NCBI GenBank assembly: GCA_030655145.1
Contig: JAURWD010000173.1
Location: forward strand, 1-50,721
DNA: 50,721 nucleotides
Source: Ferruginibacter sp.
GTDB taxonomy: Bacteria > Bacteroidota > Bacteroidia > Chitinophagales > Chitinophagaceae
Reading direction: 5' to 3'
Below the pieces are notes generated by a model. The model made no database searches. It worked only from the letters and a program-made list of their open reading frames with translations, and was not told where the DNA came from. A program made the position numbers and the translations under genes. This document shows, in pieces, positions 1 to 50,721 of this stretch (position 1 is the stretch's first letter; each line of letters opens with the position of its first letter).

Positions 1-1004
1 GACATCACCATTGCGAAATAAAAGGCCTGCTCCAGCGCAGCAACCAGCTCCGCAGTTGAACCGGAGATGGGTGCAACGGAATCGTTACCAAATTTTGCGG
101 AGATCTCTGTGCGTAAAGTTTTGTACTTGGACAAGTCCCGCATGGACACCGCCGTATCGATTATTGTTACGGGAAGTTCCAAATCCATCGCTTCCTGCGA
201 GGTCCACTTCCCGGTTCCTTTCGCACGGGCTTCATCTTTAATGTCGTGCAACAACAAATGATCAACACCTTTTTCTTTGTAAACAAAAATATCCTTTGTG
301 ATATCCATCAGGAATGACTGCAACCGACCCTCATTCCAGGTTTTGAAAATATCCGCAATGGCTGCATCGTCGAGTGACAAGCCCTTCTTCATCACTTCAT
401 ATGTTTCCGCGATCAACTGCATTAGCCCATACTCGATACCGTTATGAACCATCTTGACAAAATGTCCCGAAGCGCCGGGACCAATATAGGTAACACAGGC
501 TTCGCCATTCACCTTCGCAGCAATGGCTTCAAAAATATGTTTCACATGCCTGTAGGCTTCTTTATTTCCTCCCGGCATCATGCTTGGACCTTTACGGGCT
601 CCTTCTTCGCCACCGGAAACACCCATACCGAAAAAATTCAGTCCCTTCCCTTCCAGGTAGGCGACTCGGGTGGTGGTGTCTTTAAAATGTGAATTACCGC
701 CGTCAATAATGATGTCATCTTTTTCCAGCAAGGGAATTAATTCTTCAATAACGCTATCCACTATTCGCCCGGCGGGAACCAGCATCATTATTGACCGGGG
801 CTTCTGTAAACTCTGGACAAATTCACGTAAGCTCGCGAAAGCTTTCACTTTTTTTCCATTCCCTTCTTCTTCAAGCAGCCTGCCCTTTTCAAGGTCCTTG
901 TCATAACCTGCGCCGCTAAAATCGTGGTCGGCAATATTTAACAAAAGGCTGCGGCCCATTGTTCCCAACCCGATCATACCAAATGAATAATTTCCCTGCT
1001 CCAT
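1..1004 (-). CDS. gnd: 6-phosphogluconate dehydrogenase, decarboxylating (3' end outside window)
   Basis: Converts 6-phosphogluconate to ribulose 5-phosphate with reduction of NAD(P)+ in the oxidative pentose phosphate pathway. 334 residues are visible; the C-terminal part is cut by the left edge of the window. The N-terminus carries a Rossmann glycine motif (IGLGTMG, about residues 11-17). Further in are the family substrate-site stretches GVSGGEEGA and HFVKMVHNGIEYG, whose lysine is the known catalytic residue. The ATG at 1004 lies 11 bases after the stop of the HAD-family gene on the same strand, so it is probably the last visible gene of the tkt-rpiB-HAD-gnd operon. Assignment is by motif and is strong; cofactor preference (NADP or NAD) cannot be read. 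Confidence 0.95.
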   Translation of the reverse strand, partial: MEQGNYSFGMIGLGTMGRSLLLNIADHDFSGAGYDKDLEKGRLLEEEGNGKKVKAFASLREFVQSLQKPRSIMMLVPAGRIVDSVIEELIPLLEKDDIIIDGGNSHFKDTTTRVAYLEGKGLNFFGMGVSGGEEGARKGPSMMPGGNKEAYRHVKHIFEAIAAKVNGEACVTYIGPGASGHFVKMVHNGIEYGLMQLIAETYEVMKKGLSLDDAAIADIFKTWNEGRLQSFLMDITKDIFVYKEKGVDHLLLHDIKDEARAKGTGKWTSQEAMDLELPVTIIDTAVSMRDLSKYKTLRTEISAKFGNDSVAPISGSTAELVAALEQAFYFAMVM

Positions 1005-1015
1005 TTTTTTTTGAT

Positions 1016-1624
1016 TTATAATTTTTCCAAAATTTGTTTGGTTGACTCGAAGCCCTGGTGATGAAAAGCGTTTATGCCTAATAGTGAGGCAGCTTCCACC
1101 AACATGGGGCGATCATCAAAATAATAACATTGGTCCGGGGTTGCAAGGGCCACCCCCATCGCTAATTTGAAAATGCCTGGATCAGGTTTGCGCATGCCAA
1201 CTTCACAGGATGAAATAAAAGCGTCAAAACACTGGTGCAGCTTGAATTTTCGTATCCGGTAATCGTTGAGTTCTTTTGGCTCGTTGTTAATGGAAATAGT
1301 GCGGAAAGCACAACCAGATTTTTTCCAATTAATCATATATTGCAACAGCCCCGGCAATTCAACCGACTGGGCGTACATAAAAGATTTGAAATCTTCCTTG
1401 GTGAAATCCCGCGGCTCATTAAAAACAACCAGGTCAAGGTATTGTTCCAGGTTAATACTGCCGATCTCGTACACATTGAAAATAAACTCGTGGATTCGGT
1501 TCATCGCGGTGTAATCAATGTTAAAAACCCGGGCTGCTTCTTCGCGGGATTCATGTCCCCACCCATTGCTTAAAAGTACGCCCCCGATGTCCATGAACAG
1601 TACTTTCAAATTATTGCTTTGCAT
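1016..1624 (-). CDS. HAD family hydrolase (HAD-IA, YihX-like)
   Basis: A 202-residue haloacid dehalogenase-type phosphatase. The nucleophile is D12 in MDIGGVL. Motif II serine is around S111, the motif III lysine is K146 (RKPDP), and the acidic motif IV is FDDRP at 169-173. The second aspartate usual in motif I (DxD) is glycine here. This also occurs in the YihX subgroup of sugar-phosphate phosphatases, so it does not by itself mean inactivity. The gene sits between rpiB (76 bases upstream) and gnd (11 bases downstream), which suggests a sugar-phosphate substrate or a metabolite-repair role in the pentose phosphate pathway. That role is inference; the substrate is unknown. Confidence 0.85.
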   Translation of the reverse strand: MQSNNLKVLFMDIGGVLLSNGWGHESREEAARVFNIDYTAMNRIHEFIFNVYEIGSINLEQYLDLVVFNEPRDFTKEDFKSFMYAQSVELPGLLQYMINWKKSGCAFRTISINNEPKELNDYRIRKFKLHQCFDAFISSCEVGMRKPDPGIFKLAMGVALATPDQCYYFDDRPMLVEAASLLGINAFHHQGFESTKQILEKL

Positions 1625-1700
1625 CGTGTTTAGTGGAATTTTATCTGTTCGCTTTTAGCTTAAATAATGTAGCAACGCCAACGGCTACACGCGGCTGATC

Positions 1701-2144
1701 TTATTTCTCCAGGTCGCTTACTTTCTGCAGGCGGCGTTTGTGTCTTTCTTCACCGGTGAAGTTCGCCCCGAGGAAACCTTCCACAAAATCCTGCGCAGCC
1801 ATGATACCGGAAACACGTCCGCCAATGCAGAGGATGTTAAGGTCATCGTGCTCTACGCCCTGGTGGGCTGAGTAATGATCATTGATCAATGCAGCCCGGA
1901 CGCCCGCAATTTTATTGGCGGCAATCGCTGCCCCTACTCCGCTACCGCAGACCGCAATGCCACGCACGACGTCTTGTGCCGCAACGGCCCTTGCTAAGGG
2001 GACAACATAGTCGGGATAGTCATCAGCATTATCAAGCGCAAAGGCACCAAAGTCCTTCACTTCGTGACCCAGTTGTTCAACAAATTTTTTCAGCGACTCT
2101 TTCAATTCGAAGCCGCCGTGATCGGCTGCAATTCCAATTTTCAT
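1701..2144 (-). CDS. rpiB: RpiB/LacA/LacB family sugar-phosphate isomerase (probable ribose-5-phosphate isomerase B)
   Basis: Likely interconverts ribose 5-phosphate and ribulose 5-phosphate. The 147-residue protein starts at MKIGIAADHGG, the family N-terminus. An open frame continues upstream to 2255, but that part overlaps tkt and is not family-like. C66 in AVCGSGVG corresponds to the catalytic cysteine of RpiB, followed by AANKIAGVRAA. The histidine segment (residues 91-101, YSAHQGVEHDD) differs from the usual HNDAN-type stretch of E. coli RpiB and resembles a subgroup that may use other aldose or ketose phosphates. It lies 16 bases downstream of tkt in the same operon, which favours a pentose phosphate role. 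Confidence 0.9.
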   Translation of the reverse strand: MKIGIAADHGGFELKESLKKFVEQLGHEVKDFGAFALDNADDYPDYVVPLARAVAAQDVVRGIAVCGSGVGAAIAANKIAGVRAALINDHYSAHQGVEHDDLNILCIGGRVSGIMAAQDFVEGFLGANFTGEERHKRRLQKVSDLEK

Positions 2145-2160
2145 GACGTTAGTTGATGGA

Positions 2161-4164
2161 TTATTTGTTAAGTAAGGCTTTCGCTTCGCTGATGATATTG
2201 TCAACCGTAAAACCGAACAATTCGAACAGTTCTTCCGCTGGGGCAGACTCACCAAAACCGTGCATTCCGATCATACCGCCTTCGTCGGTAAGGTACTTGT
2301 GCCAACCGAGCGTTGACCCAGCTTCAACTGCCAAACGTTTCTTCATACCGTTCGGAAAAACAGACTCTTTATAGGCTGCATCCTGGCGTTCAAATAATTC
2401 CCAGGAAGGCATACTTACAACCCTCGCGGCGATGCCTTGTTCTTTTAATTTTGCCTGCGCTTTTACAATCAATGAAACTTCCGATCCGGTTGCGATCAAA
2501 ATAATTTCAGGTGTTGTATCAGCATCTGCTAAAACATAGGCGCCGCGTTTTAATTCCGTGGCGGGTGTAAATTTTTCCTGGTCAATGATGGGCAAGTTCT
2601 GGCGGGTAAGCACGATCACCACCGGCCCACCTGAATGTTCGATGGCCACCTTCCAGGCTTGCGCAGTTTCGTTTGCATCTGCGGGACGAATGAGGGTAAT
2701 ATTTGGGATGGATCTGAGCGAGACCAGTTGTTCGATTGGTTGGTGCGTTGTGCCGTCTTCTCCGAGCCCGATGCTATCGTGGGTAAAAATAAAAATGGGG
2801 CGGATCTTCATGATTGCGGCCAGCCGTATCGCGGGACGCATATATTCAGAAAAGATGAGGAAGGTTGCACCATACGGAATTACGCCGTTGGTTAATGCCA
2901 TTCCATTCAATGCCGAGCCCATCGCATGTTCGCGAACGCCAAAATGAAAATTGCGCCCGTTTCGGTCGTCCCTGGAAAAAGAAGAAAACTTTTCCAGCAT
3001 GGTATCTGTCGAAGGAGAAAGATCCGCGGAACCACCGATCAACGATGGTAAGCCTGCAGCAATCGCATTTAAAACTTTCCCGGATGCTTTCCGGGTAGCC
3101 ATTCCCTTTTCTTCCACTTTGAAAACTGGGATCGGATCACTCCATTTTTCGGGAAGGCTTCCACTATTCTCCTGCTCAAACATTGCAGCCAGCCCAGGGA
3201 AGTCTTTCTTATAAGCAGCAAAAAGCGTGTCCCACTCCTTGCCCGCTTCACTGCCTTTTTCACCAATTCCCCGGTAAAATTGCAGCACGTCATCAGCCAC
3301 GGCGAAGAACTGTTCAGGATCAAATCCAAAACCTTTTTTCACAAGTTTCACTTCGTCAGGGCCTAATGGTGAACCATGAGCGGAGGCTGTATCAACCTTG
3401 TTCGGACTTCCAAAACCAATGTGCGTGCGCACTTTGATCAGTGAAGGACGTGTTGTTTCTTTTTTCGCGTTTTCAACCGCGGCATTTAAAGCTGCAACGT
3501 CGTTGCCATCGGGCAATACCTGCACATGCCAGTTATAGGCTTCAAATCTTTTCGCGGTGTCTTCATCGAAGGCCAGGGCCGTATCGCCCTCAATAGAAAT
3601 ATGATTGTCGTCGTAGAAATAAATGATGTTGCCAAGACCTAAATGTCCGGCCATGGAGGCTGCTTCTGAAGACACCCCTTCCATCATGTCCCCATCGCTA
3701 CAGATCGCGTAGATGCGATAATCAAACAGGTCGAAACCCGGCCGGTTATACCTTGCTGCCAGGTGTTGTTGCGCAATCGCCATTCCAACTCCGTTGGCAA
3801 ACCCTTGACCTAAGGGACCGGTAGTTACGTCAATGCCAGCAAGTAATCCATACTCCGGATGGCCTGGTGTTTTGCTATGTAATTGTCGAAAGTTTTGCAG
3901 GTCTGCGATGGTAAGATCATACCCCGTTAGATAAAGAAAACTATACTGCAACATACACCCGTGACCTGCCGAAAGAATAAACCGATCGCGGTTTGGCCAG
4001 GTCGGGTTTGCAGGACTGTAACGCATCTGGTGCGCCCAAAGCACATGGGCCATGGGTGCAGCGCCAAGCGGCAAACCGGGGTGACCGGAGTTGGCTTTCT
4101 GTACCCCATCAATGGAGAGCACACGAGCCGTATTGATACCTTTTAATTCTATCCCGGAATCCAT
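2161..4164 (-). CDS. tkt: transketolase
   Basis: A thiamine-diphosphate enzyme that moves two-carbon units between sugar phosphates in the non-oxidative pentose phosphate pathway. At 667 residues it has the full length of bacterial single-chain transketolase. Visible are the N-terminal SGHPGLPLG active-site stretch (H28), the ThDP/metal-binding CSDGDMMEGV...N region, SAHGSPLG in the middle, and the pyrimidine-domain segment GVREHAMG with its catalytic glutamate. A phosphate-site DSIGLGEDG stretch and the C-terminal domain (ATGSEVSL) follow. It is the first gene of the operon, with a perfect -7 box about 47 bases before its ATG; rpiB follows after 16 bases. Confidence 0.97.
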   Translation of the reverse strand: MDSGIELKGINTARVLSIDGVQKANSGHPGLPLGAAPMAHVLWAHQMRYSPANPTWPNRDRFILSAGHGCMLQYSFLYLTGYDLTIADLQNFRQLHSKTPGHPEYGLLAGIDVTTGPLGQGFANGVGMAIAQQHLAARYNRPGFDLFDYRIYAICSDGDMMEGVSSEAASMAGHLGLGNIIYFYDDNHISIEGDTALAFDEDTAKRFEAYNWHVQVLPDGNDVAALNAAVENAKKETTRPSLIKVRTHIGFGSPNKVDTASAHGSPLGPDEVKLVKKGFGFDPEQFFAVADDVLQFYRGIGEKGSEAGKEWDTLFAAYKKDFPGLAAMFEQENSGSLPEKWSDPIPVFKVEEKGMATRKASGKVLNAIAAGLPSLIGGSADLSPSTDTMLEKFSSFSRDDRNGRNFHFGVREHAMGSALNGMALTNGVIPYGATFLIFSEYMRPAIRLAAIMKIRPIFIFTHDSIGLGEDGTTHQPIEQLVSLRSIPNITLIRPADANETAQAWKVAIEHSGGPVVIVLTRQNLPIIDQEKFTPATELKRGAYVLADADTTPEIILIATGSEVSLIVKAQAKLKEQGIAARVVSMPSWELFERQDAAYKESVFPNGMKKRLAVEAGSTLGWHKYLTDEGGMIGMHGFGESAPAEELFELFGFTVDNIISEAKALLNK

Positions 4165-4210
4165 ATAAAAAAATTATGAGCGTGAAGAATTTCCATTACA
4201 AAAGCAAGCG

Positions 4211-4218
4211 CAAAGGTA
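4211..4218 (-). promoter_or_regulatory. -7 promoter box of tkt operon
   Basis: On the minus strand this reads TACCTTTG, an exact match to the Bacteroidota sigma-ABfr -7 consensus TAnnTTTG. It would place transcription start near 4205, about 40 bases before the tkt ATG. I see no clear TTTG -33 box at the usual 19-base spacing. Confidence 0.6.
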
Positions 4219-4338
4219 ATACGCGGTACGCGGAACATAGCAGGAAAAAATCCTGGCCAGCGATCTGGTAAAAACTGCAGAAAACTTAAAGAAAACAGGA
4301 GCGCCAATTGCCGGAAAGCCGTTCAACAAAAACTTCGT

Positions 4339-4911
4339 CTATCCTTGCTTGTTACGCATCGGTTTCAGGGCTTCTGTCCAGCGGAGCAACTCCGCAACCA
4401 TAACCTCCGCAGACTTTGTTATCGTTTCGCCTGGCACAAAAACGTGATCATCATTTATGTGATTGGTGAAGAACGGAATGTTGACCGCGTCGGTAACGGG
4501 CATCATTTTTTGTGCTGTTACTACCTGTTTCAACATCTGGATGCAACGGGTTCCGGCCGCAAGGCCACCATAACTCACGAAAGCGACGGGTTTGTAACAC
4601 CATTCATTGTACAAAAAGTCCAGCGCGTTTTTGATGGTGGCGGGGTACCCAAAATTATACTCCGGGGTAACGATAATAAAGGCATCTGCTTTGTCAATGA
4701 TAGCGCTCCAGTCCTTTGTATGCTGGTGCTCATATTTTTGCAGGCGCGGATGATTCGTCTCATCAAAAAAAGGAAGGTTGATCACAGCCAGGTCGAGGAG
4801 TTCCGTGCTAAAGGATGGGTTTGCTTTTAGCACTTCGTAAATCCAGTCCGCAACGATCGGGCCCTTTCTCCCCGGACGGGTGCTGGCAACGATGATTTTT
4901 AAATTGTACAT
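4339..4911 (-). CDS. NADPH-dependent FMN reductase family protein
   Basis: A 190-residue flavodoxin-fold oxidoreductase of the NADPH-dependent FMN reductase/quinone reductase family. The N-terminal phosphate loop for FMN is ASTRPGRKG. The second FMN-binding stretch, TPEYNFGYPATIKNALDFLY, is typical of this family, and SYGGLAAG lines the flavin site. Likely role is reduction of flavin, quinones or azo or nitro compounds in the cytoplasm; the actual substrate cannot be read. It stands alone, about 170 bases from tkt and 158 from the next gene. Confidence 0.88.
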   Translation of the reverse strand: MYNLKIIVASTRPGRKGPIVADWIYEVLKANPSFSTELLDLAVINLPFFDETNHPRLQKYEHQHTKDWSAIIDKADAFIIVTPEYNFGYPATIKNALDFLYNEWCYKPVAFVSYGGLAAGTRCIQMLKQVVTAQKMMPVTDAVNIPFFTNHINDDHVFVPGETITKSAEVMVAELLRWTEALKPMRNKQG

Positions 4912-5069
4912 ATTAGTAAGTTAGGTATGACGTAAACAGTAATTCACCCAGCCTTTGATCTTAAAAACCAGGTCAATGCTCAGCAAGCCTGATCCCCTCA
5001 GATCCAGGAAGGTGCACTCCAAACGTGGACGTAGGAGGCGATTCAATTTAAATATAGCAGCAGGGAAAG

Positions 5070-6407
5070 CTAGTTCACCTTATCGTAGGTGAACATGAGT
5101 CCGTTAAGGTTTGGAACCAATTTCTTCGTTCGGTTTACCTCATGTTCATAAATCACTTCACCGAGGTGTTTCATGAAAGGAAAGCCGATCTCATCGTAAT
5201 CATAATGATCATCATTCAAAATACCGTCCTTGTTACAATAAATGGTGGCGGATAAAAAGAACTCAACCTTCTTTTCAAAATCCACGATGTAAGCGACGTC
5301 AGTGAGTTGACCATAGGCATCACCCACCTTATTGAAAATGCGAATATTTTTTGGGAGCGATTGCTTTTCGGAGCCAAATAACAAAAACTTGCAGTAGGCC
5401 GGCCAGTAAGCCACAGAGTCAGCAGAATATGGTGGAAAGGTGCTTTCTGTTGGTAACTGGCTCATGTATTTCAACAAAAAATTCCTGTCTTCTTCCGTGA
5501 TATTGAAACGCTGGGAGGCAGAAACTTTTGCCGGGAAAACAAGGCTTATTAATATGGTATGCAGGTCTTCCAGGCTTATCCGGTTCTTGAGCGAGAAGTT
5601 CATGGGCTCATTGATCAAAACCTTATTTGTATAGTAACCTGCGCCGAGGGAGTCGTTCCGCTCAAGGTAAGAAGCCTGGTTATATTTCATGGGCTGATCC
5701 AGGAGAACCCGGTTAGCAGGATCCAGGAATTTGATCGGATTAGTGTGCCGGTTTTCTTCCCGGTTCAGTGCGATATCCAAACGGTGCAGGATCTGTGCAT
5801 CACCGTATCCTCTTTTATGAAGTTCCTGGTTAATGTACTCCGGGCCGAGAAATTCATACAGGCGATTGAAGGCATCATTATCGCTTACCATCAGGATCTT
5901 TTTAATGTATTGTGCCAGCGATGGCTTTCCCACTGGCGAAGTGGGATCATTGTAGACGGCAGTTTGGCCGGAAAAGGCCTGCTCCGTGATCATCGTGGCA
6001 TTCTTGTCAAGCCCATTGATCCTTAATTCATTCAGGCGTTGGAGGGCAAGAATGCTTACCGGGAACTTAACGGTCGATGCGGGGTAGAAATAACGGGCCG
6101 AATTGAGATTGAAATAATAGTTCTTCAGCAAGGGCATTCCGTTTGCACCGCGGTCAACCTGGGTGTATATAAACTGCACATTTAAGTCCTTGCGATTCGC
6201 GAGAATGGAATCGAAATATTGCGGGTACTTTTTTAACAATTCCTCGATGAAATAATCAGTGCGGGTGCTGTCAAGAGGTGCTGCTTCCGTAACTACCTGT
6301 GCGAGAGGCTCTTCAACCGGAATTTGAACTTTTTTTGGAGCGGTACAAGCGAAGAAGTGAACCATGGTAAAAACGAATAAAAATCCCCTCACAATTTTAA
6401 ATAACAT
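5070..6407 (-). CDS. beta-lactamase-like serine hydrolase lipoprotein
   Basis: A 445-residue exported protein of the penicillin-binding/class A beta-lactamase fold. The N-terminal hydrophobic segment ends in a lipobox with C21 (FFAC), so it is probably a lipoprotein. The catalytic SxxK motif is STVK at 111-114 and the SDN motif is at 175-177. The third motif is KVG at 360-362, followed by DAYGQLTDVAYIVD, where active enzymes usually have KTG or KSG. The protein is about 150 residues longer than a class A beta-lactamase, with a long insert after SDN. A role in cell-wall or peptide hydrolysis is as likely as antibiotic resistance. It is divergent from secDF. Confidence 0.8.
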   Translation of the reverse strand: MLFKIVRGFLFVFTMVHFFACTAPKKVQIPVEEPLAQVVTEAAPLDSTRTDYFIEELLKKYPQYFDSILANRKDLNVQFIYTQVDRGANGMPLLKNYYFNLNSARYFYPASTVKFPVSILALQRLNELRINGLDKNATMITEQAFSGQTAVYNDPTSPVGKPSLAQYIKKILMVSDNDAFNRLYEFLGPEYINQELHKRGYGDAQILHRLDIALNREENRHTNPIKFLDPANRVLLDQPMKYNQASYLERNDSLGAGYYTNKVLINEPMNFSLKNRISLEDLHTILISLVFPAKVSASQRFNITEEDRNFLLKYMSQLPTESTFPPYSADSVAYWPAYCKFLLFGSEKQSLPKNIRIFNKVGDAYGQLTDVAYIVDFEKKVEFFLSATIYCNKDGILNDDHYDYDEIGFPFMKHLGEVIYEHEVNRTKKLVPNLNGLMFTYDKVN

Positions 6408-6480
6408 ACGTGCGTTTTACGATGCAAAATGAGGGAAAATCTAAAATAAACCAGCTACAATCTTCAATACCATTTTCCCC

Positions 6481-6488
6481 TATCTTTG
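6481..6488 (+). promoter_or_regulatory. -7 promoter box of secDF
   Basis: TATCTTTG matches the Bacteroidota -7 consensus TAnnTTTG exactly and is followed by CAAAC. The predicted transcription start is near 6494, giving about 40 bases of 5' leader before the secDF ATG at 6535. No clear -33 box is visible at 19 bases. Confidence 0.65.
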
Positions 6489-6534
6489 CAAACTTCTAAA
6501 AATTTAACAAAGTAGCTTCTAAAAGTAACCGATT

Positions 6535-9528
6535 ATGAAATTGAAAGGCTTAGTTTGGTTTTTTGCCATTGCTTTAACGCTTATCTCGCTTTGGGAACTG
6601 TCGTACACTTGGGTGATACGCAGTTACGAAGGGAAGGTGAAAGTGCAGGCAGAAAGATATGTGAGATCGCAGTTTCCTGCGGTAAAGGGCGATGAAAAAG
6701 AATTGCTTGTGAAAGGCCGCATGCAAAGAATTCTTGACAGTACCAGAGATAAAAGCATCTACCCGATCGTTGGAACTACTTACCAGAAGTGCAAAGAAAA
6801 CGAATTAAAATTAGGACTTGATCTGCAGGGTGGTATGAGCGTAACGATGGACGTTAGCCTGGAAGGTTTGTTGAAATCAATGAGCAATAATCCAAAGGAC
6901 CCGGCCTTGCTAAAAGCCATTCAAACGGCTAATGCGCAGAAGGTAAACAGCGAGGACGATTATATCACTTTATTCTCGAATGCCTACAAAGCTCAAAATG
7001 CCTCGACGAAACTAGCCAACCTTTTTGCCGGACCAAATAAGTCTGTTAAAAGTACTGACAGCGATGACCAGGTGATCACTCAAATACGCACTACCGCAAA
7101 GGGCGCCATCCTTGAGACTTACAAAATTTTAGTAAAACGTATTGATAAGTTTGGTCTTGCGAGTCCAACCATCAATCTTGACGAAAACCGTGGGGTTATC
7201 AACGTTGAACTTGCCGGTATTACAGACCGCGAAAGAGTACGCAAATTGTTACAGGCAAGCGCGAATCTCCAGTTCTGGGAAGTGTACAACATTAAAGAAC
7301 TTGAAGGCCCGCTTCAATTAGCTGATAAAGCTGTAAGTGATTACCTGAGCGGAGTAAACGCTGCTGATACTATTAATAAAGTAGCGGTTGATTCTGTTAA
7401 ACTTGCAGCCAATCAAAACGCGTTTTTTAAAGTCATCAATCCTATTGTTCCTCAACAGGATCCCAAGACCGGGAAAGAGATGTACTCTCCTTCTATCGGT
7501 AGCATTGCTTTAAAGGATACCGGCGTTTTTAACAGCTACATGAACATGGAAGCAGTTAAAAGTATTTTTCCCTCTGACGTAAAATTTATGCTGGGTGTGG
7601 AAGAAAAATCTCCCAAAGGTGATTTGCGCTACTACCCTTTATATGCCATCAAAACATTACCCGGATCAGATAAAGCAAAACTGGAAGGTGAAGGTGTTGA
7701 AGAGTCAAGCCAGGGTTATGATGAGCGTGGCCGTCCTTCTATTAAAATGAACATGACGAATGTTGGATCAAAGATTTGGGCTAAAATGACCGCAGACAAC
7801 ACCAACCGTCCTATCGCTATTGTATTGGATGATGTTGTTTATTCAGCGCCGAATGTGAACGGACCAATCGAAGGAGGAAGCTCCGAGATCTCCGGGAACT
7901 TCACCACTGAAGAAGCGCAGGATCTGGCAAACATTCTTAAGTCCGGTAAAACCAATGCTCCTGCCAAAATCGTTGCGGAACAAATTGTTGGACCAACGCT
8001 TGGTAAAGCAGCCGTTGACGGAGGTATGATGGCATTTGGAATTTCATTCCTCGTGATCTTTGCCCTGATGCTTGTTTATTACAACACAGGTGGCTGGGTT
8101 GCAAACATTTCTCTTATATTAAACTTATTATTTACCGTCGGGGTGTTAAGCGCTTTTGGTGCTACACTTACCGCAGCTGGTATTGCCGGTTTGGTGTTGA
8201 CCATCGGTATGGCCGTGGATACCAACGTAATCATATTTGAAAGGATCAAGGAAGAGTTGACTAAAGGCAAGGCCTATCCGCAGGCTGTGAATGATGGTTA
8301 CAGGCGCTCTTTAGCCCCGGTTATTGATGCGCACGTTACTACTTTATTAACCGCGTGTATCTTATTTTATTTCGGTCTTGGTCCAGTGCTTGGTTTCGCG
8401 ACTACGCAGATCATTGGTATCCTCCTTTCTTTGTTCTGCGGTATCCTTGTATCCCGTTTGATCACTGATTTCTGGACCAACAAAAACCGTCACTTCAACT
8501 ATTTTACCACTGTTTCGAAGAAGGTCTTCAAACATGCGAGTTATGAATTCATTAAGTACCGCAAGGTGGCCTATGGAATTTCTATCGCGGTATTGTTACT
8601 GGGTGTTGGCTCTTATTTTAATGGTTTCCATTTGGGCGTTGAGTTCAAAGGAGGCCGTAGTTATACCATTGCTTTCCCGCAGCCAGTAACAAACGAAATG
8701 GTGCAGGATGATCTGCGCAAATCACTGGAAGGTGATTTCCCGGTGATCAAAACCGTTGGAGATAACAGGCATTTGAACATCACCACCTCTTATAAGGTTG
8801 GTGTTGAAAATGCGGATGAAGAAGTTCAGACAAAGGTGTATGAAGGCCTGCAGCAATTTTTGCCAGGTATCTCCTACCAGCAGTTTGCGGACAATAATGT
8901 TCAAAGCTCACAAACAATTCAACCAACAATTTCCGCAGACCTGAAAGCAGGTGCGATCAAAGCGACCGTGTTCGCTATCATCGCCATCTTCCTTTACATC
9001 TTCCTGCGTTTCCGCGATTGGCGCTATTCGTTGGGTACTATTGTAGCGTTGCTGCATGATGTATTGATTACGTTGGCTGTGTTCTCGTTTCTTAAGAACG
9101 TGGTACCATTCCCGTTAGAGATCGATCAGCACTTTATTGCGGCTGTATTGACTGTAATTGGTTTTAGTATGAATGATACCGTGATCGTGTTTGACCGTAT
9201 CCGTGAGTATAGTAAAGGCTCAAAAGCAAGCGAAAAAGGCAATATCATCAACCGTGCGATCAACGATACCTTGAGCAGAACGATCATGACATCGCTCACG
9301 GTGTTCTTAACTTTGTTGATCTTATTCATCTTTGGTGGAGAGGTTACAAAAGGTTTCGCTTTCGCGATGTTGATTGGTGTTGTTACAGGAACTTATTCTT
9401 CTATCTTTGTTGCGGCGCCGATCCTGGTGGATTTCGCTAAAGACAAGCCACTGGGAGAAGCTGAAATTATGGGCAGTGACAAACCGGTTATTACAAAAAC
9501 AGAACAGGTTGTAGCCAGGAAGGCTTAA
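6535..9528 (+). CDS. secDF: fused protein-export membrane proteins SecD and SecF
   Basis: Proton-driven accessory of the Sec translocon that helps pull secreted proteins across the inner membrane. The 997-residue chain holds SecD and then SecF in one polypeptide, the usual arrangement in Bacteroidota. SecD shows a first transmembrane helix at about 5-25, the LGLDLQGG motif, a long periplasmic P1 region, and a C-terminal helix bundle containing the VDTNVIIFERIKEE stretch. SecF begins around residue 670 and shows GVEFKGG, a second periplasmic loop, and a helix bundle with FSMNDTVIVFDRIRE. Two RND-type bundles of six helices are expected. It has its own promoter and a strong terminator, so it appears monocistronic. 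Confidence 0.97.
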   Translation: MKLKGLVWFFAIALTLISLWELSYTWVIRSYEGKVKVQAERYVRSQFPAVKGDEKELLVKGRMQRILDSTRDKSIYPIVGTTYQKCKENELKLGLDLQGGMSVTMDVSLEGLLKSMSNNPKDPALLKAIQTANAQKVNSEDDYITLFSNAYKAQNASTKLANLFAGPNKSVKSTDSDDQVITQIRTTAKGAILETYKILVKRIDKFGLASPTINLDENRGVINVELAGITDRERVRKLLQASANLQFWEVYNIKELEGPLQLADKAVSDYLSGVNAADTINKVAVDSVKLAANQNAFFKVINPIVPQQDPKTGKEMYSPSIGSIALKDTGVFNSYMNMEAVKSIFPSDVKFMLGVEEKSPKGDLRYYPLYAIKTLPGSDKAKLEGEGVEESSQGYDERGRPSIKMNMTNVGSKIWAKMTADNTNRPIAIVLDDVVYSAPNVNGPIEGGSSEISGNFTTEEAQDLANILKSGKTNAPAKIVAEQIVGPTLGKAAVDGGMMAFGISFLVIFALMLVYYNTGGWVANISLILNLLFTVGVLSAFGATLTAAGIAGLVLTIGMAVDTNVIIFERIKEELTKGKAYPQAVNDGYRRSLAPVIDAHVTTLLTACILFYFGLGPVLGFATTQIIGILLSLFCGILVSRLITDFWTNKNRHFNYFTTVSKKVFKHASYEFIKYRKVAYGISIAVLLLGVGSYFNGFHLGVEFKGGRSYTIAFPQPVTNEMVQDDLRKSLEGDFPVIKTVGDNRHLNITTSYKVGVENADEEVQTKVYEGLQQFLPGISYQQFADNNVQSSQTIQPTISADLKAGAIKATVFAIIAIFLYIFLRFRDWRYSLGTIVALLHDVLITLAVFSFLKNVVPFPLEIDQHFIAAVLTVIGFSMNDTVIVFDRIREYSKGSKASEKGNIINRAINDTLSRTIMTSLTVFLTLLILFIFGGEVTKGFAFAMLIGVVTGTYSSIFVAAPILVDFAKDKPLGEAEIMGSDKPVITKTEQVVARKA

Positions 9529-9549
9529 CATATTCGCTGTATGAAATAA

Positions 9550-9590
9550 AACTAAAAACCCGTCCATTTCTGGATGGGTTTTTAGTTTTT
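9550..9590 (+). terminator. rho-independent terminator after secDF
   Basis: A 17-bp stem (9550-9566 with 9571-9587, one G-T pair) closes a TTTC loop and is followed by a T run. The A-rich 5' side would let it work on the minus strand as well. Confidence 0.9.
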
Positions 9591-9659
9591 AATCTGTTGA
9601 CGTTTTTCGGTTTCCCTGGTCAATACACAATTCCTAAGTATACAATCTTAAAGCACATA

Positions 9660-9689
9660 AAAAAGGCGACCATTGCTGGTCGCCTTTTT
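9660..9689 (-). terminator. rho-independent terminator after the iscA-like gene
   Basis: The stem AAAAGGCGACCA / TGGTCGCCTTTT (9661-9672 with 9677-9688) has a 4-base loop and a T-rich tail on the minus strand. It lies 19 bases beyond the stop of the A-type Fe-S carrier gene. With the secDF terminator it isolates the two convergent genes. Confidence 0.9.
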
Positions 9690-9707
9690 CGATAATATGT
9701 AAACTGT

Positions 9708-10052
9708 TTAAACGGCGAAAGAAGTACCGCAACCACAGGTTTTGCTTGCGTTCGGATTATTGAAAGTGAAGCCGCGGGAATTTAGTCCTCCCTGCCAGTC
9801 CACCTCCATTCCCATTAAATAAATACCATGTGATTTTTCCATGATGCAACTGATTCCTTCCAGTTCAAAATGCTCATCTTTTTCAGTCGGCTGATCAAAT
9901 CCTAATACATATGTCATGCCGCTGCAACCACCACCCTTAACGCCTACCCGCAATAAGTTGGTCGCATCAAAATCCGGGGCGTTCATTAAGCGTTTGATTT
10001 CTGCCACGGCGCCCTCAGTAAAACTCACCGGTGTTGCTATTGTTATTTCCAT
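9708..10052 (-). CDS. A-type iron-sulfur cluster carrier (HesB/IscA/ErpA family)
   Basis: A 114-residue carrier that receives Fe-S clusters from a scaffold and delivers them to apo-proteins. The three cluster-binding cysteines are C43 (GGGCSGM) and C106 and C108 (CGCG). The 63-residue spacing and the CxC pair near the C-terminus are diagnostic. The family stretch GVKGGGCSG and the C-terminal GTSF are intact. The gene stands alone with its own -7 box and terminator. Whether it corresponds to IscA, SufA or ErpA cannot be decided from sequence, so no symbol is given. Confidence 0.93.
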   Translation of the reverse strand: MEITIATPVSFTEGAVAEIKRLMNAPDFDATNLLRVGVKGGGCSGMTYVLGFDQPTEKDEHFELEGISCIMEKSHGIYLMGMEVDWQGGLNSRGFTFNNPNASKTCGCGTSFAV

Positions 10053-10066
10053 ACTTTTAATTTGAG

Positions 10067-10074
10067 CAAAGGTA
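10067..10074 (-). promoter_or_regulatory. -7 promoter box of the A-type Fe-S carrier gene
   Basis: The minus strand reads TACCTTTG, an exact TAnnTTTG match. It ends 14 bases before the ATG, giving a leader of only about 8-10 bases. No good -33 box is seen. Confidence 0.55.
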
Positions 10075-10162
10075 AATACAAAATGAAAACCCGAAGGGAA
10101 CCTACCTTGCGAAACAGGGAAAAATTAGAAAAGCTTTAACGTACTTTTACAAAAAAATAATC

Positions 10163-10684
10163 ATGTTATTATTTGAAGTTGGTTTTGTTGAAATACAAGG
10201 AATGGCAACCGTAATTATTTTTGCTTTCCTGTTTTATTTAATGACCGAACTGCGGATGATCAGGCGCGACATGGCGCAACTACAGCCCGCGGCCCGCACG
10301 GCCAACAGCGGGTTGCCCTTGCAGGCTTACGAGCGACTTACCTTACTGGCAGACCGGCTTTCTTTAAAAAACCTCGTCACCCGCTTGCACTCCACGGAGT
10401 TTAGTGTAGCCCAGTTACAAATGCTGTTGCTGGAAAATATCCGTACTGAATTTGAGCATAACACCACGCAGCAGGTATACGTAAACCCGGAAGTTTGGAA
10501 GGCAGTGAATAACATGAAGGAGCAAAATATTTACATCATCAATCAACTTGCAGCAGGGCTTCCCCCAAATGCACCTGCGGTCGAACTAAGCAAACTTATC
10601 CTTGAATATTCATCCAGGGAAAATGCTGAATTAAGCAACATCGTACTGGATGCCATTCAATACGAAGTAAAAAAACTTGTCTAA
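10163..10684 (+). CDS. conserved hypothetical protein, N-terminal membrane anchor
   Basis: I do not recognise this 173-residue protein. The first 30 residues contain one hydrophobic helix ([15 protein letters not shown]) followed by basic residues, so it is probably anchored with the bulk in the cytoplasm. The rest is predicted helical, with an alternating hydrophobic pattern and a pair of leucine-rich segments. The ATG at 10163 is preferred over the internal ATG at 10202 because the latter has AAGGA immediately abutting it with no spacing. It lies 49 bases before the mutase gene on the same strand, so co-transcription is plausible. No function is proposed. Confidence 0.75.
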
Positions 10685-10733
10685 ATCTTACGACAACTCC
10701 GCTCTTGCACCGCACACTTCTTATTACCACTGT

Positions 10734-12287
10734 ATGAAAAAAAAGATCACTGATTCCGGGATTGAAATAAAGGAAGTGTATACTGCCAGTGATGCTCCGG
10801 AGGACGGAAATGAATTGCCCGGTGCGTTTCCTTTTACCCGTGGTGTTCAGCCCGACATGTATCGGGGTAAGCTCTGGACCATGCGGCAGTATGCGGGCTT
10901 TAGCACGGCCGAAGAAAGTAACAAGCGCTACCAGTACCTCCTATCGCAGGGTGTGAATGGGTTGAGTGTCGCCTTTGATCTGCCAACGCAAATCGGTTAT
11001 GACAGTGACCATCATTTATCGGAAGGAGAAGTCGGGAAAGTTGGTGTCGCCATCGATTCGCTGGAGGATATGGAAAGCTTGTTTAAGGGCATCAGGCTCG
11101 AAGACATTACCACATCCATGACCATCAATGCAACCGGTTTTATTTTGCTGGCTTTTTACATAGCATTGGCGAAAAAACAAGGAGCAGATCTTTCAAAGAT
11201 TTCCGGGACCATTCAAAATGATATTTTAAAAGAGTATGCTGCAAGGGGCACCTACATCTACCCTCCCAAACCTTCCATGCGCATCATCACGGATATATTT
11301 GAATGGTGTGGTGAGCAGGTGCCGAAGTGGAATACCATCTCCATATCGGGTTATCATATCCGCGAAGCGGGCAGCACCGCCGTGCAGGAGATCGCTTTTA
11401 CGCTTAGTAACGGCAAGGCCTATGTGAAAGCAGCCATAGAAAAAGGAATGGACATCAATGTGTTTGGAAAACGCCTATCGTTTTTCTTTAATGCGCATAA
11501 TAATCTATTTGAAGAAGTGGCAAAATTCCGGGCTGCGCGGAAAATGTGGGCGGTGATCATGCAGGACCTGGGCGCTACAGATCCAAAAGCGATGATGCTC
11601 CGGTTTCACACCCAAACCGGGGGCGCCACGCTTACAGCCCAACAGCCGCTTAACAACGTAACCCGGGTATCCATCCAAACCCTGGCAGCGGTTCTTGGTG
11701 GTACGCAAAGCCTGCATACTAACGGGTACGATGAGGCGCTCAGTTTACCCACAGAAGAAGCTGCTGGGATTGCCTTGCGCACCCAGCAGATCGTTGCTTT
11801 TGAAAGTGGTGTGCCCGACACCGCAGATCCCCTGGCTGGGAGTTTTTATGTAGAAAGCCTTACAACAGAAGTTGAAGACCAGGCCTGGAAACTGGTAGAA
11901 AAGATCGATGCCATGGGCGGAAGTGTTGCCGCCATCGAACAGGGATTCATGCAGGACGAAATTGGTAAGAGTGCTTATGAATACCAGCGCCAGATCGAGA
12001 GTGGCGAAAAGATCATCGTGGGCGTCAATAAGTTCCAGTCAATCCAGGCATACACCCCTCCTTCCTTCAAAATAGATGACAACATTCGCCAGGTGCAAAT
12101 AGACAAGCTCTACAAGTTAAAGCAAGAACGCAACAATGCCTTAGTTGCCGGCTGCCTTCAACGCATCAACCAGGCTGCACAATCAACCGCCAACCTTATT
12201 CCTGCCGTGCTGGAAGCGGTAGAAAATTATTGTACGCTCGGCGAAATTTCGGATGAATTGCGCAAGGTTTTTGGCGAATATAAGTAG
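10734..12287 (+). CDS. methylmalonyl-CoA mutase family protein, large subunit (no B12 domain)
   Basis: The 517-residue protein is the TIM-barrel, acyl-CoA-binding half of a coenzyme-B12-dependent mutase. Residues Y53 (RQYAGF), R171 (ARGTYIYPP) and H208 (SGYHIREAG) are spaced 118 and 37 apart, the same as Y89, R207 and H244 of Propionibacterium methylmalonyl-CoA mutase. Isobutyryl-CoA mutases change the first two, so methylmalonyl-CoA is the more likely substrate. The chain ends after the barrel with no DxHxxG cobalamin domain, so a separate small subunit must exist elsewhere. I chose the ATG at 10734 ([16 protein letters not shown], family-like) over an upstream TTG at 10677 that overlaps the preceding gene. 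Confidence 0.9.
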
Positions 12288-12582
12288 ACTCCATCGGTCC
12301 AGCTTAGAGTTTCGACCCTCCACATCAACTGCCATCTCTTGCAGGAAAATCCTTTTTTCAGCCACCATACCCACATTTCAGCAAATTGCTCGCAAATTTT
12401 TATAATGTGTATAAATAGACAGGAATTCTTGCAATAAAAGTTGTGGAATAATGGTTCACGGTACAATATTTGCTAATTGGCGGCAAGTATTTAAATGGAT
12501 AATTAGTTATATAAATTGATTATCGCAGGTGTTTTTGCAACTCGTGTATTGAATCATCTACTTTATATTTAAAATCCAATTA
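12288..12582. other. AT-rich intergenic region before the NHL-repeat gene
   Basis: 295 bases without a credible gene. The second half is strongly AT-rich and contains ATATTTGC around 12467-12474, a partial match to the -7 box, with a TTG about 22 bases upstream. No terminator hairpin is obvious after the mutase gene. The promoter for the NHL-repeat gene probably lies here, but I cannot place it firmly. Confidence 0.3.
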
Positions 12583-14943
12583 ATGATTAAGAACTACTCC
12601 CTGTTCCTTGCTGTTCTATGTGCCCTCACCATTCTCCCAGGAGGCACTAAATCTCAAATTATTACTTCTGTTGTAGGCAACTTCAATTCTGACGGTTATG
12701 GACCAACATCCATTGGCCTGAACCCGGTGGGTGAAGTGCTTGATGCAGCAGGCAATATGTACATCGCCGTTCCGGATCGTCACATTGTTCTAAAGCTTTC
12801 TGCAGCCGGCACTTTTTCTACCCTGGCTGGTACGGGTATTTCCGGGTATAGTGGTGATAACGGTCTCGCAAAATCAGCTCAACTGAGAAACCCCTGGAAG
12901 GTTGCAGTAGATGCAGCCGGCAACGTTTTGATCGCAGATAATATCGATAACCGCATACGCAAAGTAACCCCTGCCGGTATCATTACTACCATCGCCGGAA
13001 ACGGCAGAGGTGGTTGGTCTGGCGACGGCGGTTTAGCTACTTCAGCATGCTTGCAGGGACCAGTAGCGGTTGCTCTTGACGCAAGCGGTAATATGTTTAT
13101 TGCAGACTACGCAAACAGGCGGGTTCGCAAAGTGACCACGGCAGGTATCATTTCGACTGTAGCTGGAAATGGCGTTTCCGGTATCGGTGGTGATAATGGA
13201 CCGGGCACCTCGGCGCAACTTGGATTTGTATCGGCCATTACTTTCAACAACAGTGGAGAATTATTAATTGCGGACAATCCGAATGGTAAGGTGCGCAAAC
13301 TGGATAAATCAGGAATTATTACCACGGCAGCCGGCATCGGCGGGCTCGGTTTTTCCGGGGACGGAGGTTTGGCTACCCTCGCAAAATTTAACGCGATCAA
13401 TGGCCTGGCGGTTGATAAATCAGGTAACCTTTTTATTTGTGATACATATAACAGCCGGATAAGAAAAGTAAACACGAGCGGAATTGTAACAACAGTCGCA
13501 GGCACCGGTGCCAATGGCTTTGGTGGAGATGGAGGACTGGCAACAGCTGCTCAGATGTACCGGCCACGGAATGTGGCAGTTGATCTTTCCGGGAATTTAT
13601 TAATTTCCGGCAGCTTCAAGATCCGGAAGGTTACTGTAAGCACAGGTATCATCACTACGATGGTTGGAAATGGCAGCGGCGGATATTGCGGAGATAACGG
13701 ATCAGTTACAAAAGCTCAAATTTATCATCCTGTTGGCGTAGCCGCGGATGGTGCTGGAAACGTGTTCGTAGTCGATCGTGAAAATCATCGCATCCGCAAA
13801 ATCAGCAGCACAGGCATCATGACAACTCTTGCCGGTACAGGCAAACCAGGTTTTAGTGGCGATGGAGGTCCTGCGTCAGCAGCATCTATCAACCTACCGA
13901 CTTCTGTTGCTGTTGATAAAGCAGGAAACGTTTTCTTTTCAGATTACACAAACAATCGCATACGCAAAGTGTCAACTTCTGGCATTATCACAACAATTGC
14001 TGGGATAAGCGGACCGGGTGGATTTAGTGGAGATGGCGTGGCAATTACCGCTAAACTTTTTGGACCGGATGGAGTTTCTTGCGATGCATCTGGCAATGTA
14101 TATTTTGCAGATCAGTTTAACAACCGCATCCGTAAAATAACAACTACCGGAACCATCGTAACGGTTGCAGGAAGCGGTGGCCAGGGTTTTAGTGGCGACG
14201 GCGGATCTGCTTTGCAGGCTACCTTCTTTTGGCCAAACAACGTGAAGGTTGACAAGGCGGGAAATATTATCATCAATGACCGCAGAAATTATCGGGTGCG
14301 CAAAGTTTCAACAACAGGGATTATCACAACGATTGCCGGTAAAGGTTCACAAGGCTTCAGCGGCGATGGCGGTTTGGCGACCTTAGCAGGCGTAGACCCT
14401 ATGGGTATTGCTGTAGATACTTCGGGCAATATTTTTATCTCGGATAATACGAATGAAAGAATCAGAAGGGTGAATAAGTCAGGGATCATTTCTACGGTAG
14501 CGGGCAAAGGACCACAGTATGGTGACGGAGGCCTTGCCTTAAGCGGCCAGATACTTACACCAAATGGAATTTCTACTGATCCAGCCGGGAATCTTTTTGT
14601 TACGGATTACGACAATCATCGCATTCGCAAGATCGCATTGGCAGGTGTTAAATTAAGCAGGAGTACCAACCCCGTTTCAATTTCGGACGTAACCACCGCA
14701 AACAAATTCAGCATCTACCCTAACCCGGTACAACATACGTTAAATATCCAGTCAGAAAGAGCAGGCGCTATCACGATGATAGAAGTATTGGATGCGACTG
14801 GTAAGATCGTTCTTTCGAAAAAGATCAGCACGGTACAATCCCGCGTGAGCGTTCCACTTACAGGCCTGGTACCGGGAAGTTATTTTATCAGGACAACCGG
14901 AGATGACAAATCCATCCAGGTAAGTGAATTTATTAAAAACTAA
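12583..14943 (+). CDS. secreted NHL-repeat beta-propeller protein with T9SS type A sorting domain
   Basis: A 786-residue exported protein. Residues 1-25 are a Sec signal peptide. Residues 32-692 are twelve tandem units of about 56 residues, each with a D-x-x-G-N-x-(F/L/V)-(I/F)-x-D core followed by N-R-(I/V)-R-K and GIITTIAG, the pattern of NHL propeller blades. Units are joined by GFSGDGG-type linkers. Twelve blades would fit two six-bladed propellers (inference). The last 94 residues contain FSIYPNPV and a terminal beta-sandwich ending VSEFIKN, the C-terminal signal that directs cargo to the type IX secretion system. Ligand and role are unknown; surface binding to sugars, proteins or a matrix is possible. 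Confidence 0.9.
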   Translation: MIKNYSLFLAVLCALTILPGGTKSQIITSVVGNFNSDGYGPTSIGLNPVGEVLDAAGNMYIAVPDRHIVLKLSAAGTFSTLAGTGISGYSGDNGLAKSAQLRNPWKVAVDAAGNVLIADNIDNRIRKVTPAGIITTIAGNGRGGWSGDGGLATSACLQGPVAVALDASGNMFIADYANRRVRKVTTAGIISTVAGNGVSGIGGDNGPGTSAQLGFVSAITFNNSGELLIADNPNGKVRKLDKSGIITTAAGIGGLGFSGDGGLATLAKFNAINGLAVDKSGNLFICDTYNSRIRKVNTSGIVTTVAGTGANGFGGDGGLATAAQMYRPRNVAVDLSGNLLISGSFKIRKVTVSTGIITTMVGNGSGGYCGDNGSVTKAQIYHPVGVAADGAGNVFVVDRENHRIRKISSTGIMTTLAGTGKPGFSGDGGPASAASINLPTSVAVDKAGNVFFSDYTNNRIRKVSTSGIITTIAGISGPGGFSGDGVAITAKLFGPDGVSCDASGNVYFADQFNNRIRKITTTGTIVTVAGSGGQGFSGDGGSALQATFFWPNNVKVDKAGNIIINDRRNYRVRKVSTTGIITTIAGKGSQGFSGDGGLATLAGVDPMGIAVDTSGNIFISDNTNERIRRVNKSGIISTVAGKGPQYGDGGLALSGQILTPNGISTDPAGNLFVTDYDNHRIRKIALAGVKLSRSTNPVSISDVTTANKFSIYPNPVQHTLNIQSERAGAITMIEVLDATGKIVLSKKISTVQSRVSVPLTGLVPGSYFIRTTGDDKSIQVSEFIKN
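12676..14658 (+). repeat. 12 tandem coding repeats (about 168 bp each)
   Basis: The propeller-encoding region consists of about twelve degenerate units of roughly 56 codons. Recurrent coding blocks are AACCGCATACGCAAAGT-type (NRIRKV) and GGNGATGGNGG (GDGG). The first and last units are most divergent. Identity at DNA level is partial, so the array looks old, although short identical blocks could still recombine. Confidence 0.85.
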
Positions 14944-14963
14944 TTAACCGGATTGATAGAACA

Positions 14964-14993
14964 AGTCGCTTGCTTAACGCAGGCGGCTTTTTT
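14964..14993 (+). terminator. rho-independent terminator after the NHL-repeat gene
   Basis: AGTCGCTTGC pairs with GCAGGCGGCT (10 bp, two G-T pairs) around a TTAAC loop and is followed by TTTTTATTT. It begins 21 bases beyond the stop codon. Confidence 0.8.
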
Positions 14994-15213
14994 ATTTAAG
15001 GCTTGTTATGCGGTAACTGGTTGTTTGTTTTGGAGCTTTCCCTTTTACTAAATAGCATTCATTTTCCTTGTTGCCTTGACAGTGATGCGATAGGATTTGT
15101 TAACGCGCCAATATTGAAATAGGCTGCGGCGACTCGATATCGTATCCTTTTTCGGAAGCAATAAAAAGTCAGCAACAATCAACGCAAGCCGGCTTTCGTT
15201 GCTAACAAAATAA

Positions 15214-15241
15214 AACAGGCTGTCTTCGAAGACAGCCTGTT
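15214..15241 (-). terminator. rho-independent terminator after the TlpA-like gene (possible end of trp transcript)
   Basis: A perfect 28-base inverted repeat (AACAGGCTGTCTTC and its complement) with a TTCG-type loop. On the minus strand it is followed by TTTTATTTTG. No other terminator is visible between trpA and this point. Confidence 0.88.
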
Positions 15242-15264
15242 AACAAAATTTTAATTTAAGAAGT

Positions 15265-16365
15265 CTATTTCAACAAACCAGAGAGCTTTCTTTCAAGCGC
15301 CGGCCCTCTTAAGTTCTTACCGATGATTTTCCCGTCGGGGCCGATCAGGAAATTTTGAGGAATACTGGTGATCCCAAATTGTTGTGCTACTGCATTTGTC
15401 CAACCCTGCAAATCGCTTACATGTCCCCATGCAAGTCCGTCAGCCTGGATAGCTTCCACCCAGGCATTTTTGGCCTTATCCAATGATACACCGAGGACAG
15501 TAAAATTTTTGTCTTTGAACTTTTGATAATTGGCAACAACATTTGGATTTTCCTGGCGACAAGGGCGACACCAGCTTGCCCAAAAATCAATTAGGACATA
15601 CTTTCCACGGTAAGATGCGAGCGTCACCGGCGCACCCGTGGTATCAGCCTGGGTAAAGTCCTGGAGCACAGAACCGATAGGATTCTTTTTAGATTCGGCG
15701 ATCATCTGGGTGATATACGTTGCCATCGGCGTAGCTTTTACCTCAGGAGAAAGTTGGTTGAACAATCCTTCAGTAACCGCAATATCATCTGCAAGTTGCG
15801 TATGACGAATGATGGCGAGCGGGGCGATGTAAGACCCCGGGTGTTGCTTCACAAAATCGGTCATCACGCCCATAGCGTTACTTGTTGCCACAGAATCATA
15901 CGCAGCATTTTCTGCGAATAATTTTTGGTAGGGTTCTAGTGAAGAGATGAAGCCGGTATATTCCGCGTGGGAGGCTGAGCCCGAGACTATAGACTTTTCC
16001 ACCGAATCTTTTTTGCCCGAAACCTTCACAGTGCTGTTGTCCAGGAATAAGGTAATGTACGGCGGCTGTTTATTAAAAAGTATGATCTTAAAATCGGGTG
16101 TCGCTACTTTACCTGTGAAAACAAACTGGTTATTTTTAACCGTACTCTCCATTTCAGGTGCGCCGGTTTGACCATTTAACAAAGCGACGCTGGTGCCGTC
16201 GGGGAACCCTGTTACGTTCCCGGTGATCAAAAATCCATCAGCCGGTTTAACAGGTGCAGGCTTGGCTGACACAGTCTTCTTTGGTGCCGCAGCCTTTGGT
16301 TTTGTCTTGCTTTGCGCTACTCCCAAAAGCGGGAACAACAAGCCAATAAGTATAAACTTTTTCAT
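15265..16365 (-). CDS. TlpA-like thiol-disulfide oxidoreductase (AhpC/TSA-thioredoxin fold, DUF4369-type N-domain)
   Basis: A 366-residue exported thioredoxin-fold protein. It starts at MKKFILIGLLFP; the frame continues upstream to 16425, but that part overlaps trpA. An 18-residue signal peptide is followed by a lysine-, alanine- and proline-rich linker. A domain with GNVTGFPDGTSVALLNG then resembles the DUF4369 region of Bacteroidota TlpA/ResA proteins. The C-terminal thioredoxin domain has the redox motif WCRPC (C266, C269), the later cis-proline segment TSIPQNFLI and GKII. It probably reduces periplasmic disulfides, for example in cytochrome or outer-membrane protein maturation. It starts 46 bases after trpA and may be cotranscribed with the trp genes, though a functional link is not evident. 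Confidence 0.9.
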   Translation of the reverse strand: MKKFILIGLLFPLLGVAQSKTKPKAAAPKKTVSAKPAPVKPADGFLITGNVTGFPDGTSVALLNGQTGAPEMESTVKNNQFVFTGKVATPDFKIILFNKQPPYITLFLDNSTVKVSGKKDSVEKSIVSGSASHAEYTGFISSLEPYQKLFAENAAYDSVATSNAMGVMTDFVKQHPGSYIAPLAIIRHTQLADDIAVTEGLFNQLSPEVKATPMATYITQMIAESKKNPIGSVLQDFTQADTTGAPVTLASYRGKYVLIDFWASWCRPCRQENPNVVANYQKFKDKNFTVLGVSLDKAKNAWVEAIQADGLAWGHVSDLQGWTNAVAQQFGITSIPQNFLIGPDGKIIGKNLRGPALERKLSGLLK

Positions 16366-16411
16366 ATTCAAAATGTTGAGGTCGCAATTTAACTTGTTTT
16401 TAAGCATCAGT

Positions 16412-17182
16412 TTAATTGAGTACACTATTTAAGAATTCTTTAGTAGACCGGTTAAGGTCATTTGTTCCTTCCAGCGCCCGAATGTAGGCGCTTCCAATAA
16501 TGGCGCCGTTTGAAAATTCACAGGCTGCGGAGAAAGTTTCCTTGTCTTTGATTCCAAATCCAACCAGTACCGGGTTCTGTAACTCAAGGCCCTGCAATTT
16601 TTTAAAATAACCGGCCTGGTCGCTGATGACCTTGTTATTACCTGTTGTTGACGAAGAAGAAACAGCGTACAAAAATCCACTGCTCAATGCATCAATTTTC
16701 CGGATACGGGCTTCACTTGTTTCTGGTGTCACCAGGAAGATAAACCGGAGATCATATTTCTCAAACAATGGTTGGTATTCTGTTTCGAATTCATATATCG
16801 GCAGATCGGGCAAGATGAGGCCATCCACTCCTACTTTTGCTGCAGCCTCGCAAAACTCTTCGAGCCCGAATTGTAAAATGGGATTCATGTAGCCCATCAA
16901 TATAACCGGGAGTTGAATGGTTGGCCGCAGCGCTTCCAGTTGCTCAAACAGCACCTGAATGCTCATCCCATTTTCAAGAGCGACCATATTGCTTTGTTGT
17001 ATTACCGGGCCATCGGCCAGGGGATCGCTGTACGGCATTCCAATTTCTACAAGGTCGGCGCCGTTGTCCTGCAAGGATTGCATCACAGGCAATATGCTAT
17101 CCAGGGCCGGGTATCCGGCTGTGCAATACACATTGAGAACGTTGTGCTTTTTTCTTTTAAATAATTCGTCTATCCTGTTCAT
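16412..17182 (-). CDS. trpA: tryptophan synthase alpha chain
   Basis: Cleaves indole-3-glycerol phosphate to indole and glyceraldehyde 3-phosphate; indole is channelled to TrpB. The 256-residue TIM barrel shows the catalytic glutamate and aspartate in DLVEIGMPYSDPLADGP, the segment DGLILPDLP, and a phosphate-binding loop region SSSSTTG and VGFGIKD. The ATG at 17182 overlaps the stop of the upstream acetyltransferase gene by four bases (ATGA), suggesting translational coupling. It is the last biosynthetic gene of the trp operon. Confidence 0.97.
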   Translation of the reverse strand: MNRIDELFKRKKHNVLNVYCTAGYPALDSILPVMQSLQDNGADLVEIGMPYSDPLADGPVIQQSNMVALENGMSIQVLFEQLEALRPTIQLPVILMGYMNPILQFGLEEFCEAAAKVGVDGLILPDLPIYEFETEYQPLFEKYDLRFIFLVTPETSEARIRKIDALSSGFLYAVSSSSTTGNNKVISDQAGYFKKLQGLELQNPVLVGFGIKDKETFSAACEFSNGAIIGSAYIRALEGTNDLNRSTKEFLNSVLN

Positions 17183-17661
17183 ATTTGTTCTATTACCAGT
17201 TCCATTTTTATATCTGACCTCAGGTATTCCGAGTGCCCGACGGGCACCTCGACGAACCCATATTTGCGGTAGAGGTGAAGTGCGGGTAGCAATTTTGTGC
17301 TTGAGTAAAGTATGAGTTTTTTTAACTTCAATTCTTTGGCTTTCGCAATGGCAAATTCCAACATGCGGTTGCCAATTTTTAATCCCTGGAAGTTCTCGGC
17401 TACCGCCATTTTTGCCAGTTCAAATTCCGAATCCAGGGTTTTTAATAAAGCAAAGGTGCCCGCAATTTCATCGTCAAATGTTGCAAAGAAAATATGCCCA
17501 CCAGGTTCAATAAAATACCGGGTGGGATTTTCCAGCATGCGTTGATCAAGCGGCTCGATGGCAAAATATTTTTCGAGCCAGGCATAATTGAGTGCTGCGA
17601 ATTTCGGTGCAAGTTCCTTGCGAAAGGGAATGATCTTTATATGTTGATCGGGCTGGGTCAA
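17179..17661 (-). CDS. GNAT family N-acetyltransferase embedded between trpB and trpA
   Basis: A 160-residue acetyltransferase of the Gcn5-related fold. The acetyl-CoA-binding motif A region is visible around [17 protein letters not shown] (Q/R-x-x-G-x-G/A type, here QGLKIG). A C-terminal motif B stretch [12 protein letters not shown] follows. The preferred start is a TTG at 17661, which overlaps the trpB stop (TTGA) and gives IKIIPFRKE at the usual place for the first strand. The longer frame from 17715 would lie inside trpB. Its stop overlaps the trpA ATG. Both overlaps imply tight coupling with the tryptophan synthase subunits. The acetyl acceptor is unknown. Confidence 0.88.
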
Positions 17662-18869
17662 AGAAAATGTTTCATATAAGTTGCGAGGTCTTTGTCGCCT
17701 CTTCCACTCAGGCAAATAACAACCACATCATCTTTACGGAGACCTAGATTTGGCAGGACAGAAAAAGCGTGTGCCGTTTCCAGCGCCGGGATAATACCTT
17801 CTGTTTTACTCACTTCGAGCGCTGCCTGCAGTGCCTCTTCATCCGTTGCACTCATGAATATGCCACGTCCGCTCGTAAACAGGTGTGCATGCAGGGGGCC
17901 AATACCGGGGTAATCAAGGCCGGCTGAAATGCTGTGTGGCTCAACTACTTGTCCATCGGCGGTTTGCATCAGCAAACTTTTACTACCATGTAGAATGCCG
18001 GGTTTACCTAACTGTGTCGTAGCAGCGCTCATGCCGCTGGTAAGGCCACAACCCGCTGCTTCAACCGCAACCAACTTAACCGCTTCATCATCGAGAAAAT
18101 GGTAAAATGCGCCGGCCGCATTACTGCCGCCACCCACACAGGCGATGACATGCGTTGGTAATTCGCTTCCTGTCTTTTCTAATAATTGTTTTTTGATTTC
18201 TGCGCTTATAACACTCTGGAAACGCGTGACCATATCCGGGTAAGGATGCGGCCCTACAACGCTGCCAATGATGTAATGAGTATCACCCGGGTTGTTGATC
18301 CAGTCCCGGATGGCTTCGTTGGTGGCATCCTTCAAGGTCTTGCTACCGCTAACGGCAGGTATAACGGTGGCACCCAGCATTTTCATTCGTGCAACATTCG
18401 GCGCCTGGCGCTCAATGTCTTTTTCCCCCATGTACACAATACACTCGAGGCCTTTTAGCGCACATACGGTGGCGGTAGCAACTCCATGCTGACCAGCGCC
18501 CGTCTCGGCAATGATCCTTTTTTTACCAAGGCGAATGGCAAGCAAGATCTGCCCGATGGTGTTGTTGATCTTGTGTGCACCAGTATGGCAAAGGTCTTCA
18601 CGTTTCAGGTAAATAGAAGCGCCATATTTAGCACTTAGCCGGGCTGCGTGATAAAGCGGGGTTGGCCTGCCTACATAATCCTTTAACAATGCAGCGAACT
18701 CTTCCTGGAAAGCAGGATCATACATGATCTTCAGGTATTCGTCCTGCAGTTGGCGCACGTTCGGGTACAACATCTCCGGTATGAATGCCCCACCAAATTT
18801 GCCGTAGTAGCCATGTTCGTTAACGCCCCAATTACTTGCCGTCGTCGCTGATTCAATCTCTTTCTCCAT
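17658..18869 (-). CDS. trpB: tryptophan synthase beta chain
   Basis: PLP enzyme that condenses indole with serine to make tryptophan. The 403-residue protein starts at [10 protein letters not shown]. The PLP lysine is K100 in the GAHKIN motif, the catalytic glutamate is E122 in AETGAGQHG, and the PLP phosphate loop is GGGSNAAG. The C-terminal domain with SGRGDKDL is complete. The N-terminus [12 protein letters not shown] is typical of the alpha-interacting TrpB1 class. A 186-base gap separates it from the upstream trpF copy, and it overlaps the GNAT gene downstream. Confidence 0.97.
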
Positions 18870-19055
18870 AATACGTAATTTTCTATCTGCTAACTCTCCG
18901 GGACTGGCCCTGATAAGCAAACTACATTTGTTTTAAAACTGCCAGGCCATGCAACTGGGAGACCAGCATAATTGGCTGAATAATTTCTCGATGAACTTGT
19001 GAAAGATGATTATTAGTCTGGTAGTTCCAACCGATCAATCGATGGCTGTTCCAGC

Positions 19056-19697
19056 TTAATTTTTCTTTAACCCTTGTTTCAATTTCAGCAACAAGGCCAT
19101 GTCTTTTACGCCCGGGCTTTTTTCTACTTTGCTGTTGACATCGATTCCAAAGTAGTCGGGGTGTTTGAAGGATTTTATTTTTGCGGCGTCGTCGACTCCG
19201 ATGCCGCCACTCAAAAAGAAAGGCTTTTCGATTTTGCTTTTCCCGATCAGCTTCCAATCAAACTGGACTCCGGTTCCGCCAGTCTTTCCGTCTTTCGAAG
19301 CGGTATCAAACAAATAATAATCACACACGTCGTCATACTCCGCTACCATTTCATCAATGGATATTGAGCTTAATCCATCATTGATGGAAAACGCTTTGAT
19401 AACTTCAACATCTTCAGAAAGTTGTTCGCAAAGCTCTGGCGTTTCTTTTCCGTGAAGTTGTACCACATCAAGACCGTAGTCTTCAACCGCCTCCATGATC
19501 TCGTCATAATCGGCATCCACAAACACGCCTACTTTTTTCACATCAAAATCCGTTGCCTGCATCTCTTCTTTAGAGATCTTTCCAACCACATACCTCGGGG
19601 AATCTTTATGAAAAATAAATCCTGCGTAATCAATGTTTAATCCATCGAGCTGTTGCAGTTGCTTCAGCTGGGTAATGCCACACACTTTAATATTCAT
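19056..19697 (-). CDS. trpF: phosphoribosylanthranilate isomerase, second copy
   Basis: Catalyses the Amadori rearrangement of phosphoribosylanthranilate to CdRP in tryptophan synthesis. The 213-residue TIM barrel keeps the catalytic cysteine in KVCGIT (C6), the SPRYV stretch, VQLHG, the acid aspartate in LFDTASK, GGTGVQFDW and SGGI. It lies 14 bases after the first trpF copy and aligns with it over the full length, with moderate identity by eye, so the duplication is not recent. Either both are active, or one has shifted substrate. A 186-base gap to trpB follows. Confidence 0.92.
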   Translation of the reverse strand: MNIKVCGITQLKQLQQLDGLNIDYAGFIFHKDSPRYVVGKISKEEMQATDFDVKKVGVFVDADYDEIMEAVEDYGLDVVQLHGKETPELCEQLSEDVEVIKAFSINDGLSSISIDEMVAEYDDVCDYYLFDTASKDGKTGGTGVQFDWKLIGKSKIEKPFFLSGGIGVDDAAKIKSFKHPDYFGIDVNSKVEKSPGVKDMALLLKLKQGLKKN

Positions 19698-19711
19698 TTG
19701 CTTCTCTTTAG

Positions 19712-20341
19712 TTATTGTAATTGTTGACTGAATTTTTTAATTGCGTCCATATCCTTCACGCCGGGCATCACTTCGAAGCGACTGTTGATATCAATGGCGA
19801 ACAAGGCTTTTGCTTCCGGGAGTGTTTCAAAAGTTTTTAATTGTTCTACATCTGCCGGCTCTATACCGCCACTCAAAAAATAGGGTTTTCCAACCAGCAC
19901 ATTCTGAAGTTTTCCCCAGTTGAATTTTTTACCTGTACCGCCATACCCCGCTCCTTCCGTATCAAACATGAACATATCGCAAACATCCATGTACTCTTTA
20001 ATGCGCCAGCCGATGTTATCTGAATCACTGATCCTGAATGCCTTTACAACAGAAATATAATCAGCGATCTTTTCACAGTAGCGGGCAGATTCATCGCCAT
20101 GTAACTGCACCATGTGCAACCTGCACTCATCCACCATTTGCAACACTTCTTCAACTGAAGCATTTACAAACACGCCTACTTTATTTACATTATTTTCTTT
20201 CTTGATCTGGTTTGTCGTCATGTGCCGCAAGACATACCGGGGAGATTTTGGATAAAAAATTAAACCGGCGAAGGCTGCTCCTACTTCAGGCAACATAGCC
20301 ATCTGCTCCTCCTGCGTAATACCACAGACTTTTATTCTCAT
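19712..20341 (-). CDS. trpF: phosphoribosylanthranilate isomerase, first copy
   Basis: The 209-residue TIM barrel has the TrpF signature: KVCGITQ with catalytic C6, KSPRYV, VQLHGDE, the acid aspartate in MFDTEG, GGTGKKFNW and the phosphate-loop SGGIEP. Its ATG at 20341 overlaps the trpC stop by four bases (ATGA), so it is the copy most tightly integrated in the operon. It sits directly before a second trpF. Family role: step three of tryptophan synthesis from anthranilate. Confidence 0.95.
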   Translation of the reverse strand: MRIKVCGITQEEQMAMLPEVGAAFAGLIFYPKSPRYVLRHMTTNQIKKENNVNKVGVFVNASVEEVLQMVDECRLHMVQLHGDESARYCEKIADYISVVKAFRISDSDNIGWRIKEYMDVCDMFMFDTEGAGYGGTGKKFNWGKLQNVLVGKPYFLSGGIEPADVEQLKTFETLPEAKALFAIDINSRFEVMPGVKDMDAIKKFSQQLQ

Positions 20342-21132
20342 GTTATGCTTTTGCTTTTTAGTTGTTCAACAAACCTGGCAAAAGCAATCGTTGGATCCGC
20401 TTGTTTCATAAAGTTCTCACCAATGAGAAAACCTTTAAAACCTGCGTCCCTAAAAGTACAAATAGTTTCTACATCATGAATGCCGCTTTCGGCAATTTTG
20501 ATTTTGTTCGCTGGTATCTTTTTACTGAGTTCAATGGATCGCTGAATGTCGACCACGAAGGTTTTCAGATCGCGGTTGTTAACGCCGACAATTTCCGTCT
20601 CGTCGCAGATATGTGCTAACTCCTCTTCGTTATGAATTTCAAGTAGCACCTCCAGGTTAAGGGAAGTCGCGAACCTGGCTAGCTCTTTTACCCGATCCGG
20701 GGAAAGACAGGCAGCAATCAAGAGAATGACATCGGCACCCATTGCCCTGGCTTCCGAAACCTGGTACTCATCGATCATAAAATCCTTGCGCAGGATCGGG
20801 ATATTGTTAAAGCGGGCAGCCGCGATATCAGCAACAGTTCCGCCAAAAAAATGTTCATCCGTCAATATCGATAAGCAGCTGGCGCCATTGGCTGTATAAG
20901 CTCGGGTTACTTCAGCTACATCCGCGGTGTCATTGATTATTCCTTTCGATGGAGAACGGCGTTTAAATTCCGCGATGATGCCTGTCTTTGAATCGTCATT
21001 CAGTAACTGTTTCAACGAAATAATATCACGATCATAAAATTTCCCATTCTTCAATTCATCGAAAGGCACCCGTTCTTTGGCTTGGGCTACTTCGATTTTT
21101 TTATGTTCTATGATGGTATCTAAAATGTTCAT
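20338..21132 (-). CDS. trpC: indole-3-glycerol phosphate synthase
   Basis: Closes the indole ring by decarboxylating CdRP. The 264-residue single-domain TIM barrel shows the catalytic stretches AEFKRRSPSKG, LRKDFMIDEYQV and VGVNNRDLKTF, the glutamate-bearing IAESGIHD, and the phosphate-binding FLIGENFM. It is not fused to TrpF, unlike in enterobacteria. It begins 97 bases after trpD and overlaps the first trpF by four bases. Confidence 0.97.
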   Translation of the reverse strand: MNILDTIIEHKKIEVAQAKERVPFDELKNGKFYDRDIISLKQLLNDDSKTGIIAEFKRRSPSKGIINDTADVAEVTRAYTANGASCLSILTDEHFFGGTVADIAAARFNNIPILRKDFMIDEYQVSEARAMGADVILLIAACLSPDRVKELARFATSLNLEVLLEIHNEEELAHICDETEIVGVNNRDLKTFVVDIQRSIELSKKIPANKIKIAESGIHDVETICTFRDAGFKGFLIGENFMKQADPTIAFARFVEQLKSKSIT

Positions 21133-21229
21133 GTTGTCGGAAATTCAAAATGGATGGGTTATGGTTAGTGAATGCTATTGAATAAGGATCCAGCTTTTCT
21201 AAATCTAATGAAGCGGGAATACCTATCTC

Positions 21230-22216
21230 CTACCCGCAAAGCTTCTCTAATACCCGCAATGCTTTTCCACTTTCAAGGCTCTCCACTGCAAGCTGGTAAC
21301 ACTCATCATAATCCCCATACTTACAGGTACAACTAAGGGCCATGGCAGAGTTTGCAAGCACTACCGCGTTTTGCGCCCAGGTTCCATTGCCTTTTAAAAT
21401 GGATACAAATATTGTTGCCGCATCTTCGGCGGTGTCTCCACCATAAATGTCTGAAGCGCTCACCGTGCGTTTACCAAGTGTCTCCGCGCTTAAGATCTGT
21501 TCCCCTTTATTGGTGATGACCTTTGTATCACCCGTGAGGGAGATCTCATCGTATCCATCCAGGCCATGAATAATGGTAAAGTTGCTCTTGGCATCCTGCA
21601 GGAGATAATTATAGATCCGGGCCATCTCGAGGTTGTAAACCCCTACCAACTGGTATTTGGGAAAAGCGGGATTTACCATTGGCCCCAGCATATTAAAAAA
21701 AGTGCGTACGCCGAGATTTTTGCGAATCGCCCCAACGGCTTTTAACGCCGGGTGAAACAATGGCGCGTGTAAAAAACAAATGTTGGTTTCGTTGATCTCG
21801 CGTTGAAGACTACTGGTGTCATTTTTAAACTTGTAGCCCAGTTGCTCCATAACATTACTGGATCCGCTGATGGAAGTAGCACCGTAGTTTCCATGCTTCG
21901 CGACCTTGTTTCCTGTACCGGCAACAATGAAGCAACTCAGGGTAGAAATGTTGAAGGTATTTTTTCCGTCGCCACCGGTTCCAACAATATCCATGACCTC
22001 GAGGCCATCGAGATTTACAGCCACACAAAGTTCCAATAAAGCATCACGGAAACCCTGCAGTTCCGCGATGGTGATACTGCGCATAAGGTATACTGTTATA
22101 AAGGAAGCGAGCTCGCTTTCATTGTACACCCCTCTCGAAATATTTAGTAACACTTCCTTTGCTTCGTCGCGGGAGAGTGACTTATGTTCAAATAAATAAT
22201 TAAGGATCTTTTTCAT
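21230..22216 (-). CDS. trpD: anthranilate phosphoribosyltransferase
   Basis: Transfers phosphoribose from PRPP to anthranilate. The 328-residue protein has the PRPP-binding glycine motif GTGGDGKNTFN, the KHGNYGATS anthranilate and diphosphate-site motif, and the later NMLGPMVNPA stretch. The N-terminal helical domain and the large alpha/beta domain are complete. It starts 60 bases after trpG and is not fused to it. Confidence 0.97.
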   Translation of the reverse strand: MKKILNYLFEHKSLSRDEAKEVLLNISRGVYNESELASFITVYLMRSITIAELQGFRDALLELCVAVNLDGLEVMDIVGTGGDGKNTFNISTLSCFIVAGTGNKVAKHGNYGATSISGSSNVMEQLGYKFKNDTSSLQREINETNICFLHAPLFHPALKAVGAIRKNLGVRTFFNMLGPMVNPAFPKYQLVGVYNLEMARIYNYLLQDAKSNFTIIHGLDGYDEISLTGDTKVITNKGEQILSAETLGKRTVSASDIYGGDTAEDAATIFVSILKGNGTWAQNAVVLANSAMALSCTCKYGDYDECYQLAVESLESGKALRVLEKLCG

Positions 22217-22276
22217 TACAACCAGTATTTAGGTTTTGTTGAGCGGGTTAAATGTCTGCAAGGCTGAAGTGTATGG

Positions 22277-22846
22277 TTAGGCTCCCAGCCAATTGCGCAG
22301 CATTTGTTCACCGCCCGGTGTGAGTACGCTCTCCGGGTGAAACTGCACGCCCTGCACATCGTAGGTTTTATGCTGCAGTGCCATGATGAAACCGTTGTCA
22401 TCCCTTGCAGTCACTTCCAACTCCTCGGGAAATTCAAGATCACTCACGATCCATGAATGGTAGCGACCTACCTCAATTTTTTCGCCCATTCCCTTCAGGA
22501 TCGGCGCGTTTTGATTTAAGATATTGATTGGTGTTGCAATGCCATGGTACACACTGGTAAGGTTTTCCAGGTCGGCTCCAAAAGCCTCCCCGATTGCCTG
22601 GTGACCTAAACAAACGCCAAGAATAGATTTCGTTGCGGCGTATTGCCGGATCAATGGCAACAACAATCCAGCCTCCTGCGGAATACCTGGCCCGGGTGAA
22701 AGAATGATCTTGTCGTATGCCTCCACCTCATCAAGCGTGATCTTATCATTACGACAAACCGTTACTTTCTCATGCATGATCTTTTCTACAAGATGAACGA
22801 GGTTGTAAGTAAAAGAATCGTAGTTGTCGAATACCAGTATTCTCAT
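22277..22846 (-). CDS. trpG: anthranilate synthase component II (glutamine amidotransferase)
   Basis: Provides ammonia from glutamine to TrpE. The 189-residue class I amidotransferase begins at MRILVFDNYDSFTYNLVH. The nucleophile cysteine is in GVCLGHQAIGEAFG, and the histidine-glutamate pair of the triad is in VQFHPESV near the C-terminus. The ATG at 22846 follows the trpE stop with a one-base gap, which supports 1:1 coupling. It could also serve folate synthesis as PabA, as many TrpG proteins do (known for the family, not shown here). Confidence 0.95.
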   Translation of the reverse strand: MRILVFDNYDSFTYNLVHLVEKIMHEKVTVCRNDKITLDEVEAYDKIILSPGPGIPQEAGLLLPLIRQYAATKSILGVCLGHQAIGEAFGADLENLTSVYHGIATPINILNQNAPILKGMGEKIEVGRYHSWIVSDLEFPEELEVTARDDNGFIMALQHKTYDVQGVQFHPESVLTPGGEQMLRNWLGA

Positions 22847-22847
22847 G

Positions 22848-24278
22848 TTAAATATTTTGTGCCAATACAATGGCTTGTTTTAAAGCGTTCAATTTATTGT
22901 TCACTTCCTGCAATTCACTTTCTGGTTTGCTTGCAGCGACTACTCCGGCGCCAGCCTGGTAAACGAGCGTATTGTTTGCGCTGAGAAAAGTACGGATCAT
23001 GATCGCATGATTGCAACTTCCATCAAAACCCATGCTTCCGATCGCGCCGCCATAATAGCCCCTGCCGGTTGGCTCATTCTCGTTGATCAGTTGCATCGCC
23101 TTAAATTTTGGTGCACCACTCAAGGTTCCCGCTGGAAAACTTACCGCAAGTAATTTGAACGGGTTTGTTTCTTCCCGCACCTTTCCAACAACTTCACTTA
23201 CCAGGTGAATCACATGAGAATAGTAATTGACTTTTTTAAATTGTGTAACCTCCACCTCGGTGCACATGCGGCTGAGGTCATTCCGTGCCAGGTCAACCAA
23301 CATCACGTGTTCGGCATTTTCCTTCACATCATTTTCAAGTTGAATTGCCAGCGCTTCATCAGTCTTATCATTTCCAGTGCGCTTGAAGGTGCCCGCAATC
23401 GGGTGAACAATTGCTTTACCATTGTTCACGATCAACTGGCTCTCCGGTGAGGAACCCATGAGTTTATAATCACCGTAATCAAAATAAAAAAGATACGGGC
23501 TTGGGTTAATGCTTCTTAAAGCACGATACACATTGAATTCGTCGCCGTTAAATGGTTGTTCAAACCTGCGACTTAAAACGATTTGAAAAACATCACCCCG
23601 CATGCAACTGGCAATGCCTTTTTTTACGATATCGATGTATTGTGTATCTGTAAGATTGGAGGTTTCCGCCCCAACAGGCGAAAAAGGAAAGGTAGGAACA
23701 TCGCGGCTCTTGATGAGACTTTCAACCGCGTCTACTTCGCTTTCGATGCCGGTGATACTGTTTTCGCATATATACAGTTCATCCTTGAAATGATTAATGA
23801 CTATAACGTACTGGTATAGACGATAACGCATCAGCGGAATTTCCGACGGCTTTAATTGCACATCTTTTAATTCAGGTGCATTCAATTTGATGGTATCGAA
23901 AAATTGAACGGCGTCATAAGCACTATATCCAAAAAGTCCCTGCGCAACATTGATTGGTTTCAAAGCCGGTTCCCTTATCTCGAAGCGCTGCATAAAATTC
24001 CACAAGTGGGTAGGTACGTCTGCCGGATCGGTAATGTGGATCTTCTCCGGCGCCTGGGCCGGGAGTTTAAATTCAATGGTGCTGGTATTGCGGATCTCGA
24101 TACCTGCAATTGCATTGATGCCGATGAAGGAGTAGCTGTTTTCCCCGGCATGAAAGTCTGCACTCTCGAGCAGGATGGTATCCCGGAAACGATCCCTCAA
24201 CCGGAGGTAAATACCAACGGGGGTGTAAACATCTGCAAGCAATTTTTTTGAACTGGTTCGAATCTCAATTTTTTTCAT
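22848..24278 (-). CDS. trpE: anthranilate synthase component I
   Basis: Converts chorismate and ammonia to anthranilate, the committed step to tryptophan. The 476-residue protein has the N-terminal LLESAD motif and the NPSPYLFYF motif that form the tryptophan feedback site in characterised TrpE proteins. It is therefore probably feedback-inhibited. The C-terminal chorismate-binding domain is complete: GSSPE, HPIAGTFKRTG, DLARNDLSR, FPAGTLSGAPK and GAIG. It is the first structural gene of the operon, about 110 bases downstream of an attenuator hairpin. Confidence 0.97.
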   Translation of the reverse strand: MKKIEIRTSSKKLLADVYTPVGIYLRLRDRFRDTILLESADFHAGENSYSFIGINAIAGIEIRNTSTIEFKLPAQAPEKIHITDPADVPTHLWNFMQRFEIREPALKPINVAQGLFGYSAYDAVQFFDTIKLNAPELKDVQLKPSEIPLMRYRLYQYVIVINHFKDELYICENSITGIESEVDAVESLIKSRDVPTFPFSPVGAETSNLTDTQYIDIVKKGIASCMRGDVFQIVLSRRFEQPFNGDEFNVYRALRSINPSPYLFYFDYGDYKLMGSSPESQLIVNNGKAIVHPIAGTFKRTGNDKTDEALAIQLENDVKENAEHVMLVDLARNDLSRMCTEVEVTQFKKVNYYSHVIHLVSEVVGKVREETNPFKLLAVSFPAGTLSGAPKFKAMQLINENEPTGRGYYGGAIGSMGFDGSCNHAIMIRTFLSANNTLVYQAGAGVVAASKPESELQEVNNKLNALKQAIVLAQNI

Positions 24279-24387
24279 ACTCCAACCCTTCCGGGCATTA
24301 TTCGCAATTCCATTTTCAGTCTTAATACCTGCCCTGGATGCGGGATCATTAAAAATTATTTAGCGCTACTCTTTCGGTCGTAAAATG

Positions 24388-24417
24388 AAAAAGCCCCAAC
24401 ACATTGTGTCGGGGCCT
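24388..24417 (-). terminator. trp attenuator terminator hairpin
   Basis: On the minus strand GCCCCGACAC pairs with GTGTTGGGGC (24415-24406 with 24402-24393, one G-U pair) around a three-base loop and is followed by TTTTTC. It lies 31 bases after the leader-peptide stop and before any structural gene, so it acts as a conditional terminator. Its 5' arm contains CGACACA (24411-24405), which is perfectly complementary to UGUGUCG at 24447-24441 just after the leader stop codon. That gives a mutually exclusive anti-terminator. Confidence 0.88.
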
Positions 24418-24447
24418 GGATATTTTAATCAATAGCATAGCGACACA

Positions 24448-24501
24448 TCAAAGAATTGAGTGCCACCACCAACCATTGCTATTTAAAATTGCTTTTGTCA
24501 T
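24448..24501 (-). CDS. trpL: trp operon leader peptide (three consecutive Trp codons)
   Basis: A 17-codon ORF (MTKAILNSNGWWWHSIL) encodes three tryptophans in a row (codons at 24471-24463) and ends 31 bases before an intrinsic terminator upstream of trpE. It is too short for standard gene finders. An in-frame ATG at 24531 would give 27 residues but lies upstream of the predicted transcription start. The sequence AAUAGC just before the Trp codons (24483-24478) is complementary to GCUAUU at 24436-24431, providing a plausible 1:2 pause hairpin. Stalling at the Trp codons would mask it and let the anti-terminator form. The mechanism is inferred from the E. coli trpL model. Confidence 0.88.
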   Translation of the reverse strand: MTKAILNSNGWWWHSIL

Positions 24502-24510
24502 TTGTTGCTG

Positions 24511-24541
24511 CAAAGATGTGGAGGAAATCATTCATAACAAA
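24511..24541 (-). promoter_or_regulatory. trp operon promoter (-33 and -7 boxes)
   Basis: The minus strand has TTTG at 24541-24538, a 19-base spacer, and CATCTTTG at 24518-24511. The Bacteroidota consensus is TTTG-N19-TAnnTTTG, so there is one mismatch (T to C). Transcription would start near 24504-24507, only a few bases before the leader-peptide ATG at 24501. Confidence 0.65.
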
Positions 24542-24695
24542 AAAATTTTTCCGTTCAAAAACGGGCGAAAAAATTGCGGCCCATAAATTGTCTGCTTCAT
24601 ATATGAATGTGAAGTCAAGCACTTAAAGTCTTGACGAAACCTGAAAGTGTATTCAACCGCAAAAATTATAAATAACTTTATTAAAACGAATCAGC

Positions 24696-25325
24696 ATGAA
24701 CATCACAATTTTTGGCGCTACGGGTATGGTGGGTAAAGAATTGGTAAAACAGGCTTTGCACAATGGTCACCAGGTAAAAGCTTTCGGAAGAAATGTATTT
24801 ACAGAAGACCTGCCGAAAGACGACAACCTCGAGTTGATCCAGGGTGCCCTGTTTGATGAAGGCCAGGTTTTAAAAGCCATCAAAGGCAGCGACGCTGTTC
24901 TTTCTGCCCTGGGCGGAGCCATTACCGACGCTGATGTAACCAGGTCGCTTGGTATGAAAAACATCGTAGCGCAAATGGAAAAGGCCGGCGTGAAACGCAT
25001 TGTTGCCCTCGGTGGCATGGGATCGTTGAATGCCGATGAGGACACGCTGGTGCTTGATACACCTGATTACCCTTCCGCATTTTTTCATGTTAGTAAAGAG
25101 CATTATAAAGCCTATGAATTTTTAAAGGCCTCCAATCTCGACTGGACGTTTGTCTGCCCCGGCGATATCATCAATGCTGAAGCAACCGGACATTTCGTAA
25201 CCAATGCGGACTATTTGCCTACACCAAACAATAGCAAGATCACCAGCGGCGACCTCGCCTTGTTTATGTTAAACCAGGTGTCAAAAACTGATTATATCGA
25301 TAAACGCGTTGGTATTTCAAATTAA
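24696..25325 (+). CDS. NAD(P)H-binding oxidoreductase (atypical SDR, NmrA-like)
   Basis: A 209-residue single-domain Rossmann protein. The N-terminal dinucleotide motif is FGATGMVGKEL (GxxGxxG type). The segment SDAVLSALGG and the later FVCPGDI fit the atypical short-chain dehydrogenase (SDR_a5/NmrA-like) group. No YxxxK catalytic pair of classical SDRs is evident. The reaction is unknown; such proteins reduce small metabolites or flavins, or act as redox sensors. It is divergent from the trp operon and runs toward the small secreted protein gene. Confidence 0.85.
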   Translation: MNITIFGATGMVGKELVKQALHNGHQVKAFGRNVFTEDLPKDDNLELIQGALFDEGQVLKAIKGSDAVLSALGGAITDADVTRSLGMKNIVAQMEKAGVKRIVALGGMGSLNADEDTLVLDTPDYPSAFFHVSKEHYKAYEFLKASNLDWTFVCPGDIINAEATGHFVTNADYLPTPNNSKITSGDLALFMLNQVSKTDYIDKRVGISN

Positions 25326-25446
25326 GGTTTTAGAGTTGCGCAACTCATTTGCTTCTCATAGTTGGTTTCGTCGAAACTTTAGCAAAATCACAGCATTTAT
25401 AGCCCTCCTTTGGCACATTAATTTCACTAATACCCAAAACACCTGG

Positions 25447-25866
25447 TTGAAAAAATATCTACTCATTTCTTTATTGGCTTTCACTTCCGGGGTGCAGGCT
25501 CAAAAGATCGACAGCATCTATGTCAATCTCTACACCGATAGCCTTAAGAGAGGTACTCATAACTACATTAATGTGGATGGACTTTTATCTAATGGTTCTT
25601 ACCAACCACTAGACAGCACTGATATCATTTTCAAAAGTTCAGACGGAAAGTTCTTTGGCAACAGCCTGTTGATTGACAAAGATTTCAGCAAAGAAAAAAT
25701 AACGATTGAAGTTACCTGCAGGAAAAATCCTTTGCTGCACAAACGCTTTGACATGTACATCAAAACGAAGCCGGATAACGAACAATTGAAAACCGAAGAA
25801 GAGTTATTGAATGAAATGCGCAACCAGCGAAACCGTAAAAAGAACAAAAGCAACCTGGCTATTTGA
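25447..25866 (+). CDS. small secreted protein of unknown function
   Basis: I do not recognise the family. The preferred start is a TTG at 25447, which gives KKYLLISLLAFTSGVQAQ as a clean Sec signal peptide with cleavage after QAQ. The frame extends to a TTG at 25309 overlapping the previous gene, but that part is not signal-like. The mature part of about 120 residues is a probable beta-rich domain (YVNLYTDSLKRGTHNYINVDG, SSDGKFFG). A strongly charged C-terminal tail with NRKKNKSN follows. The domain resembles the Ig-like folds common in periplasmic proteins, but that is only an impression. Confidence 0.65.
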   Translation: MKKYLLISLLAFTSGVQAQKIDSIYVNLYTDSLKRGTHNYINVDGLLSNGSYQPLDSTDIIFKSSDGKFFGNSLLIDKDFSKEKITIEVTCRKNPLLHKRFDMYIKTKPDNEQLKTEEELLNEMRNQRNRKKNKSNLAI

Positions 25867-25899
25867 AAGCAGGCAACAAATGGAATTCATACAAAATAA

Positions 25900-25930
25900 A
25901 AATCGACCAGGTGAGTACCCTGGTCGATTT
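25900..25930. terminator. bidirectional rho-independent terminator
   Basis: The stem AAATCGACCAGG / CCTGGTCGATTT has a 7-base loop. It is A-rich on the left and T-rich on the right, so it can serve both the small secreted protein gene (+) and the transaldolase gene (-), which converge here. Confidence 0.85.
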
Positions 25931-25954
25931 AATTTATGGTAACTGCAAAGAATG

Positions 25955-26608
25955 TTATGCGAACTTTTTAGCGTCTTCAAGGAATTTCGCCAGGCCGATA
26001 TCTGTCAATGGATGCTTTAGCAAACCAACGATAGAATCAAGCGGGCAGGTACAAACATCGGCTCCGGCTTCAGCACATTTGATGATGTGATTTGGATTGC
26101 GGATCGAAGCTGCAAGAATTTCAGTTTTGTAACCCTGGATCGAAAATATCTGGCGCATTTGATGAATAAGGTCCATTCCATCCCAACCGGTATCATCCAC
26201 CCTGCCGATAAATGGTGATACATATTTAGCACCCGCCTTTGCCGCAAGAATTGCCTGGCCGGCCGAAAAAATTAAGGTGCAGTTTGTACGAATGCCATTA
26301 TCAGTGAACCACTTGATCGCTTTTACACCTTCCTTTATCATCGGCACTTTTACAATGATGTTTGGATGGATCGCGGCGAGTTTTTTTCCTTCAGCAATGA
26401 TGGTATCAAACTCTGTTGTAACCACTTCAGCACTGATATCTCCATCTACTAATTCGCAAATGGTACGGTAATGATTGAATACCGCTTCTTCGCCCTGGAT
26501 GCCTTCTTTCGCCATCAGGGATGGATTGGTGGTAACACCATCCAAAATACCCATATCGTTTGCCTCTTTTATTTGCGCCAGGTTTGCTGTATCGATAAAA
26601 AATTTCAT
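25955..26608 (-). CDS. fructose-6-phosphate aldolase/transaldolase (Fsa/TalC-type)
   Basis: A 217-residue small transaldolase-family TIM barrel. It starts at [13 protein letters not shown]; 28 upstream in-frame residues are excluded because a promoter overlaps them. The Schiff-base lysine is in [37 protein letters not shown] and the C-terminal segment with [14 protein letters not shown] are family hallmarks. It provides either transaldolase activity, completing the pentose phosphate pathway with the tkt operon at 1-4164, or fructose-6-phosphate aldolase activity. The small class cannot be split by eye. Confidence 0.93.
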
Positions 26609-26665
26609 AATACTGTATCCACCAACGGTGGAAATCGTTTTGATTGTTATAAAAAGATTGCGCTG

Positions 26666-26698
26666 CAAAAGTAAAATAATTGCAACATTCAAATCAAA
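26666..26698 (-). promoter_or_regulatory. promoter of the transaldolase gene
   Basis: The minus strand carries TACTTTTG at 26673-26666, an exact -7 match, and two TTTG boxes at 26693-26690 and 26698-26695, giving spacers of 16 or 21 bases. Start would be near 26660, about 50 bases before the ATG at 26608. This supports the short start. Confidence 0.7.
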
Positions 26699-26755
26699 GT
26701 AATTTATTAAGATAATTTGTCAAGCAAGTGAAGCGCTTGTTCACAGGGGGGCATA

Positions 26756-26857
26756 AAAAATGGCAAGTTACTTACATCGCACCGCTCAACCATCTACCCT
26801 TGCTACCTTCCGGTCCTGGGGGAGTTCAACAGGAGCTGGTCGTATAAGACTTGCCGG
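26756..26857 (-). ncRNA. ffs: signal recognition particle RNA (4.5S type)
   Basis: The minus strand contains the SRP apical hairpin signature CAGGACCGGAAGGTAGCA (about 26816-26799) with its GGAA tetraloop, matching E. coli 4.5S RNA. The ends pair as GGCAAGT (26855-26849) with ACTTGCC (26768-26762), forming a long hairpin of about 100 nt. The 3' end runs into six T residues, and a perfect -7 box (TATATTTG) lies just upstream. It binds Ffh to target membrane proteins co-translationally. The exact ends are estimated. Confidence 0.92.
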
Positions 26858-26859
26858 TG

Positions 26860-26867
26860 CAAATATA
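26860..26867 (-). promoter_or_regulatory. -7 promoter box of the SRP RNA
   Basis: TATATTTG on the minus strand is an exact TAnnTTTG match located directly upstream of the RNA 5' end. ATTG at 26886-26883 may act as a weak -33 box with a 15-base spacer. Confidence 0.75.
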
Positions 26868-26929
26868 GGATAGCATCGCCGACAATAAAAAATTATTAGA
26901 AAAAAAATAAAACTGCTTAACCTGATTTT

Positions 26930-28219
26930 TTAAAAAGTAATCCCGGGCTGATCGGTTCTTGTGTTCAGTTTTCCAATGCCGATTAATTGATCATATTGAT
27001 CAGTAAAAGATTTGTAATATACCAGGATGGTATAGATGTTTTCCGCCTCCCAATAATCACCATCAAGTTCAACTCTTTTCGTAGGATCATTTTGATCAAC
27101 CAGCATGTAGCCGTAATTGTAATAGCCTTGTTTTAAAAACTGGCTTCCTTCATAGATGCCTTTCTCAACATTGAAAACCATTTTGTTTTCTTCGGTGAGT
27201 TTGTAATCAGTGAGCTGACCAAAAAGATATAGCTCTTTACCCGCATATGGCGTTTGCGTTGGCGTAATAAAACTAAAATCAACAGTGGCATAATCGCCCT
27301 GCCAATATGGGTTGATGGTCTCGTAGGTGGTTACCCGGTACATGCCGTTTAAATCCTGGTAGTAGATATATTTTTGTGCAGACCGATCGATATCAGGCTT
27401 CACGTAAATGCGTGTGGCCGTTTTTGAATAATCTGCTCTTGCCACCCGGTCACTCTGTAAGCGAAAACTGCGCAGGTCTACCCAACGCCACTCCTTCCCT
27501 GCAGGAAATACAAAATGATTTTCTGTGTTGTACTCCAGGTTATTCCCACGCACAAAGGTTGGAAACACATTTCCCTGCGCATTATCCCAACGATTATTTT
27601 GCAAGACAACCACCTTGATCTGCTGGCTTGCATTAAATGCATTCGTGCCCTCGAAGTTTACAGTAAATTTTACGCGTTGATGTGTTTTGAAAAACTGCGG
27701 GGTAAACGGCTGGATGATCTGCGCCAGCACCGATGCCTTTGGATCAAGTACTACCATCGCCCGGGTAAACGCGAGCTTCGAAGTGTCGCCATCCAAAAAC
27801 ACTTTCAATAAATAATTGCCACTTTTTGTGGGCACGGAATTACCATCAGGAAGTATGGCCTGGTAATGCGTGTACCGCGTAAAAGCGATGGAAGAATAGC
27901 GGTAAGTTGTTATTCGTTGCTGGGTGAAACCTTTAATAAAGTCAAATGGGCTCAGCCGTACAGGATTCCAATTATAGTCACACAACTGGTAGGTGTAGTA
28001 ATAACTTTTGACCGTTGCATCCATGTCATCAAAATGCAATTCCAGCCGGTCGGCGCTGCCCAGTTTATATACCGGCAAGCCATGCTGGTCTCCGTAATTA
28101 TGCAGGCGAACGGTGCGAATATTTTTTTGAACGATGCGCTCAGGGTTTGATTGAGCAGGCAGTAAAAGCACAAAACAAAAGAGGAATAAGCACAGAGCGA
28201 AGGATTTTAAAAGCTGCAT
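26930..28219 (-). CDS. type IX secretion system plug protein (DUF5103)
   Basis: A 429-residue exported protein beginning with a Sec signal peptide (LLKSFALCLFLFCFVLLLPAQ). The sequence HFDDMDATVKSYYYTYQLCDYNW and the pattern of later aromatic, beta-rich segments fit the DUF5103 family. A member of that family, called Plug, closes the SprA translocon on the periplasmic side in Flavobacterium. Here it likely controls the T9SS pore used by cargo such as the NHL-repeat protein at 12583. It is a single gene, divergent from the FtsX-like permease, and its promoter region overlaps that of its neighbour. Confidence 0.85.
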   Translation of the reverse strand: MQLLKSFALCLFLFCFVLLLPAQSNPERIVQKNIRTVRLHNYGDQHGLPVYKLGSADRLELHFDDMDATVKSYYYTYQLCDYNWNPVRLSPFDFIKGFTQQRITTYRYSSIAFTRYTHYQAILPDGNSVPTKSGNYLLKVFLDGDTSKLAFTRAMVVLDPKASVLAQIIQPFTPQFFKTHQRVKFTVNFEGTNAFNASQQIKVVVLQNNRWDNAQGNVFPTFVRGNNLEYNTENHFVFPAGKEWRWVDLRSFRLQSDRVARADYSKTATRIYVKPDIDRSAQKYIYYQDLNGMYRVTTYETINPYWQGDYATVDFSFITPTQTPYAGKELYLFGQLTDYKLTEENKMVFNVEKGIYEGSQFLKQGYYNYGYMLVDQNDPTKRVELDGDYWEAENIYTILVYYKSFTDQYDQLIGIGKLNTRTDQPGITF

Positions 28220-28234
28220 GTAGTACTAAATATT

Positions 28235-28242
28235 TACTTTTG
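28235..28242 (+). promoter_or_regulatory. -7 promoter box of the FtsX-like gene (overlapping divergent promoters)
   Basis: TACTTTTG is an exact -7 match for the plus strand. The next bases, GAAAGATA (28242-28249), read TATCTTTC on the minus strand, a one-mismatch box toward the DUF5103 gene. The two divergent promoters would overlap. Confidence 0.5.
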
Positions 28243-28264
28243 AAAGATACCAAAATTGTGCGGT

Positions 28265-29494
28265 TTGAACATCTCCATTTTTATTGCGAACAGGATCGCC
28301 TTTAACCGGCAAAATACCTTCTCCCGCTTTATCATTAGGCTTGCAACTGGTGCCACCGCCATCAGTGTTGCAGTCATGATCGTAGCCCTCAGTTTCGTTA
28401 ATGGATTTCAGCAGGTGATCAGCAATAAAGTATTTAGTTTTTGGGGACATATCCATGTGCAGCAGGACATTGAGAACCGCGTGAGCATAGCAGAGGAATA
28501 CCCGATCAATAAGAACGACACCGTGGAGCGAATTGTGCGGGCGCTGCCGGAAGTGAAGTCGATTGAACGCTATGCAACCAAATCTGTTATCCTCACCCAT
28601 GGAACCGACATAGAAAGCATCCTCGTAAAAGGCATTGATTCGTCATTTGACTATAGCCGGCTACAACCCTTCCTGGTACAGGGAAAATGGGTTTCGTTTA
28701 TGGATAGTGGTTATAGTAAAGAGATCAACATTTCAGAGTACGTTGCCAATCAACTGAACATAAAAGTGAACGATACGCTGCTCTCCTTTTTCATCCAGGA
28801 AGACGGCACAAAACGCCCGAGAAAATTGAAGATCGCCGGCATATTCAAAACCTCGATCGATGAATATGACAAACAGTTTGGCATTTGCGACATCAACCTC
28901 ATACGCCGGATGAATGGCTGGTCTGCCGACCAGATTGGTGGCTACGAGGTCTTCCTGCATGATTACACGAAGCTGGACAGTGTGTCAAAAATGATCAAAG
29001 CCGAGACGCCACAGGGATGGAACAGCAAAACCATTCGTGAAATTTATCCTAATATTTTTGACTGGCTGGGCTTGCAGAACGACATCAAACTGATCCTCAT
29101 TGGCATCATGATGGTGGTCGCCATTGTCAACCTGATTACCTGCCTGCTGATCATTGTGCTTGAACGAACCCGTATGACGGGCATATTGAAGGCGGTGGGC
29201 GCCAGCAATTGGGATGTTCAAAAAATCTTCCTGTACAATACAACCATCATTGCGATCACTGGTGTGGTGTTGGGAACCTTGCTTGGCCTGGCTATTTGCT
29301 GGATTCAAAATGCAACCGGGATCATAAAATTAAATGAAGAGGCGTATTACATGAAAGCCGCTCATGCCGATATTGTTTGGTGGCAGGTTGTGTTGGTTGA
29401 TCTCATCACATTGGGGATCTGTTTTGCAACACTGGTGATTCCAAGCATGTTGGTTAAAAAAGTAGAGCCGGTAAAGGCCATTGAATTTCGGTAA
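28265..29494 (+). CDS. FtsX/LolE-like ABC transporter permease
   Basis: A four-helix permease of the MacB/FtsX/LolE fold, about 409 residues. One transmembrane helix near the N-terminus ([20 protein letters not shown]) is followed by a large periplasmic domain of about 230 residues. Three more helices follow near the C-terminus, in [36 protein letters not shown] and [18 protein letters not shown]. The conserved [14 protein letters not shown] loop is the ATPase-coupling segment. I prefer a TTG start at 28265 ([12 protein letters not shown], family-like) over a TTG at 28256. Lipoprotein release (LolE-like) is the most likely role; the ATPase partner is not in the window. Confidence 0.87.
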
Positions 29495-29609
29495 TAAAAA
29501 TGCCTCAATTTAAAAATGCAACATTGCACATCGCTGGGGATGGCCTTATTATTAAACTTAACCAGGCGAACGGAAATTCAAGCAATTTTCACGTTTATCT
29601 ATTTTCACA

Positions 29610-30356
29610 TTAATTTTTCACCAGGTGAGAAAGGATGATGCCTGTTGCCACAGCGGCATTCAGCGACTCAGCAGCGCCAAATCTTGGTATGGTGATTTTT
29701 TCTTTTGCAAGTTGGAGCACCTCTTCGCTGATCCCTTTCGATTCATTTCCCACAATAAGAATTCCTGAAGTTAGCCGTGGTAATTGCTGCAGCGCCGTCC
29801 CATGTAAAGCAGCAGCATAAGTTGGAATGGCAGCATGTTCCTGGATCAATTGTGCCAGGTTGGTGTAGGTTACGTTTACCCGGGAAAGGCTGCCCATGGT
29901 ACTTTGGACTACTTTTGGGTTATACTGCTCAACGCAATTTTCCGAACAGATGATGTCTTTTATGTTGAACCAGTCTGCGATCCGGATAATCGTGCCCAGG
30001 TTTCCCGGATCCTGGATGGTATCAAGTGCGAGCACCAGCCGATCCTGCAAAACCGGCTTCACCGGGTCTGACTTTCGAAATATCCCAAGCACATTATTTG
30101 GTGTGCTAAGTGCTGAAATTTTTTCTAAATCGGAAGGTTCAATTACCTGGAGTGGCCCTTTGTAAAACCGGCGGATCTCGGGCTCGTGTTCTTTCATCCA
30201 TTCCTCCCGCCCGAGTAACTGCTCGCATATAAAATGCTTTGAATGCAACAACTCAAGGACTACTTTGTTACCTTCAGCAATGAAGCAGTGTTCCGCATCA
30301 CGTGATTTCTTGTGGTGCAGACTTTGGATATATTTGGTATATGTTTTGCTCAACAT
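29610..30356 (-). CDS. TrmH/SpoU family RNA methyltransferase
   Basis: A 248-residue SPOUT-class SAM-dependent RNA 2'-O-ribose methyltransferase. The N-terminal domain resembles the RNA-binding SpoU_sub_bind region. The C-terminal knot has all three motifs: LDTIQDPGNLGTIIR (motif 1), IVGNESKGIS (motif 2) and SLNAAVATGIIL (motif 3). It probably modifies rRNA or tRNA; whether it is a 23S enzyme like RlmB cannot be read. It is divergent from the bamA-like gene with only 28 bases between their starts. Confidence 0.93.
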   Translation of the reverse strand: MLSKTYTKYIQSLHHKKSRDAEHCFIAEGNKVVLELLHSKHFICEQLLGREEWMKEHEPEIRRFYKGPLQVIEPSDLEKISALSTPNNVLGIFRKSDPVKPVLQDRLVLALDTIQDPGNLGTIIRIADWFNIKDIICSENCVEQYNPKVVQSTMGSLSRVNVTYTNLAQLIQEHAAIPTYAAALHGTALQQLPRLTSGILIVGNESKGISEEVLQLAKEKITIPRFGAAESLNAAVATGIILSHLVKN

Positions 30357-30372
30357 TCTTTTCTAATTAAAT

Positions 30373-30380
30373 TATATTTG
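30373..30380 (+). promoter_or_regulatory. -7 promoter box of the BamA/TamA-type gene
   Basis: TATATTTG, an exact -7 match, ends four bases before the GTG start at 30385. A TTTG at 30345-30348 gives a 24-base spacer. The mRNA would be leaderless or nearly so. Confidence 0.65.
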
Positions 30381-30384
30381 CAGG

Positions 30385-32829
30385 GTGCCTCACAAAACAT
30401 TTTCTACTTTCCTGGCGAATCTTTTTTTCTTAGCATTCATTTTTTCATCCTGCACCATTCCCCGAAAAGTTCCAGAGAACAAGCCATTTATTTTCAGAAA
30501 CACGATTGACGTCAATGGGGGAGATTTTTCCAAAGATCAACGAAATTCATTAAAACAGAAACTATTTAGTCAGCTGGACGATAGTGCTAAAACCAATATA
30601 AAAGATTTTCTCTTCTTCTTTCATTTTATCAAAAACCCGCCGGTTTATGACAGCGGGTATGCAGAGGTTTCTGCACGTAATATTCGAAGCTCCCTCTTAC
30701 ATCTCGGTTATTACGGCGCAAAAGTTAGCTACGAAGCGGATACTATTCGCGCCGGCAAACAGGAACGCGTACACGTAAAGTATGCGGTCGAAGCCGGCAA
30801 CCCAACTATTATCGACACCATCAGTTATCGCCTGCAAAAACCTGAACTACAGGAGCTAGCTTTAGAAACGCAGGACAAGGCCCTCCTGGCGAAAGGCAAC
30901 CCAATAACGAAAGCAAATGTGCTTGGGGATATCAGCCGGCTGGTTGAGCTTTACAGGAACAATGGCTATTACAAATTTTCTTCGGATGATCTCAAACTCC
31001 GCGGCGACACCACCATTGCGGCCTTGACAACCATTTCTGATGATCCATTTGAAAACCTGCAATTGCTGGAGGAAGCAACACAACAACGCGAACAGCCAAA
31101 AATAAAACTGGCGATGATCCTGAATCCTGTTGGTGATAGCCTGCGGCTGAAGAAATACTACATCAACAAAATTTATATCTACCCCGATTACCTGGCAGAA
31201 GATGCGACCAATAGTGCGCCTTACACGCAAGACACTACGAGGAGCGGCAACTACATCATTCGCTATCACAAAAAGCTTTTCAAGAACAGCCTGCTGGTGC
31301 GCAACATGACCATTAAACCCGGCGACATCTACCGGCTTGATGAGTACAACAAAACCTTGGGAAATTTTTCTAAAACCACGGCCTGGCAAAATGCAAACAT
31401 CCAGATCGTTGAAAACAAGGATAGTATTGGAAAAATTGATATGATCGTTCAATTACTTCCAGCGAAAAAATATGGCTTTGAGGCCAACATCGAAGCCAGC
31501 TATTCAGCCAACAGTAATTTAAACAATCCCAGCATCGCCAATGCCGGGAACCTGCTGGGTCTTTCGACGAACGTTTCCCTGCAAAACCGGAATGTGGGCA
31601 AGAGTGGAACAAAAATGACGCATGCGCTTCGGGCCGGTATCGAGCTGAATTTGAATTCCAAACAACAATCAGGTCGCAAATTAAACTCAACCGAATTTAG
31701 TTATACCAACACCATTTCCTTTCCCCGTCTCATTGGTCCGATCCGCTATATCACCCAAAACAAACGCACCGTATCGCAACAAACGTTTATCAATATCGTG
31801 CCGGCCTATACTAATCGGATCAACCTCTTCAACCAGTTGTCTGCCAGCGTCGCATTTGGGAACGAATGGAGTTTGCGACCCAACCGGAAGAATATTGTAA
31901 AGATTCCAAACATTGAATACTCCTATCTCTATAACCAATCAGATAGTTTTAGAAAAACCCTGGAAAGAAACCCATACCTGCGCTATTCTTTCAATACAGC
32001 CCTGGTTGTTGGAACGAGTTATGGCTACACTTCAACGTTCGTGAATGCAAAGCATCCCGGACGACAGCGCACTTTTAGATGGAACATCGAAGAATCGGGT
32101 TTACTGCTGGGAAGATTGAATGTATTTAATGAACAACTTCGCCAGTTCATTAAGACAGATTTTGAATATACCTACGTGGTTGCAGCAACTAAGTCGGCAA
32201 GTATCTTCCGTGCCTTTGCCGGCGTAGGCGTTCCAGTAGGGAAAAGAGACAGTTCTCTTCCATTTTTCAAACAATATTTTGCGGGGGGACCGAACAGTAT
32301 GCGGGCCTGGCCTATTCGCGGGATCGGGCCGGGAAGCAAAGCCCTGGCACCCTACAATTCGCTCGCGTTAAATGATCGCACTGGTGACGTTCGCCTTGAA
32401 TTGAATGGAGAATACCGGTACGACATTGCACAACTGATCCCTAACTCGCTGGTGTTAAAAGGTGCCTTTTTTATAGACGCAGGAAACGTATGGAATTTCA
32501 GGAATACGAACACTAACGGTGGCGAAGACACGCTGCAATTCAGGTTTAAGAATTTATATAAGCAACTCGGCGTAAGCGCGGGAACAGGCTTCAGGCTTGA
32601 TTTTAATTATTTCCTGATTCGTTTTGACCTGGGCTTCCGCTTCAAACGCCCCGACATAGCAGAAAATTACGGGTGGAAATTTCCCAACATTACTTTTAGC
32701 AACCTGTTCAGGAGAGGGGAAGAAATTGCCGATCCGGCAAATCCCGGCAAAACGGTCAATGACGAACGTTATCGCAGGTGGCGCTATGAAAACTTCAATT
32801 TCACCATCGGTTTAAGCTACCCGTTTTAA
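30385..32829 (+). CDS. BamA/TamA family outer-membrane protein (Omp85)
   Basis: An 814-residue Omp85-superfamily protein. The N-terminus is a lipoprotein-like signal (FLAFIFSSC). It is followed by POTRA-like periplasmic repeats (GGDFSKDQRN, RNIRSSLLHLGYYGAKVSYEAD) and a C-terminal 16-strand barrel. The L6-loop motif appears as GGPNSMRAW and IRGIGPGS, and the chain ends in aromatic FTIGLSYPF. It likely inserts or exports outer-membrane proteins or autotransporters, as TamA or a second BamA-like paralogue. A full BamA would be expected elsewhere. The start is a GTG four bases after a -7 box. Confidence 0.9.
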   Translation: MPHKTFSTFLANLFFLAFIFSSCTIPRKVPENKPFIFRNTIDVNGGDFSKDQRNSLKQKLFSQLDDSAKTNIKDFLFFFHFIKNPPVYDSGYAEVSARNIRSSLLHLGYYGAKVSYEADTIRAGKQERVHVKYAVEAGNPTIIDTISYRLQKPELQELALETQDKALLAKGNPITKANVLGDISRLVELYRNNGYYKFSSDDLKLRGDTTIAALTTISDDPFENLQLLEEATQQREQPKIKLAMILNPVGDSLRLKKYYINKIYIYPDYLAEDATNSAPYTQDTTRSGNYIIRYHKKLFKNSLLVRNMTIKPGDIYRLDEYNKTLGNFSKTTAWQNANIQIVENKDSIGKIDMIVQLLPAKKYGFEANIEASYSANSNLNNPSIANAGNLLGLSTNVSLQNRNVGKSGTKMTHALRAGIELNLNSKQQSGRKLNSTEFSYTNTISFPRLIGPIRYITQNKRTVSQQTFINIVPAYTNRINLFNQLSASVAFGNEWSLRPNRKNIVKIPNIEYSYLYNQSDSFRKTLERNPYLRYSFNTALVVGTSYGYTSTFVNAKHPGRQRTFRWNIEESGLLLGRLNVFNEQLRQFIKTDFEYTYVVAATKSASIFRAFAGVGVPVGKRDSSLPFFKQYFAGGPNSMRAWPIRGIGPGSKALAPYNSLALNDRTGDVRLELNGEYRYDIAQLIPNSLVLKGAFFIDAGNVWNFRNTNTNGGEDTLQFRFKNLYKQLGVSAGTGFRLDFNYFLIRFDLGFRFKRPDIAENYGWKFPNITFSNLFRRGEEIADPANPGKTVNDERYRRWRYENFNFTIGLSYPF

Positions 32830-32864
32830 TGCTCAACTGACTGGCGGAAAACGCTGCAGCAATT

Positions 32865-33668
32865 TTAAGCCTCCTTATTATCTCCAGGCTCTGCTGGCTT
32901 GAGGCTGTTTTCAAAAGCTTCCATTGTAAAAGCCGATTCTGTAGTAAACTCACCAATTCTTGTTCTCCTTAAACTACTAAGATGAGCGCCACATCCAAGT
33001 ACAGCACCAAAATCATGGGCCAGGCTTCGTATATACGTTCCCGTTGAACATACTACTTTGAAATGTATTACGGGCAGGTCTACCGCGGTGATGTCGAAAG
33101 AATGGATGGTAATATTCCTTGCCTGAAGTTCTACATCTACGCCCCTTCTCGCCAATTCATATAGAGCGACTCCATCCTTTTTAATAGCTGAAAAAACAGG
33201 TGGAAACTGGGCGATCTCACCGGTAAATTGTGTGGTCGCTGCATGTATTTGCTCCTCCGCCAGGAAGGAATAGTCCCGGTGGTTTTCGGGAACACTTTCA
33301 AGATCGTAGGTTGGCGTAGTAGACCCGACGGTGATGGTGCCGGTATATTCTTTTTCCTGCGCCATGTACTCATTGATCTTCTTTGTGAACTTACCGGTAC
33401 AGACAATGAGCAAGCCTGTTGCTAACGGATCCAAGGTTCCGGCATGACCGATCTTTTTTATCTGCAACAAGCTCCGCAATTTCCTCACCACGTCAAAAGA
33501 AGTCCAGTGAAGCGGCTTATCAATGAGTATTACTTTCCCTTCAGCATATGGCAACTGGATGGCGGGATCAATTGGTATGCGTTCTTTGCGTTCCGTTTGC
33601 ACCGGCGTTTCGCCCGCTTCAATCAACTTGTTTGTATATCGTAAACGATATGTTTGTTTCCTGGCCAA
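32865..33668 (-). CDS. truB: tRNA pseudouridine(55) synthase TruB
   Basis: Converts U55 to pseudouridine in the T-loop of tRNAs. The catalytic aspartate is D80 in GTLDPLATG. KPLHWTSFDVVRKLR, CSTGTYIRSLAHDFG and LRRTRIGEF are conserved TruB stretches. The open frame has a basic N-terminal extension of about 45 residues before the usual AEGKVILIDKP start. No ATG exists in it; TTG at 33668 is the first possible start, and a -7 box at 33701-33708 lies about 30 bases upstream. An internal TTG (for example at residue 39) is possible. It converges with the bamA-like gene. Confidence 0.93.
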   Translation of the reverse strand: MARKQTYRLRYTNKLIEAGETPVQTERKERIPIDPAIQLPYAEGKVILIDKPLHWTSFDVVRKLRSLLQIKKIGHAGTLDPLATGLLIVCTGKFTKKINEYMAQEKEYTGTITVGSTTPTYDLESVPENHRDYSFLAEEQIHAATTQFTGEIAQFPPVFSAIKKDGVALYELARRGVDVELQARNITIHSFDITAVDLPVIHFKVVCSTGTYIRSLAHDFGAVLGCGAHLSSLRRTRIGEFTTESAFTMEAFENSLKPAEPGDNKEA

Positions 33669-33700
33669 CCTGAAGAATTAAAGATGAAGTATGTTTCGTG

Positions 33701-33708
33701 CAAAAGTA
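33701..33708 (-). promoter_or_regulatory. -7 promoter box of truB
   Basis: The minus strand reads TACTTTTG, an exact -7 match. Transcription would start near 33696, about 28 bases before the TTG at 33668, which supports the long truB start. Confidence 0.55.
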
Positions 33709-33733
33709 CAGCTCAAGGGCATGCGCTGCGTGG

Positions 33734-35077
33734 TTAGATCGCCTGCCTTGCTTTTAACTCAAGATATTTATTGAGTGTGTTCACGGTAAGATTTTCCGGG
33801 GCGGTTAAAATAGACAGGATGCCGTGTTTCATCAACTCTTTTACGATCAGCCGCTTTTCGTATGTAAATTTTTCAGCGATCGTTTTCAAATAAACAGCTT
33901 CCAGGTTCTCAGCATCTACACCGGATAATTGCTTCAATTCAGTATTCTCAAAAAAAACAACGATCAACAAATGATGCTTTGCAATAGAACGGAGGAAATT
34001 AAGCTGGCGTTTTAATCCCGAGAGTGACTCGAAGTTGGTGAACAGGACCAACAGGCTGCGTTGCTTAATACGATTGCGCAGCTGCATATACAACATTTCA
34101 AAATCACTTTCGAGGAAGGAAGTTTCCTGGTTGTACAACAATTGTAAAATATTTGCCTGCTGAATTGGCTTCCGGTCTGCCGCCAACAAGGTTCCCATCT
34201 TATTGTCGAAGGTGATCAACCCTACCCGATCCTGTTTTTGGAGGCAAACATTACTTAACACAAGCGTGCTGTTGATAGCGTAATCAAGTAAACTTAAATC
34301 GCCGAACGGCATCTTCATTAACCTGCCTTTGTCAATGATGCAATAGACCTGCTGGCTTTTTTCATCGGTGAAATTATTCACCATTAATGTCGTTTTACGG
34401 GCCGTTGCTTTCCAGTTAATGGTGCGGATATCATCGCCGCGAACGTATTCCTTGATCTGCTCAAACTCCATGCTGTGGCCGATCTTACGCATTCGCTTAC
34501 TCCCGTGCTCCGACTGGATGGTGGTTTGCGAAAGCAGCGTGTACTTCCGGAGTTGCATAAAGGATGGAAATACGGGGACGGTAACGGGTGCATCGACATC
34601 ATGCCTGCGCATCACCAAACCAAGGCCCGATTTAATATAGAGAATGATATTGCCGAATTCGTACTCACCGCGTTCGGTTGGGCGTAACAGGTAACTGATC
34701 TTTTTTTGTTCCCCAGCTTTAAAAGATCGTTTGATCAGCCAATCTCTTTGTTGAAATTGTTCGGGCAATTCATCAATTATTTGCATCTCCACTTTAAAGC
34801 GAATGGTGTTGGTCACAATTAAAGTCACTTTGTTTTCATCTCCATTGCTAAATCGCTCCGCTGTGTTACGTTTCGCGACTGGTGCGGGACTAAGTAAAAA
34901 AAGAAATACGTAGTCAACGATCACGAACACGAGCAATAGGTACCAGGCAGTTTTTGGGATGAACAATAAAGCTGGTACAAAAAAAGAGGAAATAAATAGT
35001 ATGATGCACACAGCCCCGGCCAGGTAAAAACGCGGCGTGAGATATAAGTTGCCGATATATTTTTTCAAAGGCGACAT
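33734..35077 (-). CDS. DUF58 domain-containing protein (VWA-like)
   Basis: A 447-residue membrane-anchored protein. Two transmembrane helices lie near residues 15-60 (AGAVCIILFISSF, WYLLLVFVIVDYVFLFLL). A central DUF58 domain carries the family core EFEQIKEYVRGDDIRTINWKA and TARKTTLM. A von Willebrand A-like domain follows, with a modified metal site (DKGRLM). DUF58 proteins nearly always sit beside MoxR ATPases and probably receive their chaperone or metal-insertion activity. Here it is the last gene of the SpoIIM-DUF4129-DUF4350-MoxR-DUF58 operon, 110 bases after moxR. Confidence 0.87.
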   Translation of the reverse strand: MSPLKKYIGNLYLTPRFYLAGAVCIILFISSFFVPALLFIPKTAWYLLLVFVIVDYVFLFLLSPAPVAKRNTAERFSNGDENKVTLIVTNTIRFKVEMQIIDELPEQFQQRDWLIKRSFKAGEQKKISYLLRPTERGEYEFGNIILYIKSGLGLVMRRHDVDAPVTVPVFPSFMQLRKYTLLSQTTIQSEHGSKRMRKIGHSMEFEQIKEYVRGDDIRTINWKATARKTTLMVNNFTDEKSQQVYCIIDKGRLMKMPFGDLSLLDYAINSTLVLSNVCLQKQDRVGLITFDNKMGTLLAADRKPIQQANILQLLYNQETSFLESDFEMLYMQLRNRIKQRSLLVLFTNFESLSGLKRQLNFLRSIAKHHLLIVVFFENTELKQLSGVDAENLEAVYLKTIAEKFTYEKRLIVKELMKHGILSILTAPENLTVNTLNKYLELKARQAI

Positions 35078-35187
35078 GCGAGGTAATACGCTACAAGCGC
35101 TGAAAGAGGATTTGGTGTTTGTGAAAAATTTGCAAGGTAGTTACTCAGCTGAATTAGTTATTGACCTGCCTTAAACTGATTCTTGCA

Positions 35188-36165
35188 CTACCGCGGTACT
35201 TCAATCGCTTTCAAAATGCTGTCAATGAGATCATCTGCTGTTAAGCCTTCCATTTCTTTTTCCGGCGTGAGAATGATGCGGTGGCGTAACACCGGCGGCG
35301 CCATTTCTTTAATGTCTTCCGGCGTTACAAAATCTCTGCCTTGCATGGCGGCAAAAGCTTTCGAGGCCCGGAGTATTGCCAGGGAAGCTCGTGGTGACGC
35401 CCCTAAATACAGCGCCGGGTTATTTCTTGTTTCGTACACGATGCGTGCGATAAACTCCACCAGGCGCGGCTCCACTATAACCGAATGGATCGTTTCACGG
35501 AATTGTTGAATGGCTAGAGGCGATATCACTTTCTCCACTTCGGCAAGCAACTGCAACTGCGTGCGTCCGTGCTGGTTATTAAGTATGCCGATCTCTTCCT
35601 GCAGGGTTGGATACTGAACATCGATCTTAAAAATAAAGCGATCCAATTGTGCTTCCGGCAGCCGGTAAGTGCCCTCCTGCTCCACCGGGTTTTGGGTCGC
35701 GAGAATGATGAATGGAAATGGCATCACATGCGTAAATCCATCAACTGTTACCTGGCGTTCTTCCATCACTTCAAACAAGGCTGCCTGCGTTTTTGCGGGA
35801 GCCCGGTTGATCTCATCAATGAGAACGATGTTGCTAAAGATGGGCCCGGATTTAAAATAAAAATCTCCTTCCTTGGGGTTAAATACCGAAGTACCGATCA
35901 CGTCACTTGGCATCAGGTCGGGCGTAAACTGTATGCGTGAAAAATCAACATCAATAACTTTCGATACGAGTTTGGCTGTCAATGTTTTCGCCACCCCGGG
36001 AACACCTTCGATCAGGATATGCCCGTCGCAGAGCAAGCCAATGATGAGGAGGTCGAGCATTTTATGTTGCCCCACGATCACCTTGCCTATTTCCGCACGA
36101 ATATTATCCATGCTTGTGTTTAGCCCGGAAAGATCAATGCGTTGCTGAAAAATGCTTTCTTCCAT
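35188..36165 (-). CDS. MoxR family AAA+ ATPase
   Basis: A 325-residue AAA+ ATPase. Walker A is GVPGVAKT (54-61), Walker B is IVLIDEIN, the sensor 1 stretch is ILATQNP, and LPEAQLDRF, typical of MoxR, follows. The C-terminal lid holds LGASPRASLAILRASKA. MoxR proteins act as chaperones for the maturation of protein complexes and are usually coupled with VWA/DUF58 partners. The ATG at 36165 overlaps the DUF4350 stop by one base, and DUF58 follows after 110 bases. Confidence 0.93.
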   Translation of the reverse strand: MEESIFQQRIDLSGLNTSMDNIRAEIGKVIVGQHKMLDLLIIGLLCDGHILIEGVPGVAKTLTAKLVSKVIDVDFSRIQFTPDLMPSDVIGTSVFNPKEGDFYFKSGPIFSNIVLIDEINRAPAKTQAALFEVMEERQVTVDGFTHVMPFPFIILATQNPVEQEGTYRLPEAQLDRFIFKIDVQYPTLQEEIGILNNQHGRTQLQLLAEVEKVISPLAIQQFRETIHSVIVEPRLVEFIARIVYETRNNPALYLGASPRASLAILRASKAFAAMQGRDFVTPEDIKEMAPPVLRHRIILTPEKEMEGLTADDLIDSILKAIEVPR

Positions 36166-37367
36166 TATTGTTTTATTTTATAGAATTGTTCTAACTGCTG
36201 GTTAAATGATAGCAGCTCTTCGTCACTGACCTGGTTTGCTTGCTGGATGTTCCTGATCGTTGAGAATAAGGCCTCCGTTTTGTCCAGTGGTTGATTCGCT
36301 TTCCGGGCAACCGTGGCTATAAATTGCTCATCCGTATGATTCGTATTAAGGTAATATTGGTTGCGGATATGCTCCATAAAATACGTGATCAGCTTGTCTG
36401 CAATATTACGGTTATCTTTCTTCTGTAAATACAGGCGGCTAATGGTCTCTGTAAAAGCAAGCGTCGTATTTGCATTCGGCACAAGCGTTGGAACGATTCG
36501 CTGGCGCCGCTTTCCGCCGAAAAGGATATAGAGCAATCCAAATAGTAACAGCAACCAAAAGGCCCAGGCCATACCGGGGTATTTTAGCAACACCGAAAGT
36601 GATGACCTGTCTTCTTCCGACCGCCGGAAATTGATCTTATTGTTGTAGTCATCCCAATATACATGCTCCGGTTTATCGGGGGTAAAAGCAAATAAATGGT
36701 TGAAATAATTGTAATTATTTTTTTGGAGCAGGAAATAATTACTCAGCGCCCTGGGTTCCGTGTGGAGGTAAAATCGGCCACGCCCGTGAAAGATCACAAT
36801 GTAATTAGGACCGTAACCATTTTTTCCAAGAACGACCGCATCCTCTTTATTCACCTTATTAAAATGATTATAAAACGGCACGTAGAAATATTGAAATACG
36901 GCCGGGTCGTGATAAATGGAATCAGTTAATTCAACCGAAGTATATTTCATCGGTGGAAAAGACTCATCGTATGAATCTCTCTTTACAGCACACCCCAATG
37001 TGTCCAGCAGCGCTTTGTCGATCCGGCTGCTGGAAATAAACAAACTATTTCCCCGGTATACAAAAGACAGCATAGACGTAAGATCCGCCTGCGACAAAAA
37101 AAGATTCCTGCTCACGTTAATGTACAGGGCATTGGTGTCTTCGGCTGCATTCCAAAAAGTCTGGAAATTTCGTTTTACAATATTGATCGTATTGTTATAA
37201 TAAAACTTTTCTACCTGGCTATGCATCACATACCCGCCGAAAGGTTCTTTGTCTTTTTTGGCAAAGGTTTCATCGAGCGATGGAATATCCAGTTCATCGT
37301 CGCTACATGAAGCGGCTCCAATAGCCAGCAGTAACACAAACACTATGTAGCGGAACAGTCTTCTCAC
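36165..37367 (-). CDS. DUF4350 domain-containing membrane protein
   Basis: A 400-residue protein of the DUF4350 type found beside MoxR operons. The N-terminus has a hydrophobic segment ending in a lipobox-like AASC. The central part carries conserved segments such as NALYINVSRNLFLS and FHGRGRFYLHTEP. A second transmembrane helix (AWAFWLLLLFGLLYILFG) near residue 275 is followed by a cytoplasmic C-terminal helical domain. It ends one base into moxR and starts directly after the DUF4129 gene. Function is unknown; it is part of the membrane complex that MoxR presumably assembles. Confidence 0.78.
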   Translation of the reverse strand: MRRLFRYIVFVLLLAIGAASCSDDELDIPSLDETFAKKDKEPFGGYVMHSQVEKFYYNNTINIVKRNFQTFWNAAEDTNALYINVSRNLFLSQADLTSMLSFVYRGNSLFISSSRIDKALLDTLGCAVKRDSYDESFPPMKYTSVELTDSIYHDPAVFQYFYVPFYNHFNKVNKEDAVVLGKNGYGPNYIVIFHGRGRFYLHTEPRALSNYFLLQKNNYNYFNHLFAFTPDKPEHVYWDDYNNKINFRRSEEDRSSLSVLLKYPGMAWAFWLLLLFGLLYILFGGKRRQRIVPTLVPNANTTLAFTETISRLYLQKKDNRNIADKLITYFMEHIRNQYYLNTNHTDEQFIATVARKANQPLDKTEALFSTIRNIQQANQVSDEELLSFNQQLEQFYKIKQ

Positions 37368-38198
37368 TTAATGAATTACGGAATAAAATTGTTTAAATTT
37401 TTGTTGGATCTTTTCAAAAACCGGCTCACTAATATCGAACTCACCATACCATGCATACTCATAATTACGGGTCAACCCAGCGAAATCAGTCTTAAATTTT
37501 TTGCCGGAAATTTCCCGCAGGTATTCGTAATTGGTTTTATCCGGTGTGTATTCAATCAATGATTTTTCAGCCATTTTCTGTAACGACTGCAGGTAGTGAT
37601 AACGGATGGCAAGCCGATAGTTTTTATCCCTGATGGCGGCATTTACGAGGCGTTGATAATCCGTATCCCGCGATAATTTTTCTTCGGGATCCTGCAGCAT
37701 GGTTACCGGCGCCTTTTTATAGTTCCGCTGGAAAAATCCTTCTGCAAAAAAAAGTTTATACAAAATGAAAGCGATGAATATTCCCGCCAGGATCCAAAAA
37801 AAATACATGGTAAAACTGGAGAAAAAGAAACGTTCGAGCCAGGATGGGCCTTGTTTCGTTTTTGATTGCTGGAGCTGTTGCTTTTCCTGGTGGGCATTCA
37901 GCAGGGAATCTAAATTTTTTGCATAGAACAAAGCAGCCTGGTCCCTGACATCAGCCAACGAATCGCGAAGCACTCCAAGCCCATTATCTACTAACGAAGT
38001 GTCAATATAAATTACCTCCTCCTCGTCAGATTCCCCGACATCATCGACTAATTCACCTGTTTCTGACAACGACCTTTCCGCCGAGTCCAGCTCGACGATC
38101 GCGGTATCCCGATAGACATAATTTTTATCCTGCGCAGCAACGCCGGCAACAAATAAAAACGAAACGAAGATCAATATAAGGAAACGCGGAAAAATCAT
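37368..38198 (-). CDS. DUF4129-like membrane protein
   Basis: A 276-residue protein with a signal peptide (FLILIFVSFLFVAGVAAQ), an acidic periplasmic stretch and one transmembrane helix (FTMYFFWILAGIFIAFILYKLF). The C-terminal domain has LAIRYHYLQSLQKM, DKTNYEYLREI and YEYAWYGEFDI, characteristic of DUF4129. It overlaps the SpoIIM-family gene by four bases and abuts the DUF4350 gene directly, so all are translated as a unit. In other phyla DUF4129 is often fused to transglutaminases or occurs with MoxR and DUF58. Function is unknown. Confidence 0.8.
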   Translation of the reverse strand: MIFPRFLILIFVSFLFVAGVAAQDKNYVYRDTAIVELDSAERSLSETGELVDDVGESDEEEVIYIDTSLVDNGLGVLRDSLADVRDQAALFYAKNLDSLLNAHQEKQQLQQSKTKQGPSWLERFFFSSFTMYFFWILAGIFIAFILYKLFFAEGFFQRNYKKAPVTMLQDPEEKLSRDTDYQRLVNAAIRDKNYRLAIRYHYLQSLQKMAEKSLIEYTPDKTNYEYLREISGKKFKTDFAGLTRNYEYAWYGEFDISEPVFEKIQQKFKQFYSVIH

Positions 38199-39214
38199 TT
38201 TGTACGTGGAGGAAGGTTTAACAGACCGTCTCGTTGCAGATAGAATCCTTTTTTATGTAAGCTAATAGGGTAAATAACAAAGTACCAAACAATGAAAGAT
38301 AAGGAAACCGCGAGGATTATCACACTGCCCCACACTGGCAGGCCGTTGTTACGTTCCCGGTCGAAGGTATTGCTCATAAGATGGGTGACATAACTTTCAA
38401 AAAAAGAAGCTAAAATAAATACGGGAACAAGAACAAGCATGATCTTGAGCGCATCCTTAATTCCTCTTTTAAAGGAAAGCAATCGTGAGTAGGTGCCCGG
38501 GAATAAGATACCCTGGGCAATTACAAACCCAGCTGTTGCCGCGATAACGATGGACAATATTTCCAGCGTTCCATGAACCCAGATCACCAGCACAGACTGC
38601 ATCCCCAGGCCCTTCGAAAAAAACATGTATTGGAAACAGCCGAGCATCAGGCCATTTTGCCACATGAGGAAAACCGTACCTATGCCAAGGAGCAAACCGC
38701 CAATCACCATGAGAAAGGAGACAAACGTATTGTTCATCGCAATACGCACAAACATGGCAAAAGGATTTTCACTTTTATAAACCCCGAACGGATCGCCTTT
38801 AGCGATATTGTCTTCTGTCATATTCACGTATCCATCCCCAAGCACCCCGCGAATAAATGATTCGTCTTTGATGGAACTAAAAACGCCGATGGCAACGAAT
38901 AAAGAAAACAGCGTAAATGTAAAAAGCAAGGTGCGATGATACTTGCGAAACAATAAAGGCAACTCGTATTTCCAGAAACTAAAAACGCGGGTATATTTTT
39001 CTTTTTTGTTGCGGTAGATATTCTGGTAAATATCTGCAGCAATACCATTGATCCACCGGGTGACCTTGCTCTTAGGATAAAATGTTTTGGCGTAGGAAAG
39101 ATCATCTACAAGCGTGATAAAACGCTCAGCTGTTTCATCCGGGTCTTCAGTTTGGGTATGCTGGTAGTCATTCCACTTATCAACATTTTTCTTAATAAAC
39201 ATTCCTTCCCGCAT
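38195..39214 (-). CDS. SpoIIM (stage II sporulation protein M)-family membrane protein
   Basis: A 339-residue polytopic membrane protein. The family-like start is MREGMFIKKNVDKWNDYQ, so the open frame to 39277 is too long. Residues 5-110 are a soluble helical domain, and about five to six transmembrane helices follow (e.g. TLLFTFTLFSLFVAIGVFSSI, FLMVIGGLLLGIGTVFLMW, LEILSIVIAATAGFVIAQG, IMLVLVPVFILASFF and AVSLSFIVWYFVIY). In Bacillus SpoIIM belongs to the cell-wall hydrolase complex SpoIIDMP, but this non-sporulating lineage uses the fold for another purpose. It is the first gene of the operon ending in DUF58. Confidence 0.85.
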   Translation of the reverse strand: MREGMFIKKNVDKWNDYQHTQTEDPDETAERFITLVDDLSYAKTFYPKSKVTRWINGIAADIYQNIYRNKKEKYTRVFSFWKYELPLLFRKYHRTLLFTFTLFSLFVAIGVFSSIKDESFIRGVLGDGYVNMTEDNIAKGDPFGVYKSENPFAMFVRIAMNNTFVSFLMVIGGLLLGIGTVFLMWQNGLMLGCFQYMFFSKGLGMQSVLVIWVHGTLEILSIVIAATAGFVIAQGILFPGTYSRLLSFKRGIKDALKIMLVLVPVFILASFFESYVTHLMSNTFDRERNNGLPVWGSVIILAVSLSFIVWYFVIYPISLHKKGFYLQRDGLLNLPPRTK

Positions 39215-39227
39215 GCAATAAAAATAG

Positions 39228-39258
39228 CAAATTTCCGGCTTATAAATCCTGTGGCAAA
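39228..39258 (-). promoter_or_regulatory. promoter of the SpoIIM-DUF58 operon
   Basis: The minus strand has TTTG at 39258-39255, a 19-base spacer, and GAAATTTG at 39235-39228. Only the first base departs from the -7 consensus TAnnTTTG. The box ends 13 bases before the ATG at 39214. Confidence 0.6.
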
Positions 39259-39317
39259 AAAGAGTCGAAGCTGGCAAACAGTTTTACCAGCTTAATATTA
39301 AACCGTTAATTTGTACT

Positions 39318-40094
39318 ATGTCGGAAATAAAAATATCTACAGCTTTTAATATCGATATTGAATTCGAGATCGCGGCTTTCCACAAACGCTTCCTTGCCTA
39401 CCTTATTGACCTGGTGCTGATGATCCTCTACATGTTCAGTATGTTTTATTTGCTTTACGGTGGGTTTAAACTGGGCGAAGAAAGTTATGGCCTGGTCTTA
39501 CTGATCTGGGTAATTCCTATGCTGTTGTATACCGTCGTGAGTGAACACCTGATGAACGGGCAAACGGTCGGCAAAAAAATATTCAACATTAAAGTTGTTA
39601 GCCTCGAAGGCGGTGAACCCACGCTGGGACAATACCTGCTGCGCTGGTTCATGCGTTTCTATGAATGGGCCTTTATTGTATTTTTTCTTTTTTGGGGCAA
39701 CTTTTATCTTGGCTTGCTTTGGCTGATGGTCGGCGGAATTACGTCGGTGATCATCATCGCCATTTCGTCGAAGAGTCAACGCCTGGGTGACCTGGTTGCG
39801 GGTACCGTCGTGGTGGAAACCCGTTCAAAATTAACGGTGCACGACACGATCTTCATGCATGTGGCTACGACCGATTACGTGGTAAAATTTCCCGAAGTGA
39901 TGCGGTTGAGCGATCGCGATATCAATACCATAAAGAATGTGCTGAGTCAAACCAGGAAAACCAATTCATATGAGATGTGTAACCGCATCGCGGTGAAAGT
40001 GCAGGATGTTTTGAAAGTATCGAGCGACATGTATGCGATTGAATTCCTGGAGAAGATCATGGAAGATTACAATTACCTGGCGGCCAAAGAATAA
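39318..40094 (+). CDS. RDD family membrane protein
   Basis: A 258-residue protein with an RDD domain. The conserved arginine-aspartate pattern is in HKRFLAYLIDLVLMILYM, and helices continue in YGLVLLIWVIPMLLYTVVSE. The segment NGQTVGKKIFNIKVV is the usual second RDD motif, and WLMVGGITSVIIIAI and RLGDLVAGTVVVE follow. A soluble C-terminal extension of about 85 residues is added. It is divergent from the SpoIIM-DUF58 operon across 103 bases and is probably functionally linked to it, since RDD genes commonly accompany this cluster. RDD proteins are thought to be transport- or ion-related; the role here is unknown. A one-mismatch -7 box (TTAATTTG, 39306-39313) ends four bases before the ATG. Confidence 0.88.
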   Translation: MSEIKISTAFNIDIEFEIAAFHKRFLAYLIDLVLMILYMFSMFYLLYGGFKLGEESYGLVLLIWVIPMLLYTVVSEHLMNGQTVGKKIFNIKVVSLEGGEPTLGQYLLRWFMRFYEWAFIVFFLFWGNFYLGLLWLMVGGITSVIIIAISSKSQRLGDLVAGTVVVETRSKLTVHDTIFMHVATTDYVVKFPEVMRLSDRDINTIKNVLSQTRKTNSYEMCNRIAVKVQDVLKVSSDMYAIEFLEKIMEDYNYLAAKE

Positions 40095-40103
40095 TCATTC
40101 CCT

Positions 40104-40553
40104 CTAATCTTGTGGCCCGATTATTAATCCGATAACGGCCAAAATTGTAAAGAGGAGCAGGATCGACGCCAGGATGCCCGTATAACGAAAAAAAGCGCGC
40201 TGGTTTTTCAAAGCTTCACTGAAGGCAATCGTGTCATTGGACATCAAAGAATTGTGCAGGTTTTTCGAAAAACGAAAAAGGTATAGTGACACGAGGAAAA
40301 TAAAACCGGCAGCTACCAGGCAAATAGCAACGACACTAACCCCACCCACGGTGAATTCTGCATCTTGAGGTTTGAGCTCTTTCATCCTGAACATGAACAT
40401 TGCTTTTCTTAATGCCAATGCTACCACAAGAAGCGAATACAAAAATCCAGTGACTGCTAAAAATTTAGCCCAGGTGGCACTTTCCTTTAAATGGAAACGA
40501 CCAGCAGCATCGACCAGGAGATCGGTTTCAATCAGATTTTTTTGTTCCTGCAT
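40104..40553 (-). CDS. DUF5362 family membrane protein
   Basis: A 149-residue protein with four predicted transmembrane segments: FLAVTGFLYSLLVVALAL, SVVAICLVAAGFIFLVSLY, and a hairpin near FRYTGILASILLLFTILAVIGLIIG. An amphipathic stretch FRFSKNLHNSLMSNDTIAFSEALKNQ between them fits DUF5362. It is third in a row of small membrane genes, 41 bases after the CCC-motif gene, and converges with the RDD gene nine bases away. No function is known to me. Confidence 0.75.
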   Translation of the reverse strand: MQEQKNLIETDLLVDAAGRFHLKESATWAKFLAVTGFLYSLLVVALALRKAMFMFRMKELKPQDAEFTVGGVSVVAICLVAAGFIFLVSLYLFRFSKNLHNSLMSNDTIAFSEALKNQRAFFRYTGILASILLLFTILAVIGLIIGPQD

Positions 40554-40594
40554 AACTCATTTCCAGGTGCAAAGTGAAGTTGTCAGTCAGCCTT

Positions 40595-40936
40595 TTATTT
40601 CAATCCATTGGAATATATCATGCTGCCGATGATGGCGATGTACACCACCATAATTACGATGACGAGGCAGGAAAGCACGATGCCTATTATGGAGCAAACT
40701 CTTCCGGCACTGGAAGTACTAAAACTCGAAGGTGAATATAAATCTGGTGTTTCGAGATAAAGTTTTTTGTCGCGGTTGGCGAGAATAAGGCCGACGATTC
40801 CGCAAACCAGTCCAACGATGCCATAACAAAAAGAGCCAACGATGGAGATGATGCCGAGAACTAAAACAGTTGTTGCATTGGGAAGATTTTGCTGTGCGTT
40901 GTAATTCGTTGGATTTAAAAGGTCCGGATGTTCCAT
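40595..40936 (-). CDS. CCC-motif/DUF4190-like small membrane protein
   Basis: A 113-residue protein with two predicted transmembrane hairpins: VLVLGIISIVGSFCYGIVGLVCGIVGLILA followed by a polar loop, then RVCSIIGIVLSCLVIVIMVVYIAIIG. Glycine-rich helices with an interspersed cysteine pattern recall the CCC motif or DUF4190 membrane proteins of Bacteroidota. The ATG lies two bases after the stop of the DUF2752 gene. Function is unknown. Confidence 0.7.
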   Translation of the reverse strand: MEHPDLLNPTNYNAQQNLPNATTVLVLGIISIVGSFCYGIVGLVCGIVGLILANRDKKLYLETPDLYSPSSFSTSSAGRVCSIIGIVLSCLVIVIMVVYIAIIGSMIYSNGLK

Positions 40937-40938
40937 TC

Positions 40939-41250
40939 TTAAAGTAAGTTTTGGGAGAAGATTTTGTAAAGGAAATTGCTAACTACGATCGTTGCAATAA
41001 ATATATAACTATAAATAATAATTGCTCCGCCTTTTCTAAATTTAAAAATGATGTGCGCCATCCCAAAAAGAAGCAATAATATCAGGGGTATTGTGGCTGG
41101 ATGATAATGGAAACTGGCGGCAACATCACCCCGGAGTAACGCAACAAAACTTCGTTGGAGGCCACACCCAGGGCAATCAATCTTCAGCAGCATTTTGTAA
41201 ACGCAGGGTAACTGGTGACCTTCAATCCAGTGAAGAATATCTTTCAACAT
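40939..41250 (-). CDS. DUF2752 domain-containing membrane protein
   Basis: A 103-residue protein with the DUF2752 signature CPGCGLQRSFVALLRGD (C26 and C29). Two transmembrane helices follow (TIPLILLLLFGMAHIIF and AIIIYSYIFIATIVVSNFLY). The CPxCGxxR motif could bind a metal or a redox partner, but no member has a known role that I can cite. It starts 60 bases after proS on the same strand and is coupled by a two-base gap to the next membrane gene. Confidence 0.85.
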   Translation of the reverse strand: MLKDILHWIEGHQLPCVYKMLLKIDCPGCGLQRSFVALLRGDVAASFHYHPATIPLILLLLFGMAHIIFKFRKGGAIIIYSYIFIATIVVSNFLYKIFSQNLL

Positions 41251-41310
41251 GCACTAAAGTTGAATGAAGAATCTGAATAAGTTATCTGCCTCGACCTTTT
41301 TTCCTCCGAC

Positions 41311-42789
41311 CTAGTACGCCCGCGCAAATAATACCCGTTGGCTGCTTGGTTTACCTGTCAAAATGCAGGCTCCTTCCTGTTGCGAATTGTTAAGCGGTAT
41401 GCAACGGATCGTCGCCTTGGTTTGTTCTTTGATCTTCTCCTCAGTTTCACCGGTGCCGTCCCAATGCGCGGAAATAAAGCCTGGCTTTTTGTCGAGTAGT
41501 TCCACAAATTCGTCCCAGGTATTTGCTTCAGTGATGCGCTCGTCGCGAAAATTTTTCGCCTTAGTGTAAATGTCTGACTGGATCTGGTTCAATAAGTTGA
41601 TAACCTGTGCGCCAAGACCATCGATAGAAAAACTCATTTTTTCTTTTGTATCGCGGCGGGCAACTTCGACAACGTTGTTGGCCAGGTCGCGGGCACCGAT
41701 CGCAATACGAACGGGCACACCTTTCATTTCATATTCGGCAAACTTCCACCCCGGGCGGTTGTTATCTGAATCGTCATATTTAACAGTGATGCCGGCAGTT
41801 TTAAGTTCGGCAACCAGGACCTTCACTTTTTGGTCGATCAGTTCCTTTTGCTCCGCCCCTTTAAAAATCGGAACGATCACCACCTGGATGGGCGCCAATT
41901 TAGGAGGTAACACTAGTCCCTGGTCATCGCTGTGCGCCATCACCAGGGCACCAATGAGTCGGGTACTCACGCCCCAGCTCGTGCTCCATACAAAGTCAAT
42001 TTTATTTTCTTTGTCTGTAAATTTTACATCAAATGCTTTGGCGAAATTCTGACCGAGAAAATGCGAAGTTCCGGCCTGTAATGCCTTGCCATCCTGCATC
42101 AAGGCTTCGATACAATAGGTTTCCACGGCACCGGCGAAACGCTCATTTTCGGTCTTGATGCCTTTGATGACCGGCATGGCCATAAATTCTTCTGCGAAGC
42201 TTGCATACACTTCCAGCATTTGCACCGTTTCATCCATTGCTTCCTGCTCTGTTGAATGAGCGGTATGCCCTTCCTGCCAAAGAAATTCAGTTGTTCTCAG
42301 GAAGAGCCGCGTACGCATTTCCCAGCGTACCACGTTGGCCCACTGGTTGATCAATAAGGGCAGATCCCTATACGATTGGATCCACCCTTTGTAGGTGTTC
42401 CAAATGATGGCTTCGCTGGTTGGACGAACTACCAATTCCTCTTCAAGTTTTGCTTCCGGGTCAACAATGAGTTTGCCTGGATGGTCAACATCATTTTTCA
42501 ACCGGTAATGCGTAACAATGGCACATTCTTTAGCAAATCCTTCCGCATTTTTTTCTTCTGCTTCAAATAAACTTTTAGGAACAAACAAAGGAAAGTAAGC
42601 ATTCTCGTGGCCGGTTTCCTTAAACATCTTATCGAGCTGACGCTGCATGTTCTCCCAAAGCGCATAACCATAAGGTTTAATTACCATACATCCACGCACT
42701 GCACTGTAATCTGCCAGGCCTGCTTTTATCACCAGGTCGTTGTACCACTGCGAATAGTCTGCCGCCATGCTTGTGATTTCCTTACTCAT
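41311..42789 (-). CDS. proS: prolyl-tRNA synthetase (archaeal/eukaryote-type)
   Basis: Charges tRNA-Pro with proline. The 492-residue class II synthetase lacks the YbaK editing insertion of the E. coli type and is the archaeal/eukaryote-type (type 3). Class II motif 2 is in [25 protein letters not shown], and the neighbouring [16 protein letters not shown] is family-specific. The C-terminal anticodon-binding and zinc-like domains end in the conserved VLFARAY, so the protein is complete. The start at [18 protein letters not shown] is conventional. Confidence 0.96.
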
Positions 42790-43040
42790 CTATTTTATTG
42801 GTTGTTTTTTTGTTTGATCAGACCGATTTCAAATGTCCAGAACTTATATGAAATTTGTTCTTGAATCGTAGTCCACTATCTGTTGGTTAGTAATAATTTA
42901 AGTCCACTGCATTTAGCACATATTTAACAGCGGGCCGTACTTGCCAACTATAAATGGCAAAGAATTTGGGCTATTATTGTTATGCCTTAGGCGGCACAAA
43001 AGTAGTAACTTCAACCTATAATAATTTTAAACAAATTATC
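42790..43040. other. intergenic region between divergent proS and lipoprotein gene
   Basis: About 250 bases, AT-rich. An exact -7 box toward proS (TACTTTTG on the minus strand, + coordinates 42997-43004) would give a leader of about 200 bases. I see no aminoacyl-tRNA-sensing T-box structure. An open frame to 42954 that would extend the lipoprotein has no support. Confidence 0.4.
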
Positions 43041-43706
43041 ATGAAAACTAAACTTTTACTCGTTGCTGTTTCTGTGGCTGCGCTTGGCAGTTGCACAACA
43101 CTTTATAAATCCGGACAAACCCCTGATGATGTTTATTATTCTCCTGCCCGCACCTATGTCGAAAACCGTCAGGACGACAGGGTTGAAAGGGTTGACAACA
43201 ACCGGTACTACAATTCCGAAGATGTGATGATCAGGATGGGCATCAATGATCCAAGATGGCGTTACCTGAATGATTATGCGTATACACCCTACAGTTATGG
43301 CTTCAACCATGGCTACTATTACAATCCATATTTTTGGCCTTACCCTGTTTACAGTCCCGTATTTACGGCTCCAACCAATCCAAAGATCACAACACCTCGT
43401 ATGAATAATTTGGGTGGATATGGTTCCATTCCAGGTTATAACAACACCCAGGTAAATCCGAAGACCGGGCGTACCGTACCGGTAAGAAGTTACAACAACA
43501 GCAACAATGGAACGGCAGTTGGAAATGCCCTTCGTAAAGTGCTTGGTTCCGATACTTATAACAGCAATACCAACAACTCGACCAATAATAATTCCAACAA
43601 CAATAACCGCACTTACACGCCATCAAGCAGTAGCAGCAGCTCCTCTTCAGGCAGCAGGCCTTCATCTTCAGGCTCGGTTAGCAGACCACCAAGAGGCGGT
43701 AATTAA
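43041..43706 (+). CDS. lipoprotein with low-complexity Asn/Ser-rich tail
   Basis: A 221-residue probable lipoprotein beginning MKTKLLLVAVSVAALGSC, with the lipobox cysteine C18. A Tyr/Arg/Asp-rich middle part (DDVYYSPARTYVEN, DPRWRYLNDYAYTP, HGYYYNPYFWPYPVY) is followed from about residue 150 by a simple-sequence C-terminus of Asn/Thr then Ser/Gly/Pro. I do not recognise a domain. The tail may be an extracellular linker or surface-exposed low-complexity segment. The start was chosen because the upstream frame to 42954 lacks any signal. The gene lies about 100 bases before a FadL-type gene. Confidence 0.75.
   Translation: MKTKLLLVAVSVAALGSCTTLYKSGQTPDDVYYSPARTYVENRQDDRVERVDNNRYYNSEDVMIRMGINDPRWRYLNDYAYTPYSYGFNHGYYYNPYFWPYPVYSPVFTAPTNPKITTPRMNNLGGYGSIPGYNNTQVNPKTGRTVPVRSYNNSNNGTAVGNALRKVLGSDTYNSNTNNSTNNNSNNNNRTYTPSSSSSSSSSGSRPSSSGSVSRPPRGGN
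43556..43675 (+). repeat. low-complexity Asn- and Ser-codon tract
   Basis: AAC/AAT codons dominate to about 43610, then AGC/TCA/TCT codons to about 43675. Codons are mixed, so it is not a pure microsatellite, but it could vary in length between strains. It lies inside the lipoprotein gene and keeps frame in multiples of three. Confidence 0.7.
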
Positions 43707-43818
43707 TTGACAGCTTTCAACAATTTATTAAATAATATCTCCATCTGCAGCAACAGGTTCACCATACCCGTTGCCCCTGCAGCCTTTTGTCCTGACTAAC
43801 CATTAAATGCCAGAAAAT

Positions 43819-45366
43819 ATGAAAAAATATATACTTCTCCCCCTGCTTTTTATAGCCAGTTTGAGCTTTGCTCAGATTCCTGAAGATGTTATCCGTTATT
43901 CATTTTATCCGCAAAGCGGAACGGCCAGGAGCATGTCTATTGGTGGCGCAATGGGTTCCCTGGGTGGCGATATAACGGCAACTTTTGTCAACCCCGCAGG
44001 TATTGGAAATTATCGTACCGGTGAATTTGTTTTTACACCAGGCTTTATGTTCAATAATAACAAGGCCGATTTCAGGGGAACGAACTCAAAAAACAATAAG
44101 AGCAATTTTTCACTCGGACCAATAGGGTTTGTTTACGGAGCCAGCAACAGGTACAACTCCACATCCAGTAGCGCCTTAAGCCTTGTTGTAAATCAGACGG
44201 CCAATTTTAATAATACACTTCAATATAAAGGGCTTAACAATTTCAGTTCTTACACGGAGCAATGGGCAGAGCAAATTGCCAAGAGCGGTCTCTCCATCGA
44301 TGACGCGTTAAACAATCCTTCATTTGCTTATGGCCCCGCTCCTGCCTTGCACACCTACCTGGTTGATACTTTCAGAAATAATTTTGGAACGGTACAGTTG
44401 AGAGGCTTACCGGAAAATATTCTGGATGCTGGACAGGCACTTATGCAGGAGAACACGATCGAAACCAGGGGCGGCCTGTACGAAGTTGCCCTTGGCTATG
44501 CCAACAACAAACAAGATAAATTCCTCTGGGGCTTTAGCGTTGGTATCCCGATCCTGGATTACCGAAGTACAACGACCTACAAGGAAACTGACACCTCATC
44601 GAATAAAGCCAACGGGTTTGAAAGCTTCAGCTATGTGGATGAGTTTAGCACACGTGGTGCGGGGCTTAATGCAAAAATCGGGTTGATCTTCAAACCTACC
44701 GAATTCATTCGCCTGGGTGCGGCGTTGCATACGCCAACCTTTATGCTGTCAATGAAGGATGTACGCACTACAGACCTGGCGGCTAATACAGAGAATTACG
44801 CTGGCTCCACCACGGCTTCATCAACAATTTTCACAAATGGCCAACCCGGCCAAAGCAAGTACACCATGTTGACACCGTGGAAGTTTTTGATCAGCGGTAG
44901 CTATGTTTTCAGGGAAATTGAAAACGTCAAAAAGCAGAAAGGATTTATCACAGCAGACATCGAATATGTCAACCACAAGGGCTCAAATTTTTACACCGAT
45001 AATGAAGCTGCGGGACCCGACGAAAAAAATTACTTCAAATCTTTGAACCAGGTGATCAGGAATGAGTATAAAGGGAACTTCAACTTCAGAGTTGGTGGTG
45101 AATTAAAATTCAATACTATCATGACCCGTTTAGGTTTCGCGTATTATTCCAATCCTTACAAAGACAAAGAATTGAAAGCGAGTCGTATGTTGCTGAGTGG
45201 AGGCCTGGGTTATCGCCACAAAGGATTCTTCATCGACCTAACCTATGTGCACGGAATTAATAAAGATGTGAACGTTCCGTATCGCCTGGAGGACAGGGCA
45301 AATACTTTTGCAAGTATCAATAACCAGCGCGGCAATGTTATCGCCAGTGTTGGCGTGAAGTTTTAA
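43819..45366 (+). CDS. outer-membrane protein, OmpP1/FadL/TodX family
   Basis: A protein of about 515 residues with an N-terminal signal peptide (MKKYILLPLLFIASLSFAQ) and a long beta-barrel sequence. The segment ARSMSIGGAMGSLGGDITATFVNPAGIG is the FadL/OmpP1 family N-terminal hatch. A loose alternation of aromatic and small residues through the chain and a C-terminal VIASVGVKF follow. It likely transports hydrophobic compounds across the outer membrane. I use the ATG at 43819; an ATG at 43807 adds MPEN in front of the signal. A terminator follows the stop. Confidence 0.87.
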   Translation: MKKYILLPLLFIASLSFAQIPEDVIRYSFYPQSGTARSMSIGGAMGSLGGDITATFVNPAGIGNYRTGEFVFTPGFMFNNNKADFRGTNSKNNKSNFSLGPIGFVYGASNRYNSTSSSALSLVVNQTANFNNTLQYKGLNNFSSYTEQWAEQIAKSGLSIDDALNNPSFAYGPAPALHTYLVDTFRNNFGTVQLRGLPENILDAGQALMQENTIETRGGLYEVALGYANNKQDKFLWGFSVGIPILDYRSTTTYKETDTSSNKANGFESFSYVDEFSTRGAGLNAKIGLIFKPTEFIRLGAALHTPTFMLSMKDVRTTDLAANTENYAGSTTASSTIFTNGQPGQSKYTMLTPWKFLISGSYVFREIENVKKQKGFITADIEYVNHKGSNFYTDNEAAGPDEKNYFKSLNQVIRNEYKGNFNFRVGGELKFNTIMTRLGFAYYSNPYKDKELKASRMLLSGGLGYRHKGFFIDLTYVHGINKDVNVPYRLEDRANTFASINNQRGNVIASVGVKF

Positions 45367-45388
45367 TTGTGCAAACTATATTATTAGG

Positions 45389-45412
45389 AAGCCGGCGAAA
45401 GCCGGTTTTTTT
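45389..45412 (+). terminator. rho-independent terminator after the FadL-type gene
   Basis: AAGCCGGC pairs with GCCGGTTT around a GAAA tetraloop (one G-T pair) and continues into a T run. It overlaps the stop codon of miaA by two bases, so the two convergent genes share the end region. Confidence 0.85.
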
Positions 45413-46325
45413 ATTCGGAAGATCTTTCAGCAAGAGCACGGGTAACAATTGCTGTAACAATACCAAGTTCTGGCGGAGCCCAAATAATGCCTTCCATTTT
45501 TTTAAACCAGGTTATTTGTCGTTTTGCGTACTGCCGGGTATGCTGCTTAATGAGCTCCACCGCCTGTTCCAGGGAGCTTTCCCCCGCTAAGTAACTGAAT
45601 AGCTCTTTGTACCCTACCGTATTCAACGCATTCAGTTCCTGCTGTGGCAAAAGGCGGATAACTTCGTCGAGCAGGCCGGCATGCATCATGAGATCGGCGC
45701 GATGATTGATTCGATCGTGCAGCAATGGTCCGGGAAGTTGGAGTCCAACATGGATAACATCGAAATCTCTCTCCACTTTTTTTGCAACCTGGAAACTTAA
45801 AATGGAACGGCCTGTGGAGCGCTTTACTTCAAGGGCCCGGAGCAGGCGGTGCGGATTTTTATATTCGCCCTGGGCAAACCATAAAGGATCTTCCTCAGCT
45901 GCCTGCGCCTGCAACCATGCGAGCCCGTTAGTTTCGTATTGGCTTGTAAGTCCTTCCCGCATCCCGGGAATGACCTGGGGTACTTCATCAATACCCTGGC
46001 AGAAAGTCTTTATATAGAGGCCCGTTCCACCAACCATGACCAGCACATGTTTTTTTTGAAAAATATCATGCGCTTTGCTTAACGCGTAAGATTCAAAAAC
46101 TGCTGCATTGACCGTTTCAGAAATTCGGTGGGAGTTGATAAAATGATGAGGGACTGTGTCTAGTTGTTCTTGGGTAGGCTTGGCAACCCCGATATCGAGT
46201 TCGATATAACATTGACGGCTATCTGCAGAAATTATCTCGGTATCATAACTTCTTGCCAACTGTATGGCAAGATCGGTTTTACCCACAGCCGTGGGACCAG
46301 AAATAATGATGCAGGTCTTGCGCAT
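45411..46325 (-). CDS. miaA: tRNA dimethylallyltransferase
   Basis: Adds a dimethylallyl group to N6 of A37 in tRNAs that read UNN codons. The 304-residue protein has the P-loop GPTAVGKT (10-17), the DSRQCYIELDIGVAKP stretch with the catalytic aspartate, VGGTGLYIK, and the tRNA-binding C-terminal QYAKRQITWFKK. It is complete and of usual length. It is followed on the same strand by the pRiA4b-type gene upstream (52 bases between genes). Confidence 0.96.
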   Translation of the reverse strand: MRKTCIIISGPTAVGKTDLAIQLARSYDTEIISADSRQCYIELDIGVAKPTQEQLDTVPHHFINSHRISETVNAAVFESYALSKAHDIFQKKHVLVMVGGTGLYIKTFCQGIDEVPQVIPGMREGLTSQYETNGLAWLQAQAAEEDPLWFAQGEYKNPHRLLRALEVKRSTGRSILSFQVAKKVERDFDVIHVGLQLPGPLLHDRINHRADLMMHAGLLDEVIRLLPQQELNALNTVGYKELFSYLAGESSLEQAVELIKQHTRQYAKRQITWFKKMEGIIWAPPELGIVTAIVTRALAERSSE

Positions 46326-46376
46326 ATTTATTGAAACCGGGAAATTACAAGCGAAGACGGGAATGAAAAAACTGAA

Positions 46377-46952
46377 CTAAAATTCTTCATTCGTATCTTC
46401 TGTAGCGGCATCTTCTTCGCTCGCGGTAGCATTGCCATCTTCGTCCTCTTCACTAAATCCTTCCAGCATCGCTGCTGCATTGAGGTCATACTTTTCTTCT
46501 ACTTCTGCGAGGCGACTGTCAACCAGGCCTTTGGTGCCATATTGGGATGGCGCAATTCCTTCGGTGCGAATGCAGGAAGGATAGGTCAACTTTTTATTTT
46601 CTTCCTTGTCTATATTGATCAACTCGACCATGAATGTCCACATTTTGTTGAAATCGTAGACATAGATAAATTTTTGATTCGGATCCTTCACTTCTGATCT
46701 CAGGGCTGTATCAGCCATGATCAACGGATCTACCTTGTAAGTTTTGTCCTCGTACTTTTCCAGGGAAATTTCGCGACCACGAAGCCAGCTATCGTTGCTG
46801 CGGTAAAAAGTTGCCCGGTGTTTGGAATCAAACTCGTAGCACTTTAATATCACCTGGTGCAGCTCTGAAAAAGATTGAGTGTGCCTGATCACCACGTCGC
46901 GGTAAATACTTTCATCATCTTCCCAGTAAACCCTGAATCGTAAAATTGCCAT
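46377..46952 (-). CDS. pRiA4b ORF-3/IS1096 passenger-like family protein
   Basis: A 191-residue protein. The N-terminal domain (FRVYWEDDESIYRDVVIRHTQSFSELHQVI) and the middle segment (FIYVYDFNKMWTFMVELINI) match the plasmid pRiA4b ORF-3-like family, also called IS1096 passenger or TnpR-related. The C-terminal 45 residues are highly acidic (SEEDEDG, EEDAATED). There are no inverted repeats or transposase next to it and the neighbours are tRNA-processing genes, so it appears to be a resident gene. The function of the family is unknown; a protein- or nucleic-acid-binding role is possible. Confidence 0.8.
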   Translation of the reverse strand: MAILRFRVYWEDDESIYRDVVIRHTQSFSELHQVILKCYEFDSKHRATFYRSNDSWLRGREISLEKYEDKTYKVDPLIMADTALRSEVKDPNQKFIYVYDFNKMWTFMVELINIDKEENKKLTYPSCIRTEGIAPSQYGTKGLVDSRLAEVEEKYDLNAAAMLEGFSEEDEDGNATASEEDAATEDTNEEF

Positions 46953-47106
46953 ACAACGAAATTAATAATAAGAAATGAGAAATAGACAGCAGCGGCAAAG
47001 CTTACATCCAGCACGCTCAAACGAGGCCCATTTTGTGCCGGCACGAGGCATTTAATCCTCAGTGTTTTCCCGGCTTGTAGTTGATAACAATTGCGTGCCA
47101 GCATAA

Positions 47107-48543
47107 CTAACCCGCTGGCTTTTGACTTCCCGGCGCAGGGATGCCAAGCGTTGCAGCATGGGCAAGCATAAAACCATGCGCAGCTTCGTAGTTGTTAGGA
47201 ATGTCGCCATCAAGTATTGCTTCCCTGATCGCGTTCTTCAAATCCCCTACCTGCCTGCCGGGGGGCAGGTTGAATGTTTGCATAATGATCTCCCCGGTGA
47301 TGGGTGGTTGCCAGTTGCGCAACTGGTCGCTTTCTTCCACTTCCGCGCAGCGCTTGCGGACCATTTCAAAATTTTCAATAAAACGTTTTACTTTTTGTTT
47401 ATTCTTCGAAGTAATGTCGGCATTACACAATATCATCAATGCATCAAAGTCCTCGCCTGCATCAAACAGTAGCCGGCGTATAGCCGAATCCGTGATGCTC
47501 TCCCGCGTTAAACTAATTGGTCGCAGGTGAAGTTCAACCAGCTTCCGCACAAACTTCATCTTTTCATTTTGCGGGAGTTTGAGCTGCGTAAAAATTTTGG
47601 GGACCATTCTACCTCCTACAACTTCATGTCCATGAAATGTCCAGCCATGCCCTTCCTCAAAACGCTTCGTCGCCGGCTTTGCAATATCATGCAATACCGC
47701 AGCCCAGCGCAACCAAAGATCATCGGTATGCTGGCTTATGTTATCTACCACCTGCAGCGTATGATAGAAATTGTCTTTGTGTCCCAGGCCATCAATATAT
47801 TCGGCACCTGCAAGGTCAACCATTTGAGGGAAAATGATCTTTAATAAACCAGTTTTGTACAATAAGTCAAGACCGATAGAAGGTTTTGGGCAAAGCAATA
47901 TTTTATTGAATTCATCCGCGATACGCTCCTTGCTCACGATGCGGATCCTGGCAGCATTTTCTTTGATTGCGGCGTAAGTTGTCGGTTCAATTGTATAATT
48001 CAATTGCGTCGCGAACCGGACCGCACGCATCATTCTTAAAGGATCATCGCTAAAGGTGATACCGGGCTCCAAAGGCGTTTTCAATATCTTACCCTCAATA
48101 TCCGGTATGCCTCCAAAAGGATCGACCAGGCTTCCATAGTTTGCGGGGTTCAAACTGATGGCAAGCGCATTAATGGTAAAATCACGCCGCTTCTGGTCAT
48201 CCTCCAAGGTACCTGCAGCGACTTCGGGTTTCCGGCTTTCGCTGCTATAGCTTTCTTTACGTGCTCCAACAAATTCGAGATCTACTTCGCCAAATTTAAA
48301 TTGTGCAGTCCCGAAATTTTTAAAATGATTTACAACCGGTCGGGGTTTAAATTTTGACGCCACTTCGTTCGCTAACAGGTTGCCATCTCCTACACACACC
48401 ACGTCAATGTCCTTGGTGCTTCTTCCAATAATTTTATCCCGCACAAACCCGCCGATGACATAGCATTCAACGTTGATGGACGCAGCGGCCTCCGCGATGG
48501 TTTTAAAAATCATTTCCTCCTGTTCCGTGCACTTAATAAACAT
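47107..48543 (-). CDS. cca: CCA-adding enzyme / tRNA nucleotidyltransferase with HD domain
   Basis: Builds or repairs the 3'-CCA end of tRNAs. The 478-residue protein has the nucleotidyltransferase motif GGFVRDKIIGR at 31-41, the metal-binding pair DID (45-47), and a C-terminal HD domain (LHDIAKPATKRF, HGHEVVG) typical of bacterial class II enzymes. PolyA polymerase cannot be excluded because the families are close. The ATG at 48543 is four bases from a -7 box; the next Met, M11 at 48513, is a possible alternative start. Confidence 0.93.
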   Translation of the reverse strand: MFIKCTEQEEMIFKTIAEAAASINVECYVIGGFVRDKIIGRSTKDIDVVCVGDGNLLANEVASKFKPRPVVNHFKNFGTAQFKFGEVDLEFVGARKESYSSESRKPEVAAGTLEDDQKRRDFTINALAISLNPANYGSLVDPFGGIPDIEGKILKTPLEPGITFSDDPLRMMRAVRFATQLNYTIEPTTYAAIKENAARIRIVSKERIADEFNKILLCPKPSIGLDLLYKTGLLKIIFPQMVDLAGAEYIDGLGHKDNFYHTLQVVDNISQHTDDLWLRWAAVLHDIAKPATKRFEEGHGWTFHGHEVVGGRMVPKIFTQLKLPQNEKMKFVRKLVELHLRPISLTRESITDSAIRRLLFDAGEDFDALMILCNADITSKNKQKVKRFIENFEMVRKRCAEVEESDQLRNWQPPITGEIIMQTFNLPPGRQVGDLKNAIREAILDGDIPNNYEAAHGFMLAHAATLGIPAPGSQKPAG

Positions 48544-48547
48544 GGCG

Positions 48548-48555
48548 CAAAATTA
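48548..48555 (-). promoter_or_regulatory. -7 promoter box of cca
   Basis: The minus strand reads TAATTTTG, an exact -7 match, ending four bases before the ATG at 48543. The transcript would be leaderless if that ATG is used, or have a leader of about 30 bases if M11 is used. Confidence 0.65.
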
Positions 48556-48786
48556 GGCGTGAAATTTTTATCCTGCTCTAAACTTTCTCTGTAATTCCTT
48601 CACCAGGAAACATTCATTGACTGCGTATTTAAGGCATCAAAATATGAAAGGCTGTCCTCTGCTACCAGGCATGCAATGTTGATGATCTTGATTAACCGTG
48701 GCATTAATGTTGTCATACTACCCTTCCACACAAAAAAGAGCCAGCAGCTGGGACTTTTGACATTTTGACTATATATTGAGAAAATT

Positions 48787-50721
48787 ATGAATAACGACTT
48801 TTATTTACAGGGACCTGAAGAAGAAATGGAGTTTATGCCGATCATTCCATTGAACGAGGATGATAGCGAAGACTCAGACGCATTAACGATTCCCCTTGAA
48901 TTACCCCTACTTCCTTTAAGAAATACCGTACTCTTTCCCGGAGTTGTTTTACCCATTACAGTTGGACGTGATAAAAGTATCAAAGCAGTAAGTGATTCTT
49001 ATAAGGCTGACAAATTGATAGGCGTGATAGCGCAAAAAGACAGTAGCGTTGAAGAACCTACTGTGAGTGATTTAGAAGAAATTGGAACGGTTGCCAAGAT
49101 CGCCAAAATGATCAAAATGCCTGATGGTGGAACCACGATTATTATCCAGGGTAAGAAGCGTTTCAAAATTGACGAGATCACGAGCGAGGATCCCTATTTC
49201 AAAGCAAAGATTCAGCCGCTGGAAGAAGAAGTTTTAAAGAATGACAATGATTTTAACGCGATGGTCGGCAGCATAAAAGATCTTGCCGGGCAGATCGTAC
49301 AAATTTCGCCTAACCTTCCCAGTGAGGCTGCGATCATTTTGAAGAATATCGAAAACCCTGCTTTTTTAATTCATTTTGTTAGCAGCAATTTGAACAGCGA
49401 CATCAAAGACAAACAACGTTTGCTGGTGATCAATAACATCAAGGCAAGGGCTGAATTACTGATGAATTTGATGCAGACTGAACTGCAATACACAGAGCTT
49501 AAAAACAAGGTTACCAACAAAACCCGGGCAGAGTTAGATAAACAACAACGCGAATACTTTTTGCACCAGCAGATGAAGGCCATCAAAGAAGAACTTGGTG
49601 GAGACAATGTTGCGGAGGTAAAAGAAATGCTCAAAAAGGCCGATGATAAAAAATGGCCGAAGGCAGCGAAAGATATGTTTCATAAGGGTGCGGAAAAATT
49701 AGAAAGGATGCATCCGAGTACCCCAGATTATTCGGTCGTGTACAACCATCTTGACCTGATGCTTGATCTTCCCTGGGAAGATTATACTTCGGATTCATAC
49801 GACCTGAAGAAAGCGAAAAAAATCCTGGATTTCGATCATTACGGGATGCACAAGATCAAGGAAAGGATCCTGGAATACCTGGCCGTGCTCAAATTAAAAG
49901 GCGACATGAAGAGCCCGATCCTGTGCTTTGTTGGCCCTCCGGGAATCGGCAAAACGAGCCTGGGGAAAAGCATCGCTCATGCCATCGCCCGAAAATATGT
50001 TCGCGTAAGCCTGGGCGGCCTGCATGACGAAAGTGAAATTCGCGGGCACCGCAAAACCTATATTGGCGCCATGCCAGGAAGGATCATTCAATCCATCAGG
50101 AAAATAAAAAGCAGCAACCCGGTGATGATCCTGGATGAGATCGACAAAGTCGGTAACGATCAACGCGGCGATCCTTCATCCGCATTATTAGAGGTGCTGG
50201 ATCCGGAACAAAACAATAGCTTCTACGATAACTACCTCGAACTGGAGTATGACCTGAGCAAGGTTTTGTTCATCGCCACTGCGAACAACATCAATAATAT
50301 TCAGCCTGCCCTCCGCGACAGGCTCGAGATCATTGATCTGAGCGGCTACGCGGTAGAGGAGAAAATCGAGATTGCAAAACAACACCTACTGCCAAAACAA
50401 AAAGAAGCGCACGGACTGAAAGACGTAACAGTAAAAGCCAGTGACAAGGTGATTCAAAAAGTGATCGAAGACTACACCCGCGAAAGCGGCGTGCGAGACC
50501 TGGATCGCCAGCTGGCGAGCATCATGCGAAACCTGGCCAAACAATATGCGACCAAAAACAAGCTCAAGCCTACCCTGACCGCCGCCGATATAGAACGCAT
50601 TCTCGGGAAGCCCCGGTTTAGTAATGAAATGTATAAGATCGCGAATATGGCTGGTGTCGCTGTGGGCCTGGCCTGGACCTATGTTGGTGGCGACATTCTC
50701 TTTATAGAAACAAGTTTAAGT
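48787..50721 (+). CDS. lon: ATP-dependent protease Lon (3' end outside window)
   Basis: An AAA+ protease that degrades misfolded and some regulatory proteins. 645 codons are open to the right edge. After a short acidic lead, the LAN domain begins with LPLLPLRNTVLFPG. The ATPase domain has Walker A GPPGIGKT (383-390), Walker B VMILDEIDKVG and the sensor region. The lid carries YTRESGVRDLDRQL. The start of the peptidase domain (GLAWTYVGGDILFIE) is just visible; the catalytic Ser-Lys pair lies outside. The 243-base region upstream holds no gene and shows repeated TTTTGAC (about 48756-48770) ahead of TATATATTG, possibly promoter elements. Confidence 0.96.
   Translation, partial: MNNDFYLQGPEEEMEFMPIIPLNEDDSEDSDALTIPLELPLLPLRNTVLFPGVVLPITVGRDKSIKAVSDSYKADKLIGVIAQKDSSVEEPTVSDLEEIGTVAKIAKMIKMPDGGTTIIIQGKKRFKIDEITSEDPYFKAKIQPLEEEVLKNDNDFNAMVGSIKDLAGQIVQISPNLPSEAAIILKNIENPAFLIHFVSSNLNSDIKDKQRLLVINNIKARAELLMNLMQTELQYTELKNKVTNKTRAELDKQQREYFLHQQMKAIKEELGGDNVAEVKEMLKKADDKKWPKAAKDMFHKGAEKLERMHPSTPDYSVVYNHLDLMLDLPWEDYTSDSYDLKKAKKILDFDHYGMHKIKERILEYLAVLKLKGDMKSPILCFVGPPGIGKTSLGKSIAHAIARKYVRVSLGGLHDESEIRGHRKTYIGAMPGRIIQSIRKIKSSNPVMILDEIDKVGNDQRGDPSSALLEVLDPEQNNSFYDNYLELEYDLSKVLFIATANNINNIQPALRDRLEIIDLSGYAVEEKIEIAKQHLLPKQKEAHGLKDVTVKASDKVIQKVIEDYTRESGVRDLDRQLASIMRNLAKQYATKNKLKPTLTAADIERILGKPRFSNEMYKIANMAGVAVGLAWTYVGGDILFIETSLS

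Follow-up and report, generated by a model that had tools for sequence, protein, structure and literature searches.

The DNA upstream of trpE in a Ferruginibacter sp. contig (JAURWD010000173.1) very probably encodes a classical ribosome-mediated transcription attenuator of the trp operon. The window, i.e., the whole stretch of DNA analysed, spans 50,721 nucleotides, and the attenuator parts are located on its minus strand, in a 417-nt intergenic stretch upstream of trpE (Table 1). An earlier note on this DNA had already offered this reading, which is now borne out by the order and spacing of the parts, by the conservation of the Trp codons, by the co-variation of two helices and by folding under a ribosome mask. 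The 17-codon open reading frame (ORF) with its three consecutive TGG codons lies where the earlier note had placed it, and the intrinsic terminator it had described ahead of trpE is a hairpin of 12 pairs with a 3-nt loop, followed by a T run. The two complementary elements from which it had built an antiterminator are both present: UGUGUCG (region 2) adjoins the leader stop codon with no gap, whereas CGACACA (region 3) lies inside the 5′ arm of the terminator, and the helix between them co-varies in 28 leaders. A second, longer in-frame start for the leader ORF exists upstream of the likely promoter.

Table 1. Coordinates of the leader parts, the trp genes and other features of the window.
Feature	Position	Strand	Basis or remark
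Candidate −33 promoter element TTTG	24538..24541	minus	Sequence; 19 nt upstream of the −7 element
Candidate −7 promoter element CATCTTTG	24511..24518	minus	Sequence; ends 9 nt before the leader ATG
Leader peptide ORF, 17 codons, MTKAILNSNGWWWHSIL	24448..24501	minus	ATG at 24501, stop TGA 24450-24448
Three adjacent Trp codons TGGTGGTGG	24463..24471	minus	Sequence and conservation
Region 1 GUGGUGGCACUCAA	24456..24469	minus	Minimum-energy fold; partner in the 1:2 hairpin 24451-24437; overlaps the Trp codons
Region 2 UGUGUCG, antiterminator 5′ arm	24441..24447	minus	Sequence, co-variation and mask folding
Region 3 CGACACA, common to antiterminator (2:3) and terminator (3:4)	24405..24411	minus	Co-variation
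Intrinsic terminator hairpin AGGCCCCGACAC-AAT-GTGTTGGGGCTT	24391..24417	minus	Sequence and folding; T run to 24388
AAUAGC and GCUAUU	24483-24478 and 24436-24431	minus	Region 1 and partner as proposed in the earlier note
trpE, anthranilate synthase component I, first operon gene	22848..24278	minus	TIGR00564, 406 bits (curated cut-off 518)
Rest of the operon, trpG to trpA	16412..22870	minus	Models and gene order
trpG	22870-22277	minus	
Two tandem TrpF (phosphoribosylanthranilate isomerase) model matches	20341-19712 and 19697-19056	minus	Below curated cut-offs
Small acetyltransferase-like gene	17715-17179	minus	Overlaps both neighbouring listed ORFs
Bacteroidales small SRP RNA	26863-26757	minus	RF04183, 91.9 bits

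In the operon, trpE is followed by trpG, trpD, trpC, two trpF-like genes, trpB, an acetyltransferase-like gene and trpA. TrpD, TrpC, TrpB and TrpA score above their curated cut-offs, whereas TrpE and both TrpF score below those of their best models and were named because of best match and gene order; the name trpE is thus backed by its operon context, though the score is below the TIGR00564 cut-off. Judging from the gene spacing, trpE to trpA would be transcribed as one unit. One of the two tandem trpF-like genes may have a changed role. The acetyltransferase-like gene between trpB and trpA matches rimI and PaiA weakly, far below their cut-offs. The same strand of the window also carries a small SRP RNA of the Bacteroidales type.

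Of 5000 dinucleotide-shuffled versions of the 417-nt intergenic stretch, 6 contained a short ORF with three adjacent Trp codons on either strand, and TGGTGGTGG occurs a single time in the 50.7-kb window, both strands counted. Folding energies of the 32-nt terminator and the 123-nt leader correspond to z = −5.3 and z = −5.6, respectively, relative to shuffles. Conservation weighs much more heavily than these shuffle statistics as evidence for the leader. With the window TrpE as query, a contig search gave at least 80 loci, and TrpE matched 109 of the 147 genomes sampled from this family, 106 of which provided loci; three Ferruginibacter sp. loci (L003, L004 and L005, with 82, 81 and 79% identity, respectively) stand near the top among the matches listed. 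Upstream of trpE, a short ATG-initiated ORF with adjacent Trp codons is found at 173 of the 184 related loci with a TrpE start, near-duplicates included, so that the Trp codons, whose retention in related Chitinophagaceae the earlier note had proposed as a check, are indeed kept. These leaders comprise 160 distinct sequences, reduced to 142 representatives by thinning. The remaining 11 loci include L042, which has no upstream DNA, and L132, in which WWW is read from a GTG start. A leader with one Trp codon, e.g., MNRNYTNNGWHFISDKG, occurs at eight loci (L069, L075, L077, L169, L079, L080, L081 and L163) on seven distinct contigs, as L077 and L169 share one; by eye, these leaders keep GGGG-CCCC complements followed by a terminator. 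The last of the 11, L182, has no Trp leader upstream of trpE.

Within the genus sample, TrpE was matched (1e-60) in 31 of 59 genomes, and the leaders were read at 35 loci, i.e., 30 from genus genomes and five near loci from the contig search, two of them identical to genus ones. Adjacent Trp codons are present at 32 of these 35 loci; by eye, L210 reads W-I-W and L212 W-C-W, and the leader at L197 has no Trp codons. No TrpE match at 1e-60 is seen in 28 of 59 genus and 38 of 147 family genomes, incomplete genomes included, which suggests that the trp pathway may frequently be lost in the genus and the family. Of 166 leaders, 132 have an Asn residue three codons ahead of the Trp run, encoded by AAT in 93 and AAC in 39, and co-variation of this codon with downstream bases is not clear in the gapless 95-sequence set described below (highest z, 2.8).

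Co-variation was analysed in alignment A1, which contains 28 distinct leaders from the window's genus and its nearest kin and in which the cells count relatives, not events. The 2:3 helix is paired in 88.2% of the cells, compared with at most 48.8% for slid partners, and has 18 both-side changes versus 4.9 in shuffles, a number reached by 0 of 500 shuffles. The 3:4 helix is paired in 94.6% of the cells (slid partners, at most 48.9%), with 28 both-side changes versus 8.7 in shuffles, again reached by 0 of 500. Pairs with both-side changes number 3 in the 2:3 helix versus 1.4 in shuffles (52 of 500 reach 3) and 4 in the 3:4 helix versus 2.3 (29 of 500 reach 4), and further pair types in A1 are not above shuffles in either helix. 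With region 2, the base at column 114 forms U-A in 14 sequences and C-G in 13; with region 4, it forms A-U in 12 sequences and G-C in 10. It co-varies with its partner in the antiterminator as well as with that in the terminator and therefore bears the mark of two alternative helices. Consistent with the proposal in the earlier note that the 5′ arm of the terminator would also form the antiterminator, the two mutually exclusive stems, to be sought in related Chitinophagaceae, are both conserved and both co-vary in these 28 leaders. Among all representatives, the antiterminator complement beats mononucleotide shuffles (p < 0.05) in 97 of 141, and a scan finds the terminator, a second hairpin and then a T run, in 141 of 142. 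The median distance from the end of this hairpin to trpE is 46 nt. Both this T run and this distance argue against translational attenuation, in which the leader hairpins would gate ribosome access to trpE instead of causing termination, and we consider that reading extremely improbable.

In the minimum-energy fold, the 1:2 stem joins GUGGUGGCACUCAA, running from the Trp codons onwards, to UUGAUGUGUCGCUAU. This helix is paired in 75.0% of the A1 cells, compared with 37.6–54.5% for slid partners and 73.1% in shuffles (1 of 500), and its co-variation score is reached by 8 of 500 shuffles; co-variation is weak here because the Trp codons hardly vary. The earlier note had instead assigned region 1 to AAUAGC, pairing with GCUAUU. 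Both sequences are in place, but their co-variation is not above shuffles, and their pairing (73.8%) equals that of shuffles (73.5%), though it exceeds that of slid partners (26.2–64.3%). This pair was thus rejected as the main 1:2 stem; it could still form an outer extension of that stem.

How the position of a ribosome affects the choice between the helices was modelled by mask folding, with a footprint assumed to reach 15 nt upstream and 13 nt downstream of the first A-site base and with the probability of the 2:3 helix, P(2:3), computed for a transcript ending just past region 3. With this footprint, region 2 is masked by a ribosome at the stop codon, but not by one at the Trp codons. In the window, P(2:3) is 0.96 with the ribosome at Trp1, Trp2 or Trp3, and 0.0 with the ribosome at the stop codon; without a ribosome it is also 0.0, region 2 being held upstream at 0.86. 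These values agree with the earlier claim that stalling frees the antiterminator and that completion of the peptide covers its 5′ arm. When sequestration of the whole terminator 5′ arm is taken as the measure, the window gives 0.74 for the stalled, 0.44 for the stop and 0.05 for the ribosome-free state, and 7 of 300 shuffles match its stalled-minus-stop difference. Among 135 representatives, the arm is sequestered at 0.70–0.71 with a stalled ribosome, 0.40 at the stop and 0.34 without a ribosome, compared with 0.44–0.48 in shuffled controls. Moving the ribosome from the stop to the second Trp codon changes sequestration by +0.31 in these representatives versus −0.02 in 270 shuffled controls. 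In the full-length window transcript, the terminator wins at equilibrium for every ribosome position, and the choice must therefore fall during transcription. The E. coli trp leader likewise relies on the order of folding during transcription.

From this anatomy, we infer how the ribosome would stall, how transcription would terminate in the cell and how tryptophan would alter the outcome. Translation of the 17-codon peptide by a ribosome would accompany transcription of the leader by RNA polymerase. Under a shortage of charged tRNA-Trp, the ribosome would stall on UGG UGG UGG and cover region 1, leaving region 2 free to pair with region 3; the terminator would thus be blocked, and trpE and the following genes would be transcribed. 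When charged tRNA-Trp is plentiful, the ribosome would reach the stop codon and cover region 2, region 3 would pair with region 4, and the transcript would end at the T run after about 115–120 nt. In the absence of a ribosome, the 1:2 hairpin would hold region 2, so that termination would be the default.

The sequence of the antiterminator drifts between clades. RNAalifold applied to one alignment of 141 representatives returns only patchy structure, probably because the antiterminator differs between clades; separate analyses were run on the genus set and on a gapless 95-sequence set. Across most of the sampled family, common leader endings are WWWHTN..RGL and WWWHTN..SGVL, their final codons carrying a CGGGG that pairs with CCCCG of the terminator; in 111 of 141 representatives, the midpoint of the pairing segment falls 6–15 nt ahead of the last base of the stop codon. 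In the window's genus, by contrast, the leader is mostly shorter, and the antiterminator arm, typically UGUGUCG or UGUGCC, comes after the stop. The antiterminator has changed while the Trp codons, the terminator and the ribosome geometry have stayed, providing a natural experiment in the drift of a switch. In the 95-sequence set, each of the HTN residues is encoded almost always by a single codon (CAT 80, CAC 8; ACA 72, ACT 7; AAC 81, AAT 2), and all three are located in the predicted 1:2 stem, and their conservation therefore probably reflects the RNA rather than the peptide. These data also bear on the very unlikely alternative that the terminator is constitutive or triggered differently and that the Trp-rich ORF has another role, e.g., as a small functional peptide. 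Such a reading would fit a terminator that is strong by itself and an Asn that, being conserved through synonymous codons, looks peptide-like, yet it leaves unexplained why region 2, which is outside the reading frame in the window's genus, co-varies with the terminator arm, and why most sampled relatives have adjacent Trp codons ahead of trpE; moreover, the codon usage of HTN points to an RNA constraint in that set.

The −7 element was matched to TAnnTTTG, which we take to be the Bacteroidota promoter consensus. In 129 of 140 representatives, a −7-like element reaches a score of 5 or 6 of 6, a level also attained in 46% of shuffled stretches, but its position is well defined, with an end 4–9 nt ahead of the leader ATG in 111 of those 129; TTTG located 19–21 nt upstream of it gives 97 hits in relatives. 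Promoter and start site are thus putative assignments. If the −7 element is the promoter, the leader mRNA would probably have almost no 5′ UTR, given how closely this element precedes the ATG. It is conceivable, though unlikely, that the leader acts as a small, nearly leaderless mRNA and that its peptide has a role of its own, as the conserved Asn and the retention of the device in the one-Trp clade might suggest. If this is true, help from the nascent chain in stalling would explain why one Trp codon is sufficient; nascent-chain stalling is known from TnaC. Both the one-Trp clade and the short 5′ end raise testable questions.

Other tryptophan sensors were also considered. The leader RNA might be read by a protein or a tRNA, as in TRAP-type or T-box-type regulation, or a TrpR-like repressor might act, with the leader ORF as an accessory. 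However, no match to PF01371, PF02081 or RF00230 is found at E ≤ 0.001 in the 5.3-Mb genome, positive controls being matched; the T-box model RF00230 has 0 matches at gathering score in this genome, and the Rfam matches to the leader at E ≤ 10 include no T-box or riboswitch. Such a sensor is accordingly most improbable. The window would thus provide a case of ribosome-mediated attenuation in a genome that lacks matches to TrpR, TRAP and T-box.

Beyond the family, 22 of 60 genomes of the class and 15 of 60 of the order contain a TrpE match. Upstream of trpE, WW or W-x-W is encoded by an ORF at 29 of 35 order and class loci, of which L261 and L283 are from genomes already counted and a few (e.g., L290) are doubtful; three of the six loci without a Trp ORF have less than 150 nt upstream. 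By eye, the leaders at L264, L279 and L282 end in VNG or VNS with GUGAACGGC or GUGAACAGC, and a complement around CUGUUCA lies in the terminator arm. A covariance model, R1, was also tried for breadth and set aside: it matches at E ≤ 0.001 in 111 of 198 class and 63 of 119 order genomes, and its matches outside the family look like ordinary terminators because, among the matches listed, they mostly score 30–40 bits, often number several per genome and in some cases lie on both strands of one place.

We found no report of a trp attenuator in Chitinophagaceae in the open-access literature; Lopatovskaya et al. reportedly published a comparative survey of attenuation in 2010, which may cover Bacteroidetes. 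RF01692 is described in Rfam as “Bacteroidete tryptophan peptide leader RNA”, and a table of Weinberg et al. (2010, PMC2864571) lists this motif, Bacteroid-trp, for Bacteroidetes. Of 148 phylum genomes, 13 have an RF01692 match, 11 of them above the cut-off, and all belong to one other family; among 14 control genomes, Bacteroides ihuae alone has one. Under stricter filters, 0 of 98 family genomes, including the window's own, has a match. Below its gathering score of 49 bits, the model gives 30.5–31.5 bits in 3 of 10 loci, and at gathering neither RF01692 nor RF00513 matches any of 20 loci. As in the window, the 8 RF01692 loci inspected all have an upstream peptide with WWW, and by eye their region 2 at the leader stop complements the 5′ arm of the terminator (GUCGUGA with UCACGAC in seven, UCGUGA with UCACGA in L222); the window leader differs in its peptide tail and in its region 2/3 sequence. 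Trp attenuation in Bacteroidota thus extends beyond the group found by the Rfam model.

The best Rfam bit score on the window leader (28.8) comes from the trpB ncRNA motif RF04312, with terminator and spacing aligned, but is far below the cut-off of 59, and the likeness probably reflects only a shared loop-plus-terminator layout. The E. coli model RF00513 (Trp_leader) aligns end-to-end over the leader (24477-24385, 24.9 bits, E 0.003) and reaches 33 bits in L113, both below the cut-off of 41. In E. coli, the trp leader comprises a leader ORF with two Trp codons, followed by the 1:2, 2:3 and 3:4 helices. The window leader has the same order of parts, whereas it contains three Trp codons, not two, in a genome without a TrpR match, and its ORF would seem to start almost at the 5′ end. 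The same architecture is predicted for trp attenuators of Corynebacterium and Streptomyces, in Actinobacteria, in passages of a further study (PMC1262725); the systems described there share double or triple UGG and complementary triples common to antiterminator and terminator, but belong to another phylum and have other sequences. Taken together, the window leader appears, from its sequence, to work like the RF01692 and RF00513 systems while being a scored member of neither model; this kind of switch is already known, and the window leader is a divergent member of it.
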